This document shows, piece after piece, positions 1-48,983 of a stretch of DNA of 48,983 nucleotides. This DNA comes from Pseudodesulfovibrio sp. (GTDB lineage Bacteria; Desulfobacterota; Desulfovibrionia; Desulfovibrionales; Desulfovibrionaceae), in the NCBI RefSeq assembly GCF_028692895.1, contig NZ_JAQUWN010000025.1:1-48983 (forward strand), read 5' to 3'. Made by a program: the position numbers and the translations under genes. The notes under the pieces are model-generated. The model ran no database searches. It was given only the letters and a program-made list of their open reading frames with translations, and had not been told where the DNA came from. Numbering within the stretch: the stretch's first letter is position 1; every line of letters starts with the position of its first letter.

Positions 1-1
1 G

Positions 2-778
2 GACACCATCCCCATGGAGGGCGTGGACGCCATCATCCACCTGGCCAACGTGGCCAACGACCCCTGCGGCGACCTGAACGCCAAGCTGGTCTGGGAGGTC
101 AACGCCCTGGCCACCATGCAGCTCCTGGAAAAGGCCATCGCCAACGGCGTGCAGAAGTTCCTGCTCGCCAGCTCCGGCAGCGTCTACGGCCTCAAGGAGG
201 AGGACCAGGTCACCGAGGAGCTCTCCCTGGTGCCGCTGTCCGACTACAACAAGACCAAGATGATCAGCGAGCGCGTGCTGATGAGCTACGCTGACCAGAT
301 CGAATACTTCAGCATCCGCCCGGCCACGGTCTGCGGCTTCTCCCCGCGCACCCGCCTGGACGTGGCCGTGAACATGCTCACCATGCAGGCCCTGGCCAAG
401 GGCGAGATCACCGTGCTCGGCGGCGCCCAGACCCGGCCCAACGTCCACATCCAGGACATCACCGACATCTTCATCCACTTCCTGGGCAAGGGCCGCGAGT
501 CCACCGGCGTCTACAACGCGGGCTTCGAGAATATCTCCATCATGGACATCGCGGAGATGGTCACCGAGCGCGTCCCGGCCAAGATCACGGTCAAGCCGTC
601 CAACGACCCGCGCTCCTACCGCCTGAATTCCGACAAGCTGCTCGCCACGGGTTTCACCCCCAAATATGGCGTGGCCGACGGCATCCAGGACATCATCGAC
701 GCCTACAACGACGGCCGCCTGGTGGACGACGACATCCACTACAACATCCGAACCATGAAAAAGCTCACGGAGATCTAG
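2..778 (+). CDS. NAD-dependent epimerase/dehydratase (extended SDR), 5' partial
   Basis: The frame is open to the window edge, so the N-terminus with the Gly-rich NAD-binding loop is missing; the ATG at 14 is probably internal. What remains shows an extended-SDR core: an HLAN segment, the catalytic Ser region (ASSGSVYG) and the YNKTK version of the YxxxK catalytic pair. A substrate-binding half follows with RPNVHIQDI, typical of nucleotide-sugar epimerases and dehydratases. The product probably acts on an NDP-activated sugar in the cytoplasm. It ends 4 bp before the transketolase subunit gene, so the two are likely co-transcribed. The exact reaction (4-epimerase, 4,6-dehydratase or reductase) cannot be told from this fragment. 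Confidence 0.85.
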   Translation, partial: DTIPMEGVDAIIHLANVANDPCGDLNAKLVWEVNALATMQLLEKAIANGVQKFLLASSGSVYGLKEEDQVTEELSLVPLSDYNKTKMISERVLMSYADQIEYFSIRPATVCGFSPRTRLDVAVNMLTMQALAKGEITVLGGAQTRPNVHIQDITDIFIHFLGKGRESTGVYNAGFENISIMDIAEMVTERVPAKITVKPSNDPRSYRLNSDKLLATGFTPKYGVADGIQDIIDAYNDGRLVDDDIHYNIRTMKKLTEI

Positions 779-782
779 CCAC

Positions 783-1610
783 ATGCCCGCCACCCCGGAC
801 ATCCAGGCCATGCGGAGCGCCGCGCGCGAAATCCGCAAGCAGGCCGTGCGGATGTCCCACCGTTCGCATGCGACGCACCTGGGCTCGTCCCTGTCTTGCG
901 CGGACGTCCTGGCCGCCGCCTACTGGGGCGTGCTGCGCCTGAACCCGCAGGCCCCGGACGATCCCGAGCGCGACCGCTTCATCCTGAGCAAGGGACACGC
1001 GGCCGCCGCCCTCTTCGCCACCCTGGCGCTGCGGGGGTTCTTCCCCGTGGAGGACCTGGAGCGGTACGCCTCTCCGGGCTGCCACATGGAGGAGCATCCC
1101 TCGCCCAAGGCGGCCCCCGGCGTGGAGGCGGCCACGGGCTCCCTGGGCCACGGCCTGCCCATCGGAACGGGCATGGCCCTGGCCGCCCGCATCGCCGGAC
1201 GCCCGAGCCGGGTCTTCGTGCTCATGGGCGACGGCGAGCAGAACGAGGGTTCCGTCTGGGAGGCGGCCATGTTCGCGGGCGGGCAGCGGCTCGCCAACCT
1301 GTGCGCCGTCATCGACTGCAACCGCTGGCAGGCCACGGGCCGCAGCGGGGAGATCCTGGCCCTCGAACCGCTGGCCGACAAGTGGCGGTCCTTCGGCTGG
1401 GACGCGGTCGAGGTGGACGGGCACGACGTCGGGGCCCTGGCCACGGCCATGGCCGCCACGCCGGGCGAATCCGGCAGGCCGCTGGCCATCGTGGCCCGGA
1501 CGGTGAAAGGCAAGGGGGTCTCCTTCATGGAAGACGACAACAACTGGCACTACCGCGTGCCGAACGACGACGAGCTGGCCCGCGCCCTGGGCGAACTGGA
1601 GGGCGCATGA
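783..1610 (+). CDS. transketolase, N-terminal (thiamine-diphosphate binding) subunit
   Basis: This 275-residue protein matches the first half of a transketolase. It has SHRSHATHLGSSLS near the N-terminus, DRFILSKGHAAAA, a GSLGHGLPIGTGMA segment, and the ThDP/Mg motif GDGEQNEGS... ending in an Asn-containing strand (VIDCNRW). The start is the ATG at 783, with a GGAG about 10 bases upstream. It overlaps the C-terminal subunit by 4 bases (ATGA), so the two halves should be translationally coupled into a heteromeric enzyme. Split transketolases occur as housekeeping enzymes, but this one sits among sugar-modifying genes (SDR, HAD, kinase, methyltransferase, dehydrogenase). A dedicated two-carbon transfer in making an unusual sugar is therefore plausible; that role is inference. 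Confidence 0.92.
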   Translation: MPATPDIQAMRSAAREIRKQAVRMSHRSHATHLGSSLSCADVLAAAYWGVLRLNPQAPDDPERDRFILSKGHAAAALFATLALRGFFPVEDLERYASPGCHMEEHPSPKAAPGVEAATGSLGHGLPIGTGMALAARIAGRPSRVFVLMGDGEQNEGSVWEAAMFAGGQRLANLCAVIDCNRWQATGRSGEILALEPLADKWRSFGWDAVEVDGHDVGALATAMAATPGESGRPLAIVARTVKGKGVSFMEDDNNWHYRVPNDDELARALGELEGA

Positions 1611-2527
1611 GAAACGCCTTTGTCCGAACCCTCACCGCCCTGGCCCGTGAGGACGAGCGCATCGTCCTGCTGATGGGCGACATCGGCAACCGGATGTTCG
1701 ACGAGTTCAAGTCGCTCTTCCCCACCCGCTTCTACAACTGCGGCGTGGCCGAGGCCAACATGACGGGCCTGGCAGCCGGGCTGGCCCTGTCCGGGTTCCG
1801 GCCGGTGACCTACACCATCGCGCCGTTCAATTCCTACCGCTGCTTCGAGCAGATCCGGCTCGACCTCTGCTACCAGAACGTGCCGGTGGTGGTGGCCGGA
1901 GTGGGCGGCGGCCTGTCCTACGCCGGGCTGGGCGCGACGCACCATAGCTGCGAGGACATCGCCTGCCTGCGCTCCCTGCCCAACATGCGGGTCCTCTGCC
2001 CCGGCGACGCGGTGGAGGTCGGCCTCCTGCTGGAGCAGGCCGTCCGGGAGCCCGGCCCGAGCTACCTGCGCCTGGGCAAGAAGAACGAGCCGGTCATCCA
2101 CCAGACCCCGCCCCAGCTCGCCATCGGCAAGGCCATCGAGCTGCGCGCGGGCAGGGACGTGATGATCCTCAACACCGGCAACACCCTGCCCGAGGCCGTG
2201 GGCGCGGCGGACCTCCTGGCCGAGGCCGGCATCTCGGCGGGCGTGGCCAGCGTGCACACGGTCAAGCCCCTGGACACGGACCTGCTGGCCCGCTGCTTTC
2301 AGACCTGCCGCCTGGTGGTCTCCATGGAGGAGCACGGCGCGGCGGGCGGATTCGGCGGGGCCATCGCCGAGTGGATGGCGGACGCAGGCCCGCAAAAGGC
2401 CCGGCTGCTGCGCCTGAACACGGGCCGGGAGTTCCTGGCCGCCAGCGGCAACCAGCGATGCGCGCGCGAGCACTGCGGCCTGACCGCGGCCACGGCGGCC
2501 GCGCGCATCCGCGAGGCCCTGGGGTAG
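1607..2527 (+). CDS. transketolase, C-terminal (pyrimidine-binding) subunit
   Basis: The start is the ATG at 1607, inside the stop of the upstream subunit gene; the longer upstream frame is out-of-frame reading of that gene. The 306-residue product begins MRNAFVRTL and has the Pyr domain (LMGDIGNRMFDEF, YNCGVAEANMTGLAAGLA with the Glu that activates the ThDP pyrimidine ring). The transketolase C-domain follows from about residue 190 (DVMILNTGNTLPEAV, VHTVKPLD). It completes the enzyme encoded with 783..1610. The next gene starts 3 bases after its stop. Confidence 0.92.
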   Translation: MRNAFVRTLTALAREDERIVLLMGDIGNRMFDEFKSLFPTRFYNCGVAEANMTGLAAGLALSGFRPVTYTIAPFNSYRCFEQIRLDLCYQNVPVVVAGVGGGLSYAGLGATHHSCEDIACLRSLPNMRVLCPGDAVEVGLLLEQAVREPGPSYLRLGKKNEPVIHQTPPQLAIGKAIELRAGRDVMILNTGNTLPEAVGAADLLAEAGISAGVASVHTVKPLDTDLLARCFQTCRLVVSMEEHGAAGGFGGAIAEWMADAGPQKARLLRLNTGREFLAASGNQRCAREHCGLTAATAAARIREALG

Positions 2528-2530
2528 CCC

Positions 2531-3133
2531 ATGCGCATCGGCATCGACTTCGACAACACCATCGTCTGCTACGACCAGGTCTTCCACAAGGTCGCCCTGG
2601 AGCAGGGGCTGATCCCCGCCGACCTGCCCGCCACCAAGGAGCGGGTCCGCGACCACCTGCGGGCCACGGGCCGGGAACCGGCCTGGACGGCCATGCAGGG
2701 CCACGTCTACGGCGAGCGCATGGCCGACGTGGACCCGTTTCCCGGCGCGCTGGCGTTCTTCCGCGCCTGCCGGGAGCGGGACATCGCGGTCTTCGTCATC
2801 AGCCACAAGACCAGGACGCCCTATGCGGGCCCGCCCCACGACCTGCACGCCGCCGCCCTCGGGTGGATGGACGACCACGGCTTCTTCGACCCGGAGCGGC
2901 TCGGGCTGACCAGGGAGCACGTCTTCCTGGAGCCGACCAAGCGGGACAAGCTGCTGCGCATCGGGGCCCAGCAATGCACCCACTTCATCGACGACCTGCC
3001 GGAGTTCCTGGCCGAGGCCGAGTTCCCGGCCTCGGCGCGGCGCATCCACTTCGCCCCCAGGGGCGGGGGCGACCCGCGCTTCGACCCGGCCGCCGGGTGG
3101 GACGAAATCGCGGCGCGGCTGCTGGGCGCGTGA
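2531..3133 (+). CDS. HAD-superfamily hydrolase/phosphatase
   Basis: A 200-residue HAD protein. Motif I is GIDFDNTIV with nucleophile D6 and acid/base D8. Motif II is the Ser in VFVISHKT. A Lys follows in PTKRDKLL, and motif IV is the acidic pair in HFIDDLPEFL. A cap-like helical insert lies between residues 20 and 75. The GGGG TAGCCC spacing before the ATG supports this start. Its gene overlaps the next one (TGATG). In a glycan cluster it most likely dephosphorylates a sugar-phosphate intermediate, but the substrate is unknown. Confidence 0.8.
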   Translation: MRIGIDFDNTIVCYDQVFHKVALEQGLIPADLPATKERVRDHLRATGREPAWTAMQGHVYGERMADVDPFPGALAFFRACRERDIAVFVISHKTRTPYAGPPHDLHAAALGWMDDHGFFDPERLGLTREHVFLEPTKRDKLLRIGAQQCTHFIDDLPEFLAEAEFPASARRIHFAPRGGGDPRFDPAAGWDEIAARLLGA

Positions 3134-4149
3134 TGCACGGTTCCGGCTCGGACCTCGAACGCCAGGCGGCGCGCCTGATGGCGCGGGCGGGACTCTCCGC
3201 CCCGCAACGCCTGGAGCCCCTGCGCGGCGGCCGCAACAACCGCGTCTTCGCCGTGCACGCGCCCGAGGGCGTCTTCTTCCTCAAGGCCTACTTCCGCCAT
3301 CCGGGGGACCCGAGGGACCGCCTGCACGCGGAATTCTCCTTCCTGGAATACGCCTGGGCGCGCGGGCTGCGCACCATCCCCCGGCCCCTGGCCCGCGACG
3401 ACGCCTCCGGCCTGGGGCTCTACACCTTTCTGGAGGGACGCCTGCTCGCGCCCGGCGAGGTCACGGCCGCGCACGTCGAGGCGGCCGCGCGCTTCTACGT
3501 CGGGCTCAACCCCGCCGACGGACCGGCAAGCGGACTGCCCGACGGCTCCGAGGCCTGCTTCTCCCTGGCCGCGCACCTGGAATGCGTCGCGCAGCGGGTC
3601 GGCCGACTGGCGGACGCCGCCACGGGCCCGGACTTCCGGCCGGACGCCGCCGCCTTCGTCCTGGACAACCTGGCCCCCGTGTGGGAAACGTGGCGCGACG
3701 GGACCCGCGACGCGGCCGCGCGGCTCGGCCTGTCCATGAACGCGGCCCTGCCCCCGGCGCTCCGCCGCGTCTCCCCGTCGGACTTCGGGTTCCACAACGC
3801 CCTCCTGGGCCGGGACGGCGACCTGTTTTTCGTGGACTTCGAGTACGCGGGCATGGATGATCCGGCCAAGACGGTCTGCGACTTCTTCTGCCAGCCGGAC
3901 GTTCCCGCGTCCCCGGCGGCCCTGCCGGACTTCCTGCGCCGGGTCTGCGGGAACTCGCCCGACGACGCCGACCTCCCGGCGCGGGTCGAGCTGCTGCTGC
4001 CCGTCTACCGGCTGAAGTGGTGCTGCATCATGCTCAACGAATTTCTGCCCGTCAGCGCGGCCCGGCGCGAGTTCGCCGAGGGCGGCGCGCGCGCAAGGCG
4101 CGACCGCCAACTGGCGCTGGCGAAACAAACGCTTTTGCAACTGAGGTGA
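3133..4149 (+). CDS. aminoglycoside phosphotransferase/choline kinase-like kinase
   Basis: The start is the ATG at 3133, overlapping the HAD stop (TGATG). The 338-residue product has the APH fold: a glycine-containing nucleotide loop (LRGGRNNRVFAV), a lysine in VFFLKAYFRHP, a catalytic loop SDFGFHNALL (Asp and Asn kept; the usual His is Ser) and a metal-binding VDFEYAGMDDP in place of IDxD. Members of this fold phosphorylate small molecules such as choline, homoserine or sugars. Paired with a phosphatase, transketolase and SDR, it may phosphorylate a sugar or polyol in the same pathway. The substrate cannot be read from the sequence. Confidence 0.75.
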   Translation: MHGSGSDLERQAARLMARAGLSAPQRLEPLRGGRNNRVFAVHAPEGVFFLKAYFRHPGDPRDRLHAEFSFLEYAWARGLRTIPRPLARDDASGLGLYTFLEGRLLAPGEVTAAHVEAAARFYVGLNPADGPASGLPDGSEACFSLAAHLECVAQRVGRLADAATGPDFRPDAAAFVLDNLAPVWETWRDGTRDAAARLGLSMNAALPPALRRVSPSDFGFHNALLGRDGDLFFVDFEYAGMDDPAKTVCDFFCQPDVPASPAALPDFLRRVCGNSPDDADLPARVELLLPVYRLKWCCIMLNEFLPVSAARREFAEGGARARRDRQLALAKQTLLQLR

Positions 4150-4151
4150 CC

Positions 4152-4823
4152 ATGGCTGAGATCGACTTCCTCTCCCCCCTGCACAAGGCCACGCAGCGCG
4201 ACTACCTGGCGCGCGTCAACGACCCGGAATTTCCCAAGCCCAAGGCGGCCGAGCTGGCCAAGCAGTGGGGCTACGACTACTGGGACGGCGACCGCCGCAT
4301 CTGCTACGGCGGCTACCGCTACATGCCCGGCCGCTGGGCCCCGGTGGCCAAGGCCATGATCGAGCACTACGGGCTCAAGCCCGGCGATCGGGTCCTGGAC
4401 ATCGGCTGCGGCAAGGGCTTCCAGCTCATGGAGTTCGCCCAGGCCATGGACGGCCTCGACCTGTACGGCGTCGACATCTCGGAATACGCCGTGGAGAACG
4501 CCCACCCGGAGATGAAGGACCGCATCCGCCTGGGCAGCGCCACCGACCTGCCCTGGCCCGACGACCACTTCGACTTCGTCTACTCCATCACCACCCTGCA
4601 CAACCTCCACAACTACGACCTGGACAAGGCCCTGCGCGAGATGGAGCGGGTGGGCAAGCAGCACAAGTACCTGTGCGTGGAGTCCTACCGCAACGAGACC
4701 GAGAAGGCGAACCTGCTCTACTGGCAGGTGACCTGCGAGGCCTTCTGCACGCCCAAGGAGTGGGAATGGTGGTTCACCTCCACCGGCTACACCGGGGACC
4801 ACTCGTTCATCTATTTCGAATAG
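4152..4823 (+). CDS. class I SAM-dependent methyltransferase
   Basis: The start at 4152 follows GAGGTGACC, a good ribosome site 2 bases after the kinase stop. The 223-residue protein has the class I SAM motif I (VLDIGCGKGFQLMEFA, about residues 82-97), an acidic ribose-binding residue in LYGVDISEYAVENA, and motif IV-like DDHFDFVYSITTLHNL. The N-terminal 70 residues (WGYDYWDGDRRICYGGY) are aromatic-rich and probably bind substrate. It probably O- or N-methylates a sugar or small molecule of the neighbouring pathway. Confidence 0.82.
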   Translation: MAEIDFLSPLHKATQRDYLARVNDPEFPKPKAAELAKQWGYDYWDGDRRICYGGYRYMPGRWAPVAKAMIEHYGLKPGDRVLDIGCGKGFQLMEFAQAMDGLDLYGVDISEYAVENAHPEMKDRIRLGSATDLPWPDDHFDFVYSITTLHNLHNYDLDKALREMERVGKQHKYLCVESYRNETEKANLLYWQVTCEAFCTPKEWEWWFTSTGYTGDHSFIYFE

Positions 4824-4857
4824 GGCCAGCCGCCCACAGCAACGCAGCGAGGAACAC

Positions 4858-5910
4858 ATGCTCCCGATCAAGACGACCAAAGCCGCCATTCTCACCGAAC
4901 TCAACGCCCCCCTGGTGGTGGACACCATCGAGCTGCCCGACGCGTTGGACTGCGGGCAGGTGCTCGTGCGCGTGCTCTACAGCGGCATCTGCGGCTCCCA
5001 GCTCGGCGAAATCCGGGGCGTGAAGGGTCCCGACAAATACCTGCCGCACCTGCTGGGCCACGAGGGCTCGGGCGAGGTGCTGGCCGTGGGCCCCGGCGTG
5101 CGCCACGTCGCCCCCGGCGACAAGGTGGTCCTGCACTGGCGCAAGGGCGACGGCATCGAATGCGCCCCGCCGCACTACACCTGGCGCGGCCAAAAGCTCA
5201 ACGCGGGCTGGGTCACCACCTTCAACGAGCACGCCATCGTGGCCGAGAACCGCCTGACCCGCCTGCCCGAGGGGTTCGACCCGGAACTGGCCCCCCTGCT
5301 CGGCTGCGCGGTGACCACCGGCTTCGGCGCGGTCCAGAACGTCGCCGACCTCAAGATCGGCGAGTCCATCGTGGTCATCGGGTCCGGCGGCGTCGGCCTG
5401 AACGTCATCCAGGCCGCCGCCCTGAGCACGGCCCATCCCATCGTGGCCGTGGACCTCTTCGACAACCGCCTGGAGCTGGCCAGGGAGATGGGCGCCACCC
5501 ACTGCCTCAATTCCCGGGGCATCGACCTGGCCAAGGCCGTGCGCGACATCGTCGGCCCCGCCGGGGCGGACGTGGTGGTGGACAACACCGGCAACACGGA
5601 CGTCATCGCCCAGGCCTACGCCCTGACCAAGCCCCAGGGCCGGACCATCCTGGTCGGCGTGCCCGCCGCCGGGGCGGACGTGACCATCCACTCCCTGCCC
5701 CTGCACTTCGGCAAGGTCCTGCGCGGCACCCACGGCGGGGACGGCAACCCCGCGCTGGACATCCCGCGCTACGCGAACCTGACCCTGGCCGGAAAGCTCC
5801 ACCTGGCCCCCCTGGTCACGGAGCGGTACGGCCTGGACGACATCAACACCGCCATCGCCCGAATGCAGAACGGCGAGGCGGCCGGCCGCTGCATCATCCG
5901 CATGGACTAG
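4858..5910 (+). CDS. zinc-type medium-chain alcohol/sugar dehydrogenase
   Basis: This 350-residue MDR protein has the catalytic zinc Cys (SGICGSQLGE), GHEGSGEVLAVG, and a Rossmann loop at about residues 172-181 (VIGSGGVGLNVIQ) followed by an acidic residue (VDLFDNRLELA) that suggests NAD rather than NADP. The four-Cys structural zinc lobe is not evident in this lineage. SD GAGGAACAC precedes the ATG. It is the last gene of the first cluster (gap of 34 bases upstream, 234 bases downstream) and probably oxidises or reduces a sugar or polyol hydroxyl. Confidence 0.85.
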   Translation: MLPIKTTKAAILTELNAPLVVDTIELPDALDCGQVLVRVLYSGICGSQLGEIRGVKGPDKYLPHLLGHEGSGEVLAVGPGVRHVAPGDKVVLHWRKGDGIECAPPHYTWRGQKLNAGWVTTFNEHAIVAENRLTRLPEGFDPELAPLLGCAVTTGFGAVQNVADLKIGESIVVIGSGGVGLNVIQAAALSTAHPIVAVDLFDNRLELAREMGATHCLNSRGIDLAKAVRDIVGPAGADVVVDNTGNTDVIAQAYALTKPQGRTILVGVPAAGADVTIHSLPLHFGKVLRGTHGGDGNPALDIPRYANLTLAGKLHLAPLVTERYGLDDINTAIARMQNGEAAGRCIIRMD

Positions 5911-5938
5911 GCGGCCGGGCCGCGCCGGGGCAGCGGGC

Positions 5939-5966
5939 TTGACAAGCCCCTCGCCGCCGGTAGAAA
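5939..5966 (+). promoter_or_regulatory. putative sigma70-type promoter
   Basis: TTGACA at 5939-5944 and TAGAAA at 5961-5966, 16 bases apart, lie about 180 bases upstream of the glycosyltransferase gene. The -35 box sits inside a perfect 7+7 palindrome (GGGCTTG A CAAGCCC, 5935-5949), which could be an operator or an RNA hairpin ending the upstream operon. Confidence 0.5.
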
Positions 5967-6144
5967 TATCGAATCCCCCGCAGCCGCCGCCCTCCGGCGG
6001 GGCCAGAGCGGACGGATCACATCGTCAAGAAGCCGAAGGGAGCCCGGCCGCCAGGCCCGGCTCCCCTGACAATATCCCCCTGTTTTCCCGAAGCGAAGCG
6101 GCCATGCGCCCCGGTTCCGGAGCAGGCAAACACACCGGTAGGCC

Positions 6145-7335
6145 ATGTCCCAGTCCCAGCCCCAGTACAGAATCAATCTTCGCCGCTACCGCATCCTCTA
6201 CTGGCCGTTCCTCCTGCCGGTGGCGCTGCTCATCGCCCTCTTCAACAAACTCTCCCCGGTTCCCTTCAAGATTTACGTGATCCGGGCCGACCGCGTCGGC
6301 CACCTGGTCACGAACCAGGAGAACTTTCTCTACGAGATCGAACACGGGCTGCACCCGAAGGAGTTCCGGGTCTACGTCCATCGCGACCGGCCCAGCAACG
6401 GGGTCCTGCTCGACATGCTCAAGCGGGTCATGCCGATCCACCAGGCTTTTCTGCCCCTGTTCGACGTCTGCCACAAGCTGGGCGGGCTCGGCGTCAGCTC
6501 CATGTACCTCCACCACCACCCGGGCACGGACCCCTCCCGAACCATGTTCCAGTCGCCGCCCCACCTCTCCTTCACCAAGGAAGAGGATGACGAGGCGCGC
6601 CGCCAGTGCCGCGAGCTCGGCATGGACCCGGACAAGCCCTTCGTCCCGGTCCTGGGCAGGGATTCCGCCTACCTGTCCCACATCGGCGAACCCACCGACA
6701 CCAAGTCTTACCGCAACGTCGACATCAACACGTTCATTCCCGCCATGGAGTTCATCGCCAAGAGCTGTCCCGTCATCCGAATGGGCAGCGTGGTCAGGGA
6801 CCGGCTTCGCACGGAACACCCGAACGTCATCGACTACAGCCTGTCCGGCAAGCGCACCGAACTGCTGGACGTCTACCTCCCGGCCAAATGCCTCTTCTTC
6901 CTGACCGTCGGCACGGGCATCGACTCCATCGCCTCCTGCGGCTTCCGGCGGCCCACCCTTTACGTAAACTACATCCCGCCCGAGATCGTGCCGATCCTGC
7001 CGGCGGGCTCCATGTGCATCCTGAAGAAGTACTGGAACGAAAACGAAAAGCGGTACATGAGCTTCCGCGAGCTCCACCGGCAAGGGATCGAATCCATGTC
7101 GCCCGACGTCCTCAACCCGCAGGGCATTTTCGTGCACGACAACACGCCCGAGGAGATTCTCGAAAGCGTGCGGGAGATGATGGCCCGGCTCGACGGCTCC
7201 TGGGTGGAGACGGAAGAGGACCGCGCCCTCCAGGCCGCCTTCTGGGAATGCGCCCGGGAGGTCTGTTCCGATCCGCAGCCCGGCCTCCGGGTCGGAGCCT
7301 CCTACCTGCGGAACAACCGGTTCTGGATCGACTGA
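6145..7335 (+). CDS. TIGR04372-like glycosyltransferase
   Basis: A 396-residue protein with one N-terminal hydrophobic segment (about residues 17-35) followed by KIYVIRADRVGHLV. Later come FTKEEDDEARRQCRELGM, VPVLGRDSAYLSHIG and a GTGIDSIASCGFRRPTLYVNYIP segment. This arrangement, with a date-like DxxSYRNVDINTF region, matches my recollection of the TIGR04372 putative glycosyltransferase family found in surface-polysaccharide clusters. The hydrophobic N-terminus suggests membrane association. The ribosome site before 6145 is weak. It is flanked by its own promoter upstream and another downstream, so it may be a single-gene unit. Confidence 0.72.
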   Translation: MSQSQPQYRINLRRYRILYWPFLLPVALLIALFNKLSPVPFKIYVIRADRVGHLVTNQENFLYEIEHGLHPKEFRVYVHRDRPSNGVLLDMLKRVMPIHQAFLPLFDVCHKLGGLGVSSMYLHHHPGTDPSRTMFQSPPHLSFTKEEDDEARRQCRELGMDPDKPFVPVLGRDSAYLSHIGEPTDTKSYRNVDINTFIPAMEFIAKSCPVIRMGSVVRDRLRTEHPNVIDYSLSGKRTELLDVYLPAKCLFFLTVGTGIDSIASCGFRRPTLYVNYIPPEIVPILPAGSMCILKKYWNENEKRYMSFRELHRQGIESMSPDVLNPQGIFVHDNTPEEILESVREMMARLDGSWVETEEDRALQAAFWECAREVCSDPQPGLRVGASYLRNNRFWID

Positions 7336-7410
7336 TCCCCGCCCTCCGCGCCTCCTCCGGCCTGGCGTCCAGAGGCGCGACGCCCCCCGATGAGGGAACA
7401 CAGATAGCCA

Positions 7411-7439
7411 TTGACGATATTGCGAAGGGCATGTTTATA
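7411..7439 (+). promoter_or_regulatory. putative sigma70-type promoter for the heptose-type gene pair
   Basis: TTGACG (7411-7416), 17 bases, TTTATA (7434-7439). This is a good sigma70 match in an otherwise GC-rich gap of 274 bases. It lies about 170 bases before the gene at 7610. Confidence 0.6.
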
Positions 7440-7609
7440 TCCGGCGGTTGCGGCGCAACGTTCCCCGCGCCGCAGCCAAACGCCGGATGAAGGCCGGGCG
7501 GGACAACGCCCGCCGGAGGCGCTCCCCGAGCCGCGTCGCAGGCCCGGGGCGGAGGCCCGCAACAGCCTCCCCCTGACCGATATTTCGCGTAACCATCCTG
7601 GATGACTGC

Positions 7610-9049
7610 ATGACCCGAAACGATACCGTGGTCCTGGTGACCGGCAATTTCAACATCCTCCACCTGGGGCATCTGCGCCTGCTCCGTTTCGCCAAGAGCT
7701 GCGGGGACCGTCTGGTCGTCGCGGTGAACAGCGACCGCAAGTCCAACGGCGCGGCGCACGTGGCCCAGGAGCTGCGCCTCGAAGGCATCAAGTGCGCCCC
7801 GTGGGTGGACGAGGCCTTCATCTCGGACGAGCCGGACGTCGAGCTCGTCCGGGCCCTCAAGCCGGGCGTCGTGGTCAAGGGCAAGGAGCACGAGCAGCGC
7901 TTCAACCCCGAGGAGGAGGCGCTGAAGGAGTACGGCGGCAAGCTCCTGTTCAGCTCCGGCGAGGAGTCGTTCTCCTCCAACGATCTCATCCGCAAGGAAT
8001 TCTTCGAGACCGCCCCGCGCACGATCAACCTGCCGCAGGAATACCTGGTCCGCCACCAGACGACACCGGCCAGGCTCGCCGCGCTGCTGCGCGAATTCTC
8101 GCGCCTGAAGGTCTGCGTGATCGGCGATCTGATCGTCGACGAATACATCACCTGCCACCCCCTGGGCATGTCCCAGGAGGAGCCGACCATCGTCGTGACC
8201 CCGGTGGACTCCAAGCGGTTCGTCGGCGGCGCGGGCATCGTCGCAGCCCACGCGGTCGGCCTGGGGGCCGAGGTGCGGTACATCTCCGTGGCGGGCCAGG
8301 ACGCCACGCGCGATTTCGCCATGCAGCGCCTGACCGAGACCGGGGTTTCGGCCACCCTGCTCGTGGACGACAGCCGCCCGACCACGCTCAAGCAGCGGTT
8401 CCGCAGCAAGGGCAAGAGCCTGCTGCGCGTCAGCCACCTCCACCAGCGCCCCATCTCCCTGAGCCTCCAGAAGCGGTTCCTGGCCGAGCTGAAGCAGGCG
8501 CTGGCCGGGGCCGACGTGCTTGTGTTCTCAGATTTCAGCTACGGCTGCCTGCCCCAGTCGCTGGTGGAGCAGGCCATCGACATGGCCAGGGGCGACGCCA
8601 TGATCCTGGCCGCCGACAGCCAGTCGTCGTCCCAGGTCGGGGACATCAGCCGCTTCCACGACATGGACCTGCTCACCCCCACCGAGCGCGAGGCGCGCAT
8701 CAGCATGCGCAACCACGAGGACGGCCTGGTCGTGCTGGCGGAAAAGCTCCAGCAGAAGACCGGGGCGCGCAACATCATCCTCACCCTCGGCGAGGAGGGG
8801 CTGCTGGTCCAGGCCGGGCAGCCGCAGCAAGGCGACTGGCAGACCGACCGGATCGACGCGCTCAATTCCGCGCCCAAGGACGTGGCCGGGGCCGGGGACT
8901 CCCTGCTCATCACCAGCGCCATGGCCCTGGCCTGCGGCGGCTCCCTGTGGGAGGCCGCGTGCCTGGGCTCCCTGGCGGCGGCCATCCAGGTGGGACGCGT
9001 GGGCAACACCCCGCTGCTCACCGACGACCTGATGCGGGAAATGGCCTGA
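7610..9049 (+). CDS. bifunctional nucleotidyltransferase / PfkB-type sugar kinase (HldE-like, reversed domain order)
   Basis: The N-terminal domain (about residues 1-150) is a cytidylyltransferase-fold enzyme like the adenylyltransferase half of HldE: LVTGNFNILHLGHLRLL with the HxGH motif, RLVVAVNSDRKSN, and VVKGKEHEQRF. The C-terminal domain (about 165-475) is a PfkB kinase: KVCVIGDLIVDEY, the FVGGAGIVAAHA glycine loop and the catalytic DVAGAGDSLL. Known HldE has the kinase first and the nucleotidyltransferase second; here the order is swapped. The likely job is phosphorylating and activating a heptose- or related sugar-phosphate for a surface glycan. The following gene overlaps its stop (TGATG). 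Confidence 0.85.
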   Translation: MTRNDTVVLVTGNFNILHLGHLRLLRFAKSCGDRLVVAVNSDRKSNGAAHVAQELRLEGIKCAPWVDEAFISDEPDVELVRALKPGVVVKGKEHEQRFNPEEEALKEYGGKLLFSSGEESFSSNDLIRKEFFETAPRTINLPQEYLVRHQTTPARLAALLREFSRLKVCVIGDLIVDEYITCHPLGMSQEEPTIVVTPVDSKRFVGGAGIVAAHAVGLGAEVRYISVAGQDATRDFAMQRLTETGVSATLLVDDSRPTTLKQRFRSKGKSLLRVSHLHQRPISLSLQKRFLAELKQALAGADVLVFSDFSYGCLPQSLVEQAIDMARGDAMILAADSQSSSQVGDISRFHDMDLLTPTEREARISMRNHEDGLVVLAEKLQQKTGARNIILTLGEEGLLVQAGQPQQGDWQTDRIDALNSAPKDVAGAGDSLLITSAMALACGGSLWEAACLGSLAAAIQVGRVGNTPLLTDDLMREMA

Positions 9050-9747
9050 TGCGGGCGATACTGCTGGCGGCGGGGTTCGGCACCCGGCTCAGGCCCCTCA
9101 CCGACACCATCCCCAAATGCCTTGTGCCCATCAACGGGCGACCGCTCCTGGACATCTGGCTCGACAACCTCAGCCGCGCCGGGATCGGCCCCTTTCTGGT
9201 CAACACCCACTACCTTTCGGAACAGGTCGAGGCCTACGTGCGCGGCAGCCGGTTCCGGAACGCGGTGACGCTGGTCCACGAGCCGACGCTGCTGGGCACG
9301 GCGGGCACGCTGCTGGCCAATGCGGATTTCCTGGACGGCGGGGACGGCCTGCTGCTCCATGCCGACAACTACTGCAAGCCCGATTTCGCCGCCTTTGCGG
9401 CGGCCCACCGCGCCCGGCCGCAGGGGTGCGTGATGACCATGATGACCTTCCGCACAGCCACGCCCTCCTCCTGCGGCATCGTGGAGCTGGACGAACGCGG
9501 CGTCGTGGTCGGATTTCATGAGAAGTCGGCCACGCCCCCCGGCAACCTGGCCAACGGGGCGATCTACCTCCTGTCGGACGAGATGCTCCGTATCCTCCGG
9601 GCCGATTACGGGGACGCCGCCGACCTGAGCACGGAAATCCTCCCCCATTTCGTGGGGCGGATCTTCACCTACGAAACCTCGAGCTTCTTCCTCGACATCG
9701 GCACCCCCGCGACCTATGCCCAGGCGCAGCGGGAAGGAGCGGACTGA
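9049..9747 (+). CDS. sugar-1-phosphate nucleotidyltransferase
   Basis: The start is the ATG at 9049, overlapping the upstream stop. The 232-residue protein opens with the signature MRAILLAAGFGTRLRPLTD and then IPKCLVPINGRPLLD (activating Lys). It continues with EPTLLGTAGTLL and a metal-binding Asp in LLLHADNYC, and closes with FLDIGTPATY. These are hallmarks of the RmlA/HddC/ManC-type NDP-sugar pyrophosphorylases. It is short and lacks a C-terminal hexapeptide domain. Coupled to the HldE-like fusion, a role in making an activated heptose-like sugar is reasonable; base specificity cannot be assigned. Confidence 0.85.
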   Translation: MRAILLAAGFGTRLRPLTDTIPKCLVPINGRPLLDIWLDNLSRAGIGPFLVNTHYLSEQVEAYVRGSRFRNAVTLVHEPTLLGTAGTLLANADFLDGGDGLLLHADNYCKPDFAAFAAAHRARPQGCVMTMMTFRTATPSSCGIVELDERGVVVGFHEKSATPPGNLANGAIYLLSDEMLRILRADYGDAADLSTEILPHFVGRIFTYETSSFFLDIGTPATYAQAQREGAD

Positions 9748-9768
9748 GGCGGGGAACCGGACCGGAAC

Positions 9769-9797
9769 TTGACGCCCCATTGCCCGGCACGTATATT
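9769..9797 (+). promoter_or_regulatory. strong putative sigma70 promoter
   Basis: TTGACG (9769-9774), 17 bases, TATATT (9792-9797), followed by an AT-rich run. It is the clearest sigma70-type promoter of the region and precedes the SDR/methyltransferase pair at 9881. It shares the TTGACG -35 with the promoter at 7411. Confidence 0.68.
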
Positions 9798-9880
9798 TTT
9801 TTTCCTTTAATTTCTAGCCGAACGGACTTAGCGCCCATGGCCGACTTCCCCAACGAGCCACGCGCCCCGGAAAAACGCTG

Positions 9881-10741
9881 ATGCAACGCAAGCGCCCCCT
9901 GGTCGTCGGAGCCGACGGCACCATCGCCGCCGCGCTGATCCGCGCCCTTGAGGCGCGGGGGCAGCGCCCCCTGGCCACCACCCGGTCGGGCCGTCCCGGC
10001 ACCCTGCGCCTGGACCTCACCGAGGACCTCGACGCCTGGACGCCGCCGGCGGACGTGGGGACGGTCTTCCTCTGCGCGGCCCTGACCTCCACCGCCCTGT
10101 GCCGGACGGAGCTGGACATGGCCCGGCGGGTCAACGTGGACGCGCCGGCCCTGCTGGCCCGGCGCGTCGCCGACGCCGGAGGCCGGGCCTTCTTCCTGTC
10201 CACCAACCTGGTTTTCGACGGCTCGGTTCCGGCCCCGGCCCCGGACCGGCCGGTATGCCCGCGCACGGTCTACGGCCGTCTCAAGGCCGACGCCGAGGCG
10301 CGAATCCTGGCCCTGGGCGAAAGCGGCTGCGTCCTGCGGCTCTCCAAGGTGATCCAGCCCGGCTTTCCCCTGTTCGCCTCCTGGCTGGCCGAGCTGCGCC
10401 GGGGCAAGACCATCTCCCCCTTCGCCGACATGCGCATGGCCCCGGTCTCCCTGGACCTCGCCGTCCGCGCCATCGTCGGCCTGGACCAGGGCGGCCGCGC
10501 CGGAATCCGGCAGCTTTCCGCCCCGGACGACATCAGCTACGCCAGGGCCGCATCGCTGCTCCGCGAGGCCGCGCACGCCCCCGGACGCGTACGGCCCGAA
10601 AGCTGGAAGACGCGGCTCCCCGACCTGGAGCACGTCCCGGACCATACAACCCTCGACAGCTCCCTGGCCGCCGGGGAACTGGGGTTGACCATCCCCGCGT
10701 CGGAAGCGGTGGTCGCCCGCGCCGTGAAGGAACTGCAATGA
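9881..10741 (+). CDS. RmlD-like NAD(P)-dependent sugar reductase (SDR)
   Basis: A 286-residue SDR with an N-terminal nucleotide-binding stretch PLVVGADGTIAAALIRAL (the usual GxxGxxG is degenerate: GADGTIA). The RmlD-type FLSTNLVFDGS follows, with the catalytic pair in VYGRLKADAE (YxxxK). The C-terminal part resembles dTDP-4-dehydrorhamnose reductases. The degenerate glycine loop weakens the prediction of normal cofactor binding. It overlaps the following methyltransferase by 4 bases. Confidence 0.75.
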   Translation: MQRKRPLVVGADGTIAAALIRALEARGQRPLATTRSGRPGTLRLDLTEDLDAWTPPADVGTVFLCAALTSTALCRTELDMARRVNVDAPALLARRVADAGGRAFFLSTNLVFDGSVPAPAPDRPVCPRTVYGRLKADAEARILALGESGCVLRLSKVIQPGFPLFASWLAELRRGKTISPFADMRMAPVSLDLAVRAIVGLDQGGRAGIRQLSAPDDISYARAASLLREAAHAPGRVRPESWKTRLPDLEHVPDHTTLDSSLAAGELGLTIPASEAVVARAVKELQ

Positions 10742-11913
10742 CCCGCCCGACCACCTGCCACAACTGCGGCCACAACGGCCTGGAAATTTACCAGCAATTC
10801 GAAAAGCTTGGCCTCGTCACCTCCGACTGCCGCCCCTGCCGGGGAACGCTGCGCCTGGCTCGTTGCCCCGAATGCGGCCTGTTGCAAAAGCTTGTGGACC
10901 AGGATTTTTCCGACACCTGCACGCTCATCTACGACCAGTACGACGCCTACCACCAGGCCGGGGGACAGGAGCAGCAGACCTATTCCGACGACGGCCAGGG
11001 GTGCGCGCGCTCCCGCAAGCTGCTCGAAGGCGTCCTGGATCATTTCCCCCTCCCGGACACGGGACGGCTCCTCGACGTGGGCTGCGGCAACGGCGTGCTG
11101 CTCCGCTCCTTCGGGACCCTGCGCCCCTCCTGGCGGCTGCACGGCCTCGACCTGAACGACCACGCCCGCGAGCAGGTCCTGTCCATTCCTGGCGTGGAGG
11201 CCTTTCACGCCTGCGACCTGGACGCGGTGCCCGCCGCCTTCGACGCGCTCTCCATGCTGCACTGCCTGGAGCACGTGCCCGACCCGGTCGCCTTCCTGCG
11301 CAAGTGCATGGACCGGCTGGCGGCGGGCGGCCTGCTCCTGGTCCAGGTGCCGGACTTCACGGCCAACCCCTTCGACCTCGTCATCGCGGACCACTGTTCC
11401 CATTTCGAGCCCGCCACGCTGCGCGAGGTGGTCCGCCGGGCCGGCTTCGAGATCGTGGTCCTCAGGCAGGGGCTCGTGCCCAAGGAACTGACCCTGCTCG
11501 CCCGCAGGCCCGCCCCGGAAGCCCAGGCGGCCGTCGCCATGGACACCGCCCCCGCACCCGGCCTGCCGAAGCGGGCCGACACGGCGCGCATCGCCGACGC
11601 CCTGGCCTGGCTGGCCGCCCTGCTCGACCAGGCGCGGGACCTCTGCCGTGAGCCTCTGGGCGTCTTCGGCACGTCCATCGCCGGCATCTGGCTTCTCGGC
11701 CAGCTCGGCGACGGGCTGCGCTTCTTCGTGGACGAGGACGTCAACCGCGCCGGGCGCACCCTGTTCGGCAAGCCCGTCCACCTGCCCGCCGACGCCCCGG
11801 CCGGGAGCCGGGTGCTCGTCGCCCTGCCCAGCTTCATCGCCGAAAACGTGGTCCGCCGACTGCGGGAAGCGGGGCTCGACCCGACGCCGCCGCGGCACTT
11901 CCCTGGGCCGTAG
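10738..11913 (+). CDS. C-methyltransferase-like protein (zinc-binding N-terminus, SAM domain, C-terminal Rossmann-like domain)
   Basis: The start at 10738 gives 391 residues and a 4-base overlap with the SDR stop. The N-terminus has paired cysteines (CHNCG about residues 5-8; CRPCR, then CPECG) as in the Methyltransf_13 zinc-binding region. The SAM core is at about 112-210 (LLDVGCGNGVLLRSF, LDLNDHA, SMLHCLEHVPDP). From about residue 300, LGVFGTSIAGIWLLGQL and FFVDEDVNRAG resemble the Methyltransf_14 C-terminal domain. This three-part layout is that of sugar C-methyltransferases of the NovU/TylCIII type. It probably methylates a nucleotide-linked keto sugar, consistent with the SDR beside it. 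Confidence 0.75.
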   Translation: MTRPTTCHNCGHNGLEIYQQFEKLGLVTSDCRPCRGTLRLARCPECGLLQKLVDQDFSDTCTLIYDQYDAYHQAGGQEQQTYSDDGQGCARSRKLLEGVLDHFPLPDTGRLLDVGCGNGVLLRSFGTLRPSWRLHGLDLNDHAREQVLSIPGVEAFHACDLDAVPAAFDALSMLHCLEHVPDPVAFLRKCMDRLAAGGLLLVQVPDFTANPFDLVIADHCSHFEPATLREVVRRAGFEIVVLRQGLVPKELTLLARRPAPEAQAAVAMDTAPAPGLPKRADTARIADALAWLAALLDQARDLCREPLGVFGTSIAGIWLLGQLGDGLRFFVDEDVNRAGRTLFGKPVHLPADAPAGSRVLVALPSFIAENVVRRLREAGLDPTPPRHFPGP

Positions 11914-12090
11914 GCCGCCGGGATCACGGCGGCGCGCCCTCCCCGTTTTCTCCTTCTCCTCTTCCGCCCGGCCATTCCCGGCCCGGCGCCTTTACTCCCG
12001 CTTCCGCCTTTCCCCGTCCGGACGTTGTGCCGAACCCGGAAATCGTGCTACGGAAAAGTAAACTTCCCATCCGAACCCCTGGGGGATCGC

Positions 12091-14811
12091 ATGAAACGAG
12101 CGCTTTTCCGCACCATGGCAGTTCTGTTGGCGTTGGCCGCCCTTCCCGCCCTGGCCGAAACGGCCGTCCTGACGCCCGGCATCGACCCGCTGGGGGACAT
12201 GGCCGCCTACACCAGCACGCGGCGGGTCAAGAACGCGAGCACGGAGATCGAAATTCCTGTCGGCGACGGAGTCCAGGTCGTGCTGGTCTCCGGCGACACC
12301 TGGTATCTGAGCCAGGATCGGGACGACGGGCCGGAGGCGATCCGGAAACAGCTCCTGGACTACGCCAAGGCCAGCGGGGCCAAGGTCCTGCGGCCGGGCC
12401 CGCGCTACGTGGTCCTGACCAGGGACGACGGCGACGCGGTCTGGTGGTGCCTGGCGGACGTGGAGTCGCGGCTGGACCTGACCGTGGTCCGGGCGCTGCG
12501 CCTCGACCTTGGCAGGCCCCTGACCTTCGCCATGGGCCAAGGCGGGCTGGCCGAGGTCCGCTTCCACGCCGTCAATCCGGGCGGGAAGTTTCGCTCCCTG
12601 ACCGTCTCCGCGCCCTCGGGCGAATACACGGTCGAAGCCGCGCAAATCATGCAGTCCGGGGCGTACAAGCGGACCGTCAACGGCAAGTGGTACGTCAACG
12701 CGGGACGGGCCCCGCGCCAGGTCATCGACACCCTGCCCCAGGAGGCGGGGACCTGCGCCTTCACCCTGTCCACCAATGCGGACGCCCCGCTCACCGACGT
12801 GGTGCTTGAGCTCGTCGAGCACCCCTACCCCGTCCCCAAGGTGGAGATGGGCGAAAAGCTCGGCGCGCTGCGCATCAAGAACGTGCCCTACGGCCTGGCC
12901 AGGATCGTGCCGAGCACGGCCTTCGGCGTCATCTACTCCGAGCACCCGGAGCTGGCGGGCGGCCAGTCCTTCGAGAACGGCGACGCCACACCCGAGGGCG
13001 ACGCCTACTTCCTCATGCCCGCCGGGCTGTGGCAGGTGGCGGTCCAGCCCGAGCTGAACACCGCGGCCTCCAGCGTGAGCGCCCATCTCGTCCCGGTCCA
13101 TTCCGGCAAGGAGACCGTGCTCGACTGGCCCCTGGCCATGACCAGCGTCTTCGGCGCGGACGCGGACAGCGGCCTGGCCGTCAACTCGGTCAGGCGCAAC
13201 GGGGCCGAGGTGGACGTCACATTCTCCCTCCAGGGGCCCGAGGCGGCCACGGCCGCGCCCACCACGGAGACCCTCGCCATCCGGGAGAGCGGCGCCCCGG
13301 CCAAGGTCCTGTCGGTCAAGCGGACCAGGATTCCGCTCGACATCGTCCTGCTGGTGGACTCCTCCGGCTCCATGAAGGGCCAGATGGACAAGGCCCTCGC
13401 GGCCACGCGCACCTTCATCGAGGCCCTGCCGGACGACGCCAAAGTCCGCGTGGTGGACTTCGACACCACGCCCCGCCCCCTGAACGGGACGACCAAAACC
13501 GCGGCCCTCCAGGACATCGCGGGGATCAAGGCCAACGGCGCGACCTGCCTGAACGACGCGGTCCTCCTCGGGCTCCAGATGCTCGGCGGGGCCGAGCGGC
13601 CCGCCCTGCTCCTGTTCACCGACGGGTTCGACGCGAATTACAACGACACCGGCCCCGGCAGCCAGGCAACCAAGGAGGACACCCTCCAGGCCGTGAGCAA
13701 GGCAGGGATTCCGATCTACACCATCGGCTTCGGCAAGGGCCACGACCTCGACACCCTGGACCGCCTGGCCTCGCTCTCGGGCGGGCGCTACTACGCGGCC
13801 AGCGACCCCGCCGCCCTGGGCGACGCCTTCGCGGTCATCAACTCCAGCCTGAGCAACACCTTCACCGCCCGCTACGCCCGGCCGGCAAGGGGCCGCCCCT
13901 CGGACGCGCCCGTGGTGACCTGCGTGGTGGACGTCAGCGGCTCCATGGACACCACCCCGGACAAGGACGGCTGCGACTACCGCATCGACAAGGTCAAGAC
14001 CGTCCTCCACGACTTCTACACGGCCCTGCCCGCCAACGTGCTCGGCCAGGTCATGAGCTTCGAGGACGACATCTACATCAACCAGGTGACCACGGACAAC
14101 GTGGCCGCCATCCTGGCCGGGATCAACGACCTGACCGCCGGGGGCGGCACCAACATAGCCGGGGCCGTGGAATCGGCCCTCAAGACCCAGGCGGCCATCC
14201 CGTCCAGCAAGCGCTACATGGTCTTCCTCACCGACGCCGCCCTCCAGGTGGACGGCGAGGCCAAGCTCCGGTTCGACACCACCCTGGCCAAGCTCAAGGA
14301 CGAGGGGGTCTACTGCCTGTGGGTGGGCATCGGCGCGCTGGACGAGACGCCCTTCCGGCACGCGGCCGAGGTCTCGGGCGGCGGGTACATCCTGACCGAG
14401 TCGCCCGACGCCCTGGGCCAGGCCTTCGCCGAGCTGGCCGCCGACATCCGCGAACCTGCGGCCAGGGGCAAGGAGGTGAACACCCTCATCGAGCTCACCC
14501 TCAAGTACCGCGAGCCCTCGGGGCGGAACGTCTCCTTCGCCAACGCGGCCCAGGCCGTCCTGCCCGAGGTCGCCGCCGGCGACACGGTGGAGCTGCCGGC
14601 CTCCATCGGCTACGCCGTGCGCCCCCTCAAGGAGCGCTACGACCCGGACGTGGCCGCCCTGGTCACCGGCGACAGCGTGCCCGTGCGCGACGCCAAGATC
14701 GGCAAGCGCATCCCCATCGACGTCTCGGGCGGCAACAAGGCCGCCACCCTCAGGGTCCGGGAGGCGTACTTCATGAGCCTGCTGCGCGGCGTGCAGGCCC
14801 CGTCCGGCTAA
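12091..14811 (+). CDS. large exported VWA-domain protein, N-terminal part (ends at an in-frame TAA)
   Basis: The ATG at 12091 follows GGGGGATCGC and begins a signal peptide of about 23 residues (MKRALFRTMAVLLALAALP, then ALA); the longer frame from 12025 would bury it. The 906-residue product has a beta-rich N-terminal region and two tandem von Willebrand A domains. MIDAS motifs start at D423 (DSSGS) and D614 (DVSGS), each followed by Rossmann-like strands (LLLFTDGF, MVFLTDAAL). VWA domains bind metal and protein ligands outside the cytoplasm. The frame ends at TAA 14809-14811, but the same frame continues without a stop to 18195 with the same composition. The protein is therefore very probably the first 45% of a ~2,034-residue protein. 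Confidence 0.85.
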   Translation: MKRALFRTMAVLLALAALPALAETAVLTPGIDPLGDMAAYTSTRRVKNASTEIEIPVGDGVQVVLVSGDTWYLSQDRDDGPEAIRKQLLDYAKASGAKVLRPGPRYVVLTRDDGDAVWWCLADVESRLDLTVVRALRLDLGRPLTFAMGQGGLAEVRFHAVNPGGKFRSLTVSAPSGEYTVEAAQIMQSGAYKRTVNGKWYVNAGRAPRQVIDTLPQEAGTCAFTLSTNADAPLTDVVLELVEHPYPVPKVEMGEKLGALRIKNVPYGLARIVPSTAFGVIYSEHPELAGGQSFENGDATPEGDAYFLMPAGLWQVAVQPELNTAASSVSAHLVPVHSGKETVLDWPLAMTSVFGADADSGLAVNSVRRNGAEVDVTFSLQGPEAATAAPTTETLAIRESGAPAKVLSVKRTRIPLDIVLLVDSSGSMKGQMDKALAATRTFIEALPDDAKVRVVDFDTTPRPLNGTTKTAALQDIAGIKANGATCLNDAVLLGLQMLGGAERPALLLFTDGFDANYNDTGPGSQATKEDTLQAVSKAGIPIYTIGFGKGHDLDTLDRLASLSGGRYYAASDPAALGDAFAVINSSLSNTFTARYARPARGRPSDAPVVTCVVDVSGSMDTTPDKDGCDYRIDKVKTVLHDFYTALPANVLGQVMSFEDDIYINQVTTDNVAAILAGINDLTAGGGTNIAGAVESALKTQAAIPSSKRYMVFLTDAALQVDGEAKLRFDTTLAKLKDEGVYCLWVGIGALDETPFRHAAEVSGGGYILTESPDALGQAFAELAADIREPAARGKEVNTLIELTLKYREPSGRNVSFANAAQAVLPEVAAGDTVELPASIGYAVRPLKERYDPDVAALVTGDSVPVRDAKIGKRIPIDVSGGNKAATLRVREAYFMSLLRGVQAPSG

Positions 14812-14835
14812 CGGTTCCTGGTCCTCGCGGCCGAG

Positions 14836-17800
14836 ATGCGCAACACCCTGCCCAAGCAGACGGTGACGGTCTATCCCGACGGCACGAGCCACCCGGCCTC
14901 CTGGGTGGGCGACGACAAGGCCACCAGGGGCAAGCAAGTTGAAATGGTCCCGACCTACCTCGTCCCGGACCTCAAGCGGCACCTCTTCCTGCGCTGGAAC
15001 AACGAGATGATGACCCCGGTCTCCCCGGCCACCTGGCTGACCGAGGCCCCGTTCATCCTGCCGGGCGAAAACGCCGTCTCGGTCCCGCCGGGCAAGCCCG
15101 TGGCCGGGGCCATCGCCTTCCTGGTGCCGGACGAGACCCTGCGCCAGATGTCGCTGCACTTCTACGACACCAACTACGGCCATGCCGAGATTCCGCTGGT
15201 GGGCGCGCTGCCCGAGGGCGTGGAGCGGCTGAGCGGACTGCCCGCAAAGCCGCCGGTCCGGCTGTCCGACACCTTCTCCCTCGCCATCCGCGAGGTCGCC
15301 GACGTCAAGGCCGTGGGCGGGCAGGAGGCGGGGGGCGGCTGCGTCTACCGCATCGTGGACGCGGACCTGGTCTCCAACGTCCAGGCCCTGCTCGACCTCA
15401 ACCCGGCCGAGCGCTTCTCCCTGCGCCTCAACACCACGGAGGGCGCGCTGAGCGTCCGGCTGCACAACGTGACCGGCATGCTCCCCCTCGGCTTCCTGGC
15501 CCCGACCATGCTCTCGCCCGGCTCGTCCAACCGCGTCCGGCTGGCCTTCCGGGTCCCGGAGAAGATGGCGGCCGAGGCGGGCAAGGGCGAGCTGGTGGTG
15601 GACGTCAAGGGCGGCGGCGTGGTCATCCCCCTGGACGGGAAGGCGGCCGGGGCCCCGGTGGCCCAGGTCCCGCCGGACGCCGTCCGGGGCGACGGCGTGC
15701 GCCTGGCCGTCAACGCCCTCAAGCGGCTGGACGGCGAGGGCGACGTCTTCGTGGCGGACCTGACCCTGTTCGACGACAAGGACGGCCAGTCCACCTCCAT
15801 GACCAACGCCTTCATCCTCAAGAAGAAGCACTTCGTGGCCGATCCGGGCTACCAGGCCCCGCCGCCGGACTACGGCAAGTCCAAGGGGCTGGCCGGGTTC
15901 GCCACGGGCAACGCCATCATCCCGGCGGGCACCATGCCGCCGGACTCCATCACCGACGACCTGATCTTCGGCATCACCGACGACACCGTGATCCCGGACG
16001 GCGGGAGCCTGCGCGGGCTGGTGGTCTTCAAGCTCCCCTACGGCGACGCCGAGCCGGGCGACTGGCTCCTGACCTCGCCGCTCTTCCCGGACCTGAAGCG
16101 GGAGCTGGGCGCGGGCCGCTACGGCGAGGAGCGGCTCATGGCCCGGCGCAGCGACGTGGCCTACCAGGTCAACGCCACCTACCTCGACGGCCTGGCCGAC
16201 GCCGTGGCCAGGCTGACCCGCCGGCGCGAGGCCCAGGGGTTCAAGCGGCCGGGCGAGACCAAGGTCAACCGCCAGACCCTGGACGGCGAACAGCCGCCGT
16301 CGCGCAGCGTGCCCGCGCCCGACCTGACCGCCCCGGCCACGGACCAATTCGCGGCCATCAAGGACCTCAAGGGGCTCAAGGCCCGGGTCGCCAAGCTCCG
16401 CTACCTGCCCACGGACGGCGCGGGCTGGGGGCACCTCTTCGCGCCCCAGGCCGTGCTGACCCAGAACTGGGGCGGCGAGGGCGACATCGCCGTCATGGCC
16501 GAGCGCGTCCTGGCGCGCCAGGGCGTCACCACCCGGCGGGTCACGGTGGACGTCACGGACAAGGGCCGCGCCGCCCTGGCCGCCCTGGCCGGAGTGGACC
16601 AGGCCAACCTCAGCGCCCTGCCCGCCCTGCTCTATCACGACCCAAAGGGCAACCGGCACGTCCTGGTGGCCCCGTTCCTGGAGACGGCCGCCAAGCTTCC
16701 CGGCCTGGTCGGCTCCATCCGCGACCGGGAGGTTTCGCCCGCCGAGACGCAGGCCACGGTCACGGCCTACCTGCTGGCCAGGCCCAAGAACGGCGGACAG
16801 GGCAAGGCCGCCCGCGACCTCTCCGACGCCTTCTCCGGCGAGACGAATACCGACGGGGTCGAGCCCGTCTGCCTGCTCACCGCCAACCCCACCCTGCCCG
16901 AGCTCTCGCGCGGGGCGGTGGACCTCGGCTACACCGTGGTCGGCTACGGCAACGGCGCGGTGGTCAAGGCCGTGTTCGACGGCAACGACAAGCGGGTCAT
17001 CGGCGCCGACGCCATCGACACCGGCGACTACGAGGTGGTGGGCGAACGCATCGTCATCGACATGCCCGGCGGCCAGCTCACCTTCGAGCGCGACCTGGAG
17101 GAAGGCGAGTCCATCGTGGACCGGTTCCACACCCTGGGCCTCAACCTGCCGGACATGAACGCGGCGGCGGCCAGGAAGCTCACAAAGGCCATGCAGGCCG
17201 CGCACAAGGGCGAGACCTCGCCCGACAACCTCTCGGCCCTGAAGTGGTACTCCCGCAGCCTGCTCTACCGGTTCGTGGCGGCCCAGACCGAGTACGAGAC
17301 CGACCTGGCCGCCAGGATGGGTTTGGTGGTCGGCCGCTCGGCCAGGCCGCGCTGCCTCATCGCCACGGTGAGCCGGTCGGGCCAAGACGGCGCGGTGCGC
17401 ACCGCCATCGACCTGCGCCGGACCGCCAACCAGGTCCACCCCTCGGCAGGGTTCTCGGACCAGGCCGCCCACGGCTTCAACATCATGAGCGGCCTCTTCG
17501 CCTCCAAGCTGGAGGCGGACGTCCTGCCCGGCGGCGGCACGGGGTTCTTCGAGATGCTGGCCGCCTATCCGGCGGACACCGAGTTCCTGTGGCTCACGGC
17601 CGACGCCCGGTACAACATGGAGGACCAGCTCAAGGCGGCCGCGCCCGAACGCGTCCTCAAGCTGCTGGACAACGGCCGGACGGTCCTGTTCCCGTCGCAG
17701 CCCGCCATCATCGACGGCAGGCCTCGCTGGTCCTGGCTGGAGGTGAATCCCGAGACCTACGAGACCATCGCGGTCCTGGACACGGGGGCGCGCGGCTCCA

Positions 17801-18195
17801 TGGTGGAGCGCGTCTTCAGCGACCTGTGGCGCGACGGGCTGGACTACATCACGGGCGGCCTGGTGGGCGTCAGCTCGTCCATCTGGTCCGTGAGCGCGTT
17901 CTCGCTGGTCCTGGACGACTACAAGCAGATCCTGGCCGAGGCCAAGAAGTTCGCCCTGGGCCTGGCCGACAACTTCACCGCCTCGGTCAAGGTCGGGGAC
18001 TTCGAGTTCAAGGGCAAGGTGGGCGGCTCGACCATCGAGACCGGCTATTCCGGCAGCGGGGCCGGGGCCGTCAACGCGGCCAAGACCGCCAAGGGGGCCT
18101 GGGGCAAGCTCAACGACCCCAAGATCGACCTGGGCGGCTTCGAGGGAGGATTCAAGGACGGCGTGAACGCCTACTTCGCGGCGGCGGGAGGCTAG
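14836..18195 (+). CDS. C-terminal part of the interrupted VWA-family protein
   Basis: This frame is in phase with 12091..14811. Reading through the TAA gives ...APSG-stop-RFLVLAAEMRNTLP..., where a Tyr or other residue in place of the stop would make a normal beta strand. The first ATG (14836) lacks a ribosome site and a signal peptide, so the 1,119-residue segment is probably not independently exported. It contains repeated beta-sandwich-like units (DTFSLAIREV, GVRLAVNALKRLDGEGDVFV, ADLTLFDD). A region around nucleotides 16420-16560 resembles a transglutaminase-like core (NWGGEGDIAVMAERVLARQG). A C-terminal tail is rich in Gly and Lys. It is either a broken gene, a sequencing error at 14809-14811, or a true split; the first two are favoured. 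Confidence 0.7.
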   Translation: MRNTLPKQTVTVYPDGTSHPASWVGDDKATRGKQVEMVPTYLVPDLKRHLFLRWNNEMMTPVSPATWLTEAPFILPGENAVSVPPGKPVAGAIAFLVPDETLRQMSLHFYDTNYGHAEIPLVGALPEGVERLSGLPAKPPVRLSDTFSLAIREVADVKAVGGQEAGGGCVYRIVDADLVSNVQALLDLNPAERFSLRLNTTEGALSVRLHNVTGMLPLGFLAPTMLSPGSSNRVRLAFRVPEKMAAEAGKGELVVDVKGGGVVIPLDGKAAGAPVAQVPPDAVRGDGVRLAVNALKRLDGEGDVFVADLTLFDDKDGQSTSMTNAFILKKKHFVADPGYQAPPPDYGKSKGLAGFATGNAIIPAGTMPPDSITDDLIFGITDDTVIPDGGSLRGLVVFKLPYGDAEPGDWLLTSPLFPDLKRELGAGRYGEERLMARRSDVAYQVNATYLDGLADAVARLTRRREAQGFKRPGETKVNRQTLDGEQPPSRSVPAPDLTAPATDQFAAIKDLKGLKARVAKLRYLPTDGAGWGHLFAPQAVLTQNWGGEGDIAVMAERVLARQGVTTRRVTVDVTDKGRAALAALAGVDQANLSALPALLYHDPKGNRHVLVAPFLETAAKLPGLVGSIRDREVSPAETQATVTAYLLARPKNGGQGKAARDLSDAFSGETNTDGVEPVCLLTANPTLPELSRGAVDLGYTVVGYGNGAVVKAVFDGNDKRVIGADAIDTGDYEVVGERIVIDMPGGQLTFERDLEEGESIVDRFHTLGLNLPDMNAAAARKLTKAMQAAHKGETSPDNLSALKWYSRSLLYRFVAAQTEYETDLAARMGLVVGRSARPRCLIATVSRSGQDGAVRTAIDLRRTANQVHPSAGFSDQAAHGFNIMSGLFASKLEADVLPGGGTGFFEMLAAYPADTEFLWLTADARYNMEDQLKAAAPERVLKLLDNGRTVLFPSQPAIIDGRPRWSWLEVNPETYETIAVLDTGARGSMVERVFSDLWRDGLDYITGGLVGVSSSIWSVSAFSLVLDDYKQILAEAKKFALGLADNFTASVKVGDFEFKGKVGGSTIETGYSGSGAGAVNAAKTAKGAWGKLNDPKIDLGGFEGGFKDGVNAYFAAAGG

Positions 18196-18235
18196 GCCGC
18201 GACGGGACGGAAATCGCGGAAGCGGGGGGCGAAGC

Positions 18236-19138
18236 TCACTCCACCACGCCCACCAGGTCGTTGACGTCGTCCACGCCGGTCTCTTCCATGAAGGCCACGA
18301 GCCCGTCGAGGATGTCCATGGTCGCGGTGGGGTTCAGCAGGTTGGCCGTGCCCACGGCCACGGCGTTGGCCCCGGCCATGAGAAATTCCGCGGCGTCCTC
18401 GCCGGTCATGATCCCGCCCATGCCGATGACGGGCAGGTCCACGGCCCTGGCCACCTCGTAGACCATGCGCACGGCCACGGGCTTCACGGCCGGGCCCGAG
18501 AGGCCGCCCTGCTTGGTGGAGAGGACGAAGGCCCGGCGGCGGACGTCGATGCGCGCGCCGAGCAGGGTGTTGATGAGCGAGACCGCGTCGGCTCCGCCCC
18601 GCTCCGCCGCCCTGGCGATGGCCGCGATGTCCGTGACGTTGGGGCTCAGCTTGACGATGAGCGGCTGGCCCGCCACCGCCTTGACCGCGCGGGTCACGGC
18701 CTCGGCCATGGCCGGGTCCACGCCGAAGGCCACGCCGCCCTCCTTGACGTTGGGGCAGGAGATGTTCAGCTCCAGCAGGTCCACGTCCGCCGTGGCCAGG
18801 CGCTCGGCCACCTCCACGTATTCATCGATGGTCCGGCCCGCAATGTTGACCGCGATCCTGGTGTCGAAACCGCGCAGGAAGGGAATGTCGTCCTGGCAGA
18901 AGGCGTCCACGCCGGGGTTCTGGAGCCCCACCGCGTTGATGATGCCGCCGTACGCCTCGGCGATGCGCGGCGGCCGGTTGCCCGGCCAGGGCGTGCTGGC
19001 CACGCCCTTGACCACCACGCAGCCGATCCTGTTCAGGTCCACGTAGGGAGCGAAATCCTTGCCGGAACCAAAGGTCCCGGAAGCCGTCATGATGGGGTTC
19101 TTGAGCTCCACGCCCGCGATGTTCACGCCAAGATTCAT
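18236..19138 (-). CDS. pyrD: dihydroorotate dehydrogenase B, catalytic subunit
   Basis: The start at 19138 (MNLGVNIAG) overlaps pyrK by 4 bases. The 300-residue protein has the class 1 pattern: NPIMTASGTFGSG, GNRPPRIAE, and an active-site Cys in ELNISCPNVKEGG, the class 1B form that uses NAD through PyrK. The FMN phosphate loop VIGMGGIMTGEDAAEFLMAGA and AVAVGTANL follow. It interconverts dihydroorotate and orotate. Being NAD-linked, class 1B enzymes can in principle run reductively. It is the last gene of a minus-strand operon that starts with TRAP transporter genes. Confidence 0.95.
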   Translation of the reverse strand: MNLGVNIAGVELKNPIMTASGTFGSGKDFAPYVDLNRIGCVVVKGVASTPWPGNRPPRIAEAYGGIINAVGLQNPGVDAFCQDDIPFLRGFDTRIAVNIAGRTIDEYVEVAERLATADVDLLELNISCPNVKEGGVAFGVDPAMAEAVTRAVKAVAGQPLIVKLSPNVTDIAAIARAAERGGADAVSLINTLLGARIDVRRRAFVLSTKQGGLSGPAVKPVAVRMVYEVARAVDLPVIGMGGIMTGEDAAEFLMAGANAVAVGTANLLNPTATMDILDGLVAFMEETGVDDVNDLVGVVE

Positions 19139-19914
19139 GAGAAAATGACCTCCCCGGCGGCGAAGACCGGACCGTCCTTGCACACCTTGCGATAGGAGAA
19201 ACCGGCCTCGCTCGCGTCCCGGACCTTGGTGACGCAGCCCACGCAGCAGCCGAAGCCGCAGCCCATCCGCTCCTCCAGGGAGAGCTGGGCCGGGAGGTCC
19301 CGACGCGCGGCGTAGGCCTGCACGGCCGCGAGCATGGGCGTGGGGCCGCAGGCGAAGATGTTGCCGGTAAGCCCCCGGTCCTCCACGATCTTCATGGCGT
19401 TGCCCCGCACGCCCGCCGAACCGTCGCGGGTGGCCACCAGAACCTCGCCGCATCGCTCCAGCCGGTCGATCAGGTATGGCGCGCTGCGGAAGCTGACCGC
19501 GATGGTCGTGCGGCCGGTCAGCCGCTTGCAGAGCTCCAGCAGGGGCGGCGTGCCCACCCCGCCGCCGATGACCAGGTTCTCCGGGCCCGCCGCGTCCAGG
19601 GAAAAGCCGTTGCCCAGCGGGCCCATGACCTCGACCCGCTCGCCGGGCCGATAGTCCGCGAACTCCCGCGTGCCCTTGCCCCGGCAGGCGTAGACCAGGT
19701 GGAGCCGCCCGCCTGCCCGGTCGATCTCGCAGATGGAGATGGGGCGCGGCAGGAGCTGGCCCTGGTGGCGGCAGTACAGGTTGACGAACTGGCCTGGCCG
19801 GGCCTCGTCGGCCATGGCCGGGCTCTCGAAGACCAGCTCGCGGACGTCCTCCGCCAGCGGCTCGTTGGAGACGATCATGCAGTGGACGCGGCCCGTCCTG
19901 TTCTCCTGGCACAT
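19135..19914 (-). CDS. pyrK: dihydroorotate dehydrogenase B, electron-transfer subunit
   Basis: The ATG at 19914 is preceded by GGGGAG with 6-base spacing, so it is chosen over in-frame starts at 19929/19932 that have no ribosome site. The 259-residue product has an FAD domain (RPISICEIDR), an NAD-binding half with NLVIGGGVGTPPLLEL, and a C-terminal [2Fe-2S] ligand cluster (GCGFGCCVGC... then VCKDGPVF). It passes electrons between PyrD FMN and NAD. A 319-base structured spacer separates it from the upstream small gene, so it may have its own promoter. Confidence 0.94.
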   Translation of the reverse strand: MCQENRTGRVHCMIVSNEPLAEDVRELVFESPAMADEARPGQFVNLYCRHQGQLLPRPISICEIDRAGGRLHLVYACRGKGTREFADYRPGERVEVMGPLGNGFSLDAAGPENLVIGGGVGTPPLLELCKRLTGRTTIAVSFRSAPYLIDRLERCGEVLVATRDGSAGVRGNAMKIVEDRGLTGNIFACGPTPMLAAVQAYAARRDLPAQLSLEERMGCGFGCCVGCVTKVRDASEAGFSYRKVCKDGPVFAAGEVIFS

Positions 19915-20233
19915 GGCTAGCTCCCCCATCACGGTTGCGGTGCAGGGCCCGCCTCATCGCGGCCGCCGGAGCCCGGCTCCGGCGAAACCGGCGACAGCGC
20001 CAGCCCGACGCCCCGCAAGAGGGGCGACGCGGAGGCCTCCGTGCCGGAGGCGTCAATGGCGTGTCGCAAGGGGATGAGGCGCTGTCCGCGCACTTCGGGC
20101 CGGTCGCTCCCGGCGAGACGGCCCGGCGCCGGGGACGGGCTTTCAAAGCCCGCTCCCCGACCGGCGCTCCCTCCCGGCGCGGCGTCGGGAGGGAGCGGCC
20201 CTGCGCCCCGGAGGGGCGCGGGCGACGGCCGGG
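19915..20233. other. 319-base non-coding spacer packed with inverted repeats
   Basis: I see no convincing gene here. Perfect or near-perfect dyads follow one another: 19964-19984 (10-bp arms), 20009-20026 (6 bp), 20035-20051 (GCCTCCG/CGGAGGC), 20130-20159 (about 14 bp with one bulge, core GGGCTTT C AAAGCCC), 20165-20197 (12-bp arms CGCTCCCTCCCG, 9-base loop) and 20203-20219 (7 bp, GGA loop). None has a clear T-run, so they are more likely RNA-processing/stability hairpins or extragenic palindromes than terminators. Plus-strand open frames here are artefacts of GC content. Confidence 0.7.
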
Positions 20234-20557
20234 CTATGCCCGTTTGCTTTCGATGATCCCGGCGGCGACGTCGTTCATGGCCGTCACGCGCCTGTCCTCG
20301 TCCCCGGAGGCGAAGGCCTCGCCGAGCTCGGCGACGTAGCCGCCGAACCGCCGGTACTCTTCCTCCGCAACCTGGGTGGGTAGCGGCTGCCCCTCATAGA
20401 GGTTGACGAACTGCTCGGCAGCGGCGGCCAGCAGCAGGTAGGGGGCGGCGTTCCCGGCGTCCTTCACGCCCTGCTCCAGGGCCATGGCGGCGCACTTCTG
20501 GAAACCGTGGATGCCGTAACCTTCCGCATCGAGGACTTCGGTCAGGGAATCAAACAT
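20234..20557 (-). CDS. small protein of unknown function in the pyr operon
   Basis: The ATG at 20557 has GGAG six bases upstream; an upstream TTG at 20569 overlaps that site and is rejected. The 107-residue product (MFDSLTEVLDAEG...) is acidic, predicted all-helical, with one Cys and no membrane segment. Features include APYLLLAAAAEQFVNLYEG and a C-terminal DDxA-like helix (MNDVAAGIIESKRA). It starts 16 bases after pyrE, so it is co-transcribed. I recognise no family; it could be a regulator or partner of PyrE or PyrK, but nothing in the sequence proves this. Confidence 0.7.
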   Translation of the reverse strand: MFDSLTEVLDAEGYGIHGFQKCAAMALEQGVKDAGNAAPYLLLAAAAEQFVNLYEGQPLPTQVAEEEYRRFGGYVAELGEAFASGDEDRRVTAMNDVAAGIIESKRA

Positions 20558-20573
20558 CGTACACTCCAAATCG

Positions 20574-21269
20574 TTACTTAGCGATTTCGGTCGATCCGCC
20601 GTGGTTGCCGGACCAGACCAGGGGTTCGTTCAGGAAGGCCTCGACCTCCCCGAGGGTCTTGGTGTCGAAATAGTTGTTGTCCTTGCACACGTCCAGGACG
20701 TCCCACCAGGTGGCGAGCCAGTGGAGGCGCAGGTCGTGGTGCAGGAGGTTGTCGCGGGTCTCCTTGAACATGTCGTAGTAGAAGACGACCATGGCGTCGG
20801 AAACCACGGCGCCAGCCCTCCTGAGGGCCTCGCAGAACTTGATCTTGCTGCCGCCGTCCGTGGTCAGGTCCTCGACGAGGAGGACGCGCTGCCCTTCGGT
20901 GATGTCGCCCTCGATCTGGGCGTCGCGGCCGAATCCCTTGGGCTTTTTGCGGACGTACTGCATGGGGATGTTCATCTTGTCGGCGATCCAGGCCGCAAAG
21001 GGGATGCCCGCGGTCTCGCCGCCCGCCACCGCGTCGAACTGCTCGAACCCGACCTCGCGCAGGAGCACGGAGACGCAGAAGTCCATCAGCGTGTTCCGGA
21101 TGCGCGGGTAGGAGATCAGCTTGCGGCAGTCGATGTACACGGGGCTCGCCAGGCCGGACGTGAACATGTAGGGCTTGTCGGCCTGGAAGTGGACGGCCTT
21201 GATCTCAAGCAGCATCTTCGCCGTCATTTCGGCCATCAGTTCCCTGCTGGGAAAGGTGCTCGGAAACAT
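20574..21269 (-). CDS. pyrE: orotate phosphoribosyltransferase
   Basis: A 231-residue PRTase with the orotate-binding segment [14 protein letters not shown], the flexible-loop [11 protein letters not shown], and the PRPP motif [13 protein letters not shown]. It joins orotate to PRPP to give OMP. GGGAG with 7-base spacing supports the start. A C-terminal extension of about 40 residues ([20 protein letters not shown]) makes it somewhat longer than minimal PyrE enzymes. It lies 20 bases after pyrC. Confidence 0.95.
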
Positions 21270-21289
21270 CTCTCAACTCCCTTTGATAA

Positions 21290-22366
21290 TTAAAATGTTT
21301 TTTCGTCCTGCCCGTCCGGGACCTCCACCCGCCAGTGCAGGGGAAAGCCCGGGTCGAACACGGTCACCGGGCCATCGGCGGTCATGATCCTGTCCGGGAT
21401 GGCGACCGGCTGCTCACGCCTTCGCAGCGTGATCCGGGACGAGCTCGCCAGCAGGTTATAAAAGGCCGGGCCGCTCAGGGCAACAAACGTCTCAAGTTTA
21501 TCGAGGCGGCCCTCCTCCTCGAAAACCTGGGCCACGCAGGCCAGGGCCGTGGGAGCGTTGAAGATGCCCGCGCTGCCCGTGGCGCGCTCCTTGGCGGCGT
21601 CGAGGTGCGGCGCGGAATCCGAACCGAAGAAGAATCGCGGATCGCCCGACACGGCCGCGCGGCGCACGGCGCGGCGGTCCTCCGGCCCCTTGGCCACGGG
21701 CAGGCAATAGTAATGGGGGTGGAGGCCGCCCGAGAGGATGTGGCTGCGGGTCAGGACCAGGTGGTGCGGGGTGATGCTCGCGGCCAGGTTGCGCCCGGCC
21801 GAGAGGACGTAGCCGACCCCGTAGGCCGAGGTGACGTGCTCCAGGACGATGCGCAGCTCCGGCAACCGACGGCGCAGCGGGTCCAGGACCAGGTCGATAA
21901 AGGCAGCCTCGCGGTCGAAGACGTCCACGCCGGGATCGGCCACCTCGCCGTGCACGGACAGGACCATCCCGGCCACGGCCATGCGCTCCAGGACCGGCAT
22001 GACCCGCTCGATGTCGCGGACGCCGTTCTCGGAGTTGGTGGTGGCCCCGGCCGGGAAGAGCTTCACGGCCTTGACGAAGCCCGAGGACGCGGCCCGGTCG
22101 ATCTCCTCCGGGGTGGTGGACTCGGTCAGGTAGAGGGTCATCAGCGGTTCGAAGGCGCTCCCGGCCGGGAGGGCGTCCAGCACCCGCCGCCGGTAGTCGT
22201 CGGCCGCGGCCACGGTGGTCACGGGCGGAACCACGTTGGGCATGACGATGGCCCGGCCGAAATCCCTGGCCGTCCACTCGGCCACGGCGCGGAGCATGGC
22301 CCCGTCGCGCAGGTGGGCGTGCCAGTCGTCCGGCCGCCGGATGGTCAGTTCGGTCACGCGCGTCAT
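21290..22366 (-). CDS. pyrC: dihydroorotase (E. coli PyrC type)
   Basis: The ATG at 22366 overlaps the carbamoylase stop by 4 bases (ATGA). The 358-residue protein has the metal-binding [10 protein letters not shown] (H16, H18), the carbamylated-lysine region [24 protein letters not shown] and VLEHVTS histidines, and the catalytic Asp in FFGSDSAPH. It interconverts N-carbamoyl-L-aspartate and dihydroorotate. Tight coupling to an N-carbamoyl-amino-acid hydrolase gene rather than to aspartate carbamoyltransferase is unusual and suggests a catabolic or salvage direction. Confidence 0.95.
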
Positions 22367-23676
22367 TTTTCCTCCCGAAGGTGGTTGTAGAGGACATCGG
22401 CCCCCATGAGGAAGTCGGCGATGTCCAGCGCCTCCTCGGGGTTGTGCGAACCGTTGCGGTTGCGCACGAAAATCATTCCGGCGGGCACTCCCGCGTTGGC
22501 GAAGATGGCCGCGTCGTGCCCGCCGCCGGACGGCATGACGAAGGGCGCGAGGCCCGTGCGCGCCATGGCCGCCTTGAGGCCCTCGATGACCGTGGGCGAC
22601 ATCAGGGCCGGGGCGGTGGAGAGCTCGTCGTCCAGGACGAACTCGACCTTCCGGGCCCGCTCGACCTGGCGCATCTCCTCCCGGAGCAGCACGCGCATGC
22701 CGTCCAGAGCCGCGCGGCTCTGGCTGCGGCAGTCGAGGCTGAAGGTCACCTTGTCCGGGATGCGCGACAGGGAGTTGGTCAGCGGGTCCGTGGAGACCAC
22801 GCCCGAGGTCAGGACCAGGTCGTCGCCCTTCTGGAGGATGGTCAGCCAACTGTCGTCCAGGCGAGAGAGGAGGTCCGCCAGGGCGAAGACGGGGTCGTGG
22901 CGGTAGGCGCGGGGCACGGCCCCGGAGTGCCCGGCCTCGCCCAGGCAGGTGATCTTCCTGTGGCGGAAGTTGCCCCGGATGCCCGAGACAACGGCCACGG
23001 GCAACCGCTTTTCCACCAGCATGGGCCCCTGCTCGATGTGCAGCTCCACGTATTCGAGCACGGACGCGACGTCGAGGAGCGGGCGGCCCGCCCGGACGGA
23101 CTCGACGTCGATGCCGAGGTCGAGCATGTGGCGTTCCAGGCTGCGGCCGTCGCCGCGATGCGCGGCGGCCAGCTCGGTCGGGGTCAACTGGCCGGTCAGC
23201 CCCTTGGAGCCGATGTAGCAGGGCCCGAACCAGTGGCTCTCCTCGGCCCGCATGGCGATGCAGCGGACCGGGCGGGCGAACCGCTCCCCGGCCGCCCTGG
23301 CCCGCGCCAGGCAGAGCAGCCCGGCGGCCACGCCGGCCAGCCCGTCGTAGTTGCCGCCCTGGTGGACGGAATCGACGTGGGAGCCGACCAGGGCGAAGCG
23401 GTCGGCGTCCATGTCCTCGGGGAGGGCGAAATGGTAGTTGCCGCCCCGGTCCGGCCGGACCGCGAGCCCCCAGGCCTCGGCCCGCTCGCGCAGATGTTCG
23501 AGGACGCGGGTCTCAGTGGCCGAGTAGGCCGGGCGGCTGACGCCCTCGTCGGCCGGGCTCAGAGCCGCCACCTCGTCGAAGAGGGTGCGGGCGAAGGCCT
23601 CGGCGTCCAGGCCGGACGCGTCGCCGGGGAAACGGGAAGCCTTTCCGCTCCGGGCGGATTCGTTCATCGCTGCCAT
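22363..23676 (-). CDS. M20-family N-carbamoyl-L-amino-acid hydrolase (candidate ureidosuccinase)
   Basis: A 437-residue Zn-dependent amidase of the hydantoinase/carbamoylase group. H100 and D111 lie in [16 protein letters not shown]145/E146 in [11 protein letters not shown]213 in ELHIEQGP, and a terminal His in [12 protein letters not shown]; a dimerisation lid lies in between. These enzymes split N-carbamoyl or related ureido acids into amino acid, CO2 and ammonia. Next to dihydroorotase the natural substrate would be N-carbamoyl-aspartate, giving aspartate; this is inference. Other members act on allantoate, ureidoglycine or beta-ureidopropionate. It starts 19 bases after dctM. Confidence 0.85.
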
Positions 23677-23695
23677 GGTGTCAACCGGGTTCGGA

Positions 23696-24976
23696 TCAGT
23701 TGAAGATCAGCCTGGGAATGAACAGGGACAGGTCCGGGACGTAGGTGACCACCAGCAGGACCAGGATGTTCACGAGCACGAAGGGCCAGACGCCCTGGAT
23801 GATGCTCATGACCGGCTTGCCCAGGGTGGACGCGGCCACGAAGATGTCCAGGCCGAAGGGCGGCGTAATCATGCCCAGGCTGATGTTCAGGGTCACGATC
23901 ATGCCGAAGTGCACGGGATCGACGCCCAGGGCCATGGCCACGGGGAACAGGGGCGGGACCAGGATGAGCTGCGCGGAGTTGGGGTCGATGAACATGCCCG
24001 CGATGAGGAAGCAGATGTTGACGAAGATCAGGAAGGCGATGGGCCCGGCGTGGGCGGCCTCCAGGAAGTTGGTGATGTGCGTCGGCACCTGCCCCAGGGT
24101 GACGAAGAAGGAGAGCAGCCCGCCCACGGCCAGGAGAACGAAGATGATCGCGGTGGACACCGCGCTCTTCTCCACCACGTCAAAGAGTTTGCGCCAGGTG
24201 AACTCCCGGTAGACCAGGGACTCGACGACCACGGCGTAGACCACGCTCACGGCCGCCGCCTCGGTGGGGGTGAACACGCCGGAATAGATGCCGCCCAGGA
24301 TGATGACCGGCATTCCCAGGGCCCAGCCCGCGGCCCGGATGCCCTTCAGCTTGTCGGCGAAGGTCGTCTTGCCGCTGCGGGCGATGCCCTTGCGCTTGGC
24401 CTCCAGCCAGACCATGGTCGAGAAGGCCAGGCCGAGGAACAGGCCGACGGCGATGCCGCCCGCGAAAAGCTTGGCGATGGAGGTGCCGGTGATCCAGCCG
24501 TAGATGATGAAGGTGATGGAGGGAGGGATGAGCAGCGCGGTCTCGGCGCTGGAGACGATCAGCCCCAGGCTGAACTTTTCGGAAAAGCCGCTCTTGCGCA
24601 TCTCCGGGTAGAGCATGCCGCCCATGGCGGCCACGGTGGCGGGCGCGGAGCCCGAGACCGAGCCGAAGGCCATGGACCCGCCGACCACGGTGTGGCCGAC
24701 GCCGCCGGGGGTCCGGCCGATGAGCAGCTTGACGCAGTTGGTCAGTTGCTTGGCGATCTGGCCGGAGCCCATCAGGTGGGCGGCCAGGATGAAAAACGGG
24801 ATGGCCAGCAGGGTCGTGTGGTTGATGCCGCCCACGAGCTTCTGGATGATGGCCGGATTCGGGATGCCGGCGTAGAAGGCCGATTTGATGAGCAGCGCGG
24901 GCCCGCCCAGGACGAGGAACATCTCGAACCCCGCAAAGAGCAGGAGCACCGCCAGAAGGATGATGAGAACAAGCAT
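23696..24976 (-). CDS. dctM: TRAP transporter large membrane subunit
   Basis: A 426-residue, strongly hydrophobic protein with about a dozen membrane segments, starting MLVLIILLAVLLLFAGF. DctM hallmarks include TTLLAIPFFILAAHLMGSG, GSVSGSAPATVAAMG, FTPTEAAAVSVVYA and MITPPFGLDIF. It catalyses Na+-driven uptake with DctQ and DctP. It overlaps dctQ by one base (TAATG), indicating coupled translation. Confidence 0.95.
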   Translation of the reverse strand: MLVLIILLAVLLLFAGFEMFLVLGGPALLIKSAFYAGIPNPAIIQKLVGGINHTTLLAIPFFILAAHLMGSGQIAKQLTNCVKLLIGRTPGGVGHTVVGGSMAFGSVSGSAPATVAAMGGMLYPEMRKSGFSEKFSLGLIVSSAETALLIPPSITFIIYGWITGTSIAKLFAGGIAVGLFLGLAFSTMVWLEAKRKGIARSGKTTFADKLKGIRAAGWALGMPVIILGGIYSGVFTPTEAAAVSVVYAVVVESLVYREFTWRKLFDVVEKSAVSTAIIFVLLAVGGLLSFFVTLGQVPTHITNFLEAAHAGPIAFLIFVNICFLIAGMFIDPNSAQLILVPPLFPVAMALGVDPVHFGMIVTLNISLGMITPPFGLDIFVAASTLGKPVMSIIQGVWPFVLVNILVLLVVTYVPDLSLFIPRLIFN

Positions 24977-25482
24977 TACGCGGCCTCCTCCTCGGACTTG
25001 CCGGCCCCGAACCGGTCGATATAACCGATCAGGCTCAGGAAATAGCGCAGACCCAGCAGGCCGAAGCCCATGACCGGCGCCATGTAGATCCAGCCCATCC
25101 GGAGGCCCAGCGTCGGGCTGGTCTGGCCGGTGCGCAGGACGAACTGGACCAGGACGCAGCCCTGCCAGACGAGATAGATGGAAAAGCACAGGCCGGACAG
25201 GTCGATGACCTTGAGCAGCGGCCTGCGCAGCCCGGCCGGGAGCCTGTCCCTGAAAGTGTCGATCCCGACGTGCATACCGCGCTCCAGGGCGATGCCGAGC
25301 GCGCCGAAAACCAGGAAGAGGTTCATGAGGCGGACCGCTTCTTCGACCCAGGACAGGCTGCTCGCCCATTCACCGCCCGCCTCCCTGGCCACCACGTTCA
25401 AAAAGAACAGGACGACCATGAGGGAAAAGGTGCTGACGAGAAAAACCCGCTCTATCCTACGCAACAAATTGAGAAGAAACAT
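24976..25482 (-). CDS. dctQ: TRAP transporter small membrane subunit
   Basis: A 168-residue protein with four predicted membrane helices and the DctQ pattern SLSWVEEAVRLMNLFLVFGA, followed by a polar GIALERGMHVGIDTFRDRLP. It sits 72 bases after dctP and overlaps dctM. It forms the membrane complex with DctM. Confidence 0.92.
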   Translation of the reverse strand: MFLLNLLRRIERVFLVSTFSLMVVLFFLNVVAREAGGEWASSLSWVEEAVRLMNLFLVFGALGIALERGMHVGIDTFRDRLPAGLRRPLLKVIDLSGLCFSIYLVWQGCVLVQFVLRTGQTSPTLGLRMGWIYMAPVMGFGLLGLRYFLSLIGYIDRFGAGKSEEEAA

Positions 25483-25501
25483 GGTACGCTCCGAAACCTC
25501 T

Positions 25502-25517
25502 CCGGGCCCGCGCCCGG
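25502..25517 (-). other. intercistronic hairpin between dctP and dctQ
   Basis: CCGGGC and GCCCGG flank a 4-base loop, and a further palindrome GGCCCC-G-GGGGCC lies at 25541-25553 next to the dctP stop. There is no T-run. Such hairpins after binding-protein genes often stabilise the upstream message so that the binding protein is made in excess. Confidence 0.45.
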
Positions 25518-25554
25518 GATCGACACTTTCAGTTTCAAAAGGCCCCGGGGGCCG

Positions 25555-26586
25555 TTACTTCATGATCCGGTTGTACTCTTCCGTGTAGACGTCGAAGAGT
25601 TTCTTGCCCTTGTCGCCGGTCTTGGACAGGAAGACGTCCATGGAAGGCTTGAACATCTTGGCGCGGAACTGAGCCTTCTCCTCGGAGGTGAGGACGCGGA
25701 CGTTCACGCCGTGGGACTTGATGTCGTCCAGGGCGGCGGCCACGGCCTGGGCCTTGTGGGCCACCAGCTCGGGGATGACTTCGAGGAAGGCGTCGCGGAT
25801 GATGGTCCGGTAGTTCTCGGGCAGGCCTTCCCACCACATCTGGTTGAAGAGGACGAAGTCCTCCATCAGGCCGTGGTAGGAGATGACGAAGTTCTTCTGG
25901 ACCTCGAAGTACTTCATGCGCTGGATGGTATCGAGGGGGTTCTCCTCGCCGTCCACGACGCCGGTCTGCAGGGCGGTGTAGAGCTCGCTGAACGGCAGGG
26001 CGATGGCGGAGGCGCCGATCGCCTTGAACTGCTCGATCAGGATCTTGGAATCCATGACGCGGAACTTCTGGCCCTTGAACTCCTCAATGGTGTCGATGGG
26101 CTTGTTGGACGAGAAGCACTTGCGGCCGTTGGGCCAGATGGTGATGGCGGCCACGCCCTTGTCGGCGAAGCTGTCGAGCAGCATCTGGCCGAACTTGCTC
26201 TCGCGCAACTGCTGGGAGCGGGCGTCGTCGTCCGGGTAGAGGTAGGGCACGTCCAGGATGGAGACCATCGGGTTGAACCCGCCGAGGAAGGCGGCCGGGG
26301 CGACCGTGCCCTCCAGGGTGCCGAGCTGGACGCCCTCGTTCATCTGCCGCTGGCCGCCGAGCTGGCCCTGCGGGTAGATCTGGAACTCGACGTCGCCGTT
26401 GGTCCGTTCCTTGACCAGTTGGGCGACCTTCACCAGAAGGGTGTTGCGGGACTGCTGGGCGGACTCCAGATGGCCGATCTTGGCCACGTAGGTCGCCGCC
26501 TCGGCGTTGGCGCAGACACCGGCGACCAGGGCGACGGCCGCCAGACCAAGCAACAAACGGGAAATGGAATTGAAATGGAATTTCAT
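25555..26586 (-). CDS. dctP: TRAP transporter periplasmic binding protein
   Basis: The ATG at 26586 (MKFHFNSIS) follows GAGGAGAG and starts a signal peptide cleaved near ANAEA/ATYVAK (about residue 30). The 343-residue protein shows the DctP pattern: KIGHLESAQQSRN, YPQGQLGGQRQMNEGVQ, a central EEFKGQKFRVMDS with the carboxylate-binding Arg, and ELYTALQTGVVDGEENPLDT. TRAP binding proteins of this family bind organic carboxylates. In this operon orotate, dihydroorotate or N-carbamoyl-aspartate are the logical candidates. First gene of the operon. Confidence 0.94.
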   Translation of the reverse strand: MKFHFNSISRLLLGLAAVALVAGVCANAEAATYVAKIGHLESAQQSRNTLLVKVAQLVKERTNGDVEFQIYPQGQLGGQRQMNEGVQLGTLEGTVAPAAFLGGFNPMVSILDVPYLYPDDDARSQQLRESKFGQMLLDSFADKGVAAITIWPNGRKCFSSNKPIDTIEEFKGQKFRVMDSKILIEQFKAIGASAIALPFSELYTALQTGVVDGEENPLDTIQRMKYFEVQKNFVISYHGLMEDFVLFNQMWWEGLPENYRTIIRDAFLEVIPELVAHKAQAVAAALDDIKSHGVNVRVLTSEEKAQFRAKMFKPSMDVFLSKTGDKGKKLFDVYTEEYNRIMK

Positions 26587-26605
26587 CTTTCTCTCCTCAC
26601 ATGTG

Positions 26606-26684
26606 ACGAATTTGATGCACGCTACCATGCTGCCCTCCGAAGTCAAGCAAAACATCTCAAATTTGATACACATCTCAAATTTGA
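26606..26684. promoter_or_regulatory. operator-like palindromic repeats in the divergent control region
   Basis: CATCTCAAATTTGA occurs twice, at 26653-26666 and 26671-26684, exactly 18 bases apart. Each holds the perfect 10-base palindrome TCAAATTTGA. A degenerate third copy (ACGAATTTGA) lies at 26606-26615 near dctP. The sites stand between dctP and the XRE regulator in the only AT-rich stretch of the area, so they are the expected binding sites of that regulator. Confidence 0.65.
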
Positions 26685-26691
26685 AAAAACG

Positions 26692-26720
26692 TTGACATCG
26701 GAACTACGTTTTTGTAAAAA
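26692..26720 (+). promoter_or_regulatory. putative promoter of the XRE regulator gene
   Basis: A perfect TTGACA at 26692-26697 is followed after 17 bases by TAAAAA at 26715-26720. Transcription would start near 26727, beyond the ATG at 26721, which is one reason to place the regulator start at 26748. The TCAAATTTGA repeats lie just upstream. On the minus strand a TTGACT near 26640 could be the -35 of the dctP operon, but its -10 is weak. Confidence 0.5.
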
Positions 26721-26747
26721 ATGAAAAAATCCATCGCAAGGGGATAT

Positions 26748-27632
26748 ATGATTTCTCAATCCCAAACCATCGCGCACCTGGGAGAACGGCTCAAGGCTTA
26801 CAGAATCGGGAAAAACATGACTCCCGAGGAAGTGGCGCAGCGCAGCGGCGTCTCACGCGCGGCCATATACCGCTATGAATCCGGCCAGCCCATCCGCGTG
26901 GATGTGCTGGGCAAGATCGCCGACCTGCTCCAGGTGTCCCTGGAGTCGCTGCTCGGGGTCGGGGTCGAATATTTCTCCTCGGCCCTCGGTTTTTTCGAGC
27001 GGATGCGCCAGTTGGAGGAGACCGCCGAGCAACTCAGCGTCCTGTTCGGGCCCATCTCCTACCTCCTGACCACCGACGAGTACGACCGGCTCCTCTCCGA
27101 CGTCCTGGCCGAGAGCATTCCGCCCGACGTGGAGGGCCGGGTCCAGTTTCTTCTCGAAATCGAGAAGATTCTAAAAATCCTCAAGGCCAGGAAGAAGAGC
27201 TACCGGGAGCGCAAGCCGCACATCATCAGCCTGATCTCGGCGGCCGAGCTCGAATATTTCTGCCGGACCGGATTCATCGGCTGCAACAACCCGCGCGGCG
27301 TCAACCTGGACGACCGGGTCCGGGCCGCCAAGCGTGAGGTCCTGAACATCATCGAACTGCTCCGGACCCAGCCCATGGGCGTGCAGATCGGCGTACTGGT
27401 GGACTCGGCCCCGGGCGCCAGCTTCCAGATATTCAAGCAGGCCAACCACTCCGAGGTCGCGGTCAGCCCCTACAAGCTCGGCTCCTTCGCCAACATCCGC
27501 ATCGGGGTGGCCACCATCTCCTCGGCCCCGGAATCGGTCCGGCTGCACAACGACCTGACCCTCCAGCTCTGGGAGCGCAGCCTCAAGGGCGACAAGGCCG
27601 CCCGATACCTCCGGGACGCCATCGGCCTGTAG
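26748..27632 (+). CDS. XRE-family transcriptional regulator of the TRAP/pyr operon
   Basis: The ATG at 26748 is preceded by AAGGGG; the ATG at 26721 has no ribosome site and would lie at or before the transcript start. The 294-residue protein has a Cro/CI helix-turn-helix at about residues 10-65 (MTPEEVAQRSGVSRAAIYRYESG). The C-terminal half, from about residue 170, is a putative sensor (GVQIGVLVDSAPGASFQIFKQ, FANIRIGVATISSAPESVRLHNDL). Divergent position and facing palindromes suggest it controls dctP and the genes behind it; whether it represses or activates is unknown. The ligand may be an orotate-pathway compound. Confidence 0.82.
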   Translation: MISQSQTIAHLGERLKAYRIGKNMTPEEVAQRSGVSRAAIYRYESGQPIRVDVLGKIADLLQVSLESLLGVGVEYFSSALGFFERMRQLEETAEQLSVLFGPISYLLTTDEYDRLLSDVLAESIPPDVEGRVQFLLEIEKILKILKARKKSYRERKPHIISLISAAELEYFCRTGFIGCNNPRGVNLDDRVRAAKREVLNIIELLRTQPMGVQIGVLVDSAPGASFQIFKQANHSEVAVSPYKLGSFANIRIGVATISSAPESVRLHNDLTLQLWERSLKGDKAARYLRDAIGL

Positions 27633-27658
27633 CCCTCGCCCCCGCCACGAAACGACAC

Positions 27659-27688
27659 GGCCCCGCAGCGACGCTCCGGGGCCTTTTT
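27659..27688 (+). terminator. intrinsic terminator after the XRE regulator
   Basis: The stem GGCCCCG (27659-27665) pairs with CGGGGCC (27677-27683) around an 11-base loop and is followed directly by TTTTT. It separates the regulator from the GAK cassette. Confidence 0.8.
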
Positions 27689-27807
27689 CGCGCGCCCGGC
27701 CCACCCCCGCCCCATGTGACGAATTGTTACAATTTCCCGCTCGCCATTGCCTCACCCCCCGGATTGATGCAATCGATATAAGCTCACTACACCAATGGAG
27801 GTTCCCC

Positions 27808-28338
27808 GTGGGAAGCAGCATCAAGTTACGGAAATACGTCGATCGGCAGGGCCTGGCCGCCTTCCTGCGCGAGCTGGCCGACGCCGTGGAGAACGGCGGA
27901 AGTGATGAACTGGCCTGCCTCGACGGGTTCCAGGAACTGAAGCTCGGCGTCAAGGACGAGTTCGGCCAGTTGAAAGTCAAGGCCAAGATCAAGCCGGCCG
28001 GGGCCTGCGAAGAGTCCGAAGGGGAAGAGCCCCTGGCCGACGGGACCACGCGGCCAAAGTACAAGACCCTCAAGAAGCGCATGAAAACGAGCTTCAACGT
28101 GCTGGTGAAGACGCTCCACGAGGGCCTGGTCCCGCCCCGGGAGGCCGCCGACGCCTTCCTGGCCGACGCCGCCCTGATGGTCACCTATCCCGGCTACGGC
28201 GACGAATATTACGAGAGCTTCTCCAGGGCGTGCGCCGCCTTCGCGGCCGCCTGCGAGTCCGGCGACGTGCCCGCCATGCACCAGGCCATCGACGCCCTGG
28301 TGCACGAGAAGAGCCGCTGCCACGCCAAGTACGACTGA
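27808..28338 (+). CDS. GAK-system XXXCH-domain protein
   Basis: The start is the GTG at 27808, with GGAGG six bases upstream; the longer frame from 27724 lacks a ribosome site. The 176-residue protein starts with a short amphipathic unit (RQGLAAFLRELADAVENGG) and an alternating-polarity strand (GQLKVKAKIKPAG) resembling an amphi-Trp module without the Trp. A helical bundle follows, ending in the motif SRCHAKYD with C171-H172. The terminal CH motif is why I match it to the XXXCH family recorded with GAK cassettes. A Cys-His pair near the end could bind metal or haem or accept a modification. First gene of the cassette. Confidence 0.75.
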   Translation: MGSSIKLRKYVDRQGLAAFLRELADAVENGGSDELACLDGFQELKLGVKDEFGQLKVKAKIKPAGACEESEGEEPLADGTTRPKYKTLKKRMKTSFNVLVKTLHEGLVPPREAADAFLADAALMVTYPGYGDEYYESFSRACAAFAAACESGDVPAMHQAIDALVHEKSRCHAKYD

Positions 28339-28362
28339 AACACACGCCCACGGACCGATGCG

Positions 28363-29520
28363 ATGAAACTGATAAAAAAGACCGACGCCCCGGCCTGCCG
28401 CTCCCTTGCTGAGGCCGTCACCGATGAAATCACCGACGCGGACCGGGCCCGGTTCCTCGCGGTGGTCTCCACGGACCTGGAGCCCTGGCAGATCGAGCAG
28501 GTGGTGACGCCCCCGAGCGCCCATCCCCGTCTGGAGGCCCTGCTGGCCACCCACTGGCACCCCGAGTTCGTGCCCTTCGACCTCATCCGCAAGCGGGTGG
28601 ACGCCATGTTCCCCAACCGCGAGGAGGAGCTGCTCATCCCCACCCAGCACAACGAGCTGATGGAATGGGACGGCTACTGCGGCGTGGAGGTGGACTGTTT
28701 TTCCTCCGGGTTCAACCGCAAGGTGCAGCTCCTGCTCCACTTCACGGCCGACCGGGTCAAGGACGCCGGGGTGCTGAAATCCATGCTGGCCCACACCTAC
28801 AAGTACCGCTCCAGCCAGCTCTTCGAATTCATGCGCGCCATCACCCGGCCCGACGCGGACCTGGTGGGCAAGGCGGCCAGGGCCGTAGGGGCCGACCAGG
28901 ACCTCATGGACTTCGTGCGCGCGAGCGTGGCCAAGGTCGAGCGGCTGCTGGAGGACAACTGGTCCGACGTGCCCCGCATGTCGGTCAAGAACAAGCTGCT
29001 GCGCAACTGGTTCGACGCCCAGCGCGCCGAACTGGGCGACACCGCCGTGGACCGCGCCCAGGCCTTCCTCAAGGCGGTCAAGGCGCTGGTCAAGCAGGGC
29101 TTCGACCTCTCCTTCTTCTACCGCGCGAGCGAAGTCATCGAGGAGGCGCGCGGGCTGGGCGGCGGCATCGTCATCCCCCACCCCGAGCAGTTCTGGCCCA
29201 TCCTGCTGCGCAACTACGACGTGGACGGGATCGAGGTCTGGAACCCGCAGTCCCAGGAATACACGGAGTTCCTCATCTCCGTGGTCAACGAACGCAACGG
29301 GCATCGGCCCTCGGGCCGCGACGTGCTCATCTTCATGGGCGACGACTGCCACATGGGCGAGAAGACCAAGGCCCCGGACCAGCAGGACCCGGCCAAGGCC
29401 GCCCGCGAAATCGGGCTCCAGCCCGCATGGGACGACCTCGCCATCCGCAAGAAGCTCATCGTCAACAACATCAGCCGCCGCACCGTCATCAGGGAATACA
29501 AGGCGCGCCTGGCGGGCTAG
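28363..29520 (+). CDS. PHP-like metal-dependent phosphoesterase of the GAK cassette
   Basis: A 385-residue protein I do not know by name. It carries a plausible set of PHP-domain ligands: THWHPEF (H64, H66; the HxH motif), H96 in PTQHNEL, GGGIVIPHPEQFW (H273; PHP motif III), GIEVWNPQSQ, and FMGDDCHMGEK (D327/D328, H330; motif IV). About 170 residues of helical insert (roughly 100-260) separate motifs I and III. PHP enzymes hydrolyse phosphoesters using two or three metals. The start follows a weak GGA 24 bases after the XXXCH gene. The function in the cassette is unknown; hydrolysis of a product made by the kinase or CofD-like enzyme is one possibility. Confidence 0.65.
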   Translation: MKLIKKTDAPACRSLAEAVTDEITDADRARFLAVVSTDLEPWQIEQVVTPPSAHPRLEALLATHWHPEFVPFDLIRKRVDAMFPNREEELLIPTQHNELMEWDGYCGVEVDCFSSGFNRKVQLLLHFTADRVKDAGVLKSMLAHTYKYRSSQLFEFMRAITRPDADLVGKAARAVGADQDLMDFVRASVAKVERLLEDNWSDVPRMSVKNKLLRNWFDAQRAELGDTAVDRAQAFLKAVKALVKQGFDLSFFYRASEVIEEARGLGGGIVIPHPEQFWPILLRNYDVDGIEVWNPQSQEYTEFLISVVNERNGHRPSGRDVLIFMGDDCHMGEKTKAPDQQDPAKAAREIGLQPAWDDLAIRKKLIVNNISRRTVIREYKARLAG

Positions 29521-29539
29521 CGCCCGGGGGGACACCACC

Positions 29540-29806
29540 ATGCCGGAACAACGTTTCGTCTTCGATTCGCTGCAGGACAGCGAGACCATCAAGGATTTCC
29601 TCGCCTCTCTCACCGAGGGGTTCGACAAGGGGACCATCACCCTCTCCACCAACGGAGAAGTCATCGAACTCAACCCGGGCGGGCTGCTCAACTTCACGGT
29701 CAAGGCCAAGAAGAAGGGCGGCAGCAACAAGATCTCCATCAAGGTGGAGTGGAAGGACAGCCAGAAGGACAAGAAACTCAGCGAATCGCCGCTGGTCGTC
29801 TCCTAG
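29540..29806 (+). CDS. amphi-Trp domain protein, GAK cassette (copy 1)
   Basis: An 88-residue protein consisting of little but the amphi-Trp domain: a helix (DSETIKDFLASLTEGFDKG), a short beta pair (ITLSTNGEVIELNP), and alternating strands ending in ISIKVEWKDS with the signature Trp. It is probably a small soluble scaffold or carrier. Two more copies occur at 34658 and 35932. The SD is GGGGGG upstream. The next gene starts 2 bases after its stop. Confidence 0.82.
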   Translation: MPEQRFVFDSLQDSETIKDFLASLTEGFDKGTITLSTNGEVIELNPGGLLNFTVKAKKKGGSNKISIKVEWKDSQKDKKLSESPLVVS

Positions 29807-29808
29807 CC

Positions 29809-31464
29809 ATGATAACATTCGAAGGACTGGACGAGAACTTCAACTTCATCGTCCTCGAAGTGGAAAACCAGGCCAAGGCCACCCGGAAGTTCATGGACGC
29901 GCCTTCGCGCAACATGCACACCAAGATCGCCAACCGCGACGACTACATCGACAACCTGAAGACCATCATCGAGAACAAGTGCTACTCGCGCATCCACGCC
30001 GACCACTCCCTGGACCGCAACCAGGTCAACAAGATTCGGGCCATTCAGGTGATCTGCGTCAACCTTGAGAAGATCGCCGACTATTTCGTCAACATCACCA
30101 AGCAGATGCGCTACCTCGACGACCAGTCGTTCATCAAGAAGTACGACTACGACGAGGTCTTCGACGTCATCATGGACCGGCTTGCGGCCGTGCTCTCCGC
30201 CCTGCGCAAGGAGGACATGTCCAAGGCCCTCTACATCTGCAAGGCCGAGCCGATCCTGGACGACCTCTACAAGGTCCGCTTCGACCGGGTGATGAACGAG
30301 ATGGGGCTCGGGCGCGACGCCCAGAGCCTGGTCACCGTGCTCTTCATCTTCCGCTACTTCGAGCGGGTGGGCGACGCCCTGCTCAACATCGGCGAGGCGA
30401 TCATCTTCTCCATGCTCGGCGAGCGGATCAAGATCGAGCAGTTCGACGCCCTGCAGCGGACCCTGACCAAGTCCGGGTTCAGCGGCTCGCTGGCGGACAT
30501 CGACTTCCGGGCCATATGGGGCAGCCGTTCCGGCTGCCGCATCGGCAAGGTCGAGCAGCGCGAGGACGAGGTCTCCGCCAACGAGGGGCACAAACAGGGG
30601 TCCATCTACAAGGAAGGCAGCCTGGAAAAGATCCGCAAGGAGCGCGAGTCCATCCTGCGCTGGAAAAAGACCTTCCCCAACCTGGTGCCAGACATCTACG
30701 GGTTCCACGAGGAGGCCGACAAGGGGGCCATGCTCGTGGAGTTCCTCAACGGCTGCACCCTGGACGAGGTGGTCCTCACGGGCGAGGACGAGTTCGTGCG
30801 CAACGCCCTGTTCATTTTCGAGTCCACGGTGCTGGAGACCTGGACCACGACCCTGGAGCGGCTTCCGCTGCGGACCGACTACATCCGGCAGGTCCAGAAG
30901 CGGCTGGGCGGCGTCCTCCAGACCCACCCCGAGTTCTGGCGCACCCCGCAGGCCATGGGCCAGGCCAAGGTCTGCTCAACCGAGTCGCTGCTCAAGGAAT
31001 GCGCTGAGATCGAGGCCGAGATCGAGGCCCCGTTCTCGGTCTTCATCCACGGCGACTTCAACATCAACAACGTGGTCTACGACCACGCGGCCCAGCAGAT
31101 CCACTACATCGACCTCTACCGGTCCCGGGACTTCGACTACATCCAGGATGTCTCGGTCTTCCTGGTCTCCAACTTCCGCATGCCCATCTTCGACGCGAAC
31201 CACCGCGACCGGATCAACAAGGTCATCGGCCAGTTCTACGGCTTCGCCAAGGAGTTCGCCCTCCGGCGCGAGGACCCGACCTTCGAGGCGCGGATGGCCT
31301 TCGCCCTGGCCCGGTCCTTCTACACCTCCACCCGGTTCGAGCTGAACTTCCAGTTCTCCAAGGAGATGTACAACCGGTCCATGTTCCTGCTGGAAAAAAT
31401 TCATCACTACCGGGGTGGCGACTGGCGACAGTTTGCCCTGCCCGAGGACATCCTCTACTATTAA
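29809..31464 (+). CDS. PhoU-like domain fused to an APH-type phosphotransferase
   Basis: The start at 29809 gives 551 residues. Residues 1-215 form helices of PhoU type (IRAIQVICVNLEKIADYFVNI; VLFIFRYFERVGDALLNIGE), the two-repeat pattern of phosphate-signalling PhoU proteins. From about 260 a kinase fold follows: SIYKEGSLEKIRKERESIL, then the catalytic loop IHGDFNINNVVYD (H414, D416, N421) and the metal site YIDLYRSRDFDYIQD. The fusion suggests a kinase controlled by, or acting on, metal-phosphate clusters. It is central in the GAK cassette; the substrate is unknown. Confidence 0.8.
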   Translation: MITFEGLDENFNFIVLEVENQAKATRKFMDAPSRNMHTKIANRDDYIDNLKTIIENKCYSRIHADHSLDRNQVNKIRAIQVICVNLEKIADYFVNITKQMRYLDDQSFIKKYDYDEVFDVIMDRLAAVLSALRKEDMSKALYICKAEPILDDLYKVRFDRVMNEMGLGRDAQSLVTVLFIFRYFERVGDALLNIGEAIIFSMLGERIKIEQFDALQRTLTKSGFSGSLADIDFRAIWGSRSGCRIGKVEQREDEVSANEGHKQGSIYKEGSLEKIRKERESILRWKKTFPNLVPDIYGFHEEADKGAMLVEFLNGCTLDEVVLTGEDEFVRNALFIFESTVLETWTTTLERLPLRTDYIRQVQKRLGGVLQTHPEFWRTPQAMGQAKVCSTESLLKECAEIEAEIEAPFSVFIHGDFNINNVVYDHAAQQIHYIDLYRSRDFDYIQDVSVFLVSNFRMPIFDANHRDRINKVIGQFYGFAKEFALRREDPTFEARMAFALARSFYTSTRFELNFQFSKEMYNRSMFLLEKIHHYRGGDWRQFALPEDILYY

Positions 31465-31483
31465 GCACGCAAGGAGCGGACCC

Positions 31484-32353
31484 GTGAGAATAGGAGTCAT
31501 CGGAACCAAGGGAGGCTGGTCCTCCGAAAAGCTGGCCGACGCCGTGGCGGAAAAGACCGGCGAACGCGTCCTCATCGGCATGGACGAGGTCCGCCTGGAC
31601 CTGCCGTCCGGCGACGCCTTCTACAACGGGCACAACCTCGCCGACTTCGACGCCCTCATCATCAAGAAGATCGGCTCGCGCTACTCCCCGGACCTGCTGG
31701 ACCGGCTGGAGGTGCTGCGCTACCTGGCCGAGCGCGGGCTCAGGATATTCAGCTCGCCCCTGGCCATCCTCCGGGCCCTTGACCGGCTGTCCTGCACCGT
31801 GTCCCTCCAGCTCGGCGGCATCCCCATGCCCCCCACCACCATCACCGAGTCCGTGGACCAGGCCCTCACCGCCCTCGGCGAATACGGCGAGGCGGTGTTC
31901 AAGCCGCTCTACACCTCCAAGGCGCGCGGCATGTGCATCCTGCGCGACGGCCCGGAAGCCCGCGCGGCCATCGAGGAATACCGGGCGGAGAACCCGATGA
32001 TGTACATCCAGAAGACCATCGAGCTGGGCGACCTGGACCTGGGCATCGCCTTCCTCGGCGGCGAGTACCTGACCACCTACGCCCGCTGCAAGACCAACGG
32101 CGCGTGGAACACCACCACGGCCTCGGGCGGCAAGTACCGGCCCTACGAGCCCGCGGCCGAGATCATCGAGCTGGCCCGCCGGGCCCAGGCCCCCTTCGGC
32201 CTGGACTTCACCTGCGTGGACGTGGCCATCACCGACGACGGCCCCTACGTCTTCGAGGTCTCGGTCTTCGGCGGATTCCGGGGCATCCAGGAAACCAGCG
32301 GCATCGACGCGGCCGCGAAATACGTGGACTACGTCATGGAGCGACTCGGATGA
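31484..32353 (+). CDS. GAK-system ATP-grasp enzyme (RimK-like)
   Basis: The start is the GTG at 31484 preceded by AAGGAG; the longer frame from 31415 overlaps the upstream gene and is rejected. The 289-residue protein has RIGVIGTKGG at the N-terminus and the ATP-grasp lysines in AVFKPLYTSKARGM. The metal- and substrate-binding end is YVFEVSVFGGFRGIQETSGIDAAAKYVDYV, close to RimK/LysX-type ligases. Such enzymes add amino acids or peptides to a carboxylate through an acyl-phosphate, often on a carrier protein. The amphi-Trp or XXXCH proteins are obvious candidate targets (inference). It overlaps the next gene by 4 bases. Confidence 0.83.
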   Translation: MRIGVIGTKGGWSSEKLADAVAEKTGERVLIGMDEVRLDLPSGDAFYNGHNLADFDALIIKKIGSRYSPDLLDRLEVLRYLAERGLRIFSSPLAILRALDRLSCTVSLQLGGIPMPPTTITESVDQALTALGEYGEAVFKPLYTSKARGMCILRDGPEARAAIEEYRAENPMMYIQKTIELGDLDLGIAFLGGEYLTTYARCKTNGAWNTTTASGGKYRPYEPAAEIIELARRAQAPFGLDFTCVDVAITDDGPYVFEVSVFGGFRGIQETSGIDAAAKYVDYVMERLG

Positions 32354-33444
32354 AGCTGACCGGAATCACGCGCGCGGCCCTGGCCGCCGAAATCAGAAAC
32401 GCCGTCCCGGCGAAACGCGAACTCCTGCTCGACTTCGGCGGCTGCGTCCTGCGGGTCCTGACCAGCACCGACGCGCTGCACGACGACCTCGCCGGGTACT
32501 TCAAGGAATTCCTCACCGCCTCCGGCGCGCCGGAGATCGTGATCTCCGCCCACGAGGCCGAGACCCCGGAGCTCGGCATCGACTTCGACACCAAGCAGCC
32601 CGACCCCGGCAAGAGCAAGATCAAGGAGGAGTGGGCCGACCTCCCGGACGGCCGCGCGGTGCGCAAGCGGATCACCGGCATGCACTTCTTCTTCGGCGAC
32701 GGCGAGAACGTGGCCGTGGGCCCCTGCCTCGCCAACTCCAACCAGGTCATCAACTTCATCAACAACCGGTTCATCGAGTGGAAGCTCAACCGGGGCGGCC
32801 TGCTGGGGCACGCGGCGGGCGTGGTCCACGCCGGGCGCGGCATCTCGCTGGCCGGATTCTCCGGCGCGGGCAAGTCCACCCTGGCCCTGCACCTGATGAG
32901 CCGGGGAACGGACTTCCTGTCCAACGACCGGGTCATCGTCGAGGCCGACGGCGAAGGGGTGACCATGTACGGCGTGGCCAAGCAGCCGCGCATCAACCCC
33001 GGCACAGCCCTGCACAACCCGGACCTCTGCAACATCGTGGAGCCCGAGCTGCGCAAGGAATTCCTGTCCATGCCCGCCGAGGAGCTGTGGAAGCTGGAGC
33101 ACAAATACGACGCGCTCATCGACGAATGCTACGGCCCCGGCAAGTTTTCGCTCCGCTCCAAGATGCACGGCCTGGTCATCCTCAACTGGAAGCGCGGCGG
33201 CGGCGAGATGAAGGCCGCCCTGGTGGACCCGCGCGAGCGGCCCGACCTGCTGCCCGCGTTCATGAAGGGCACCGGCCTGTTCTACCTCCCGGACGACCCG
33301 GCCCTGGCCGGGGACCCCGGCGCGGCGGCCTACGCCGACCTGCTGGGCAAGGCCGACCTGGTGGAGATATCGGGCGGCGTGGACTTCGACCGGGCCGCCG
33401 ACCTCTGCCTGCGCTACATGGAGACCGGCGAACTGCCGGAGTAG
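32350..33444 (+). CDS. HprK-related kinase B (GAK system)
   Basis: The start at 32350 overlaps the ATP-grasp stop. The 364-residue protein has an HPr-kinase-like core: H154 in LLGHAAGVVHAG, the P-loop GFSGAGKST (169-177) and the catalytic-type Asp region FLSNDRVIV (D193). A substrate region (GVAKQPRINPGTAL) follows. The N-terminal 110 residues are specific to this branch. HprK enzymes phosphorylate a serine on a small carrier, so the likely target is a small protein of the cassette. No HPr gene is in the window. Confidence 0.85.
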   Translation: MKLTGITRAALAAEIRNAVPAKRELLLDFGGCVLRVLTSTDALHDDLAGYFKEFLTASGAPEIVISAHEAETPELGIDFDTKQPDPGKSKIKEEWADLPDGRAVRKRITGMHFFFGDGENVAVGPCLANSNQVINFINNRFIEWKLNRGGLLGHAAGVVHAGRGISLAGFSGAGKSTLALHLMSRGTDFLSNDRVIVEADGEGVTMYGVAKQPRINPGTALHNPDLCNIVEPELRKEFLSMPAEELWKLEHKYDALIDECYGPGKFSLRSKMHGLVILNWKRGGGEMKAALVDPRERPDLLPAFMKGTGLFYLPDDPALAGDPGAAAYADLLGKADLVEISGGVDFDRAADLCLRYMETGELPE

Positions 33445-33449
33445 ACGTC

Positions 33450-34631
33450 ATGCGGCTCACCGTCACGCGCGAGGTCGAAATCCCGGACCCGTTCAAGCTG
33501 GAGCTGTACCGCAAGGCCCCGGAGCTGGGGCCGCGCATCCTGTTCTTCAGCGGCGGCTCCGCCCTGCGCGACACCTCGCGCGAGATCATCCGGTACACCC
33601 GCAACTCCATCCACCTGATCACCCCCTTCGACTCGGGCGGCAGCTCGGCCATCCTGCGCAAGGCCTTCGCCATGCCAGCCGTGGGCGACATCCGCAACCG
33701 GCTCATGGCCCTGGCCGACCAGTCCGTCCAGGGCAACCCGGAGATATACGCCCTCTTCGCCCACCGGCTGCCCAAGGACCTCGGCCCGGACGAGCTGCGC
33801 CGGGAGGCCGACGCCATGGCCTCGGGCGCGCATCCTCTGGTCCGCTGCGTCCCGGACCCCATGCGCAAGATCATCCGCAACCACCTCCACCGCTTCCTGG
33901 AGGCCATGCCGGACGGCTTCGACCTGCGCGGCGCGAGCATCGGCAACCTCGTGCTCACGGCGGGCTACCTGGACAACCGGCGGCGCATCGACCCGGTCAT
34001 CTACATCTTTTCCAAGCTGGTCCAGGTCTGCGGCGTGGTCCGCCCGACCATCAACAAGCACCTCCACCTGGCCGCGCGGCTGGAGGACGGCCGGACCGTC
34101 GTCGGCCAGCACCGCATGACCGGCAAGGAGGCCGCCCCCCTCACGTCGCCCATCAAGGACATCTGGATCACAGGGTCCCTGGACGACGAGGCCCCCGTGC
34201 GCCCGGCCATCCGCAACAAGGTGCGCGAGCTCATCGCCGGGGCCGGGCTGATCTGCTACCCGCCCGGCAGCTTCTTCACCAGCGTGGTGGCCAACCTCCT
34301 GCCCCAGGGCGTGGGCGAGGCCGTGGCCAGAAACCCCTGCCCCAAGGTTTTCGCGCCCAACACCGGCCACGACCCGGAGTCCCACCGGCTGAGCGTGGCC
34401 GCCCAGGTCCGCATCCTGCGCGACAAGCTGGCCGGGAGCGGGGCCGCCCCCGGCTCCACCCTGGATTTCGTGCTGCTGGACCTGAAAAACGGCGACTATC
34501 CCGGCGGCGTCAACCCGCAGGCCATCCGCCGCCAGGGGGTCAAGATCATCGAGGCGAACCTCGTCACCGCCGAGAGCCGTCCGCGCCTGGACGCCCGGCC
34601 GCTGTGCGAGATTCTGGCGTCACTTGCATAA
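33450..34631 (+). CDS. CofD/YvcK-related protein (GAK system)
   Basis: The start at 33450 lies 5 bases after the HprK-like stop. The 393-residue protein shows the CofD/YvcK pattern: LFFSGGSALRDTS, ITPFDSGGSSAILRKAF, AVGDIRNRLMALAD, a GNLVLTAGYLD segment and CYPPGSFFTSVVANLLP. CofD transfers phospholactyl groups to a deazaflavin; YvcK is a UDP-sugar-binding regulator of cell-wall and carbon metabolism. Which role applies is not clear. DSGGSS, GDIRN and GNL match YvcK closely. Confidence 0.83.
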   Translation: MRLTVTREVEIPDPFKLELYRKAPELGPRILFFSGGSALRDTSREIIRYTRNSIHLITPFDSGGSSAILRKAFAMPAVGDIRNRLMALADQSVQGNPEIYALFAHRLPKDLGPDELRREADAMASGAHPLVRCVPDPMRKIIRNHLHRFLEAMPDGFDLRGASIGNLVLTAGYLDNRRRIDPVIYIFSKLVQVCGVVRPTINKHLHLAARLEDGRTVVGQHRMTGKEAAPLTSPIKDIWITGSLDDEAPVRPAIRNKVRELIAGAGLICYPPGSFFTSVVANLLPQGVGEAVARNPCPKVFAPNTGHDPESHRLSVAAQVRILRDKLAGSGAAPGSTLDFVLLDLKNGDYPGGVNPQAIRRQGVKIIEANLVTAESRPRLDARPLCEILASLA

Positions 34632-34657
34632 CAACCAACCCGCAAGGAGCGTGTGAG

Positions 34658-35149
34658 ATGGAAAAACGGAAGATCGGCGTCAAGACGGCACTGCCCTACA
34701 CCGAGGCCGTGGCCTACCTGAAGGCGCTCGTCAAAAGCCTGGAGTCCGGCAGGATCGTCGTGGAGAGCGGCGGCGAGCACGTCGCGCTCACCCCCGGCGA
34801 CCAGGTCGAAATCGAGGTCGAGGCCAAGACCGGCAAAGGCCGGCAGAAATTCAGCCTGGAGATCGGCTGGGCCGAGATGGGCGCGACGGACCTGAAGATC
34901 AGCGACAAGGAGCCCGCGCCCGCCCCGAAATCCGACGCGGAAGCGGCCCCGGAGCTCGCCCCGGCAACGGCCGAGGAAAAGACGGCCCTGCCCGAGGCCC
35001 AGGCCGACGAAGGGGCCGGGAAGAAAGAAGAAAAGAACAAAAAGGAAAAGAAGACAAAGAAGGACAAACCCGAGAAAAAGGACAAGTCCGAAAAGAAGGC
35101 CAAGCCCGAAAAGTCCAAGAGCAAGACGGACAAAAAGGCGAAAAAGTAG
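34658..35149 (+). CDS. amphi-Trp domain protein with long lysine-rich tail (copy 2)
   Basis: The ATG at 34658 follows AAGGAGC. Residues 1-85 are an amphi-Trp domain (TEAVAYLKALVKSLESG; QKFSLEIGWAEMG). Residues 95-130 are an Ala/Glu/Pro linker, and the last 45 are almost only Lys, Glu, Asp and Ser, with repeated KKEKK/KKDK-type units. Such polybasic tails bind nucleic acid, polyphosphate or acidic membranes. Next to a ParA, a nucleoid tether is attractive but unproven. The tail is far more biased than any neighbouring product. Confidence 0.8.
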   Translation: MEKRKIGVKTALPYTEAVAYLKALVKSLESGRIVVESGGEHVALTPGDQVEIEVEAKTGKGRQKFSLEIGWAEMGATDLKISDKEPAPAPKSDAEAAPELAPATAEEKTALPEAQADEGAGKKEEKNKKEKKTKKDKPEKKDKSEKKAKPEKSKSKTDKKAKK

Positions 35150-35179
35150 CCGCGCCCCAGGCGGCGTGACGGGAGGAGC

Positions 35180-35935
35180 ATGCGGATCATCGCGGTACTC
35201 AACCAGAAGGGCGGCGTCGGCAAGACGTCGACCTCGGTCAACCTGGGGGCGGGACTGGCCCGGCAGGGACAGCGCGTCCTGCTGCTCGACCTCGACCCGC
35301 AGGCGCACCTGACCTATTCCCTGGGCATCATGGCCCACGAACTGCCCCGGACCATGGGGGCCGTCCTCATGGGCGACTGCGCCCTCGGGGACGTGACCAC
35401 CACGGTCGGCGGCCTCGACGTGGTCCCGGCCTCGGTCTCCCTGGCCGGGACCGAGGTGGACCTGGCCGGGGCCGAGAACCGGGAGACCCGGCTCAAGGCC
35501 GCCCTGGCCGGGGTCTCGGGCTACGACTTCGTCATCATGGACTGCCCGCCCAACCTCGGCCTGCTGACCCTCAACGCCATGACCGCCGCCACCGAACTGC
35601 TGGTCCCTGTCCAGCCCGAGTTCCTGGCCCTCCAGAGCCTGGGCAAGCTGATGGAGACCGTCAAGGCCATCCGCAGCGGCTGGAACCCGGACCTGAGGCT
35701 GACCGGCGTGGTCCTGACCCGCTACCAGCGCCAGAAGCGGCTCAACCGCGAGACCCGGAGCAGCATCCGGGCCTATTTCGGCGACGCCCTGCTCGATACG
35801 GCCATCCGCGACAACATATCCCTGGCCGAGGCCCCCAGCTTCGGCCAGGACATCTTCACCTACAAACCGCAGAGCAACGGGGCCGAGGACTATCGCAGCC
35901 TCGCCCTGGAGCTGCTGCACCGAGGTGCTCCATGA
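35180..35935 (+). CDS. ParA-family ATPase, orphan
   Basis: A 251-residue ParA/Soj-type protein with the deviant Walker A KGGVGKTS (from K10), LLLDLDPQAHLT (Walker A'), VIMDCPPNLGLLTLNA (Walker B) and ELLVPVQPEFLALQSL. These ATPases dimerise on DNA and move or space cargo. No ParB or centromere-like repeats are near, so it is not a replicon partition system. The downstream gene overlaps its stop and supplies a possible ParB-like partner. GGGAGGAGC precedes the start. Confidence 0.92.
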   Translation: MRIIAVLNQKGGVGKTSTSVNLGAGLARQGQRVLLLDLDPQAHLTYSLGIMAHELPRTMGAVLMGDCALGDVTTTVGGLDVVPASVSLAGTEVDLAGAENRETRLKAALAGVSGYDFVIMDCPPNLGLLTLNAMTAATELLVPVQPEFLALQSLGKLMETVKAIRSGWNPDLRLTGVVLTRYQRQKRLNRETRSSIRAYFGDALLDTAIRDNISLAEAPSFGQDIFTYKPQSNGAEDYRSLALELLHRGAP

Positions 35936-36438
35936 GCGACGACAAGCGACTCGGGGCCAATCCCCTGGAGTGGGTGGCCCGCGACCCGGCGGAGCCCGGC
36001 CCCGACGGCGTCCCGGCCGAAATCCCCTTCCCGGCGGCCCCCGCAGCCCCGGAGGCGGCGCGACCGGCCCAAGACGACAACCCGGCCCCGGGCGACGCCG
36101 AATCGGCCCCGGCCGTGGGCGAAGCCGAATGCCCGGCCTTCGCCATCACCATTCCCGACACCATCAGCGAGGAGGACCGGATGAGCAACGGCAAAGTCAA
36201 GATCAAGCAGACCATGGACACCGAACAGGCCGCCGCCTACCTGGAGGACCTGGCCAAATCCCTGACCTCCGGCGTGGTCCGGGTCCAGAGCGGGGACGAC
36301 AACGTGGTCCTCTTCGCCGCCGACACCATGAAGTTCGAGATGAAGCTCAGCCGCAAGAAGGACAAGGCCAAGTGCTCCATAGAGATGGAGTGGGAGGACG
36401 ACGGCAGCAACGCGGCCGGGTTCAGCATCTCCGGCTAG
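35932..36438 (+). CDS. amphi-Trp domain protein with N-terminal ParA-partner-like peptide (copy 3)
   Basis: It overlaps parA by 4 bases (ATGA), with GAGG six bases before the ATG. The 168-residue product has an N-terminal basic peptide (DKRLGANPLEWVA, residues 4-16) reminiscent of the LGxGLxAL peptide by which ParB contacts ParA. A Pro/Ala-rich disordered linker (20-80) and a C-terminal amphi-Trp domain (84-162, KCSIEMEWED) follow. An internal ATG at 36181 has a strong GGAGG five bases upstream and would give an 85-residue stand-alone amphi-Trp protein, nearly the size of copy 1, so two products are possible. Last gene of the cassette. Confidence 0.8.
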   Translation: MSDDKRLGANPLEWVARDPAEPGPDGVPAEIPFPAAPAAPEAARPAQDDNPAPGDAESAPAVGEAECPAFAITIPDTISEEDRMSNGKVKIKQTMDTEQAAAYLEDLAKSLTSGVVRVQSGDDNVVLFAADTMKFEMKLSRKKDKAKCSIEMEWEDDGSNAAGFSISG

Positions 36439-36556
36439 CCCGGCTTTCGCTTGGCAACCGGGCCGAAATCGGCCACACTCCGCCACCGCGCGCCAAAGGA
36501 CGCGATGGGTCCGCCGGGCCCGGCTTTTGCATTCCCGGCGGATAAAAGGAGCGCCC

Positions 36557-37534
36557 ATGCGATACATTCACAACCGGGTCACCGATCCGACGTTCAACCT
36601 CGCGGCCGAGGAATGGCTGATGACCCGGACCGGGGACGAGATCTTCATGCTCTGGCGCAACCAGCCCGCTGTCATCGTCGGCCGGAACCAGAACACCCTC
36701 TCGGAGATCGACGAGGACTTCACCAGGTCGCGTGGCATCCCGGTGGTCCGCCGCATGAGCGGGGGCGGGGCCGTGTTCCACGACCTGGGCAACATCAACT
36801 TCACCTTCATCCAGAACGGTTCGCCCGAAGGCGGGCTGGACTTCCAGCGCTTCACCGCGCCCATCCAGCGGGCCCTGCTGAGCATGGGCGTGCACGCCGA
36901 GTTCAGCGGCCGCAACGACCTGCTCATCGAGGGCAGGAAATTCTCCGGCAACGCCCAGCACTTCCACCGCAACCGCGTCCTGCACCACGGCACCCTGCTC
37001 TTCGCCTCGGACATGACCGACCTCTCCGGCGCGCTGCGCGTGGACCCGGAGAAATACCGGGACAAGGCGGTCAAGAGCGTCCGCTCGCGCGTGACCAACA
37101 TATCAAGCCACCTGCCCGAGCCCATGGAGGTCACGGCGTTCATCACCGCGCTCATGGCCTTCGTCTCCGGCTCGGCAGACCAGGCTGGCATGGCCCTCTC
37201 CAACGAGGAGACCCTCGCCATCGAGCAACTGGCCGAAGAGCGCTACCGCACCTGGGACTGGAACTTCGGCTCGTCCCCGGCCTACAACTTCTCCAGGCGC
37301 ACCCGCACGCCCGGCGGCCTGCTCGACGTCCATCTCTACGTGAAAAAGGGCGTCATCACCGAGGTCCGGCTCTACGGCGACTACTTCGGCGTGCGCGACG
37401 TCGGGCCCCTGGAGGCGCTGGTGCGGGGCAGCCGCCACGACCGGGCCGCCCTGGCCGAACGTCTGGCCGACGTGGCGCTGGACGACTACCTGCACGGCGT
37501 CACCCTGCCCGTCTTCATCGACTGCCTGTTCTGA
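36557..37534 (+). CDS. lplA: lipoate-protein ligase A
   Basis: The start at 36557 (MRYIHNRVTD) follows AAAGGAG. The 325-residue protein has the LplA signature VVRRMSGGGAVFHDLGNINFTFI, the substrate lysine region EGRKFSGNAQHF, and the C-terminal accessory domain (WDWNFGSSPAYNF). It activates lipoate with ATP and attaches it to lipoyl domains. The only lipoyl protein in the window is the E2 at 42505, so that dehydrogenase is its likely client. A 118-base gap with a small dyad separates it from the GAK cassette. Confidence 0.93.
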   Translation: MRYIHNRVTDPTFNLAAEEWLMTRTGDEIFMLWRNQPAVIVGRNQNTLSEIDEDFTRSRGIPVVRRMSGGGAVFHDLGNINFTFIQNGSPEGGLDFQRFTAPIQRALLSMGVHAEFSGRNDLLIEGRKFSGNAQHFHRNRVLHHGTLLFASDMTDLSGALRVDPEKYRDKAVKSVRSRVTNISSHLPEPMEVTAFITALMAFVSGSADQAGMALSNEETLAIEQLAEERYRTWDWNFGSSPAYNFSRRTRTPGGLLDVHLYVKKGVITEVRLYGDYFGVRDVGPLEALVRGSRHDRAALAERLADVALDDYLHGVTLPVFIDCLF

Positions 37535-37718
37535 TCCGGCACCCGGAGGGCTGTTCCAAATTCGATCAATGTTCACGTCCGGGACAGGGCGCGGGGCCGT
37601 TTTCCCATCCCCGCGCTCCGGTATTGGGCGGAACCTGTTGCCATTCAAGAGGAAAATAACCGGGGCATGTTCCTTGCTTTAGTTGGGCATCTCAACACAA
37701 CAACCAAGGAGCAATCCA

Positions 37719-38045
37719 ATGGATGCAGCGGAAAAGGCTGGCCAGACTCTGGCCAAGATGCAGCAGCAGGCTGGAGACGTTTTTGCCAAATATCTTGGGT
37801 TTACCAAGGAAATCAGCGGCATTGGACCGATCGACCACAAGACGCAGGAGCTGATCCACATCGCCTGCGCCATCATGTCGCAGTGCGACATGTGCATATC
37901 GCTCCACATCCAGGCCGCGGCCGGCCTCGGAGCCTCCAAGGAGGAAATCATGCAGGCCGCCCTGCTGCCCATGGCCATGGGCGGCTCGCCGAAGATGATG
38001 CAGATGAAGTACGTCTTCGACGAGCTGGAAGACCTGTTCGACTAG
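37719..38045 (+). CDS. carboxymuconolactone decarboxylase/AhpD-like protein
   Basis: The ATG at 37719 has AAGGAGC upstream; the earlier ATG at 37683 lacks one. The 108-residue all-helical protein has the AhpD redox motif C56-x-x-C59-x-x-x-H63 (QCDMCISLH) and the CMD pattern LGASKEEIMQAALLPMAMGG. Such proteins usually act as thiol-dependent peroxidase partners or oxidative-stress proteins, and AhpD itself is linked to lipoylated E2. The upstream gap of 184 bases shows no clear promoter. Confidence 0.85.
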   Translation: MDAAEKAGQTLAKMQQQAGDVFAKYLGFTKEISGIGPIDHKTQELIHIACAIMSQCDMCISLHIQAAAGLGASKEEIMQAALLPMAMGGSPKMMQMKYVFDELEDLFD

Positions 38046-38140
38046 GCTCCGGCCTTTCCGGCGACCGGAGGGAACCCTAGCGCCTCCGGCCGCCGGGATT
38101 CCAGCCACGGGCCGGGAGCAAAGGGAAAAAAGAGGAGAAT

Positions 38141-38530
38141 ATGGAAATCAAGACCCACGACCACATCGACAGGGCCCTGTGCGGCGAACCGGTCACGGTG
38201 GAGGAAGGAAGCAGCGAGGTGCGCCTCGCCTGCGCGCCGTGCATGGCCGCCGACGCGAGCGGCCTGGTCCACGGCGGATTCATCTTCGGCCTGGCCGACT
38301 ATGCGGCCATGCTGGCCGTCAACCATCCCAACGTGGTCCTCGGCGCGGCCGAGACCCGTTTCCTGAAGCCGTCCCGCGTGGGCGACGTGCTGGTGGCCAG
38401 GGCCACCGACGAGACCCCGCAGGAGCGCAAGCACCTGGTCAGGGTGGAGGTCGCCTGCGGAGAGGACGTTGTCTTCTCCGGCGCGTTCACCTGTTTTGTG
38501 CCCAGGGAGCACGTCCTGGCGGGCCGGTAA
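38141..38530 (+). CDS. hotdog-fold thioesterase (PaaI-like)
   Basis: A 129-residue single hotdog domain with the substrate-helix motif GLVHGGFIFGLADYAAMLAV (H44, D53), followed by beta strands (ETRFLKPSRVGDVLVARAT). It probably hydrolyses an acyl-CoA or acts as a fluoroacetyl-CoA-type thioesterase. The N-terminal cysteines (C31, C34) are unusual. Terminator 38577-38609 follows. Confidence 0.8.
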   Translation: MEIKTHDHIDRALCGEPVTVEEGSSEVRLACAPCMAADASGLVHGGFIFGLADYAAMLAVNHPNVVLGAAETRFLKPSRVGDVLVARATDETPQERKHLVRVEVACGEDVVFSGAFTCFVPREHVLAGR

Positions 38531-38576
38531 CGGTCGGCCGGAACCCCGGCGGGCGGTCCGCCAACAGCGAATCCCC

Positions 38577-38609
38577 GCGTGCGAACCGCACGCTGGGTCT
38601 TCTTTTTTT
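38577..38609 (+). terminator. intrinsic terminator after the thioesterase gene
   Basis: GCGTGCG and CGCACGC pair around AAC, extended by CCC/GGG beyond a mismatch. TCTTC and seven T residues follow. It ends the plus-strand genes before the convergent minus-strand operon. Confidence 0.8.
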
Positions 38610-38686
38610 GCCCCCGCGCCGTTTTGCCGATCATCCGCGGACGGGCGGGGCCGCGCTCTCCCACGCGTCCCCGCCGTCCTTTCCCG

Positions 38687-38995
38687 TCATCCGAACAGGG
38701 CGTCGCCGCTGACGTTGTTCAGACCGGGGTGGATGTCGAACCTGACCACGCCGACAGGCACGTCCACGGCGGCGGCCACCCGCGCCGTCCCGGCCGCGCC
38801 GAACCCACCGCAGAGCTCGATGGCGGCGACGCCTTCGTTGTCCACCAGGTCGCGGGCCAGAGCCTCGGCCTGGGCATAGTCGCCCACGGCCACGGCCAGG
38901 AGCTCGACGCCCGGCGTGCGGACCCAGTTTCGGTGCTTTGCGGGGTCCCCGCCCGGGGCGATGAAAATGAACGCGGCTTTCAGAGGGCTGCTCAT
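38687..38995 (-). CDS. DUF6506-like small protein, end of the aco operon
   Basis: A 102-residue alpha/beta protein (AAFIFIAPGGDPAKHRNWV; VELLAVAVGDYAQAE; GVAAIELCGGFGAAGTARV; GVVRFDIHPGLNN). The pattern matches what I remember as DUF6506; no biochemical role is known to me. It overlaps the AcoX-like gene by 4 bases, so it is translated with the operon. Confidence 0.65.
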   Translation of the reverse strand: MSSPLKAAFIFIAPGGDPAKHRNWVRTPGVELLAVAVGDYAQAEALARDLVDNEGVAAIELCGGFGAAGTARVAAAVDVPVGVVRFDIHPGLNNVSGDALFG

Positions 38996-39999
38996 GCTGG
39001 CTCCTTCCGGTTATGACGGTTGACGAAAAGTCCGTTTTCCCTGGCCGCCGCCATGGTCCTCTCCACGTCCACGACCAGCGGGCCCTGGGTGTTCAGGCGC
39101 ACGGCCGCGCGGGAGCCGCGCGGGATTTCCACCTCGCGCTCGCCGTCCACGGCGATGAGGCCGGGGGAAACGTCCACGCAAAATATCTCGCCCGGGGCCA
39201 TCTCGGTGATGCTGCGGACGGGCACGTCGGCGAACATGCCGGGCGCAATGACCGCGGTGACGGTCACGGGCGAGCCCTCGCCCAGGCGCAGGGCCAGGCC
39301 GCGAGGCTCCTCGGGCCGGATGGACCGCAACTGGCCGCCGATGGCCGAGAGCCCGATGGAAGAGGCGCCGCACCGGGTCAGGAAGAGCTGGGGCACCTTG
39401 TCGATCTGCCAGATGGCGCGCGAGGCCAGGAAGACGTCGTCGTAGACTGCGGCGTCCACCAGGGCGAGGTCCACCACCTCGCCGTCGAGCAGGATGTCGA
39501 ACATGCAGGACCGGTAGCAGCAATCTTCGCGAGGCAGGCGGCCGGTGGCCACGAGGCCTGCGGCCAGCCCGGCCACCGTTGCCTCGCCCATTAGGGGGAA
39601 GACGTTGTTGGTCCCCGTGGAAAGCGGCAGAAGAGGCACCGCGACGGAGCCCTTGCAGGCCGCCCGGCTGGTGCCGTCCCCGCCGAGCACGACGAGGCAC
39701 TGTGCGCCGAGGGTCTCCATGACGCCCGCCGCAATGGAGGTGTCGGTCTGGTTGTTGCGGATGGGCATTTCCACCGCTTCCACGGGTATCGAGGGGGAAA
39801 TGGCGTTAAGGGCGCGCGGCACGATGCCGTAGCCGTCCGGCATGTAGAGAATCCGGGTCGCCCCGGAGCGCTCCAGGCCGAGGATCAGCCGCCGGACCAT
39901 GCGCACCTTTTCCTGGTTGTCGAAAACGCTGCCATGGGCGACCAGGCGGCGGATGTCCTTGCCTGAAGAAGGATTGGCCAAGATGGCTACGGTGCTCAA
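38992..39999 (-). CDS. acoX: AcoX-like ATP-NAD kinase family protein
   Basis: A TTG start at 39999 with GAGGGC six bases upstream gives 335 residues. The NAD-kinase-type motif GGDGT lies at 106-110 (VVLGGDGTSRAA), with a following PLSTGTNNVFP. AcoX is encoded in acetoin operons with the dehydrogenase subunits; its function there is unsettled. Located after acoB, across a 71-base gap holding a hairpin. Confidence 0.83.
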   Translation of the reverse strand: MSTVAILANPSSGKDIRRLVAHGSVFDNQEKVRMVRRLILGLERSGATRILYMPDGYGIVPRALNAISPSIPVEAVEMPIRNNQTDTSIAAGVMETLGAQCLVVLGGDGTSRAACKGSVAVPLLPLSTGTNNVFPLMGEATVAGLAAGLVATGRLPREDCCYRSCMFDILLDGEVVDLALVDAAVYDDVFLASRAIWQIDKVPQLFLTRCGASSIGLSAIGGQLRSIRPEEPRGLALRLGEGSPVTVTAVIAPGMFADVPVRSITEMAPGEIFCVDVSPGLIAVDGEREVEIPRGSRAAVRLNTQGPLVVDVERTMAAARENGLFVNRHNRKEPA

Positions 40000-40022
40000 C
40001 GATGCGCCCTCACGGGTTTGGC

Positions 40023-40055
40023 GGGGGAACCGGCCAAGGCGAAGCCGGTTCCCCC
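40023..40055 (-). other. 12-bp perfect hairpin between acoB and acoX
   Basis: GGGGGAACCGGC (40023-40034) pairs perfectly with GCCGGTTCCCCC (40044-40055) around a 9-base loop. No T-run follows on the minus strand, so it probably modulates message stability or partial read-through between acoB and acoX rather than ending transcription. Confidence 0.6.
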
Positions 40056-40070
40056 GTCAGGGAATGGGAG

Positions 40071-41042
40071 TTAGCGAATGCTCTTGACTGCCGCGACGAT
40101 GTTGTCGGCGTTGGGGATGTAGTACTGCTCAAGCGGCGGCGAGAACGGCACAGGGCAGAACGGAGCGCCGACCCGCTTGATCGGGGCGTCCAGATATTCC
40201 ACGGCCTCCTCGGCCACCAGGGCGGCGATCTCGGCACCGGGGCCGCCGAACTTGACGGCCTCGTGGGCCACGACCAGGGCGTGGGTCTTCTTCACCGAAT
40301 CCAGGATGGTGGCGGAATCGAGGGGCTGGAGGCAGCGCGGGTCCACGACCTCGGCCTCGATGCCGTCGGCCTTCAGCTTCTCGGCGGCCTGGAGGGCGGC
40401 GTAGACCATCTGGGAGGTGGCCACGATGGTCACGTCGGCGCCCTCGCGCTTGATGTCGGCCTTGCCGAGCTCGATGGCGTAGCTCTCGTCCGGGACCTCG
40501 CCGCTGACGCCGTAGAGCAGCTTGTGCTCCAGGAAGACGACGGGGTTGTCGTCGCGGATGGCGCTGATGAGCAACCCCTTGGCGTCATACGGGGTGGACG
40601 GGATGACCACCTTGAGGCCGGGGATGTTCATGAACCAGGACTCCAGGCTCTGGGAGTGCTGGGCGGCCGCGCCGATGCCCGCGCCCTGGGGCATGCGCAG
40701 GGTCATGGGAACCTTGGCCTTGCCGCCGAACATGAACCGCATCTTGGCGGCCTGGTTGAACAGTTGGTCCATGGCCACGCCGATGAAGTCCACGAACATC
40801 AGCTCGGCCACCGGACGGAGGCCCGCAACGGCCGCACCGGCCGCCGCGCCGACGATGACGCTCTCGGTGATGGGCGTGTCCTTGACGCGGTCCTCGCCGA
40901 ACTGGTCGAACAGGCCCTGGGTGACGCCGAAGCAGCCGCCGAACCGGCCCACGTCCTCGCCGAGAATCAGGATGTTCCCGTCGCGCTCCATTTCCTGCCT
41001 CAACGCTTCATTGAGCGCCTGAAGATATGTTTTTTCGGACAT
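40071..41042 (-). CDS. acoB: 2-oxoacid/acetoin dehydrogenase E1 beta subunit
   Basis: A 323-residue E1 beta. MSEKTYLQALNEALRQEM is followed by ILGEDVGRFGGCFGVTQGL with the ThDP-activating Glu, TPITESVIVGAAAGAA, and a C-terminal half with VVDPRCLQPLDSATI. With AcoA it forms the ThDP-dependent decarboxylating or carboligating unit that cleaves acetoin (or a 2-oxoacid) and acetylates the lipoyl E2. SD GGAGAGAAC supports the start. Confidence 0.92.
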   Translation of the reverse strand: MSEKTYLQALNEALRQEMERDGNILILGEDVGRFGGCFGVTQGLFDQFGEDRVKDTPITESVIVGAAAGAAVAGLRPVAELMFVDFIGVAMDQLFNQAAKMRFMFGGKAKVPMTLRMPQGAGIGAAAQHSQSLESWFMNIPGLKVVIPSTPYDAKGLLISAIRDDNPVVFLEHKLLYGVSGEVPDESYAIELGKADIKREGADVTIVATSQMVYAALQAAEKLKADGIEAEVVDPRCLQPLDSATILDSVKKTHALVVAHEAVKFGGPGAEIAALVAEEAVEYLDAPIKRVGAPFCPVPFSPPLEQYYIPNADNIVAAVKSIR

Positions 41043-41087
41043 TGTTCTCTCCGTTGGATTTTATAAGGATTCGTGAAGGTTGACCGA

Positions 41088-42047
41088 CTAGGCGTAGACG
41101 TCGTCCATCAACGCGCTCGTCTCCGGCATCGGGCTTTCCTTGGCGAAGGCCACGGCCTCGTCGACGGCTTTCGCGATGTCCGCCTTGATCTTTTCCGCGT
41201 CCTTCCTGGACAGGGTCTTGCTCTCAATGAGTTTGGCCTCGAAACGGGGGATGGGGTCCTTGGCCATCCAGGCCTCCAGCTCCTCGGTGCAGCGGTAGGT
41301 GCAGGCGTCGCCCTCGAAATGGCCGCGCCAGCGGTAGGTCTTGCACTCGATGAGGGACGGGCCTTCGCCGTTGCGGGCGCGCTTCACGGCCTCGGTCACG
41401 GCCTCGTTGACGGCCAGGACGTCGTTGCCGTCCACCACCACGCCGGGCATGTCGTAGGCGGCGGCGCGGTCGGCGATGTCGGTGACGGCCATGGACTTGC
41501 ACTGCGGGCAGGAAATGCCGTAGCCGTTGTTTTCATTCACGAAGACCAGGGGCAGCTTCCAGGCGCTGGCCATGTTCAGGGCTTCCTGGGTGGTGCCCTG
41601 GTTGGAGGCGCCGTCGCCGAAGAAGCACAGGGCCACTTCCTTGGTCTTCTTGTACTTGGCGGCCAGGGCCGCGCCGCAGGCCAGAGGTCCGCCGCCGCCC
41701 ACGATGCCGTTGGCGCCCAGGATGCCCAGGTCCATGTCGGCGATGTGCATGGAGCCGCCCTTGCCCTTGCAGTAGCCGGTGGAGCGGCCGAAGATCTCGG
41801 CCATCATCAGCTTCAGGTCGCCGCCCTTGGCCAGCAGGTGGCCGTGGCCGCGGTGGGTGCTGGTGATCATGTCCTTGTCGGTGAGGGCGGCGCAGGCCCC
41901 GGTGGCCACGGCCTCCTCGCCGAGGTAGAGATGCACGAAGCCCGGAATTTCGCCGGCGGCGAAGAATTCCTGCAACTTCTGCTCGAACAAGCGGATCTTG
42001 TTCATGGTTTCATACATGTGAATCAATGTTTTCTTGCTGAGAGCCAT
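41088..42047 (-). CDS. acoA: 2-oxoacid/acetoin dehydrogenase E1 alpha subunit
   Basis: A 319-residue E1 alpha. THRGHGHLLAKG, GKGGSMHIAD, and the ThDP/Mg motif GDG at 144-146 (FFGDGASNQGTTQEALN) ending in VNENN are visible. The strong SD is AGGAGAG. The nearby AcoR-type regulator, AcoX-like gene and sigma54 promoter favour acetoin over pyruvate as substrate. Whole-complex substrate cannot be decided from motifs alone. Confidence 0.9.
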   Translation of the reverse strand: MALSKKTLIHMYETMNKIRLFEQKLQEFFAAGEIPGFVHLYLGEEAVATGACAALTDKDMITSTHRGHGHLLAKGGDLKLMMAEIFGRSTGYCKGKGGSMHIADMDLGILGANGIVGGGGPLACGAALAAKYKKTKEVALCFFGDGASNQGTTQEALNMASAWKLPLVFVNENNGYGISCPQCKSMAVTDIADRAAAYDMPGVVVDGNDVLAVNEAVTEAVKRARNGEGPSLIECKTYRWRGHFEGDACTYRCTEELEAWMAKDPIPRFEAKLIESKTLSRKDAEKIKADIAKAVDEAVAFAKESPMPETSALMDDVYA

Positions 42048-42065
42048 TGTGTTCTCTCCTCTGGG

Positions 42066-42494
42066 TTATTCGGCCCCGGCAAGACAGCCGCAGGCCCGTT
42101 GCTCCGATCCATCCGCTCCCATGCCCGCCATGTCCGTCTCGATCAAGACGGTCAGGGCGGCGCAGGCCACGACGATATTGCTTACTCCAGGGGCGAAGCA
42201 GGGCGCCTCGATGCCCGGCACGCGCATCCCGCCGGTGGTCAGGGTCAGGGAAGTCTCGCCGATGGGAATGCAGGCGAGCACCGCATCCCTGTCCACGCCA
42301 TCCGGGTCGGGAACGGCCACGTCCGCGTGGACGTAAACCCCCTGGAACCGATCCCGCCCGCAGATCTCCATGATGCCGCACAGGCAGACGCGGGACACGG
42401 CGTCCCGCACCGCGCGCGTCGCGGCCTTGGTCATGTCCTCGCCGTGGAGGTCGGCGGCATAGCCGAGTTCGATGGCAAACCGTTTCCGCGCCAT
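42066..42494 (-). CDS. Lin0512-family conserved protein
   Basis: A 142-residue protein starting MARKRFAIELGYAADLHGEDMTKAA, followed by a RAVRDAVSRVCL region and a conserved GVYVHADVAVP strand. This is the pattern of the Lin0512 (TIGR02058-like) family of unknown function, which tends to have a His-Gly-x-Asp near the N-terminus. It lies between acoC and acoA (10 bases after acoC, 18 before acoA), so it is part of the operon. Its role is not known to me. Confidence 0.72.
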   Translation of the reverse strand: MARKRFAIELGYAADLHGEDMTKAATRAVRDAVSRVCLCGIMEICGRDRFQGVYVHADVAVPDPDGVDRDAVLACIPIGETSLTLTTGGMRVPGIEAPCFAPGVSNIVVACAALTVLIETDMAGMGADGSEQRACGCLAGAE

Positions 42495-42504
42495 GGGGCG
42501 CCCC

Positions 42505-43833
42505 CTAGACGATCATCAGGCCCGGATTTTCCAGCATGTCTCCCAGCTCGCGCAGGAAGGACATGGCCGGAGAACCGTCCGTAGTCATGTGGTTGAAGGT
42601 CAGGGAGAGGGTCATCATCTGCCGGATGCAGATTTCGCCGTCCTTGACCGCGGGCTTTTCAACGATGCGGCCGACGCCGAGGATGCCGGTCTCCGGCGGA
42701 TTGAGGATGGGCGTGAAGCCGTCCACGCCGAGCATGCTCACGTTGCTGATGGTGAACGTGCCGCCCTTGATCTCGTCCATGTTCAGGCCGCCCTTGCGCG
42801 CCCGTCCGGCCACGTCCCGGACCTCGGCCTTGAGGCCTTCCAAGGTGTACTTGTCGGCTTCCTTGACGTTGGGAACGATCAGTCCGTTCGCGAGCGAAAC
42901 GGCGATGCCCAGGTTGACGCTCTCGTGCAGGTGGATGCCGTCCTCCCGCAGGGTGGAGTTCATGACGGGATGCAGCTTGAGCGCCCGGCATGTCGCATAG
43001 GCGATGATGTCGTTGTAGGACAGGCGGTACTCGGCGTTGCGCTTGTTGCGCTCCAGGAGCGTCGCCCGCAGCCTGACCATCTCGGTCACGTCCAGCTCCA
43101 CGAACACGGTGAGCTGGGCGGCGCTCTGCAGGCTGGCCTGCATGTTCTCCGCGATAAGCTTGCGCACGCCTTCCATCGGGACGATGGTGTCCTTGGCCGC
43201 GGCGGCGGCCGGAGCGGCCGAGGCGGACGGGTTCATGGCGCGGAGGATGTCCGCCTTGGTGATGCGTCCGTCCTCGCCGGTGCCGGTGACCTGGCTCGGG
43301 TCCACGCCCTTGGAGCGGGCGAAGTCGATGGTCTTCCGGCTGGCGTTGACGCCCGCATAGGCGGCGTCGGACGCGGCCTGCACGTCCTTCATGGTAATGA
43401 GGCCGCCCTTGCCCGTGCCGGTGACCGCGGAAAGGGCCACGCCCAGCTCCTTGGCCAGCTTGCGCGCGGCGGGCATGGCCGGGACGAACCCGCCCCCCGC
43501 CGCCGGGGCAGCGGCGGCCGAAGCCTCATGCGGGGCGGCGGCGGGTGCTGCGGCGGCGGGCGCGGCCCCTCCGGCCACCTTGTCAACCGCCTCGCCGGGC
43601 GCGGCGATGAGGGCCAGCACGGCCTGGACCGGGGCGACGTCCCCTTCGGGAACGACGATCTGGGCCAGAACGCCGCTGGCGGGCGCCTCGACGGAGTTGG
43701 TAATCTTATCGGTCTCGACCTCGAAAAGCGGTTCGCCGGCTGTCACCGTATCACCTTCGCCCTTGAGCCAGCGGACGACCTTCCCTTCTTTCATGGTCAG
43801 TCCCCATTTGGGCATGATCACTTGTTGAGCCAT
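42505..43833 (-). CDS. acoC: dihydrolipoamide acyltransferase E2 with one lipoyl and two E1/E3-binding domains
   Basis: The ATG at 43833 has AGGAGG eight bases upstream; the TTG two codons earlier overlaps that site. Of 442 residues, 1-80 are a lipoyl domain (K43 in VETDKITN). An Ala/Pro linker follows, then two peripheral-subunit-binding domains, at about 118-153 (ARKLAKELGV...GKGGLITMKDV) and 162-200 (ASRKTIDFARSKGV...EDGRITKADIL). The catalytic acyltransferase domain runs to the end (NHMTTDGSPAM, the HxxxDG site). It transfers acetyl from E1 to CoA. Two binding domains are unusual; most E2 proteins have one. First gene of the operon. Confidence 0.93.
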   Translation of the reverse strand: MAQQVIMPKWGLTMKEGKVVRWLKGEGDTVTAGEPLFEVETDKITNSVEAPASGVLAQIVVPEGDVAPVQAVLALIAAPGEAVDKVAGGAAPAAAAPAAAPHEASAAAAPAAGGGFVPAMPAARKLAKELGVALSAVTGTGKGGLITMKDVQAASDAAYAGVNASRKTIDFARSKGVDPSQVTGTGEDGRITKADILRAMNPSASAAPAAAAAKDTIVPMEGVRKLIAENMQASLQSAAQLTVFVELDVTEMVRLRATLLERNKRNAEYRLSYNDIIAYATCRALKLHPVMNSTLREDGIHLHESVNLGIAVSLANGLIVPNVKEADKYTLEGLKAEVRDVAGRARKGGLNMDEIKGGTFTISNVSMLGVDGFTPILNPPETGILGVGRIVEKPAVKDGEICIRQMMTLSLTFNHMTTDGSPAMSFLRELGDMLENPGLMIV

Positions 43834-43871
43834 AACCAAGTCCTCCTGATTGTTTGCGTGTGACCACTGGT

Positions 43872-43887
43872 TGCAACGGGGGTGCCA
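43872..43887 (-). promoter_or_regulatory. sigma54 promoter of the aco operon
   Basis: On the minus strand the site reads TGGCACC-CCCG-TTGCA, a near-perfect -24/-12 element (consensus TGGCACG-N4-TTGCW, one mismatch). Transcription would start near 43861, about 15 bases before the acoC ribosome site. The divergent gene encodes a sigma54 activator, which agrees. Confidence 0.85.
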
Positions 43888-43947
43888 AGTTTATTTATTG
43901 TCTTATTTCAGTAAGATAGATTATATAAAATCCATTCCGCCGCCCAA

Positions 43948-43968
43948 AGTGTTCGGCGGTTGAACAAG
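43948..43968. promoter_or_regulatory. activator-binding dyad, proximal copy
   Basis: AGTGTTC-N7-GAACAAG, an imperfect copy of the distal dyad, centred about 97 bases upstream of the predicted aco start. That is a typical enhancer distance for a sigma54 activator. Confidence 0.65.
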
Positions 43969-44050
43969 CGGATGCGCAGGGGTGGTCAAAGCCGGAATCC
44001 CATTCATGCCACTGAGATCAAAAGGGTAATCCGCACATTTCCCCTGCCGG

Positions 44051-44071
44051 AGTGTTCCGATTCCGAACACT
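44051..44071. promoter_or_regulatory. activator-binding dyad, distal copy
   Basis: Perfect AGTGTTC-N7-GAACACT, centred 103 bases (about ten helical turns) beyond the proximal copy and close to acoR, so it may also mediate autoregulation. A TTGACA overlaps its end (44071-44076), but no good -10 follows at normal spacing. Confidence 0.7.
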
Positions 44072-44142
44072 TGACAGGTCCGGAGCAATGGAGGAGACCG
44101 ATAGTGCGGTCAAAATCCTCATGCTGCTGAAGGGGGGCGCGT

Positions 44143-46218
44143 ATGCACATGCTTCTCAGAGAAGGCGACGGATTCGAAATATGCCGGGACCCCAAGGACC
44201 TCGAAAACGGGGAGCGGCCTTCGTTGCTTTCCCGGCCCCGAAGCCAGCGCGGCGCCCAGGTCGACTACGCCAGTTGGAAGCATTTCGTGGAAGGCAGGCG
44301 GGAGACGATCAACGGCATGGACCAGGCCCTGCTCGACTCCTGGCACCGCTGCATGGACATGGCGGTGGACCCCGCCCCGCGCAGTTGCTGGGACTTCCTG
44401 CCCGTCAGCCAGCTCGAACCGTTCACCAATACCCTTGAAAAAATCTGCGGCGAGATCGAAACCACCGCCTACCGCGCCATCAAGGGCAAGGGGCTGCTCA
44501 TGACCTTCACCAACGCCGAAGGCCGCGTGGCCCGCACCAGCGGCGACCTGAAGGTCCTCAAGCAGGCGGACCGGCTGAATTTCGGCCCCGGCGCCAACTG
44601 GGCGGAGGTGAGCGTCGGGACCAACGCCATCGGCGTGGCCCTGGCCACCGGCCTGCCCATGCAGGTGGTGGGCGAGGAGCACTTCTGCCGCAGCCACCAC
44701 AGTTGGTGCTGCACCGCAGCCCCCATCCTGGACCCGCGCGGCGACATCTGGGGCTGCTTCGACATCTCCGGCCCCGTGGAGTCCGACCACACCGGCAACA
44801 TGGAGCTGGTCCTCCAGGCCGCCCGCGCCCTGGAGCAGAGCCTGAGCCGCCTCTACTGCGCCGAGCTCGAAGGCCAGATGGCCTCGCTCTTCTCCTCCAT
44901 GTTCAACTCGGTGACCACCGGCGTGCTCTTCCTGAACAAGAAAGGCCGCATCACCAGCGCCAACGGCATCGCCGAGCTGCTCCTGTCCCGCTCCGTGGAC
45001 GCCCTGCGCGACCGCAAGGGCGAGGAGTTCTTCGACCTGAGCCCCTACCTCGCCCAGGCCAAGAACGCGTCCCTGTGCGACCCCGTGGTCATCCCCTGCC
45101 GGGCCAACCCTGGCCTGCTCGCCCGGGCCATGCCCACCTTCAGCGCGGGCGGAGCCTGGCTCAACACCATCGTCACCATCACCGAGACCCGGCACACCCG
45201 CCAGTTCGCCCTTTCCGCGCGGCGCAACGGACGCGCCGGGCTGCCCCCGGAGTCCGTTCCCGGCTTCGAGCACGTGCTCCACGACAGCGAGCCCATGCGC
45301 CGGGCCGTGCGCCAGGCGGCCAACGCGGCCCGGACCCCGTCCACTGTCCTGCTCCTGGGCGAGTCCGGCACCGGCAAGGAGCTCTTCGCGCGCGGCATCC
45401 ACCAGGCCGGTCCGCGAGCCGGCCAGCCCTTCGTGGCCGTCAACTGCGGCGCGTTCTCCGAGGAGCTGGTCCAGAGCGAGCTCTTCGGCTACCGCGAGGG
45501 GGCCTTCACCGGCGCGGTCAAGCGCGGCCGGGTGGGCAGGTTCCAGAAGGCGGACAAGGGCGTCCTCTTCCTGGACGAGATTTCCGAGATGCCGCTGTCC
45601 CAGCAGGTCAACCTGCTGCGGGCCCTGGAGGAGCGGGCCATCGTCCCGGTGGGTGGGACCAGCCCCCTGCCGGTGGACGTGAAGATCGTGGCCGCCACCA
45701 ACAAGAACCTGGCCGAACTGGTCCGGCAGGGCCGCTTCCGCGAGGACCTCTACTACCGCCTGAACGTGGTGGGCATCACCATTCCCCCGCTGCGCGAGCG
45801 CGGGCGCGACATCGCGCTCCTGGCCGAATACCACCTCGGCAGGCTTTGCGACGATTTCGGCATCCCCTGCCCAGGCATCGCGCCCGACACGGCGGACATC
45901 TTCGTCAGCCACACCTGGCCCGGCAACGTGCGCGAACTGGTCAACTGCCTGGAGTTCGCGGCCAACAACCTGTCCGGCCCCTGGCTCAAGCCCGGGCACC
46001 TGCCGCCCTACCTCCAGGAAAAGGCCGGAACCCGCCCGGCCGAGAACCGGCAGGAGGAGTCCCGGCCCCAGGGGTTCCAGCTCAAGGACCGCGAGGCGGA
46101 CGCCATCCGCGAGGCCCTGGACTTCCACAAGGGCAACATCAGCAAGACGGCCAAGGCCCTGGGCATCGGCCGGAACACGCTCTACGCCAAGATGGAGCGC
46201 TACGGCATCGAGGCCTGA
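44143..46218 (+). CDS. acoR: AcoR-type sigma54-dependent activator
   Basis: A 691-residue protein. An N-terminal GAF-like sensor lies at about 60-230 ([37 protein letters not shown]). A PAS-like segment follows (about 245-320; [18 protein letters not shown]). The AAA+ domain has Walker A GESGTGKE at about 406 and GAFTGA at 453-458, and a Fis-type helix-turn-helix ends it ([21 protein letters not shown]). AcoR proteins sense acetoin. It is divergent from the aco operon, whose promoter is sigma54 type. A ribosome site (AAGGGGGG) precedes the ATG; an in-frame ATG two codons later is an alternative. Confidence 0.92.
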
Positions 46219-46574
46219 CCGCAAGCGGGCCGCGACGGTCCGGCCCGCCGACAACGCCCCGCCTTCCTCCTCTCCCGGCCGGACCCGGCCGGGGCTCGCT
46301 TCGCGCCCGGCCGAAGCGCCGGGCCGCGCCGGTGGACGGGCCTGTCAAATTGACAATTTTGCAGCGGGATTATTGCAAAATTGTGATCTTTCGGCCGCAA
46401 TTTCGCGCGTCCGCCCGACCCCCGCCGAGGCGGTCGCGACTCAACACCTTGGAGCAATTTGATATTTGCAGCCACCCCTCTTCCTGGCATTCACATTGCA
46501 CAATGCCGAGGGCCGCGCTTTTCCGGTTGCCGCGGCGCGACATTCACCATTCCTAAACGAGAGAGGGATTCCCC
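46219..46574. other. 356-base intergenic region before the BMP importer
   Basis: After the acoR stop a GC hairpin (46225-46248, GCGGGCCG/CGGCCCGC, no T-run) may limit read-through. The middle contains the AT-rich dyads annotated separately at 46343-46384. Further on, GCAATTTCGCG (near 46398) and GGAGCAATTTG (near 46451) repeat the core GCAATTT. I see no gene here. Confidence 0.6.
46343..46384. promoter_or_regulatory. operator-like inverted repeats upstream of the BMP gene
   Basis: TGTCAA-A-TTGACA (46343-46355) overlaps a perfect 11-bp inverted repeat ACAATTTTGCA / TGCAAAATTGT (46353-46363 and 46374-46384, 10-base spacer). TTGACA at 46350-46355 could be a -35, but the expected -10 is poor. 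These sites probably bind a regulator of the importer; none is encoded nearby in the window except acoR, whose own dyads differ. Confidence 0.55.
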
Positions 46575-47567
46575 ATGAAACGCATTCCGACCATCGCCGC
46601 AGCCTGCTGCCTGGCGATCGCCCTGCTGGCGGGCACCGCCCTGGCCGCCGGGAAAATCAAGGTGGCGGGCATCTATACCCAGCCCATCCAGCAGAAATGG
46701 GACGCCTGCCTGCACAAGGCCCTGCAGAAGGCCGCCGACGCGGGCGAGATCGAGTACGTCTACTCCGAAAAGGTCTCCAACACCGACTACGTCCGCGTGC
46801 TGCGCGAATACTCGGAGAAAGGCGTCAACCTGGTGGTGGGCGAGGCCTTCGGCATCTCCCGCGATGTCACCAAGGCCGCCAAGGACTACCCGAACGTGGC
46901 CTACCTGATGGGCGATTCCTTCGGCCCGCGCGGGACCAATCTTTCCGTTTTCGACAACTACATCCACGAGCCCTGCTACCTGATGGGCATGATCGCGGGC
47001 AAGATGACCAAGACCAACAAGATCGGCATGGTCGGCGGCTACCCCATCGGCGAGGTCAACCGGCTCTTCAACGCCTTCATGGCCGGGGCCAAATCCGTGA
47101 ACCCGGCCGTCCAGTTCAAGGTCTCCTTCATCGGCTCCTGGTATGATCCGCCCAAGGCCAAGGAATTCGCCTACGCACAGGTCGAGGCGGGCGTGGACGT
47201 GCTCTACGCCGAGCGCGCGGGCGTGGTCGACGCGGCCCGCGAGAAGGGCATCATCGCCTTCGGCAACGTCAACGACATGAACAAGGAGGAGAACGGCAAG
47301 GATGTGGTCGTGACCTCCGCCCTGTGGAGCATGGACGCGGCCGTCAAGCGGGCCGTGGACCTGGTCAAGGCGGGCAAGTTCACCGCCGAGGACTACCGCG
47401 ACTACACCATGATGGCCAAGGGCGGCGCCTCCCTGGCCCCCTACTACGAGTTCGACGCCAAGATCCCGGCCGACGTCAAGGCCAAGGTCGCCGAGGCCGC
47501 CGACGCCATCAAGACGGGCAAGATGACCATCGAGATCAACGACAACGAGCCCAAGTCCACCTTCTAG
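46575..47567 (+). CDS. BMP-family ABC transporter substrate-binding protein
   Basis: A 330-residue protein with a signal peptide (about 1-24, ending ALA/AGKIK). The BMP/PnrA fold follows: KVAGIYTQPIQQKWDACL, LVVGEAFGISRDVTKAA, NKIGMVGGYPIGEVNRL, and a C-terminal AKVAEAADAIKTGKM. This family binds nucleosides or purine-like compounds in the periplasm (or as a lipoprotein). There is no lipobox here, so it is free periplasmic. A hairpin lies between it and the ATPase gene. Confidence 0.9.
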   Translation: MKRIPTIAAACCLAIALLAGTALAAGKIKVAGIYTQPIQQKWDACLHKALQKAADAGEIEYVYSEKVSNTDYVRVLREYSEKGVNLVVGEAFGISRDVTKAAKDYPNVAYLMGDSFGPRGTNLSVFDNYIHEPCYLMGMIAGKMTKTNKIGMVGGYPIGEVNRLFNAFMAGAKSVNPAVQFKVSFIGSWYDPPKAKEFAYAQVEAGVDVLYAERAGVVDAAREKGIIAFGNVNDMNKEENGKDVVVTSALWSMDAAVKRAVDLVKAGKFTAEDYRDYTMMAKGGASLAPYYEFDAKIPADVKAKVAEAADAIKTGKMTIEINDNEPKSTF

Positions 47568-47579
47568 CACCGCATCTCC

Positions 47580-47615
47580 GGGCCGCCCCGCGCGGGGCGG
47601 CCCTCTGCCATTTTT
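47580..47615 (+). terminator. partial terminator or attenuator between BMP and ATPase genes
   Basis: A 10-bp perfect stem GGGCCGCCCC/GGGGCGGCCC (47580-47603) has a GCGC loop. TTTTT lies seven bases after it (about 47611). The T-run is displaced, so incomplete termination is likely, keeping binding-protein message above that of the transporter genes. Confidence 0.6.
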
Positions 47616-47628
47616 CAACGGGGAAGAC

Positions 47629-48983
47629 GTGTCAACATCGGTCCTGAAACTAACGGGAATTACCAAGGCCTTCGGCGCCGTGGTCGCCAACAGGGACGTG
47701 ACCCTCGAACTGCGCCAGGGCGAGATGCTCGCCCTGCTCGGCGAGAACGGCGCGGGCAAAACCACGCTCATGTCCATCCTCTTCGGCCATTACGTGGCCG
47801 ACGCCGGGACCGTGGAGGTCTTCGGCGAGCCCTTGCCGCCCGGCTCGCCGCGCGCGGCCCTCTGCGCGGGCGTGGGCATGGTCCACCAGCACTTCACCCT
47901 GGCCGGGAACATGACCGTGCTCGAAAACGTCATGCTCGGCACCGAGCGGCTGCTGGCCCCGTCCCAGGACACCCGCTCCGCCCTGGCCCGGCTGGCCGGG
48001 CTCATGGAGCGCTTCGGCCTGGAGGTGAACCCCTCCGCCCGTGTGCGCGACCTCTCGGTGGGCGAGCGCCAGCGCGTGGAAATCCTCAAGGTCCTCTACC
48101 GCGACGCGCGCATCCTCATCCTGGACGAGCCCACCTCGGTGCTCACGCCCCAGGAGGCGGCCCGGCTCTTCGACACCCTGCGCCAACTGGTGCAAGACGG
48201 GCTGTCCGTCATCTTCATCACCCACAAGATGCGCGAGGTCATGGCCGCGTCCGACCGCTGCGCCGTGCTCCGCCAGGGCGCGGTGGTCTTCGAGTCCCCC
48301 ACGGCGAAGACCACGGCCGGGGAGCTGGCCCGCGCCATGGTCGGCAGCGAGATCCCCAAGGCCGAACGAGCCCAGGCCATGCAAAAAGGCGACGAAGTCC
48401 TCTTCCTCGACCGCGTCCGGCTGGCCGGCCCCTCGGGCAAGCGGCTCCTGGACGACCTGACCCTGCGCCTGCACGCCCACGAAATCCTCGGCATCGCCGG
48501 GGTCTCGGGCAACGGCCAGGCCCAACTGGCCGACCTGCTCTCCGGCCTCGTCACGCCCGAATCCGGCCAGCTCATCCTCCACGGCGAGCCCCAGGAGCGG
48601 CCGACCCCGGCGGCCATGATCGCGGCGGGCGTGGGCCGCGTGCCCGACGACCGCACCGGCACCGGCCTGGTGGCGGACATGACCGTGCTCGAAAACCTTT
48701 CCACCGAATGCTACCGCCTGCCCGGCTACTCCCGGCGCGGCCTGCTCAACTTCAAGGGGCTGGCCTCCCGCGCCCGGCAGCTCATCCAGGCCTTCGACGT
48801 CCGCTGCCCCGGCGTGGACACCCCGGTGCGCAAGCTCTCGGGCGGCAACATGCAAAAGCTCATCCTGGCCCGCGTCCTCTCGGGCGCGCCGTCCATCATC
48901 GTGGTCAACCAGCCCACCTGGGGGCTCGACGTGGGCGCAACGGCCTACGTCCACCAGCAGCTCCTGGACGCCGCCGCGCGCGG
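47629..48983 (+). CDS. BMP-type ABC importer ATPase with two nucleotide-binding domains, 3' partial
   Basis: It starts at the GTG 47629 (MSTSVLKLTGITKAFG) after GGGGAAG and runs off the window with at least 451 residues. Domain 1 has Walker A GENGAGKTT, Q-loop VHQHFTL, signature LSVGERQRVE and Walker B ILILDEPTS. Domain 2 has a degenerate Walker A (GVSGNGQAQ, no GKT), DDRTGTG, signature LSGGNMQKL and IVVNQPTWGLD. That degeneracy is usual in nucleoside/sugar importers of the NupO/YufO type. With the BMP protein it should form an importer for nucleosides; the permeases are expected downstream. Confidence 0.92.
   Translation, partial: MSTSVLKLTGITKAFGAVVANRDVTLELRQGEMLALLGENGAGKTTLMSILFGHYVADAGTVEVFGEPLPPGSPRAALCAGVGMVHQHFTLAGNMTVLENVMLGTERLLAPSQDTRSALARLAGLMERFGLEVNPSARVRDLSVGERQRVEILKVLYRDARILILDEPTSVLTPQEAARLFDTLRQLVQDGLSVIFITHKMREVMAASDRCAVLRQGAVVFESPTAKTTAGELARAMVGSEIPKAERAQAMQKGDEVLFLDRVRLAGPSGKRLLDDLTLRLHAHEILGIAGVSGNGQAQLADLLSGLVTPESGQLILHGEPQERPTPAAMIAAGVGRVPDDRTGTGLVADMTVLENLSTECYRLPGYSRRGLLNFKGLASRARQLIQAFDVRCPGVDTPVRKLSGGNMQKLILARVLSGAPSIIVVNQPTWGLDVGATAYVHQQLLDAAAR

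What the first reader, a model, noticed from the sequence alone, without database searches (positions are those of the whole stretch)
27808..36438. Ten-gene GAK-type cassette with no known function and a tight operon layout
Ten plus-strand genes with overlaps or short gaps: XXXCH protein, PHP-like hydrolase, amphi-Trp, PhoU-kinase fusion, ATP-grasp, HprK-like kinase, CofD/YvcK-like, amphi-Trp with polybasic tail, ParA, amphi-Trp with ParA-partner peptide. Seen directly: motifs and order. Known: ATP-grasp, HprK, CofD-like and amphi-Trp families have been grouped as a GAK system in family databases (from memory). Inferred: small carrier proteins (amphi-Trp/XXXCH) are modified by the ligase and kinase, with hydrolase and ParA controlling turnover and position. 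A dedicated terminator upstream and a gap downstream mark it as a unit.
Basis: partly seen in the sequence, partly recalled or inferred. Interest (0 to 1): 0.88.

Follow-up and report, generated by a model that had tools for sequence, protein, structure and literature searches.

The report
Phosphate-linked GAK operon with ParA
A conserved but unstudied bacterial gene set (the "GAK system") travels as one operon and, in a good part of its hosts, sits beside phosphate-uptake genes or behind phosphate-switch-like DNA sites, which suggests that it handles a phosphate reserve rather than an unknown protein tag.

The parts
27659..27688 (+). intrinsic terminator closing the upstream HTH gene
   Evidence: stem GGCCCCG/CGGGGCC then TTTTT; -19.3 kcal/mol, z -3.3
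27715..27730 (+). PhoB-box-like direct repeat TGTGAC-GAAT-TGTTAC
   Evidence: fits the published D. vulgaris PhoB half-site (c/t)GT(n)AC with 4-bp spacer (PMC3333781, passages); 16 of 74 operons scanned have it at period 11, the window and L055 at period 10
27808..28338 (+). GAK XXXCH protein with a diverged N-terminal amphi-Trp domain (GTG start)
   Evidence: TIGR04358 108 bits; TIGR04354 20.9 bits, below its cut-off of 31
28363..29520 (+). PHP-fold phosphoesterase without a Pfam or NCBIfam match
29540..29806 (+). amphi-Trp protein 1
   Evidence: TIGR04354 69.6 bits; model helix plus four strands, pLDDT 86.9
29809..31464 (+). PhoU domain fused to an APH-like kinase
   Evidence: PhoU and APH in Pfam; HGDxNxxN and D435 invariant in 32 sequences
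31484..32353 (+). GAK ATP-grasp enzyme (GTG start)
   Evidence: TIGR04356 451 bits
32350..33444 (+). HprK-related kinase B
   Evidence: TIGR04355 534 bits; Walker A GxSGxGKST and NDR invariant in 33 sequences
33450..34631 (+). GAK CofD-like protein, closest in PDB to YvcK-type proteins
   Evidence: TIGR04357 544 bits; 2ppv E 8.8e-34
34658..35149 (+). amphi-Trp protein 2 with Lys-rich C-terminal tail
   Evidence: TIGR04354 66 bits; 61-aa tail, 39% K+R and 23% D+E
35180..35935 (+). ParA ATPase (accessory, not core)
   Evidence: AAA_31 177 bits; intact near-operon copies in 3 of 64 loci
35932..36438 (+). amphi-Trp protein 3 with N-terminal KRLGANPLEWV peptide (accessory)
   Evidence: TIGR04354 65 bits; among the amphi-Trp proteins scanned the peptide is only in the three loci with this ParA type

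Best explanation
The cassette is a phosphate-reserve system of the Pho regulon. The PhoU-fused kinase, HprK-B kinase, CofD-like protein and ATP-grasp enzyme build a phosphorylated organic compound. The PHP phosphoesterase releases phosphate from it; in alphaproteobacteria a metallophosphatase, a histidine phosphatase and often a Nudix enzyme stand there instead. The amphi-Trp and XXXCH proteins bind or coat the reserve, probably as granules. Downstream amphi-Trp proteins with Lys-rich tails may tether it to the nucleoid, and in the window and a few relatives a ParA with its amphi-Trp partner spaces it. Shown here: conserved operon, co-occurrence, conserved catalytic motifs, PHP fold, PhoB-box-like sites, pst adjacency. 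Inferred: the compound, the direction of each enzyme, PhoB control itself, the granule, the tether and the ParA role. I hold the phosphate link at about 0.7 and the granule part at about 0.35. One candidate compound is the glucose pentakis(diphosphate) of Desulfovibrio gigas granules, which I recall and could not find in the library.
For: Promoter: the published D. vulgaris PhoB half-site (c/t)GT(n)AC (PMC3333781, passages), as a direct repeat of period 11, lies upstream of 16 of 74 operons, against 14 of 359 upstream regions of other genes in the same loci (p 2e-6) and 7 of 43 of phosphate genes; period 10 adds the window and L055 (2 of 74 against 1 of 359, p 0.08); periods 8, 9 and 12-15 give 0 or 1 operon each. 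Exact TGTNAC repeats of period 11 also stand out upstream of PstC in 20 GAK genomes. Neighbours: PstC within 10 kb of the ATP-grasp in 5 of 66 genomes (L051, L079, L084, L117, L126), 0.37 expected, p 4e-5 if independent. In L142 CofD follows pstA-pstB-phoU and precedes mgtE (pstA, pstB by reading). Gene content: PhoU fusion, two kinases with conserved catalytic motifs, PHP phosphoesterase, phosphatases and Nudix in alphaproteobacterial versions. Placement: tails of 40 aa or more on 26 of 68 downstream and 2 of 84 upstream amphi-Trp proteins, XXXCH left out; two ParA types beside amphi-Trp.
Against: 56 of 74 operons show no such repeat, 14 of 359 other upstream regions do, and most loci have no pst gene in range; related genomes make the counts non-independent. 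The window's own site has period 10, where the enrichment is not significant. The operon's response to phosphate is untested. No enzyme's substrate is known; the ATP-grasp belongs to an amino-acid ligase family, which a phosphate reserve does not obviously need. The amphi-Trp model matched no known fold, so granule binding is a guess. Only 3 tails (window, L054, L056) are both at least 40 aa and over 30% K+R. The hint that GAK replaces polyphosphate kinase is not significant (0 of 20 against 30 of 277, p 0.24).
Confidence: 0.4

Rival explanations
1. Phosphate-linked small molecule that is a cofactor or signal, not a store. CofD-like and CofF/MptN-like enzymes would make an F420-tail-like phosphodiester with added amino acids; the PhoU domain would sense it.
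For: CofD-family and RimK/MptN-family relatives sit side by side. PhoU fusion, pst adjacency and PhoB-like boxes fit a Pho signal equally well.
Against: Does not explain three or four amphi-Trp proteins, Lys-rich tails or ParA. Scores lie below the CofD-related/YvcK and MptN cut-offs.
Confidence: 0.25
2. One reading: amphi-Trp and XXXCH are carrier proteins that the ATP-grasp ligase and the kinases modify; PHP reverses it.
For: Amphi-Trp co-occurs with the enzymes in 13 of 13 chosen GAK genomes against 0 of 13 others. RimK relatives modify proteins (family knowledge).
Against: Only W71 is invariant in 50 amphi-Trp proteins; L21, P46, A56 and K59 are at least 90%; I saw no conserved C-terminal acceptor. 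Does not predict pst adjacency or PhoB-like boxes.
Confidence: 0.18
3. The PhoB-like sites and pst genes reflect simple co-regulation of a phosphatase/kinase operon, for example scavenging of organic phosphates, with no storage.
For: PHP, metallophosphatase, histidine phosphatase and Nudix genes.
Against: Two kinases plus ATP-grasp imply a synthetic direction that costs ATP, odd for scavenging (inference).
Confidence: 0.12

Closest known systems
GAK system of NCBIfam (TIGR04354-TIGR04358)
   Same: The same five families over cut-off, in one operon
   Different: Those models do not cover the PHP phosphoesterase, the PhoU-kinase fusion or ParA and name no function; ParA and amphi-Trp 3 are an extra module
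Polyphosphate granules with AlgP tether (PMC9239181 and PMC13052382, passages)
   Same: Phosphate store and a Lys-rich, DNA-binding-like tail
   Different: No PPK1 or CHAD in the 20 GAK genomes of the phylum sample (not significant); store and tether are inferred here
McdAB carboxysome positioning (PMC13052382, passages)
   Same: ParA next to a small partner protein
   Different: Cargo unknown; partner is an amphi-Trp protein; module rare
F420 side-chain enzymes CofD and CofF/MptN
   Same: CofD-family and RimK/MptN-family proteins together
   Different: Below the MptN and CofD-related/YvcK cut-offs; E-x-S where the two aligned RimK relatives read E-x-N
PHP phosphoesterases BAD_1165 and RNase AM
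   Same: Fold and a set of invariant His/Asp/Glu residues
   Different: About 18% identity over the aligned part; not matched by any Pfam or NCBIfam model

Membership tests
GAK system (NCBIfam) | ATP-grasp, HprK-B, CofD-like, amphi-Trp and XXXCH models over cut-off | tested here: met
GAK system (NCBIfam) | components co-localise and co-occur in other genomes | tested here: met
PHP phosphoesterase superfamily | fold | tested here: met
PHP phosphoesterase superfamily | conserved His/Asp/Glu metal ligands | tested here: met
   invariant in 41 sequences; their assignment to PHP motifs is by reading
PHP phosphoesterase superfamily | phosphoesterase activity | not testable with these tools
   -
PhoB (Pho) regulon | PhoB-box direct repeat upstream, above control | tested here: met
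   period 11 in 16 of 74 operons against 14 of 359 other upstream regions, p 2e-6
PhoB (Pho) regulon | PhoB box in the window itself | tested here: inconclusive
   repeat of period 10; 2 of 74 against 1 of 359, p 0.08
PhoB (Pho) regulon | phosphate-dependent expression | not testable with these tools
   -
RimK/MptN glutamate ligases | curated cut-off | tested here: not met
   MptN 145.6 of 350 and RimK family 105 of 143 bits
YvcK/CofD-related | curated cut-off | tested here: not met
   107.6 of 196 bits
Positioning ParA (McdA-like) | part of the conserved operon | tested here: not met
   intact in 3 of 64 loci
Anti-phage defence | PADLOC models | tested here: not met
   only two weak hits, both to ParA

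The most novel reading that the evidence does not exclude
GAK is a second, PPK-independent bacterial phosphate-storage organelle: dedicated enzymes make a (pyro)phosphorylated organic molecule under Pho control, amphi-Trp proteins form its surface, and ParA or histone-like tails distribute it. It would supply genes for the electron-dense phosphorus granules of sulfate reducers.
Probability: 0.27. Interest if true: 0.92.

Novelty: new variant of a known kind. Interest (0 to 1): 0.73.

Why it matters
GAK was a database name without a function that I could find. Linking it to PhoB-like boxes and pst genes makes it testable in ordinary laboratory sulfate reducers. If the storage reading holds, it explains how some bacteria without polyphosphate kinase keep phosphorus, and adds a new protein-coated inclusion to the short list of bacterial organelles.

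Full report
What is there. The window holds ten plus-strand genes at 27808-36438 as described, with gaps of 30 nt or less and 4-nt overlaps. NCBIfam has models for five of the component families. The XXXCH protein has a weak amphi-Trp domain at its N-terminus (20.9 bits, below the cut-off of 31). A terminator stands upstream; the next gene downstream is a lipoate ligase. That ligase and the HTH gene upstream are beside GAK in 1 of 64 loci, the window itself.

Is it one system? In the 64 loci with at least 5.5 kb on both sides, and counting the same strand within 6.5 kb, the ATP-grasp has beside it PHP in 56, PhoU-kinase in 60, HprK-B in 60, amphi-Trp in 60, CofD-like in 53, XXXCH in 40 and ParA-like hits in 4. 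One of the 64, L052, is a distant ATP-grasp that is not GAK (27% identity; 153 bits against a cut-off of 300); without it the same numbers hold of 63. The order PHP-aT-PhoUK-GRASP-HPRK is met in 47 of 64, with CofD next in 40; some misses are sorting effects of overlapping open frames. In the same 297 genomes HprK-B is in 19 of 20 GAK genomes and 1 of 277 others, PHP in 17 and 4, CofD in 15 and 9. Amphi-Trp is in 13 of 13 GAK genomes and 0 of 13 others; I chose both sets, and the others were all carriers of polyphosphate kinase. Two genomes carry the cassette split in two places (L046 with L145, L047 with L144). So the core is one system of about eight genes; ParA and amphi-Trp 3 are an add-on.

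The phosphate link. First, neighbours. PstC lies within 10 kb of the ATP-grasp in 5 of the 66 GAK genomes searched (L051, L079, L084, L117, L126). PstC is over cut-off in 61 of 66 genomes, mostly once; 0.37 such neighbours are expected, Poisson p about 4e-5 if the loci were independent, which they are not fully. Outside this count, L100, cut short downstream, also has a full pst set; partial sets of pst or phoU hits lie in L048, L074, L102, L109, L114, L116 and L127. In G161, which has CofD without the ATP-grasp, CofD follows pstA-pstB-phoU and precedes mgtE (L142; pstA and pstB by reading). In the FCPU426 loci L126 and L127 genes that read like PhoB and PhoR follow GAK, then PstS. Second, promoters. 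The D. vulgaris PhoB box was defined by DNA-affinity chip and gel shift as a 6-bp direct repeat (c/t)GT(n)AC with a 4-bp spacer (PMC3333781, passages); a later paper speaks of an 18-bp consensus (PMC6456213, passages). I had seen TGTNAC repeats in our data before I found that paper. I scanned 370 bp around the start of the first matched domain (XXXCH or PHP) of 74 operons for YGTNAC repeats on either strand. Period 11 gives 16 operons, against 14 of 359 upstream regions of other genes in the same loci (p 2e-6) and 7 of 43 of phosphate genes. Period 10 gives the window and L055, against 1 of 359 (p 0.08). Periods 8, 9 and 12-15 give 0 or 1 operon each. Upstream of PstC in 20 GAK genomes the exact TGTNAC repeat of period 11 occurs 9 times over both strands (palindromic sites count twice), against 1 for all other periods from 7 to 16. 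Against this, 56 of 74 operons show no repeat.

Placement. Leaving out XXXCH proteins and one duplicate, tails of at least 40 aa occur on 26 of 68 downstream amphi-Trp hits and 2 of 84 upstream ones (32 of 75 and 4 of 87 before). Several are Ala/Lys/Pro-rich, like the histone-H1-like tail of AlgP, which spaces polyphosphate granules (PMC9239181 and PMC13052382, passages). Only 3 pass a strict limit of 40 aa and 30% K+R. ParA stands beside amphi-Trp in two forms: the window type with the KRLGxNPLxWV-like peptide (window, L054, L056) and another in L077.

Phosphate granules in such bacteria. D. alaskensis G20 has phosphorus-rich granules that are absent on phosphate limitation (PMC5193443, passages). 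I recall, and could not find in the library, that D. gigas granules are glucose pentakis(diphosphate). Whether either strain has GAK was not tested.

Mechanism and weight. I commit to a Pho-regulated phosphorylated reserve with amphi-Trp proteins as its coat. The phosphate link I hold at about 0.7, the store at about 0.4, the granule at about 0.35. Rivals are a Pho-linked cofactor or signal (0.25), protein-carrier modification (0.18) and phosphate scavenging (0.12).

Noticed in passing
L126:4217-6730 and relatives: An ~800-aa protein with a PHP-like N-terminus (by reading) and a GT4 glycosyltransferase domain, or a relative of it, lies within about 10 kb of GAK in 19 of 100 loci, on either strand.
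   Followed up: partly
L048, L078, L037, L051 and others: PIN-PhoH-like genes lie near GAK in ten loci, nine distinct (L038 and L103 are one record).
   Followed up: partly
L046:11419-14388 and L047:11338-14281: Between HprK-B and CofD in two genomes stand a frame that reads like peroxiredoxin and one that reads like phosphotransacetylase; in L136 a frame that reads like acetate kinase lies beside a PhoU-kinase.
   Followed up: no
L039 (G046): PHP, PhoU-kinase, CofD and an amphi-Trp gene of this cassette map in pieces, with in-frame TGA and TAG reported for PHP and CofD: decay, sequencing error or recoding.
   Followed up: no
L090 and L099; L105 and L128: Desulfamplus magnetovallimortis and one groundwater MAG each carry two GAK loci.
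   Followed up: no
G076, G109, G138, G165, G190, G235, G256: One genus of the same family keeps the GAK CofD-like gene without the ATP-grasp, and 6 of these 7 have PPK1, which the four GAK genomes of the family lack.
   Followed up: partly
window 26721-27632: HTH regulator just upstream on the same strand; beside GAK in 1 of 64 loci, the window itself, so probably unrelated.
   Followed up: yes
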